From Candidatus Poseidoniaceae archaeon (lineage in GTDB: Archaea > Thermoplasmatota > Poseidoniia > Poseidoniales > Poseidoniaceae), in contig DUIP01000063.1 of NCBI GenBank assembly GCA_013330285.1, positions 1,237 to 17,027 of the forward strand: a stretch of DNA of 15,791 nucleotides. Reading direction: 5' to 3'. The notes under the pieces were generated by a model, which made no database searches, was not told the DNA's origin, and worked only from the letters and a program-made list of their open reading frames with translations. Both the position numbers and the translations under genes were made by a program. Of this stretch, positions 1 through 15,791 are shown piece by piece. How positions within the stretch are numbered: the first letter of the stretch is position 1; the number at the start of each line of letters is the position of its first letter.

Positions 1-1
1 C

Positions 2-634
2 TCCGTCGAATGGTGGGGTAAGGGCCGTGGTGTGTCCCGAATTATGCGACGCACTGGGCAAAGCCGTGGTGCACAAAACCCGCACACCCTCGGTGGTCGC
101 CGTGCTCACGGACCTAAGGTCGAAAAGAACTGGGGTCGCAAACTCAATCTCAAGGAACGCCGCCTCGCTCGCGATTCTGCACTTAGCGCTACCACATCTG
201 TGGAAAACGTAAGTGCACGAGGACACCGCTTCTCAGAAGACATCGAATCCCTCCCAATTGTTCTTGGCAACTATGCTGAGGTTCGAGATGGTAAGACCGA
301 AGAATTTAGCATTGAAACCTTCAACCATGGTTCCGCTACTCGCAAGGTCCTCGCTATCTTCAACGAAATCGGAATCGGTGCTGATCTCCAACGTGCTCGT
401 GATGGACGAAACATCCGAGCCGGTAAGGCAACCATGCGTGGACGCGTCCACAAAACTCCAAAATCGGTCCTTCTTGTTGTCAAGGAAAAGTCTGGACTCG
501 CTCAAGCCGCACGAAACCTACCTGGTGTTGATGTGGTCGCAGCCCGTGACCTTTGCGCAGAAGACCTAGCCCCTGGTGGCGACATTGGTCGTTTGACCGT
601 GTTCACAAAGGACGCCGTGGAGGCACTTAACTGA
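2..634 (+). CDS. rpl4: 50S ribosomal protein L4 (uL4), 5' partial
   Basis: C-terminal part of archaeal/eukaryotic-type L4, a large-subunit protein whose long loop lines the peptide exit tunnel. The reading frame is open from base 2 and the gene starts upstream of the window; the GTG at 32 is internal. The first visible residues (SVEWWGKGRGVSR) and GRRAHGPKVEKNW followed by KERRLARDSALSATT are the loop and helix typical of archaeal L4. The C-terminal half holds the Rossmann-like part with SVLLVVKEKSGL and the ends of the conserved strands (VDVVAARDL, LAPGG). About 210 residues are visible against roughly 250 for the family. It ends in TGA at 632-634, which also forms the first bases of the L23 ribosome-binding site, so the two are co-transcribed and probably coupled in translation. 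L3 would be expected just upstream. Confidence 0.95.
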   Translation, partial: SVEWWGKGRGVSRIMRRTGQSRGAQNPHTLGGRRAHGPKVEKNWGRKLNLKERRLARDSALSATTSVENVSARGHRFSEDIESLPIVLGNYAEVRDGKTEEFSIETFNHGSATRKVLAIFNEIGIGADLQRARDGRNIRAGKATMRGRVHKTPKSVLLVVKEKSGLAQAARNLPGVDVVAARDLCAEDLAPGGDIGRLTVFTKDAVEALN

Positions 635-640
635 GGTGAT
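633..640 (+). promoter_or_regulatory. Shine-Dalgarno GAGGTGAT for L23, overlapping the L4 stop
   Basis: GAGGTGAT is complementary to the AUCACCUC end of archaeal 16S rRNA and begins inside the L4 TGA. It is followed by tandem in-frame ATGs at 639, 642 and 645. A 3-5 nt spacer, as at sister junctions, favours ATG 645. The GTG at 636 lies inside the site itself and is not a plausible start. Confidence 0.8.
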
Positions 641-644
641 GATG

Positions 645-902
645 ATGAACGCATACGATATTATCCTCCAACCTTGGCTGACTGAGAAATCGATGGAAGC
701 TCGTACCACAGAGCAACGCCTCGAGTTCCTCGTTCGCCGTGGCGCAACAAAGGCACAAATCGCTCGTGCAGTTGAATCGATCTTTGAAGTCGAAGTTTCG
801 AAAGTCAACGTACGAAATACAAAGCATGGCAAGCACGCTTCCGTTAAGCTTGCCGAAGGCTATGACGCAGAAGACGCAGCAATGCGCTTGGGAGCATTCT
901 GA
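645..902 (+). CDS. rpl23: 50S ribosomal protein L23 (uL23)
   Basis: L23 binds 23S rRNA domain III at the exit of the peptide tunnel and is a docking site for SRP and the translocon. The product is about 85 residues, the usual archaeal length. The N-terminus MNAYDIILQPWLTEKS is the archaeal signature (I-x-P-x-x-TEK). It is followed by the helix LVRRGATKAQIARAVESIF and the strand VEVSKVNVRNTKHGKHASVKL, and it ends in DAAMRLGAF. Three ATGs lie in frame (639, 642, 645); I take 645 because of its distance from GAGGTGAT at 633-640. The stop TGA at 900-902 overlaps the L2 ribosome-binding site. Confidence 0.95.
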   Translation: MNAYDIILQPWLTEKSMEARTTEQRLEFLVRRGATKAQIARAVESIFEVEVSKVNVRNTKHGKHASVKLAEGYDAEDAAMRLGAF

Positions 903-908
903 GGTGAT
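901..908 (+). promoter_or_regulatory. Shine-Dalgarno GAGGTGAT for L2, overlapping the L23 stop
   Basis: It begins in the L23 TGA (900-902), with a 5-nt spacer to ATG 914. It decides the L2 start: the in-frame TTG at 908 overlaps the site and would add only two residues. Confidence 0.8.
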
Positions 909-913
909 TGATC

Positions 914-1630
914 ATGGGTAAGAGAATACGTGCACAACGAAAAGGTTCCTCGCCACGCTACCGCGTTGCGAGCCACAGGTTCCCAGGCGAGAACCGTATG
1001 CCACGCGTGAATGACGTCGTTGGTGAAATCACCGAACTCGTTCACAGCCCTGTTCATTCGGCTCCACTCGCTCGAATGAAACTTCCAGACGGTGAGACCA
1101 CCTTTGTGGTCGCTACCGAAGGCATTTCAGTTGGCTCATCGGTCGCCATTGGTGACAATGCAGCCCTGCGCCCAGGAAACATCACATCCCTCGAGAACAT
1201 TCCTGAGGGTACGGCAATCAACAATCTTGAACTTCGTCCAGGCGACGGTGGTAAAATCGCTCGAGCCGCAGGAAACTCCTGTTTTGTCGAAGCACGAATT
1301 GGTGACAAGGTACGTGTCCGCATGCCATCAGGCAGCCTTCGTGAACTCCCGGCCAACTGCCGAGCCACCATTGGTGTCCTCGCTGGTCACGGACGAGATG
1401 AAATGCCTCTACGAACTGCAGGTGCAGCGTACTACAAGGCCAAGGCCCGTGGTAAGCTCTATCCTCACGTCAGTGGTGTTGCAATGAATCCAGTCGACCA
1501 CCCACACGGTGGTGGAAACCACCAAGCTGTGCACGGTCCAAACTCAGTCGCTCGTGGCACCCCACCAGGTGCTAAGGTCGGTCTGATCGCACCGAGCCGA
1601 ACTGGCCGAGGCCGAGGTAAGAAAATTTGA
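914..1630 (+). CDS. rpl2: 50S ribosomal protein L2 (uL2)
   Basis: L2 is a universal large-subunit protein needed for subunit joining and organisation of the peptidyl-transferase centre. At 238 aa it has the usual archaeal length. The N-terminus MGKRIRAQRKGSSPRYR is archaeal. An OB-fold (about residues 35-115) and an SH3-like domain (about 120-195) follow. The hallmark loop near the catalytic centre reads NPVDHPHGGG at about residues 192-201, and the C-terminus PPGAKVGLIAPSRTGRGRGKK is conserved, so the gene looks intact. It lies 11 nt after L23 and its TGA (1628-1630) begins the S19 ribosome-binding site. Confidence 0.98.
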   Translation: MGKRIRAQRKGSSPRYRVASHRFPGENRMPRVNDVVGEITELVHSPVHSAPLARMKLPDGETTFVVATEGISVGSSVAIGDNAALRPGNITSLENIPEGTAINNLELRPGDGGKIARAAGNSCFVEARIGDKVRVRMPSGSLRELPANCRATIGVLAGHGRDEMPLRTAGAAYYKAKARGKLYPHVSGVAMNPVDHPHGGGNHQAVHGPNSVARGTPPGAKVGLIAPSRTGRGRGKKI

Positions 1631-1641
1631 GGTGATGATGT

Positions 1642-2136
1642 ATGGGACGAAAGAAGAAGAAGTCGTTTATGACCCCAAAGGCCAGTCGACGAAAGGCACG
1701 AAAGCGCCTCTCGACCACCTCTGGCCGTGTCAAGAAGGAATTCACCTACCGTGGTTACACTGTGGAAGAACTCTCCACAATGTCGCTTTGGCCTGATGAA
1801 GACCCATCCGCTCCATCCGTGATTACGCTCTTGCCTGCCCGAGCTCGCCGCTCGATGGCTCGAGGCTTCTCGGTTGAGAACGAACATTTCCTCGCCCGTG
1901 TGCGCCGTTCCAACGGTTCCACGGTCCGAACCCACCGAAGGGACATGCCCATCCTCCCAGAGTTTGTTGGCAAGACCATCGCAGTCTACAGTGGACAAGC
2001 ATTCGTCCCTGTTGAGATCAAGCCTGAAATGATTGGTCACTACCTTGGTGAATTCGCAATTACCCGAAGAAGTGTCGCACACAGCGGCCCTGGTGTCGGT
2101 GCAACTCGGTCGTCAAAGCACGTACCGCTCAAGTGA
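1642..2136 (+). CDS. rps19: 30S ribosomal protein S19 (uS19)
   Basis: S19 sits in the head of the small subunit and, with S13, contacts the A-site region. The 164-residue product has a lysine-rich N-terminus (MGRKKKKSFMTPKASRRK), then the archaeal segment EFTYRGYTVEELSTMSL. The conserved core is RTHRRDMPILPEFVGKTIAV, then GHYLGEFAITR, and the tail has GVGATRSSKHVPLK. It is slightly longer than the 130-150 aa common in archaea, through insertions in the first half. ATG 1642 is chosen for its 5-nt distance from GAGGTGAT (1629-1636). Two out-of-frame ATGs (1635, 1638) lie between the site and the true start. Confidence 0.96.
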   Translation: MGRKKKKSFMTPKASRRKARKRLSTTSGRVKKEFTYRGYTVEELSTMSLWPDEDPSAPSVITLLPARARRSMARGFSVENEHFLARVRRSNGSTVRTHRRDMPILPEFVGKTIAVYSGQAFVPVEIKPEMIGHYLGEFAITRRSVAHSGPGVGATRSSKHVPLK

Positions 2137-2140
2137 GGTG
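2135..2140 (+). promoter_or_regulatory. Shine-Dalgarno GAGGTG for L22, overlapping the S19 stop
   Basis: The site begins in the S19 TGA (2134-2136). The next ATG (2143) opens only a three-codon frame (Met-Tyr-Gly-stop). ATG 2147, 6 nt from the site, opens L22. Confidence 0.75.
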
Positions 2141-2146
2141 TTATGT

Positions 2147-2740
2147 ATGGTTAAGTCACAAATGGATCGCCGTTCAAAGCGCCGTGAACTCCCTCAAAAG
2201 GGTTACACGCAACTCCTACAAGGCAACCGCCTTGCAACTGCCCGTGCCACAAACGTGGACATGCACGTGAAGCATTGCTTCGAAATCTGCCGCTACGTCA
2301 AGCGCATGAAGGCTGGACAGGCCATCGAGTTCCTCAATGAGGTTCTACGCATCGATTCTGATCGTGCAGATGTTCGCCGAAAGGCAGCAGCCGTCCCCTT
2401 CCGTCTTGGAAGTGGCAACAAGAAGAAGAAGCGCTCAGGTCCTTCGATGGTTGGTCACCGAAAGGGTGGCGTCGGTCCAGGCCGATACCCTGTGAAAGCA
2501 TCCCGAGCGATTATCAAGCTGATTGAAAGCGCAATGGAAAATGCTCGCCATCAATACGAAGATGTGGATCCAGAAGAAATGGAAATCACACACATCGCGG
2601 CACACCGTGGCCAAATCAAGAAGGGATTCATCCCTCGTGCACGAGGCCGTGCTACTCCATCAAACCACTACCGTGTAAATCTCGAGGTTTTCCTCGAAGA
2701 TTTCTCCGTCCAAGAGGACGAGTTGGAGGACGACTTCTGA
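2147..2740 (+). CDS. rpl22: 50S ribosomal protein L22 (uL22)
   Basis: L22 has a globular domain on the subunit surface and a long hairpin lining the peptide exit tunnel. The frame is open much further upstream inside S19, but ATG 2147 follows a good ribosome-binding site and leaves a family-like 197 aa. Visible elements include NVDMHVKHCFEICRYVKRM with KAGQAIEFLNEVL (the archaeal 'hK-A-i-fL' helix), GVGPGRYPVKASRAIIKLIESA, and the tunnel hairpin ending IPRARGRATPSNHYRVNLEV. The C-terminus is extended by an acidic tail (VQEDELEDDF). It ends in TGA at 2738-2740, shared with the S3 ribosome-binding site. Confidence 0.95.
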   Translation: MVKSQMDRRSKRRELPQKGYTQLLQGNRLATARATNVDMHVKHCFEICRYVKRMKAGQAIEFLNEVLRIDSDRADVRRKAAAVPFRLGSGNKKKKRSGPSMVGHRKGGVGPGRYPVKASRAIIKLIESAMENARHQYEDVDPEEMEITHIAAHRGQIKKGFIPRARGRATPSNHYRVNLEVFLEDFSVQEDELEDDF

Positions 2741-2746
2741 GGTGAT
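2739..2746 (+). promoter_or_regulatory. Shine-Dalgarno GAGGTGAT for S3, overlapping the L22 stop
   Basis: It begins in the L22 TGA, with a 5-nt spacer to ATG 2752. It rules out the in-frame TTG at 2746, whose first base is the last base of the site. Confidence 0.8.
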
Positions 2747-2751
2747 TGATT

Positions 2752-3429
2752 ATGGCAGGAAAACAAAGCACTCTACGAACGATCGTGAACCGAAACGTCG
2801 AGCGACATCTCGTCAAGGAATTCTTGATGCAGAACACAAAGCGCTCTGGCTTTGGTGCACTCGACATTCGCCGAACCCCTCAAGGCACTGAAGTGACTGT
2901 TCACGCAGAACGCCCAGGTATGGTGATCGGAAGAAAAGGAAAGATCATCAACGAACTCCAAAAGCGATTGAATGAAGAATTCGATCTTGAAAACCCTAAG
3001 CTCAAGGTCGAAGAAATCGAAAAGGCGACCCTCAATGCACAAGTTATGGCAGAGAAAATCGCTTCAGCACTCGAGCGTGGTTGGTACCACCGCCGTGCTG
3101 GAAACAGCGCTGCACAGAACATCATGGATTCTGGTGCCCGCGGTGTGATTGTGACTCTGGCTGGAAAACTGACCGGTTCTCGAAACCGAACAGAGAAGTA
3201 CATTCGTGGCCACGTGAAGTACTGCGGTGAAACCGCATTGCAACACATGGACACTGGCTACTCAGTGGCCGTCAAGAAGTTGGGAACCATCGGCGTCACC
3301 GTCGCCATCATGCGACCTGGCACCAAACTTCCTCACGAAATCAGTATTTTCTCTGATGATGAGTTGCGCGTTCGTGCAGAACAAGCAGCGGCAGCAGAAG
3401 CTGAAGCACCAGTGGAGGCGAGCGAATGA
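2752..3429 (+). CDS. rps3: 30S ribosomal protein S3 (uS3)
   Basis: S3 lines the mRNA entry channel of the small subunit. The 225-residue product contains a type II KH domain: strand and helix through about residue 50, the GXXG-type loop VIGRKG at 58-63, then KIINELQKRL. The C-terminal S3 domain includes ERGWYHRRAGNSAAQNIMDS and GARGVIVTLAGKLTGSRNRTEKY, with GVTVAIMRPGTKLPHEI near its end. After about residue 205 a low-complexity Ala/Glu tail follows (EQAAAAEAEAPVEASE), probably flexible. The stop overlaps the L29 start as ATGA, implying termination-reinitiation coupling. Confidence 0.97.
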   Translation: MAGKQSTLRTIVNRNVERHLVKEFLMQNTKRSGFGALDIRRTPQGTEVTVHAERPGMVIGRKGKIINELQKRLNEEFDLENPKLKVEEIEKATLNAQVMAEKIASALERGWYHRRAGNSAAQNIMDSGARGVIVTLAGKLTGSRNRTEKYIRGHVKYCGETALQHMDTGYSVAVKKLGTIGVTVAIMRPGTKLPHEISIFSDDELRVRAEQAAAAEAEAPVEASE

Positions 3430-3617
3430 GCCACGTGTCAAACCGTGAAATTGCTTCAATGAGCAAGGAAGCTCGAGAAGCACGCATGCTTGAACTCCAA
3501 GAAGAATTATTGCAACTCCGTGCCGAAAAGGCATTGGGTGGTACACCATCGAACATCGGTGCTTACAAGGCAACTCGCCGAAGCATCGCTCGACTCAAGA
3601 CACACATGAAGCAATGA
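3426..3617 (+). CDS. rpl29: 50S ribosomal protein L29 (uL29)
   Basis: L29 is a small two-helix protein next to L23 at the tunnel exit. The 63-residue sequence shows the family pattern: an initial helix cap (SNREIASMSKEAREARMLELQEELLQLRAEKALGG broken by the turn GG), then TPSNIGAYKATRRSIARLKTHM, matching the archaeal P-x-x-i-r-x-x-R-r-x-IAR-iKT ending. Start ATG 3426 overlaps the S3 stop by 4 bases. The 27-nt spacer after it is the longest inside the L4-L15 block. Confidence 0.95.
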   Translation: MSHVSNREIASMSKEAREARMLELQEELLQLRAEKALGGTPSNIGAYKATRRSIARLKTHMKQ

Positions 3618-3644
3618 AGTGAAACTCACAGGAGAAGATTGACG

Positions 3645-3944
3645 ATGGCGGTTATTTGTAATGTATGCGGACTCCCTGATGAGTTGTGCATCTGTCAAGA
3701 AATCGCCAAAGAACAACAACGAGCCATTCTTTCAACAGACCGACGACGATATGGAAAAATTGTGACCAAGGTAGAAGGAATCGACGACTCAGCAATTGAC
3801 ATTAACAAACTCGCTAAAATTCTCAAAAACAAATGCGCAGCCGGTGGTACAGTGAAAGGACGAACAATCGAACTCCAAGGCGATCACAAGAAGAAGGCTG
3901 CTGGAGTACTCAAAAACGAAGGATTCAATGTGGAGGTGCGATGA
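3645..3944 (+). CDS. sui1: Translation initiation factor eIF1/SUI1 family protein
   Basis: This archaeal homologue of eIF1 (bacterial YciH) binds the small subunit near the P site and helps discriminate start codons. The 99-residue product starts with a zinc-knuckle-like segment (C5, C8, C15, C17 in VICNVCGLPDELCIC), as in many archaeal homologues. The SUI1 core follows from DRRRYGKIVTKVEGID, with the diagnostic CAAGGTVKGRTIELQGDHKKK and a final FNVEV strand. ATG 3645 is chosen over the in-frame TTG 3639; GGAG at 3631-3634 lies 10 nt upstream. SUI1 between L29 and Rnp1 is a known euryarchaeal arrangement. Its TGA at 3942-3944 is one base before the Rnp1 ATG. Confidence 0.95.
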   Translation: MAVICNVCGLPDELCICQEIAKEQQRAILSTDRRRYGKIVTKVEGIDDSAIDINKLAKILKNKCAAGGTVKGRTIELQGDHKKKAAGVLKNEGFNVEVR

Positions 3945-3945
3945 T

Positions 3946-4203
3946 ATGACACACTACAACAGGACATGGATCGGTTCGATGATGAACATCGTCGAATCAA
4001 ACGACCCGACCTTGGTTGGTCGAACAGGCTTGGTTTTGGATGAAACCAAGAACACATTGGTCATGCTCGAGAAGGATTCTCAAATCCGAATCGGTAAGGC
4101 TAGCATCAAATTCACACTCGATAACAGTGATGTTGTCGTTCAAGGCGCACTGGTTGGTCAGCGCCCAGAAGATCGAACCAACCGAAAATACAGGATGGCC
4201 TGA
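3946..4203 (+). CDS. rnp1: Ribonuclease P protein component 1 (Rnp1, Rpp29/POP4 family)
   Basis: Rnp1 is a protein subunit of archaeal RNase P, which removes tRNA 5' leaders; it folds as an Sm-like beta barrel. The 85-residue product begins MTHYNRTWIGSMM and has the barrel pattern DPTLVGRTGLVLDETKNTLVM, then a strand IRIGKASIKFTL and a polar end with GQRPEDRTNRKYRM, the usual family ending. ATG 3946 is placed by GGAGGTG (3932-3938). The frame also runs further upstream within SUI1, but that is overlap. It is a little shorter than many homologues and follows SUI1 by one base. The family call is supported by order (L29-SUI1-Rnp1-S17) as well as sequence. Confidence 0.92.
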   Translation: MTHYNRTWIGSMMNIVESNDPTLVGRTGLVLDETKNTLVMLEKDSQIRIGKASIKFTLDNSDVVVQGALVGQRPEDRTNRKYRMA

Positions 4204-4207
4204 TACT

Positions 4208-4543
4208 ATGCGAGACATCGGAGTAGACGTAAAAAACCCCACAGACGAGTGGGACGGAGATGCAAATTGCCCCTTCTATGGAAGCCTACGCCTACGTGGC
4301 CAGGTTTTGGAAGGAACGGTTTCCAGCCTCGGTATGCAGAAGACGATCACCATTGAGCGAAACAACGTTCGCTACATGGAAAAGTACGAACGATTCGAAA
4401 AGCGAACCAGTGTTCTTTCAGCTCACCTTCCATCATGCATTGGTGAAGTCACAGTTGGCGACACTGTCAAAGTCATGGAATGCCGACCACTTTCAAAGAC
4501 GGTCTCATTCTGTGTCATCGAAAACACCGGAGGTGAGGCTTGA
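4208..4543 (+). CDS. rps17: 30S ribosomal protein S17 (uS17)
   Basis: S17 is an OB-fold protein that binds 16S rRNA in the body of the small subunit. The 111-residue product starts MRDIGVDVKNPTDEW, with the archaeal N-terminal segment and CPFYGSLRLRG. The core reads LEGTVSSLGMQKTITIERNNVRYMEKYERFEKR, then GDTVKVMECRPLSKTVSFCVIE, the S17 signature. Start ATG 4208 lies 4 nt after the Rnp1 stop, so the ribosome-binding site must lie inside Rnp1. It ends in TGATG, overlapping L14 by one base. Confidence 0.96.
   Translation: MRDIGVDVKNPTDEWDGDANCPFYGSLRLRGQVLEGTVSSLGMQKTITIERNNVRYMEKYERFEKRTSVLSAHLPSCIGEVTVGDTVKVMECRPLSKTVSFCVIENTGGEA
4529..4536 (+). promoter_or_regulatory. Shine-Dalgarno GGAGGTGA for L14, inside S17
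   Basis: A full-length match to the 16S 3' end lies 6 nt before ATG 4543. It selects this ATG over the in-frame TTG at 4540. Confidence 0.8.
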
Positions 4544-4941
4544 TGCGTGGAATCGCAGGACGCCAAACTCGTGGTTTGCCAACGGCTGCACGCTTGCATG
4601 TCGCTGACAACACTGGTGCAAAGGTTGTCCAAATCATCAACATCCTCAAGCTTGGAAACACCATTCGTCGGTATCCAGCTGGCGGTGTCGGCGACCTTGC
4701 CAAGGTGTCGGTGAAGAAGGGTACACCAGAAACTCGACGCCAGATGTTCAATGCAGTCATCATCCGTCAACGCCGGCCTTTCCGCCGAGTCGATGGAACA
4801 TGGGTACAATTCGAAGACAATGCTTGTGTGATCACCAATGAGAAGGGTGACGTGCAAGGTTCCGATATCAAAGGGCCAGTGTCCCGTGAAGCCGCAGAAC
4901 GCTGGCCACGTATCGCTGCAAACGCAAAGCAAATTATCTGA
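4543..4941 (+). CDS. rpl14: 50S ribosomal protein L14 (uL14)
   Basis: L14 forms part of the intersubunit bridge near the factor-binding region and binds the ribosome anti-association factors. The 132-residue product has the family features: RGLPTAARLHVADNTGAKVVQII (universal D-N-[ST]-GA), GVGDLAKVSVKKGTPE, a basic stretch RQRRPFRRVDGTW and the ending EDNACVITNEKGDVQGSDIKGP followed by ERWPRIAANA. Length is normal for archaea. Its ATG shares one base with the S17 stop and its TGA (4939-4941) begins the L24 ribosome-binding site. Confidence 0.97.
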   Translation: MRGIAGRQTRGLPTAARLHVADNTGAKVVQIINILKLGNTIRRYPAGGVGDLAKVSVKKGTPETRRQMFNAVIIRQRRPFRRVDGTWVQFEDNACVITNEKGDVQGSDIKGPVSREAAERWPRIAANAKQII

Positions 4942-4950
4942 GGTGAAATT

Positions 4951-5358
4951 ATGGTAAAAAGTATGAAACCAGGAAAGCAACGAAAGGCGCACTACAACGC
5001 GCCGATGCACCAGAAGCGCAAGCGAGTCGCTGCACGCCTACAACTCAAAGACCGAGATGAGCGGTTCGATGGTGTTCGCACCGTCACTGTTCGTGTTGGA
5101 GACACTGTGAAGGTCATCCGAGGTGACCTCGCCAGCGGCGGTAAGCGCCACGGCGGAAAGCGAGGCGCAGATCCACTTGTTGGAACTGTGATTCGAATCG
5201 ATTCAGAAAAAGGGCGCCTTTACATTGAAGGTGCCAAGGCCTCCAAGGCCGACAACAAGGAAGAGGCGGTTCCGGTCCACTCCTCCAATGTCGTCGTCGT
5301 TCGATTGGACGAGACTGACAAGTTGCGAATGCAACAACTCACCGGCAACAGGAGCTGA
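4951..5358 (+). CDS. rpl24: 50S ribosomal protein L24 (uL24)
   Basis: L24 is an assembly-initiating protein near the tunnel exit. The 135-residue product has the archaeal N-terminus (KPGKQRKAHYNAPMHQKRK) and a KOW motif (VRVGDTVKVIRGD, then LVGTVIRIDSEKGRLYIEGA). The KOW loop carries a Lys/Gly/His-rich stretch (SGGKRHGGKRG). The ending VPVHSSNVVVVRLDETDKLR is typical. GAGGTGA (4940-4946) overlaps the L14 stop with a 4-nt spacer to ATG 4951. It is separated from S4e by 5 nt. Confidence 0.95.
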   Translation: MVKSMKPGKQRKAHYNAPMHQKRKRVAARLQLKDRDERFDGVRTVTVRVGDTVKVIRGDLASGGKRHGGKRGADPLVGTVIRIDSEKGRLYIEGAKASKADNKEEAVPVHSSNVVVVRLDETDKLRMQQLTGNRS

Positions 5359-5363
5359 AGAAT

Positions 5364-6065
5364 ATGGGAAGCAGTAATCACTTGAAGCGATTGGCCATGC
5401 CACGAAGCTGGCCACTCCCCCGCAAAACCACCGTCTGGGTTACACGTCCAACGCCAGGCGCACATTCTCTCGAATTGTGCATGCCGATCAACCTCGTCAT
5501 CCGTGACGTTCTCGGCTTTGCTCGTTCAACCCGTGAAGTTCGACACATCCTCCACAATGGATTGGCGAAAATTGACGGTCGTGTATGCAAAGAAACACGC
5601 CGTGGCGTTGGCCTCATGGATGTCTTGAGCCTGGGCGACACACATTATCGATGTGTGCTCGACCACAACGGCCGCCTCCGCTACCGCCAAATCTCTGCAG
5701 ATGAAGCAGGCTGGAAGGTTTGCCGAATTGAAGGCAAGAGCACCATCAAGGGTGGTAAAACCCAACTGAACCTCCACGATGGCCGCAACATCCTTGTCGA
5801 TGATGCATCCGAATACTCAACCGGCAGTTCACTGAAACTCTCGCTTCCAAGCCAAGAAATCATTGAACACATCAAGTTCGTCGAAGGCGTTCGCTGCTAC
5901 CTCATTGGTGGTGCTCACGTTGGAGGCTTCGCAAACATGACCGCTTACGAAGTCAAGCGTTCAAGCATGGCGAATGAAGTTCAATTCGAAGAGTTCGGCA
6001 CAGTTGCTGCGAACGTCTTCGCAGTTGGCGACGCCACCCTTCCAAACACTGAGGTGGTTGAATGA
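5364..6065 (+). CDS. rps4e: 30S ribosomal protein S4e (eS4)
   Basis: S4e is a small-subunit protein found in archaea and eukaryotes but not bacteria. The 233-residue product begins MGSSNHLKRLAMPRSWPLPRK (family: hLKRl-ap-x-W-x-i-pRK). The S4 RNA-binding module occupies about residues 43-100 (STREVRHILHNGLAKIDGRV). A central domain with KTQLNLHDGRNI and the C-terminal KOW-like GVRCYLIGGAHVGGFA, then GTVAANVFAVGD, complete it. GGAG (5351-5354) lies 9 nt before ATG 5364. The stop overlaps L5 as ATGA. Confidence 0.96.
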   Translation: MGSSNHLKRLAMPRSWPLPRKTTVWVTRPTPGAHSLELCMPINLVIRDVLGFARSTREVRHILHNGLAKIDGRVCKETRRGVGLMDVLSLGDTHYRCVLDHNGRLRYRQISADEAGWKVCRIEGKSTIKGGKTQLNLHDGRNILVDDASEYSTGSSLKLSLPSQEIIEHIKFVEGVRCYLIGGAHVGGFANMTAYEVKRSSMANEVQFEEFGTVAANVFAVGDATLPNTEVVE

Positions 6066-6589
6066 GCGAAACCGTCAATCCAATGTCTGTTCCCCGCATC
6101 ACGAAAGTGAGCGTTAACATCGGCGTTGGTGAAGGTGGAGAACGCCTTGTCAATGCAGAGAACGTGCTTGAACTTGTGACTGGTGTCAAACCACAACGAA
6201 CTCTTGGACGAATCCAAAACCGTGACCTCAAGGTCCGACAAGGTGCTCCGATCGGTTGTAAAGCAACCATGCGCCGCAGCGAAGACATCAAGAAATTCTT
6301 GACCGATGCTTTTTGGGTTCGTGAAAATCTTATTCCAGCATGGAACTTTGACCGTGAAGGCAACCTCTCATTCGGTGTTCGTGATTACACGGACTTCCCA
6401 GGACAAAAGTACGATCCAGACATTGGTATCTACGGAATGGACATCACCGTCGTCCTCGAACGACCTGGCCACCGTGTAAGCCGCCGACGCCGTGCAAAGG
6501 GCAAGGTTGGAATGGACCACCGTGTCACACCTGAAGAATCACGTGCCTGGTTCGTAGAACACTACGGCATCACAATCATGGAGGAATGA
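6062..6589 (+). CDS. rpl5: 50S ribosomal protein L5 (uL5)
   Basis: L5 binds 5S rRNA and contacts the P-site tRNA and the small-subunit head. The 175-residue product has the archaeal markers [61 protein letters not shown] and [20 protein letters not shown]. Length is normal. Start ATG 6062 overlaps the S4e TGA by four bases. ATG 6083 (MSVPRI) is a later possible start but lacks the overlap context. S14 follows after 2 nt. Confidence 0.97.
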
Positions 6590-6591
6590 AA

Positions 6592-6744
6592 ATGGCAAGA
6601 GATCACGGAGAAAGGATTGGACGAACAATCGGATGCCGACGATGCGGACGAAAGCGTGGAATGATTCGACGACATGGGCTACGCCTCTGCCGTCAATGCT
6701 TCCGCGATGTCGCACCCTCGATTGGCTTTAAGAAAATGAATTAA
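6592..6744 (+). CDS. rps14: 30S ribosomal protein S14, zinc-binding type (uS14)
   Basis: A 50-residue gene in the gap between L5 and S8. S14 sits in the small-subunit head and binds one zinc. The sequence starts [19 protein letters not shown] and continues [22 protein letters not shown], ending IGFKKMN. Four cysteines (15, 18, 33, 36) form CxxC...CxxC, the C+ zinc form standard in archaea. GAGG (6581-6584) in the end of L5 lies 7 nt before ATG 6592. It ends in TAA (6742-6744), the only non-TGA stop in the L4-SecY block; that TAA leads into the strong AAGGAGGA site of S8. Confidence 0.95.
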
Positions 6745-6750
6745 GGAGGA
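6743..6750 (+). promoter_or_regulatory. Shine-Dalgarno AAGGAGGA for S8, overlapping the S14 stop
   Basis: AAGGAGGA begins in the S14 TAA, with a 7-nt spacer to ATG 6758. It is a different form of the site from the GAGGTGAT used elsewhere in the cluster. Confidence 0.7.
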
Positions 6751-6757
6751 GAAAGAT

Positions 6758-7147
6758 ATGCAATTTGATCCACTCAACGACGCACTCATCAAGATGTACA
6801 ACGCAGAACAAGCGGGTAAGTTCAATGTCGAACTTGCACCTGCTTCAAAGCTGCTTGGCAACGTCTTGGAAATCATGCAAAAGTCTGGCTATGTAGGTTC
6901 CATCGACCGAAGTGAAAACGGTCGAGGCGGCTCGTACACTGTTGAACTTCGCGGCGCCATCAACCGATGTGGTACGGTCAAACCCCGTCACAGCATCCGA
7001 CGCCAAGAATACGACCAATGGGAAACTCGATACCTCCCTGCCCAAGACTTTGGCCTTTTGATCCTAACAACGAACTCCGGCGTGATGCATCACTACGATG
7101 CAAAAGACGCCCGTATTGGTGGTAAGCTACTGGCTTACGTATACTGA
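6758..7147 (+). CDS. rps8: 30S ribosomal protein S8 (uS8)
   Basis: S8 is a primary 16S rRNA-binding protein of the central domain; in other systems it also represses its own operon by binding mRNA. The 129-residue product contains DPLNDALIKMYNAEQAGK, ASKLLGNVLEIMQKSGYVG, GRGGSYTVELRGAINRCGTVKPR, and ends YLPAQDFGLLILTTNSGVM...GGKLLAYVY, the highly conserved S8 ending. Length is typical. TGA 7145-7147 is built into the L6 ribosome-binding site. I looked for an S8-type rRNA mimic in the nearby mRNA and did not see a convincing one. Confidence 0.97.
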   Translation: MQFDPLNDALIKMYNAEQAGKFNVELAPASKLLGNVLEIMQKSGYVGSIDRSENGRGGSYTVELRGAINRCGTVKPRHSIRRQEYDQWETRYLPAQDFGLLILTTNSGVMHHYDAKDARIGGKLLAYVY

Positions 7148-7152
7148 GGTGA
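7146..7152 (+). promoter_or_regulatory. Shine-Dalgarno GAGGTGA for L6, overlapping the S8 stop
   Basis: It begins in the S8 TGA and is 5 nt from ATG 7158. It fixes the L6 start, since the frame is open 60 bases further upstream within S8. Confidence 0.75.
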
Positions 7153-7157
7153 ACACT

Positions 7158-7700
7158 ATGGTAAAACTCGACAGAATCGAACATTTCGTAACCATCCCTG
7201 AAGACGTAACTGCTACGCTCAGTGAAGATGGCGTCGTCACCATCAACGGTCCTAAGGGGACCTTGACCCGCACCTTTGTGAGCACCTCATGCAAACTCCA
7301 CGAAGAGGGTGGTGGCATCCTCGTACGTGTTGACATGCCTCGCCGAAAGCAACGAGCATTGGCTGGAACTTGGAACGCCCACCTCAACAATATGGTGAAG
7401 GGTGTCACACAAGGATTCACCTACCAACTCAAGGCACTGTACTCTCACTTTCCCATGACCATGGCAGTGAAAGGAAACACCTTTGTTGTGAACAACTACT
7501 TTGGTGAGCGAGTTCCTCGAACTTCAGACATCCTTCCGGGTGTTGAAGTCAAGGTCAGCAACAAAGTGGAAGTCACTGTGACTGGTATCGACAAAGAAAG
7601 TGTTGGCCAGACTGCAGCAAACATCGAACGAAGCACCACGGTCAAGAACCGTGACCGACGTGTGTTCCAGGATGGAATATACCTCATCAAGAAGGAGTGA
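7158..7700 (+). CDS. rpl6: 50S ribosomal protein L6 (uL6)
   Basis: L6 lies near the sarcin-ricin loop and factor-binding site and consists of two similar domains. The 180-residue product begins with the archaeal-type N-terminus (IEHFVTIPEDVTATLSEDGVVTINGPKGTLTR; the second part is the first L6 repeat). Further features are RRKQRALAGTWNAHLNNMVKGVTQGF, then LPGVEVKVSNKVEVTVTGIDKESVGQTAANIE. The C-terminus RDRRVFQDGIYLIKKE is the standard archaeal end. Its stop is 5 nt from L32e; GGAG near the L6 end serves that gene. Confidence 0.96.
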   Translation: MVKLDRIEHFVTIPEDVTATLSEDGVVTINGPKGTLTRTFVSTSCKLHEEGGGILVRVDMPRRKQRALAGTWNAHLNNMVKGVTQGFTYQLKALYSHFPMTMAVKGNTFVVNNYFGERVPRTSDILPGVEVKVSNKVEVTVTGIDKESVGQTAANIERSTTVKNRDRRVFQDGIYLIKKE

Positions 7701-7705
7701 TATGA

Positions 7706-8326
7706 ATGGCAGAAGATTATCAGAAAATGACAGTTGCTGAACTCAAGGAACTTCTCAAGGCAGCAGAATTGCCCCTTTCAGGAAAGAAAGCCGATCTCAT
7801 CGCTCGCCTCACCGAAGCGAATGAAGCCGCACCGGTCGAAGATGAAGAAGTCCAAGACGACGAATCTTGGGACGACGATGGTGATTGGGACGACGAGACA
7901 GTCGAAGGCCACGTCGCCAAGCAAAAGCCAGTTCTCGATGAAGAGACAAAGGCTGCTCTTGCCCTTCGTGCTGAACAAAAGAAACTCACCCCATCATTCC
8001 GACGAACCGAATGGTTCCGATACAAGCGATTGTCTCGTTCAGGATGGCGTGCGCCTCACGGTATGGACAGCAAGCAACGACGAAATTACCGCTACCGTGG
8101 TTCACTTGTCCGTGTTGGTCACGGCAAGGTTGCAGCCGCTCGTGGTCTTCACCCATCTGGTTTCGAAGAAGTCATGGTGCAGAACACAACAGATCTCGAA
8201 TCAATCGATCCAGAAACTCAGGCTGCACGTGTTGGCCGAAGTGTTGGCGGTCGAAAGCGAGAACACATTTACTCACGGGCCGATGAACTTGGTATTCGTG
8301 TGTTGAACCGAAGGAGGGATGTTTGA
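7706..8326 (+). CDS. rpl32e: 50S ribosomal protein L32e (eL32) with N-terminal SAP-like domain
   Basis: L32e is an archaeal/eukaryotic large-subunit protein. The core (about residues 92-203) is clear: LTPSFRRTEWFRYKRLS, WRAPHGMDSKQRR, RGLHPSGFEEVMVQN, and RVGRSVGGRKREHIYSRADELGIRVLNRR. The N-terminus is unusual. Residues 7-40 (KMTVAELKELLKAAELPLSG, then KKADLIARLTEA) match the SAP consensus (helix, 'L-x-x-x-G-l-x-x-sGkKa-LI-RL', helix), a motif known for nucleic-acid binding. Residues 44-66 are a highly acidic linker containing two Trp (ESWDDDGDWDDE). Total 206 aa, longer than plain L32e. ATG 7706 is set by GGAG at 7694-7697; ATG 7702 is out of frame. It overlaps L19e by one base (TGATG). Confidence 0.94.
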   Translation: MAEDYQKMTVAELKELLKAAELPLSGKKADLIARLTEANEAAPVEDEEVQDDESWDDDGDWDDETVEGHVAKQKPVLDEETKAALALRAEQKKLTPSFRRTEWFRYKRLSRSGWRAPHGMDSKQRRNYRYRGSLVRVGHGKVAAARGLHPSGFEEVMVQNTTDLESIDPETQAARVGRSVGGRKREHIYSRADELGIRVLNRRRDV

Positions 8327-8787
8327 TGCAAATCACCAACCAAAAGCGCCTCGCTGCTAAATTGCTCGGCTGTGGAGTCCACCGTGTGTGGATCAACCCA
8401 TCCTACGTCGACCAGGTTTCGTCAGCTGTTCAGACAGACGACATTCGTGAATTCATCGAAGAAGGCTGGATCAAAGCAAAGGCAATCAAGGGCACTTCCC
8501 GAGTTCGGGCCCGTAATCGACTTGAGCAAAAGCGCAAGGGTCGACGCAAAGGTCACGGAAAGCGCGCAGGTACAGCCAACGCTCGAAACCCTCGAAAGAA
8601 CCGCTGGATGCGAACCATTCGCTCTCAGCGCCGTGTTCTGAAGGAAATGCGAGAAGACGGCACCATCCAATCTTCGGAATACCGCCGCTACTACCTCAAA
8701 GCAAAGGGTGGATCCTACCGATCCATTGCCCACTTGCGCTCTCAGATGACCATCGAGGGTATTTCGCTTCCAGGAGGTGATGAGTGA
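8326..8787 (+). CDS. rpl19e: 50S ribosomal protein L19e (eL19)
   Basis: L19e is an archaeal/eukaryotic large-subunit protein with long helices that contributes to an intersubunit bridge. The 153-residue product has the family hallmarks: NQKRLAAKLLGCGVHRVWINP, then REFIEEGWIKAKAIKGTSRVRAR, the basic stretch KRKGRRKGHGKRAGTANARNP, and KNRWMRTIRSQRRVLKEMREDG with YRRYYLKAKGGSYRSIAHLRS. ATG 8326 shares a base with the L32e stop and follows AAGGAGGGAT (8311-8320). The in-frame TTG at 8323 is less likely. Confidence 0.97.
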   Translation: MQITNQKRLAAKLLGCGVHRVWINPSYVDQVSSAVQTDDIREFIEEGWIKAKAIKGTSRVRARNRLEQKRKGRRKGHGKRAGTANARNPRKNRWMRTIRSQRRVLKEMREDGTIQSSEYRRYYLKAKGGSYRSIAHLRSQMTIEGISLPGGDE

Positions 8788-9296
8788 TGCGTGGTACACA
8801 ACGCCGCTCCATCTTCCGCCGACGTAAGGCCGGTCTTACCGACTATCGTCGCCGATTGAAACTCCTTCGTGGACGCAAGTCCCGTGCAGTCGTCCGAGTG
8901 TCCAACACCCGTACGACATGCCAACTCGTCGATTGGGCCGCTTCTGGTGATCTTGTCAAGGTCAGCATGACTGGAACCGATTTGATGAAGAAATACGGCT
9001 GGCCTGAAGATTTCTCACAGAAGTCGGTCCCTGCATCCTACCTCGTAGGCTTTGCAATGGGCAAGGCCGCTATGGCTCAAGGCTGTGAGGAAGCAGTTCT
9101 TGACGTCGGACTGGCCGCAACACCAGCAGGTGGACGTGTGTTCGCTGCCCTCAAGGGTATGGTCGATGCAGGCCTAGACATTCCTCACGGTGACCAAGTG
9201 TTGCCAGATGATGACCGTGTAAACGGCGCCCACATCGGTGATAACATCGCCGGTGCGGTGGAAACCACCAAGAAAACAATCGAGGAGGCATACTGA
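8787..9296 (+). CDS. rpl18: 50S ribosomal protein L18 (uL18)
   Basis: L18 binds 5S rRNA in the central protuberance together with L5. The 169-residue product starts MRGTQRRSIFRRRKAGLTDYRRR, then LKLLRGRKSRAVVRVSNTRTTCQLVDW, both typical archaeal L18. Later segments are GFAMGKAAMAQGCEEAVLDVGLAATPAGGRVFAALKGMVDAGLDIPHGDQVLPDDDRVNG in pieces matching the family. A full GGAGGTGAT (8773-8781) lies 5 nt before ATG 8787 and selects it over GTG 8784. It overlaps L19e and S5 by one base each. Confidence 0.96.
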   Translation: MRGTQRRSIFRRRKAGLTDYRRRLKLLRGRKSRAVVRVSNTRTTCQLVDWAASGDLVKVSMTGTDLMKKYGWPEDFSQKSVPASYLVGFAMGKAAMAQGCEEAVLDVGLAATPAGGRVFAALKGMVDAGLDIPHGDQVLPDDDRVNGAHIGDNIAGAVETTKKTIEEAY

Positions 9297-10066
9297 TGAC
9301 TGAAGAAGAAGTTCAACAAATGGCCCCAGGCCTCATGCAAGCTTTCGCTCCTGAGGAACCTGAGGAAAACACCGAAGGACGCCGACCACGACGTCGAAAC
9401 CAAGACGATCCAATCATTGCTCTTCGCAAGTGGGTTCCACGAACTCGATTGGGCCACGCTGTCATGGCTGGAGAAATTCTCACATACGAGCAAGCGATTG
9501 CAAGTGGGCTACCAATCCGAGAAGTCGAAATCGTTGATGCACTGATTCCTAACCTTGAAGACGATGTCATCAAGGTCAACATGGTTCAGCGAATGACCGA
9601 CAGTGGACGACGTGTCCGCTTCAATGTCATGGCATGCGTTGGCAACCGCGACGGATACGTCGGCCTGGGCATGGCAAAAGCAAAGGAAGTTGCTACAGCC
9701 ATTCGAAAGGCAATCACTGCTGCTAAACTCAACCTCATCGCAGTCCAGCGCGGTAATGGATCTTGGGAATCATCTGCCGGCCCAGGTACATCGATTCCTT
9801 TCAAGACTCAAGGTCGCTCGGCTTCTACCCGAGTCACCCTCATGCCAGCTGCTAAAGGAAAAGGCCTCGTTATCGGCCAAACCGGAAAGCGTGTGCTTGA
9901 TCTTGCTGGAATTACTGACGTTCTCTCCCGAACCAAGGGACAGACCCGTACCACAATCAACTACGCTGCAGCAACCTTCAACGCTCTCCACAACATGAAC
10001 ACCACCCGTGTTCCAGACACATTGCGTGAACGACTGTTCATTCACAAAGGGAGGGTTCTCGAATGA
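9296..10066 (+). CDS. rps5: 30S ribosomal protein S5 (uS5)
   Basis: S5 is a small-subunit protein at the mRNA entry site involved in decoding accuracy. The 256-residue product begins with an extra region of about 38 residues that is acidic (EEEVQQ...EEPEENTEG) and then Arg-rich (RRPRRRNQDD); archaeal S5 is usually nearer 210-235 aa. The family proper starts at WVPRTRLGHAV, followed by the dsRBD-like S5 N-domain (MTDSGRRVRFNVMACVGN, GYVGLGMAKAKEVATAIRKA) and the C-domain (STRVTLMPAAKGKGLVIG, then DLAGITDVLSRTKG). ATG 9296 overlaps the L18 stop by one base. The stop overlaps L30 as ATGA. Confidence 0.96.
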   Translation: MTEEEVQQMAPGLMQAFAPEEPEENTEGRRPRRRNQDDPIIALRKWVPRTRLGHAVMAGEILTYEQAIASGLPIREVEIVDALIPNLEDDVIKVNMVQRMTDSGRRVRFNVMACVGNRDGYVGLGMAKAKEVATAIRKAITAAKLNLIAVQRGNGSWESSAGPGTSIPFKTQGRSASTRVTLMPAAKGKGLVIGQTGKRVLDLAGITDVLSRTKGQTRTTINYAAATFNALHNMNTTRVPDTLRERLFIHKGRVLE

Positions 10067-10533
10067 GTTTCATCGTTGTCCGAGCACGAAGCAACGTCGG
10101 CGTTGAGCGTACGATCAAGGACACAATGCTGCATTTGAACCTCACCAAGGTGAACCATGCTGTCATTATTCCAGACAATGCACAATACCGAGGTATGTTG
10201 CAAAAGGCCAAGGATTACATCACTTGGGGCGAAGCAACAGAAGAACTCATCGAGAAGATGTTGAGCGGTCGTGGCCGAATGGTCGGCGATGCTCCACTCA
10301 CCGACGAAATTGTTGCAGAACACACCGACTTTGCAGACATCGCAGCATTTGCCAAGGCAATTGCAGCAGGTGAAGCAACCGTCAAGGCTGTTCCAGATTT
10401 GAAGCGAGTCTTCCGACTCCACCCTCCACGTGGTCCGAAAGGATGGGGCGGCATCAAGCGCTCCTACGTTGTTGGAGGCGCCCTCGGATCCCGAGGAGAA
10501 GCAATTGGTGCGCTCGTTGAGCGAATGATTTGA
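10063..10533 (+). CDS. rpl30: 50S ribosomal protein L30 (uL30)
   Basis: The 156-residue product is the long archaeal/eukaryotic form (L7e-like) rather than the 60-aa bacterial form. Features: an N-terminal ferredoxin-like half (FIVVRARSNVGVERTIKDTM, LHLNLTKVNHAVIIPDN), MLQKAKDYITWGEATEELI, and the archaeal C-terminal part ending VFRLHPPRGPKGWGGIKRSY. Start ATG 10063 overlaps the S5 stop by four bases. TGA 10531-10533 begins the L15 ribosome-binding site. Confidence 0.95.
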   Translation: MSFIVVRARSNVGVERTIKDTMLHLNLTKVNHAVIIPDNAQYRGMLQKAKDYITWGEATEELIEKMLSGRGRMVGDAPLTDEIVAEHTDFADIAAFAKAIAAGEATVKAVPDLKRVFRLHPPRGPKGWGGIKRSYVVGGALGSRGEAIGALVERMI

Positions 10534-10539
10534 GGTGAT
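10532..10539 (+). promoter_or_regulatory. Shine-Dalgarno GAGGTGAT for L15, overlapping the L30 stop
   Basis: It begins in the L30 TGA (10531-10533) and is 5 nt from ATG 10545. Two out-of-frame ATGs (10538, 10541) lie between, opening a five-codon frame that stops at TAA. Confidence 0.75.
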
Positions 10540-10544
10540 GATGA

Positions 10545-10961
10545 ATGGGAACTAAAGCAAACAAGCATCGTGGACGAAACCGATACCATGGACGTGGCAA
10601 GAAAGCCGGCCGTGGTGCAGGAAAGCGTGGTGGACGTGGAAACGCTGGTATCAACAAGCACCGTGTCATGACTCGAATCAAGTACATGCCAAATCACTGG
10701 GGTATGCACGGATTCAACCGACACCCGAAACTCCGCAACGTTCACGTCACTGTGAACGTGAGCCAACTCGAAGCCATGGCTGATGGAAATGATTCCATCA
10801 ACCTCACTGAACTTGGAATTGACAAGATTCTAGGCAGCGGCCGAATCAACACTGCTCTCAATGTCATCGTTGAGGAAGCAAGTGCAAAGGCTGTTGAGAA
10901 GATCGAAGCCGCCGGTGGGTCTGTTGACTCTGGCGATGATGACGAATGGGACGAAGAGTGA
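10545..10961 (+). CDS. rpl15: 50S ribosomal protein L15 (uL15)
   Basis: L15 is a late-assembly large-subunit protein with a Gly/Arg-rich N-terminal extension that threads into rRNA. The 138-residue product shows this extension (KHRGRNRYHGRGKKAGRGAG, then KRGGRGNAGINKHR), the archaeal segment HWGMHGFNRHP and the globular domain (VHVTVNVSQLEAM, GIDKILGSGRINTALNVIVEEAS, KAVEKIEAAGGSV). It ends in an acidic, Trp-containing tail (DSGDDDEWDEE) similar in style to the L32e linker. It is followed by a 67-base spacer to secY. Confidence 0.95.
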   Translation: MGTKANKHRGRNRYHGRGKKAGRGAGKRGGRGNAGINKHRVMTRIKYMPNHWGMHGFNRHPKLRNVHVTVNVSQLEAMADGNDSINLTELGIDKILGSGRINTALNVIVEEASAKAVEKIEAAGGSVDSGDDDEWDEE

Positions 10962-11014
10962 GTTCGCACAAACGAATGAACCTTAACCCTCATAACCAAA
11001 TTACACTACCACAT

Positions 11015-11023
11015 AAGGAGGAT
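11015..11023 (+). promoter_or_regulatory. Shine-Dalgarno AAGGAGGAT for secY
   Basis: A strong 9-base match lies 5 nt before ATG 11029. It supports initiation at the distal start and hence the reality of the long SecY N-terminus. The rest of the 67-base spacer (10962-11028) shows no clear TATA box or T-tract. Confidence 0.8.
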
Positions 11024-11028
11024 GAACA

Positions 11029-12975
11029 ATGAAGCACAAGCCAATTCCATGGGCCATTGTCTTGACAGGGGTACTCTACTGGGGTCTCCTTGTCTACTGG
11101 GCATCCGATGATTTGAACTCCACAGGTGCACCGCGTGACGCTGCATTGTTTGGAATCATCTTCTCTCTTGTCTACGTAGGCTACCTCATGGCATGCTTCC
11201 AAATGGACATGCCTGATGGCCTCAAAGATGCACCAGTTGTTGGCCGCTATGGGAAGTTACTCGCATGGCTAGCTCTTGTTGGCATTGCCGTCTTCTATGT
11301 CCGTCCTGAATCGTGGTTGCCCGATGTATGGGGTGGCTATGCTGACGGTGTGGGCTTCTTCCTGGTGGGTATTCTGCTTCTCGGATTTGGCGCAGCAGCG
11401 ATCCTCACATGTTTCATGTGGAGCGGTGACAAAAGCAGCCGATTGTACGCTCTGCGTAGATTCGTCGACGTCTACCCGACCATTACCAAGCCAGAACGCC
11501 ACGTTCGATTCAACGAAAAGATGTGGACCACCACATTTGTTTTGATCATCTACTTCGCCATGACCAACGTCATGCTGTACGGTCTTTCAGGTCAAGCTCT
11601 TGACTTGTTCAGTGGATTCCGTTCCATCATGGCTGGTGCCTCTGGTACCATCATGCACTTGGGTATCGGACCAATCGTCACCGGTTCGATTATCATGCAA
11701 TTGTTTGCTGGTGCGAAGATCATCCGTCTCGACCTTGGAGACACCGAAGACAAGGCCATGTACCAAGGTGTGCAGAAACTCCTCGTCCTGATTATGATTC
11801 CAATCGAATCCATTCCACAGACCTATGGATTCCTCGACCCAACCGAATTCCTCATCGACACCTACGGTCTTGGTTGGGCGAACTTCGTTATTGTAGCCCA
11901 ACTCTTTGCCGGTTCATACCTTGTGTTCTTGCTTGACGAACTTGTCAGCAAGTGGGGTATTGGTTCCGGTATCTCGTTGTTCATTGCAGCCGGTGTTGCA
12001 CAATCGACCTTCGTCGGTACGCTTTCACCACTTGCAGCGACCACAGGCGTGCCATACTCCCTTCAAAACCCACCATCGGGGACACTCCCGATGATCTTCT
12101 ACATGTTCCGTGAAGCGACGAATGCAGAAATGATTTCCAACAATGGTTTCGAAACCATGTTACTGACTCACGTCAATCCGATTGCCGCGTTGTTTTCATC
12201 GATTGTTGTGTTCCTGGTCGTTGCCTATGCAGAATCATCGAAACTCGAATTGCCATTGACGCATGGTAAAGTTCGTGGTCACCGTGGAAAGTACCCGATC
12301 CGTCTCGTTTATGCATCGAACATTCCGGTGATTTTGATGGCAGCTTTGCTTGCGAACATCAACATGTTTTCGTTGCTCTTCTGGAGCCATCCAACCCTCT
12401 CTCAGACACCGATTCTTGGACGGCAGGGTTGGGGTTCAGCCTCTGAATTCATAGGCACCTATGAAGCAGGTCAAACGACGGCTTCGGGAGGGTTTGCATG
12501 GTATGCGAGCATGGTCAATGGTGTCAATGATTGGATGATACCCTTACTGAATCAGCAAGGCGATGTCTTTGGGCATAGTTTGACCCAGATCATGGTCCAC
12601 GTGGTGTTCTATGTGGCGTTGATGACCGTTGGTTCGATGGTCTTCGCTAAGTTCTGGATCGATACGACAAACATGGGTACGAAAGATGTTGCAAAACAAA
12701 TCGAGCGTACTGGTATGCAAATTCCAGGTTTCCGAAAGAATCCTAAGATTTTGGAGAAGATCCTTGAAAATTACATTCCGCCAGTCACCTACTTCTCAGG
12801 TGCATTCGTTGGACTGTTAGCAGCAGGTGCAGACTTACTTGGTACGGTAGGTAACGCGTCGGGTACAGGTCTGTTACTGGCTGTTGGTATCATCCTCAGA
12901 ACATATGAGCAAATCCAGAAGGAACAAGCGATGGAAATGCACCCAATGATCCGTCAGTTCTTCGGAGCAGAGTGA
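11029..12975 (+). CDS. secY: Protein translocase subunit SecY with N-terminal four-helix membrane extension
   Basis: SecY is the pore of the SecYEbeta protein-conducting channel in the cytoplasmic membrane. The canonical part begins near residue 138 (RLYALRRFVDVYPTITKPER, then HVRFNEKMWTT) and shows TM1 (about 167-185), the plug region, LGIGPIVTGSIIMQLFAG with AKII (about 211-232), LLDELVSKWGIGSGISLFI, a cytoplasmic loop around LELPLTHGKVRGHRGKYPIRLVYASNIPVIL, and the C-terminal GFRKNPKILEKILENYIPPVTYFSGAFVGLL to GTGLLLAVGIILRTYEQI. That core is about 510 aa, normal for archaea. Ahead of it lie about 137 residues with four hydrophobic segments (about 5-26, 37-57, 75-92, 107-131), a domain I do not recognise. 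No Shine-Dalgarno precedes the internal Met130, so the long form looks real. SecY at the end of the L15 operon is standard. Confidence 0.95.
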   Translation: MKHKPIPWAIVLTGVLYWGLLVYWASDDLNSTGAPRDAALFGIIFSLVYVGYLMACFQMDMPDGLKDAPVVGRYGKLLAWLALVGIAVFYVRPESWLPDVWGGYADGVGFFLVGILLLGFGAAAILTCFMWSGDKSSRLYALRRFVDVYPTITKPERHVRFNEKMWTTTFVLIIYFAMTNVMLYGLSGQALDLFSGFRSIMAGASGTIMHLGIGPIVTGSIIMQLFAGAKIIRLDLGDTEDKAMYQGVQKLLVLIMIPIESIPQTYGFLDPTEFLIDTYGLGWANFVIVAQLFAGSYLVFLLDELVSKWGIGSGISLFIAAGVAQSTFVGTLSPLAATTGVPYSLQNPPSGTLPMIFYMFREATNAEMISNNGFETMLLTHVNPIAALFSSIVVFLVVAYAESSKLELPLTHGKVRGHRGKYPIRLVYASNIPVILMAALLANINMFSLLFWSHPTLSQTPILGRQGWGSASEFIGTYEAGQTTASGGFAWYASMVNGVNDWMIPLLNQQGDVFGHSLTQIMVHVVFYVALMTVGSMVFAKFWIDTTNMGTKDVAKQIERTGMQIPGFRKNPKILEKILENYIPPVTYFSGAFVGLLAAGADLLGTVGNASGTGLLLAVGIILRTYEQIQKEQAMEMHPMIRQFFGAE

Positions 12976-13076
12976 GCCAACTCTTCGGAAGACGTTTGAT
13001 GCCAACTTGATAACCTTGGCCATTGATGGTCAACGGTCGGCAACAACTTGAAATCACGACCTCTTGAGTTGTAATC
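12976..13076 (+). other. Spacer between secY and the following membrane protein
   Basis: 101 bases with no run of five or more T, so no clear archaeal terminator, and no convincing TATA box or ribosome-binding site. A short inverted repeat, TTGA-TGG-TCAA, is present at 13023-13033. Whether the downstream gene shares the ribosomal transcript cannot be decided from the sequence. Confidence 0.4.
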
Positions 13077-14396
13077 ATGCAGTTCGGGGATTTCTTGATT
13101 CCATTCACCAAACCGTCGAGTCCAGTGCTGTGGATTCGGCCGTATCAAAACCTCTCGATCGAAGCAAAGGGCGATGGTAAGGTCACAACAAAAATCGCAG
13201 TGAAAAGCCCTTCTATAGATTTAATTCGACGCAGTTTGCTCCTTGCACTGGGGCTCTCATTTCTCCTTGGATCGATGGGCTTTGCAGTGTTCAATGTCTT
13301 GGCAATAACAGGTGAATCGGAAGAGGATAAGGACCCCTGCGAATTTTCATCATCTTCTGAATCGATTGAATTTGATGACGTGGGCATTCTCTGTTTGGAT
13401 TACCAGGACCGTTGGTCCATGAGCTCCTTCGAAGATGATGAAGGGCATTTTAGGTATCAAAACGAATGGGGTGGTTTTGAAGAGCATCGTTGGTCTCAAA
13501 CTGGTGATGTGGTGACGTTGTGTGATGTGGATCAAGAGTATGATACCTACTATTGTCTCAATTTAATTCGTGTTCAAGGCACTTCAATGGACCGGAACCT
13601 TTCTCATTATTCATTTTATGATGGTGTCAGCCAAAATATGCCTTCTTGGGTTGAGGAAAAACCCTCCTCAGTTTCAGTGAACTACCAATCTTCGACCGAT
13701 GCACCATTCGGTAATGACCGTCTTTTGTTGGCCTGGGATGATGAACCGGGGTGGGAATCTCTTGAGGTACGCGGGTATGGTGTGTCAAGTAAGAATATCG
13801 ACCACTACATGGCTCCATTAGAACGAGGTATCATCGAAATCGTCTTCCCATACATGCTGCCGATGTTGATTGGGTTTTGCATCTTGGCATTTACGCGTGC
13901 TCGGTTTACTTTAATCGAATTTGATTCGCGGCAATCTCAAATTCAACGTCGCCTCAATATTGGTACGCCTTTGTCGAAGTTTGATTGGGTGAATGTTGAT
14001 TTTCAAAAGTTTACACTGGAAGAGCATAACTTCACCATAACACACCGCAGTTCTTCAGAGGATGGATCTTCAAGGACAACCTATTCCCATCACGAAGGCC
14101 TCAACTTGAGTTGCGTCTATGAGGGCGGCACCCACGTCCTGTTTTTCATAGAAAATAAAAACAAAACCATCCGGAAGGATCTTGTTGATAGCCTCTTCAG
14201 TGCCCTTGATTTGGAATCTCCATTGGATGGCTCTATCATGCCGATGGCTCACTCCAGTCCACCTCCTCTTGAGGGTCAAATCCGTCCACCTCTGGTTTCT
14301 TCAACGCCTGAAGAAGAGACAAAGCCCTTGGCTAACGAGGCTGATTCTGAAGTGGACAGCACCAACGAAACCGGTACGTTCTGGGATCAAGTCTGA
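13077..14396 (+). CDS. Unrecognised two-helix membrane protein with Cys-containing loop and possible PH-like domain
   Basis: The 439-residue product matches no family I can name. Visible parts: a cytoplasmic N-terminus; a membrane helix at about 52-77 (SLLLALGLSFLLGSMGFAVF); a loop of about 170 residues rich in acidic and aromatic residues with four Cys (88, 106, 149, 160), which could form two disulfides if it is outside; a second helix at about 250-273 (EIVFPYMLPMLIGFCILAF). After it a beta-rich stretch of about 100 residues (RFTLIEFDSRQSQIQRRL, VNVDFQKFTLEEHNF, HVLFFIENKNKTI) has the rhythm of a bacterial PH-like domain; this is inference. A Pro/Ser/Glu-rich linker leads to a terminal GTFWDQV. 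ATG 13077 is the first after an in-frame TGA (13065); no good ribosome-binding site is seen, so a later start is possible. Codon choice is less biased than in the ribosomal genes. Confidence 0.75.
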   Translation: MQFGDFLIPFTKPSSPVLWIRPYQNLSIEAKGDGKVTTKIAVKSPSIDLIRRSLLLALGLSFLLGSMGFAVFNVLAITGESEEDKDPCEFSSSSESIEFDDVGILCLDYQDRWSMSSFEDDEGHFRYQNEWGGFEEHRWSQTGDVVTLCDVDQEYDTYYCLNLIRVQGTSMDRNLSHYSFYDGVSQNMPSWVEEKPSSVSVNYQSSTDAPFGNDRLLLAWDDEPGWESLEVRGYGVSSKNIDHYMAPLERGIIEIVFPYMLPMLIGFCILAFTRARFTLIEFDSRQSQIQRRLNIGTPLSKFDWVNVDFQKFTLEEHNFTITHRSSSEDGSSRTTYSHHEGLNLSCVYEGGTHVLFFIENKNKTIRKDLVDSLFSALDLESPLDGSIMPMAHSSPPPLEGQIRPPLVSSTPEEETKPLANEADSEVDSTNETGTFWDQV

Positions 14397-14447
14397 TCTA
14401 AGTCAGGCACCTGCTCTGGCCCGGCATGAACCGTGGTTGAATTTAGA

Positions 14448-14458
14448 TTTCTTTCTCT
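14448..14458 (+). terminator. Possible pyrimidine-rich terminator
   Basis: TTTCTTTCTCT lies about 50 bases after the stop of the 13077 gene and before the next TATA-like element. Archaeal termination often uses T-rich tracts, but this one is interrupted by C, so the call is weak. Confidence 0.3.
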
Positions 14459-14493
14459 GATTGGAAATGCACCTCAGCAATGCAGGTAGTATC

Positions 14494-14500
14494 ATTATAT
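14494..14500 (+). promoter_or_regulatory. TATA-like box upstream of the zinc-ribbon membrane gene
   Basis: ATTATAT is centred at about 14497. A start site 25-27 bases downstream would fall at about 14523, exactly at the second in-frame ATG, which suggests a leaderless transcript, common in archaea. No clear purine-rich BRE is seen directly upstream. Confidence 0.5.
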
Positions 14501-14522
14501 TGTAAGAGAAATGGGTGAGACC

Positions 14523-15428
14523 ATGGGTTGGACAGGACCGTTCTATTTCCTCAGTGGTTCGGAGGGAAATGTGTCGCTACCAGCTCTTGAAAAAAAGGAA
14601 GGCGATGTCGCAGCGTACTGGTCGAAAAAGTTTGGTTTAGATCTGTTGATGCCTCAAGCGGATTCAACACCTCCCATATTCATCCATAAGGACCGTGACC
14701 TGGATCCGGAAGAGGCCCATCGGCGTATTCTCAATGGTGGACACGTTTCTGAAGATTCTGCTGAAGTGGCATGCCCGTCTTGCGGTGAATATCTTAGCAT
14801 TGAAGCCCCCTTTGATGAGGCATATGAATGCCCTTATTGTGCCTCAGAGTTTGAATTCGAATCTGAATCAATTGGGGCTCAAGGAGAGCATTTTGATTGG
14901 TACTCGGCTGACCGTGAAAACCTTCTCAGCGCCATTGCTAACAATACAGAATCAACCTCGTATGAGGTGTTGGAACACCGTAAAGGCCGCAGAGGTGAGA
15001 CGATGCTGGAGAACATCTTTGGTACTTTATTCGGTCTTTGGTTCGCCCTCGGTTTCACCATTTTTTCAGGTCTTGGATTGATGATGCTCCCACTAACTCT
15101 GTTTGGAGATTCTGAAGTGCCGTTGCTGTTGGCCCTGATCTTTTCAGTGATCGGTTTTTTCACATTCATTCCCTCTGTGAAATTCGTGTTGCAACTCCTG
15201 ATCGGCTTTTTTTCACCAGAAACGCTCGAAAGATACACCCGTACTCAATACTGTGACCCTGCTCGCAAGTACATCGCATGGGTCGAACAGATTGTAAGTC
15301 CAAGCTTGGGGCGACAAGGGTCGACCTTTGTTCTTTCAGAAACCATTCTTGGTCAAGCGCACACACTGAAAAAATACATGGTGTACATTTCTGAGGACGG
15401 CGGACACGGCGGCGGTGGTGGAGGTTAA
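14523..15428 (+). CDS. Unrecognised zinc-ribbon membrane protein with Gly-rich C-terminus
   Basis: A 301-residue product of no family I can name. Order of parts: a soluble N-terminal region with FYFLSGSEGNVSLPALEK; a zinc ribbon at about 84-106 (CPSC...CPYC, four Cys); an acidic stretch; two long hydrophobic blocks at about 166-193 (LFGLWFALGFTIFSGLGL) and 198-230 (PLLLALIFSVIGFFTFIPSV), i.e. two or more membrane helices; a soluble segment with an isolated Cys244; and a terminal GGHGGGGGG. ATG 14511 is in frame four codons earlier, but the TATA-like box and a GGTGA (14514-14518) four nt upstream both favour ATG 14523. It ends in TAA, unlike the ribosomal genes. Ribbon plus membrane anchor suggests a cytoplasmic ribbon tethered at the membrane; its function is unknown. 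Confidence 0.75.
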   Translation: MGWTGPFYFLSGSEGNVSLPALEKKEGDVAAYWSKKFGLDLLMPQADSTPPIFIHKDRDLDPEEAHRRILNGGHVSEDSAEVACPSCGEYLSIEAPFDEAYECPYCASEFEFESESIGAQGEHFDWYSADRENLLSAIANNTESTSYEVLEHRKGRRGETMLENIFGTLFGLWFALGFTIFSGLGLMMLPLTLFGDSEVPLLLALIFSVIGFFTFIPSVKFVLQLLIGFFSPETLERYTRTQYCDPARKYIAWVEQIVSPSLGRQGSTFVLSETILGQAHTLKKYMVYISEDGGHGGGGGG

Positions 15429-15529
15429 GGAGTTGATGTTGATGCCGCAAAAAGGCCTCATCACCCCTCGAAATGGATTGTTTCATTGTTGAACTTCCCT
15501 TTGCTTTCCGTGTTCAATCATTCGGGCCC

Positions 15530-15534
15530 TTTTT
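15530..15534 (+). terminator. Candidate T-tract terminator
   Basis: TTTTT follows the palindrome GGGCCC (15524-15529) and leads into CTTCTTGG and a further TTTT, about 100 bases after the stop of the zinc-ribbon gene. It fits an archaeal oligo-T terminator. Confidence 0.45.
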
Positions 15535-15563
15535 CTTCTTGGTTTTGGGCTGTAATTCCTACC

Positions 15564-15569
15564 TTTTTT
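15564..15569 (+). terminator. Second candidate T-tract terminator
   Basis: TTTTTT lies 30 bases after the first tract, just before the candidate promoter at 15613. Tandem T-tracts are common at archaeal transcript ends. Confidence 0.4.
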
Positions 15570-15612
15570 CCCACGCAGTGCGCTGGTTTCACCCGCTTTG
15601 GCAGTCGGGTAC

Positions 15613-15621
15613 TTTGATATA
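15613..15621 (+). promoter_or_regulatory. TATA-like box before structured region
   Basis: TTTGATATA is centred at about 15617 and predicts a start site around 15642-15645. No protein frame of useful length starts there: ATG 15641 reaches a stop after three codons. It could therefore drive a non-coding RNA or a gene beginning beyond the window. Confidence 0.4.
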
Positions 15622-15642
15622 GGGGAGGTGAGTGGCCAAGAT

Positions 15643-15768
15643 GCTTGCGTAGTTGAGAACGGCGTTGGCGGCAGAGTCTCCGGACAATGAAAGCCGCCAT
15701 CCTCTTGACACGTGAAGCCGAAGCGATTGCGATTCTGAGAAACCTTCCCCCCACGGAAGCTCGCTCAG
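15643..15768 (+). ncRNA. Candidate structured RNA, class unknown
   Basis: Two hairpins can be drawn by eye. The first pairs GGCGGC (15667-15672) with GCCGCC (15693-15698) and, inside, GUC with GAC closed by the stable tetraloop UCCG (15679-15682). The internal loop AGA opposite AAUGAAA could form tandem G-A pairs as in a kink-turn, the target of L7Ae. The second pairs CUGAG (15735-15739) with CUCAG (15764-15768) and CUUCC (15744-15748) with GGAAG (15755-15759) around a symmetric 4x4 loop. I found no RNase P, SRP or tRNA hallmark. A box H/ACA RNA was considered because CUUG-ACA ends a possible stem, but the spacing is too short. The 3' end may lie outside the window. Confidence 0.3.
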
Positions 15769-15791
15769 GGTCAGGTAGGTGATCGAGATTA

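Follow-up and report, generated by a model that had tools for sequence, protein, structure and literature searches.

The window analysed here, a stretch of 15,791 nt from a Candidatus Poseidoniaceae archaeon, carries secY on the plus strand at 11029..12975, an open frame of 648 amino acids that starts with ATG and includes an N-terminal four-helix extension. A Shine-Dalgarno-like AAGGAGG (11015..11021, plus strand) lies 7 nt upstream of this distal ATG, with an in-frame TGA at 11023-11025. Such a site had been reported in the initial annotation before the distal ATG and not before Met130, which is borne out, no GGAGG-like site being present in the 20 nt preceding Met130 (ATG 11416). The uL15 gene, identified by Pfam PF00828 and the list of open reading frames, is directly upstream on the same strand (10545..10961). 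Downstream of secY are a 439-aa frame without a Pfam match (13077-14396) and a 305-aa frame (14511-15428) with a weak zinc-ribbon match that is below the cut-off (E 0.0013).

Residues 138-648 (11440..12972, plus strand) make up the SecY core. Within it, Pfam SecY (PF00344) spans residues 207-626 with 229 bits and the Pfam plug (PF10559) residues 173-206 with 37.6 bits, both above the cut-off, none of 24 PDB sequences has its best stretch starting before residue 139, and AF2 places H0 at 138-148 and TM1 at 161-179; canonical SecY thus begins at about residue 138, as first proposed. This part has the SecY fold in the prediction and is like archaeal SecY/Sec61-alpha (M. jannaschii 1RH5 and 1RHZ) in sequence, predicted fold, plug and cytosolic loops. 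The unusual length remarked on at the outset is due in part to the extension, and the core itself is also longer than M. jannaschii SecY (511 vs 436 aa). Its excess of about 75 residues lies mainly in external loops 5/6 (approximately 335-380) and 7/8 (approximately 455-520), which are longer in this protein than in crystal-structure SecY. Archaeal SecY usually, though not obligatorily, has no membrane helix before H0, and the M. jannaschii crystal structure has none, whereas four are predicted in Poseidoniales SecY. These make the protein a variant of SecY/Sec61-alpha, which is still a member of that family.

The four extension helices, with limits from AF2, all lie on the plus strand. Helix a (residues 7-24; 11047..11100) contains conserved Y17, G19, L21 and W24 and is followed by helix b (34-58; 11128..11202). 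The b-c loop (59-70; 11203..11238), predicted from charge counts to be cytosolic, contains conserved D60 and P62, with conserved G72 and K76 just past it, and leads into helix c (71-90; 11239..11298). Helix d (105-130; 11341..11418) displays a conserved G109-G114-G119 glycine zipper. A linker of the form [YW]-x-G-x(3)-S-R-L-Y and the cytosolic helix H0 (138-148) then occupy 11419..11478, as judged from alignments and AF2. A Wimley-White octanol scan gives hydrophobic segments at 6-24, 39-57, 80-98 and 110-128, so that both methods find the four segments ahead of SecY proper that had been claimed. Across 67 four-helix-type extensions the scan returns exactly four segments in 66 and three in one. 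In Poseidoniales SecY a predicted four-helix bundle precedes the ten-helix channel.

Mean charges in the four-helix extensions are 1.8 basic and 0.3 acidic at the N-terminus, 0.6 and 3.7 in loop a-b, 3.3 and 2.5 in loop b-c, and 0.2 and 1.8 in loop c-d. Being rich in acidic residues, loops a-b and c-d are predicted to lie outside, and a topology with the N-terminus inside would fit most of these values. The stretch after helix d (129-137), predicted to be cytosolic, is net acidic (0.3 basic vs 1.3 acidic); it contradicts the positive-inside rule and misfits a cytosolic place.

The extension appears to be common to the whole order Poseidoniales. SecY is matched in 51 of the 53 genomes of the order and, among the matches listed, the match begins no later than query residue 15 in 48 of the 51; a 49th (G037), in which the match is broken in two pieces, also starts there, and match coordinates for G094 and G204 are absent among the matches listed. 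No loss of the extension is seen in the 49 order genomes with match coordinates. All 53 parsed order-level loci, which are the best-scoring matches and not a random draw, have an open frame that extends 129-156 residues ahead of H0, with a Shine-Dalgarno-like site at the distal ATG in 45. The best 120 of 366 protein matches to residues 1-170 all have SecY domains and, where an organism name is given, are labelled Ca. Poseidoniaceae, Ca. Thermoplasmatota or Euryarchaeota archaeon; named four-helix loci include Ca. Thalassarchaeaceae (L189) and Ca. Thalassarchaeum (L206). These names place the window in Ca. Poseidoniales, also called Marine Group II. Residues 1-137 had been described as an unrecognised module, and the extension indeed matches no library family. 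Presence across a clade with conserved residues, which had been named as support for a real domain, is what the 53 loci display, eight positions being fixed in 64/64 distinct rows (W24, K76, G109, V113, G114, G119, G133 and S137).

The G109-G114-G119 zipper suggests that the helices pack tightly. No charged residues are conserved in the extension helices except K76, close to the end of helix c that faces the cytosol. Among 14 close pairs, extension dN/dS is 0.015-0.137 in the 13 where it is computable, core dN/dS is 0.003-0.030 (11 pairs), and extension dN is about 2-7 times core dN in all 14. Between two families of the order, identity is about 34% in the extension and 77-81% in the core (L001 vs L018 and L030). 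The extension is under purifying selection.

Several other Thermoplasmatota lineages have, in the same position, an extension of two helices. The 184 SecY rows parsed, in some of which the same organism recurs from two genome collections, can be grouped into 67 four-helix, 51 two-helix and 65 extension-free rows, with one (L211, cut by the contig end) left without a state. The four-helix rows, among which L050 is counted with its 129-residue extension, are all within Poseidoniales, 53 by kinship code and 14 by their place in a tree of 164 rows. The two-helix rows include MGIII (L135 and L137), DHVE2 (L166, L184 and L200), Ca. Lutacidiplasma silvani (L153), a Thermoplasmatales archaeon (L139) and the further families f3, f6, f10, f18, f22, f25, f28 and f33. 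Extension-free rows include Methanomassiliicoccaceae (e.g. L146 and L161) and Ca. Methanoplasma (L182), and also four rows whose long upstream open frames are without hydrophobic segments (L073, L077, L092 and L093).

The two-helix form has R-[NDK] near its start and consists of a helix, a short loop often containing W-x-P, a second helix and a linker Y-x-G-x(2-3)-S-[KR]-L-[YH] into H0. M1, R8, Y58 and G60 are invariant in 33 aligned two-helix rows, the Y-x-G pattern being itself part of the rule that defines the class. By the octanol scan, 48/51 two-helix rows have two segments and 3 have three, and dN is below dS in all 8 pairs, out of 9, for which both were computable. Extension-free rows begin shortly before S-[KR]-L, without a Y-x-G-type motif. 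In alignments the Poseidoniales extension, like the two-helix form, sits directly before H0, with a similar Y/W-x-G-x(3)-S-R-L linker. Position, predicted hairpins and linker are thus common to both, and Poseidoniales add a second hairpin and the glycine zipper of helix d and differ in the N-terminal motif. The initial picture of an isolated four-helix module therefore needs revision: the extra domain is real, but its SecY-proximal half stands at the two-helix position with a similar linker.

Two trees bear on how the domain arose. In an IQ-TREE quick tree of 60 SecY core rows, picked by hand from 164, the four-helix rows form one clade (SH-aLRT 100), with which the MGIII two-helix rows group (SH-aLRT 88). 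On this tree the presence of an extension changes six times by gain or loss, and a topology that unites all extension-bearing rows in a single clade is rejected (p-AU 0.0015, for a group named after the trait had been seen). The FastTree of all 164 rows, for which 18 rows meant as near-duplicates were dropped by hand (L071 among them by mistake) and L104, cut by the contig end, was too short, places MGIII among other two-helix rows (local support 91) and Poseidoniales beside three extension-free rows (support 75). Genome kinship coding puts MGIII and Poseidoniales in one class. Because the two trees conflict, the grouping of MGIII with Poseidoniales is probable rather than certain. One two-helix row and one extension-free row (L080 and L072) are a sister pair with SH-aLRT 99, likely reflecting a recent loss or gain.

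Profile comparison with hhalign gives modest values for helices c-d against the two-helix family (44-62% over 19-29 columns) and likewise for a-b (38-74%); the nulls are 0.2-0.8% for reversed profiles and at most 20.5% for SecY-core windows. Helices a-b compared with c-d reach 2-3%, the reversed-profile null being 2.7%, a result that speaks neither for nor against a duplication of one hairpin into the other. From the tree and the linker, helices c-d likely continue the older two-helix hairpin, the second hairpin having been added at the base of Poseidoniales. The simplest reading is an early origin of the hairpin in the phylum followed by several losses, or else repeated gains, with a second hairpin added in Poseidoniales; the four-helix domain probably grew from the two-helix version of related archaea.

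Secbeta and the core itself show changes of their own. Mean JS divergence between four-helix and extension-free SecY, over helices with approximate limits of our own assignment, is 0.398 for H0 and, among the ten core helices, highest for TM6 (0.350) and TM1 (0.333) and lowest for the lateral-gate helices TM2b (0.079) and TM7 (0.092). TM4, for which a change alongside TM1 had been expected, shows nothing unusual (0.246). For Secbeta, of which no match was found in 8/196 genomes, the best Pfam E is at least 2.7e-7 in 50/50 Poseidoniales and 5/5 MGIII genomes with a match and at most 6.4e-8 in 133/133 other genomes with a match, a score that separates Poseidoniia from every other such genome. 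The Secbeta tail after I-x-P, in 19 genomes hand-picked from the 188 with a match, has 29-36 residues in 9/9 Poseidoniales, 49 in 2/2 MGIII and 22-24 in 8/8 others. By octanol score the MGIII tail has a second hydrophobic segment in L231 (G104) and is below threshold in L232 (G175); MGIII Secbeta probably has a second membrane helix. Outside Poseidoniia, the two-helix lineages that were sampled show an unremarkable Secbeta, so that a general link between the Secbeta change and the extension does not hold.

SecE scores do not separate the class as those of Secbeta do. SecE is matched in 51/53 order genomes at E ≤0.1, in many below the family cut-off, and not in G000; a separate Secbeta gene is present in 56/60 genomes and an EMC3-like gene in 57/60. 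Given these separate genes, the extension is rejected as a replacement of SecE, Secbeta or EMC3. No Pfam match to these three proteins is found in 14 four-helix extensions among 6 families at E ≤0.1, nor in 33 two-helix extensions among the first 25 of 29 families.

A tentative reading, which we put slightly short of an even chance, is that the extension would be a tethered accessory subunit, built into SecY and lying on its outer N-half next to Secbeta. The glycine and aromatic faces of the bundle would pack on H0 and TM1; once docked, it would stabilise the clamshell and shape the surrounding membrane and protein contacts, in a role likened to that of the accessory hairpins of bacterial SecE and SecG. 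Probably it neither lines the pore nor carries substrate. The placement is drawn from the divergence of the core helices and Secbeta, which offer hints only: TM6, on the C-half, changes more than TM1, TM4 does not stand out, and lipid-facing helices vary anyway. The ordinary Secbeta of the outside two-helix lineages and the acidic stretch 129-137 also speak against it, as do, for the history, the distance between MGIII and Poseidoniales in the 164-row FastTree and the modest profile similarity of both hairpins to the two-helix family, which favours neither half as the older.

Accessory membrane proteins of SecY elsewhere often handle emerging helices, and the bundle could likewise work next to the lateral gate, as a TMCO1/EMC3- or PAT-like chaperone within the membrane or as an insertase aid. 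This seems unlikely; the position of the EMC3-like gene, which is within about 1.3 kb of secY in several relatives and not adjacent to it in the Poseidoniales checked, would suit such a role, but EMC3-like genes are present anyway in 50/53 order genomes and the extension helices are without a conserved charged or polar groove. The little-changed TM2b and TM7 and the absence of conserved helix charges other than K76 weigh mildly against either an insertase or a shielding of the gate; aiding insertion and shielding the gate had both been suggested at the outset, together with the recruitment of a partner.

Rather improbable, too, is a role as docking platform, serving a partner that other archaea lack, such as a membrane protease, signal peptidase or SRP receptor. 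Conserved D60, P62, G72 and K76 in or just past the b-c loop, and a Secbeta altered in the same class, are what a platform would explain; no partner gene emerges, with co-occurrence checked for SecE, Secbeta, EMC3-like and SecD/F. We attach about the same low probability to a dispensable, well-folding anchor whose gains and losses would matter little to function, as the six gains or losses, the rejected single clade, the L080/L072 pair and the faster extension dN would suggest. Purifying selection, the eight fixed residues and the lack of any loss in the 49 order genomes speak against such an anchor. A translation start near Met130 or a wrongly fused separate gene, for which unusual length alone speaks, is rejected as highly improbable, given the Shine-Dalgarno-like site and TGA upstream, the same fusion in 53/53 order-level loci, the low dN/dS, the clade-wide conservation that refutes an assembly or sequencing artefact, and no clear free-standing gene among 62 short database matches to residues 1-138.

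The proposed tethered accessory subunit can be compared with parts of other Sec complexes. E. coli SecE has three helices, with an extra N-terminal hairpin before the core subunit; it is likewise a helical hairpin preceding a Sec core subunit, although the subunit differs. Bacterial SecG, too, is a short hydrophobic hairpin, placed at the periphery of the SecY complex. A cytosolic loop connects its two helices, as described in passages of PMC8082313, whereas both hairpin loops of Poseidoniales are acidic and predicted to be outside. Identity with SecG is rejected on this ground, loops a-b and c-d being predicted outside by charge; Poseidoniales also keep a separate Secbeta gene. No name was found for the two-helix SecY extension.

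SecY is usually regarded as a fixed ten-helix core bound by other proteins, yet one phylum here shows this core gaining hairpins, and its living members carry zero, two or four extra helices. It is possible, if on balance doubtful, that the universal ten-helix channel was enlarged stepwise to twelve and then fourteen helices in one phylum, with Secbeta remodelled in the same class. The three forms are a natural series for what accessory helices add to a translocon, and the extension affects SecY alignments, structural models and phylogenies that include these archaea. In passages of PMC2910488 and PMC8082313 the archaeal channel is SecYEbeta, its SecY made up of two halves with ten segments in all and its Sec61-beta being peripheral; passages of PMC8675477 and PMC11417166 make no mention of an N-terminal SecY extension. 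Among the open-licence papers listed by full-text searches, no title or abstract opening describes it either, which is no proof of its being unpublished. Marine Group II is, according to the abstract of PMC6461757, the most abundant group of archaeal plankton in surface waters; if the stepwise enlargement is true, one of the most abundant archaeal groups of the surface ocean would export its secretome via a translocon with an accessory subunit inside SecY.

Additional observations concern other genes related to secretion. SecD/SecF models match in 92/196 Thermoplasmatota genomes, with a best E of 5.5e-11. Most of these weak matches fall in frames of 700-1100 aa, pointing to RND transporters and to a possible absence of SecDF from the phylum. 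In several other Thermoplasmatota the EMC3/TMCO1-like gene near secY is mostly in frames of 200-300 aa. In the Poseidoniales genomes checked it is away from secY and its open frames measure about 300-460 aa; in G052, a genome in one contig (C1), secY is at 859984-861927 and the EMC3-like match at 1118489-1118899, about 256 kb apart.
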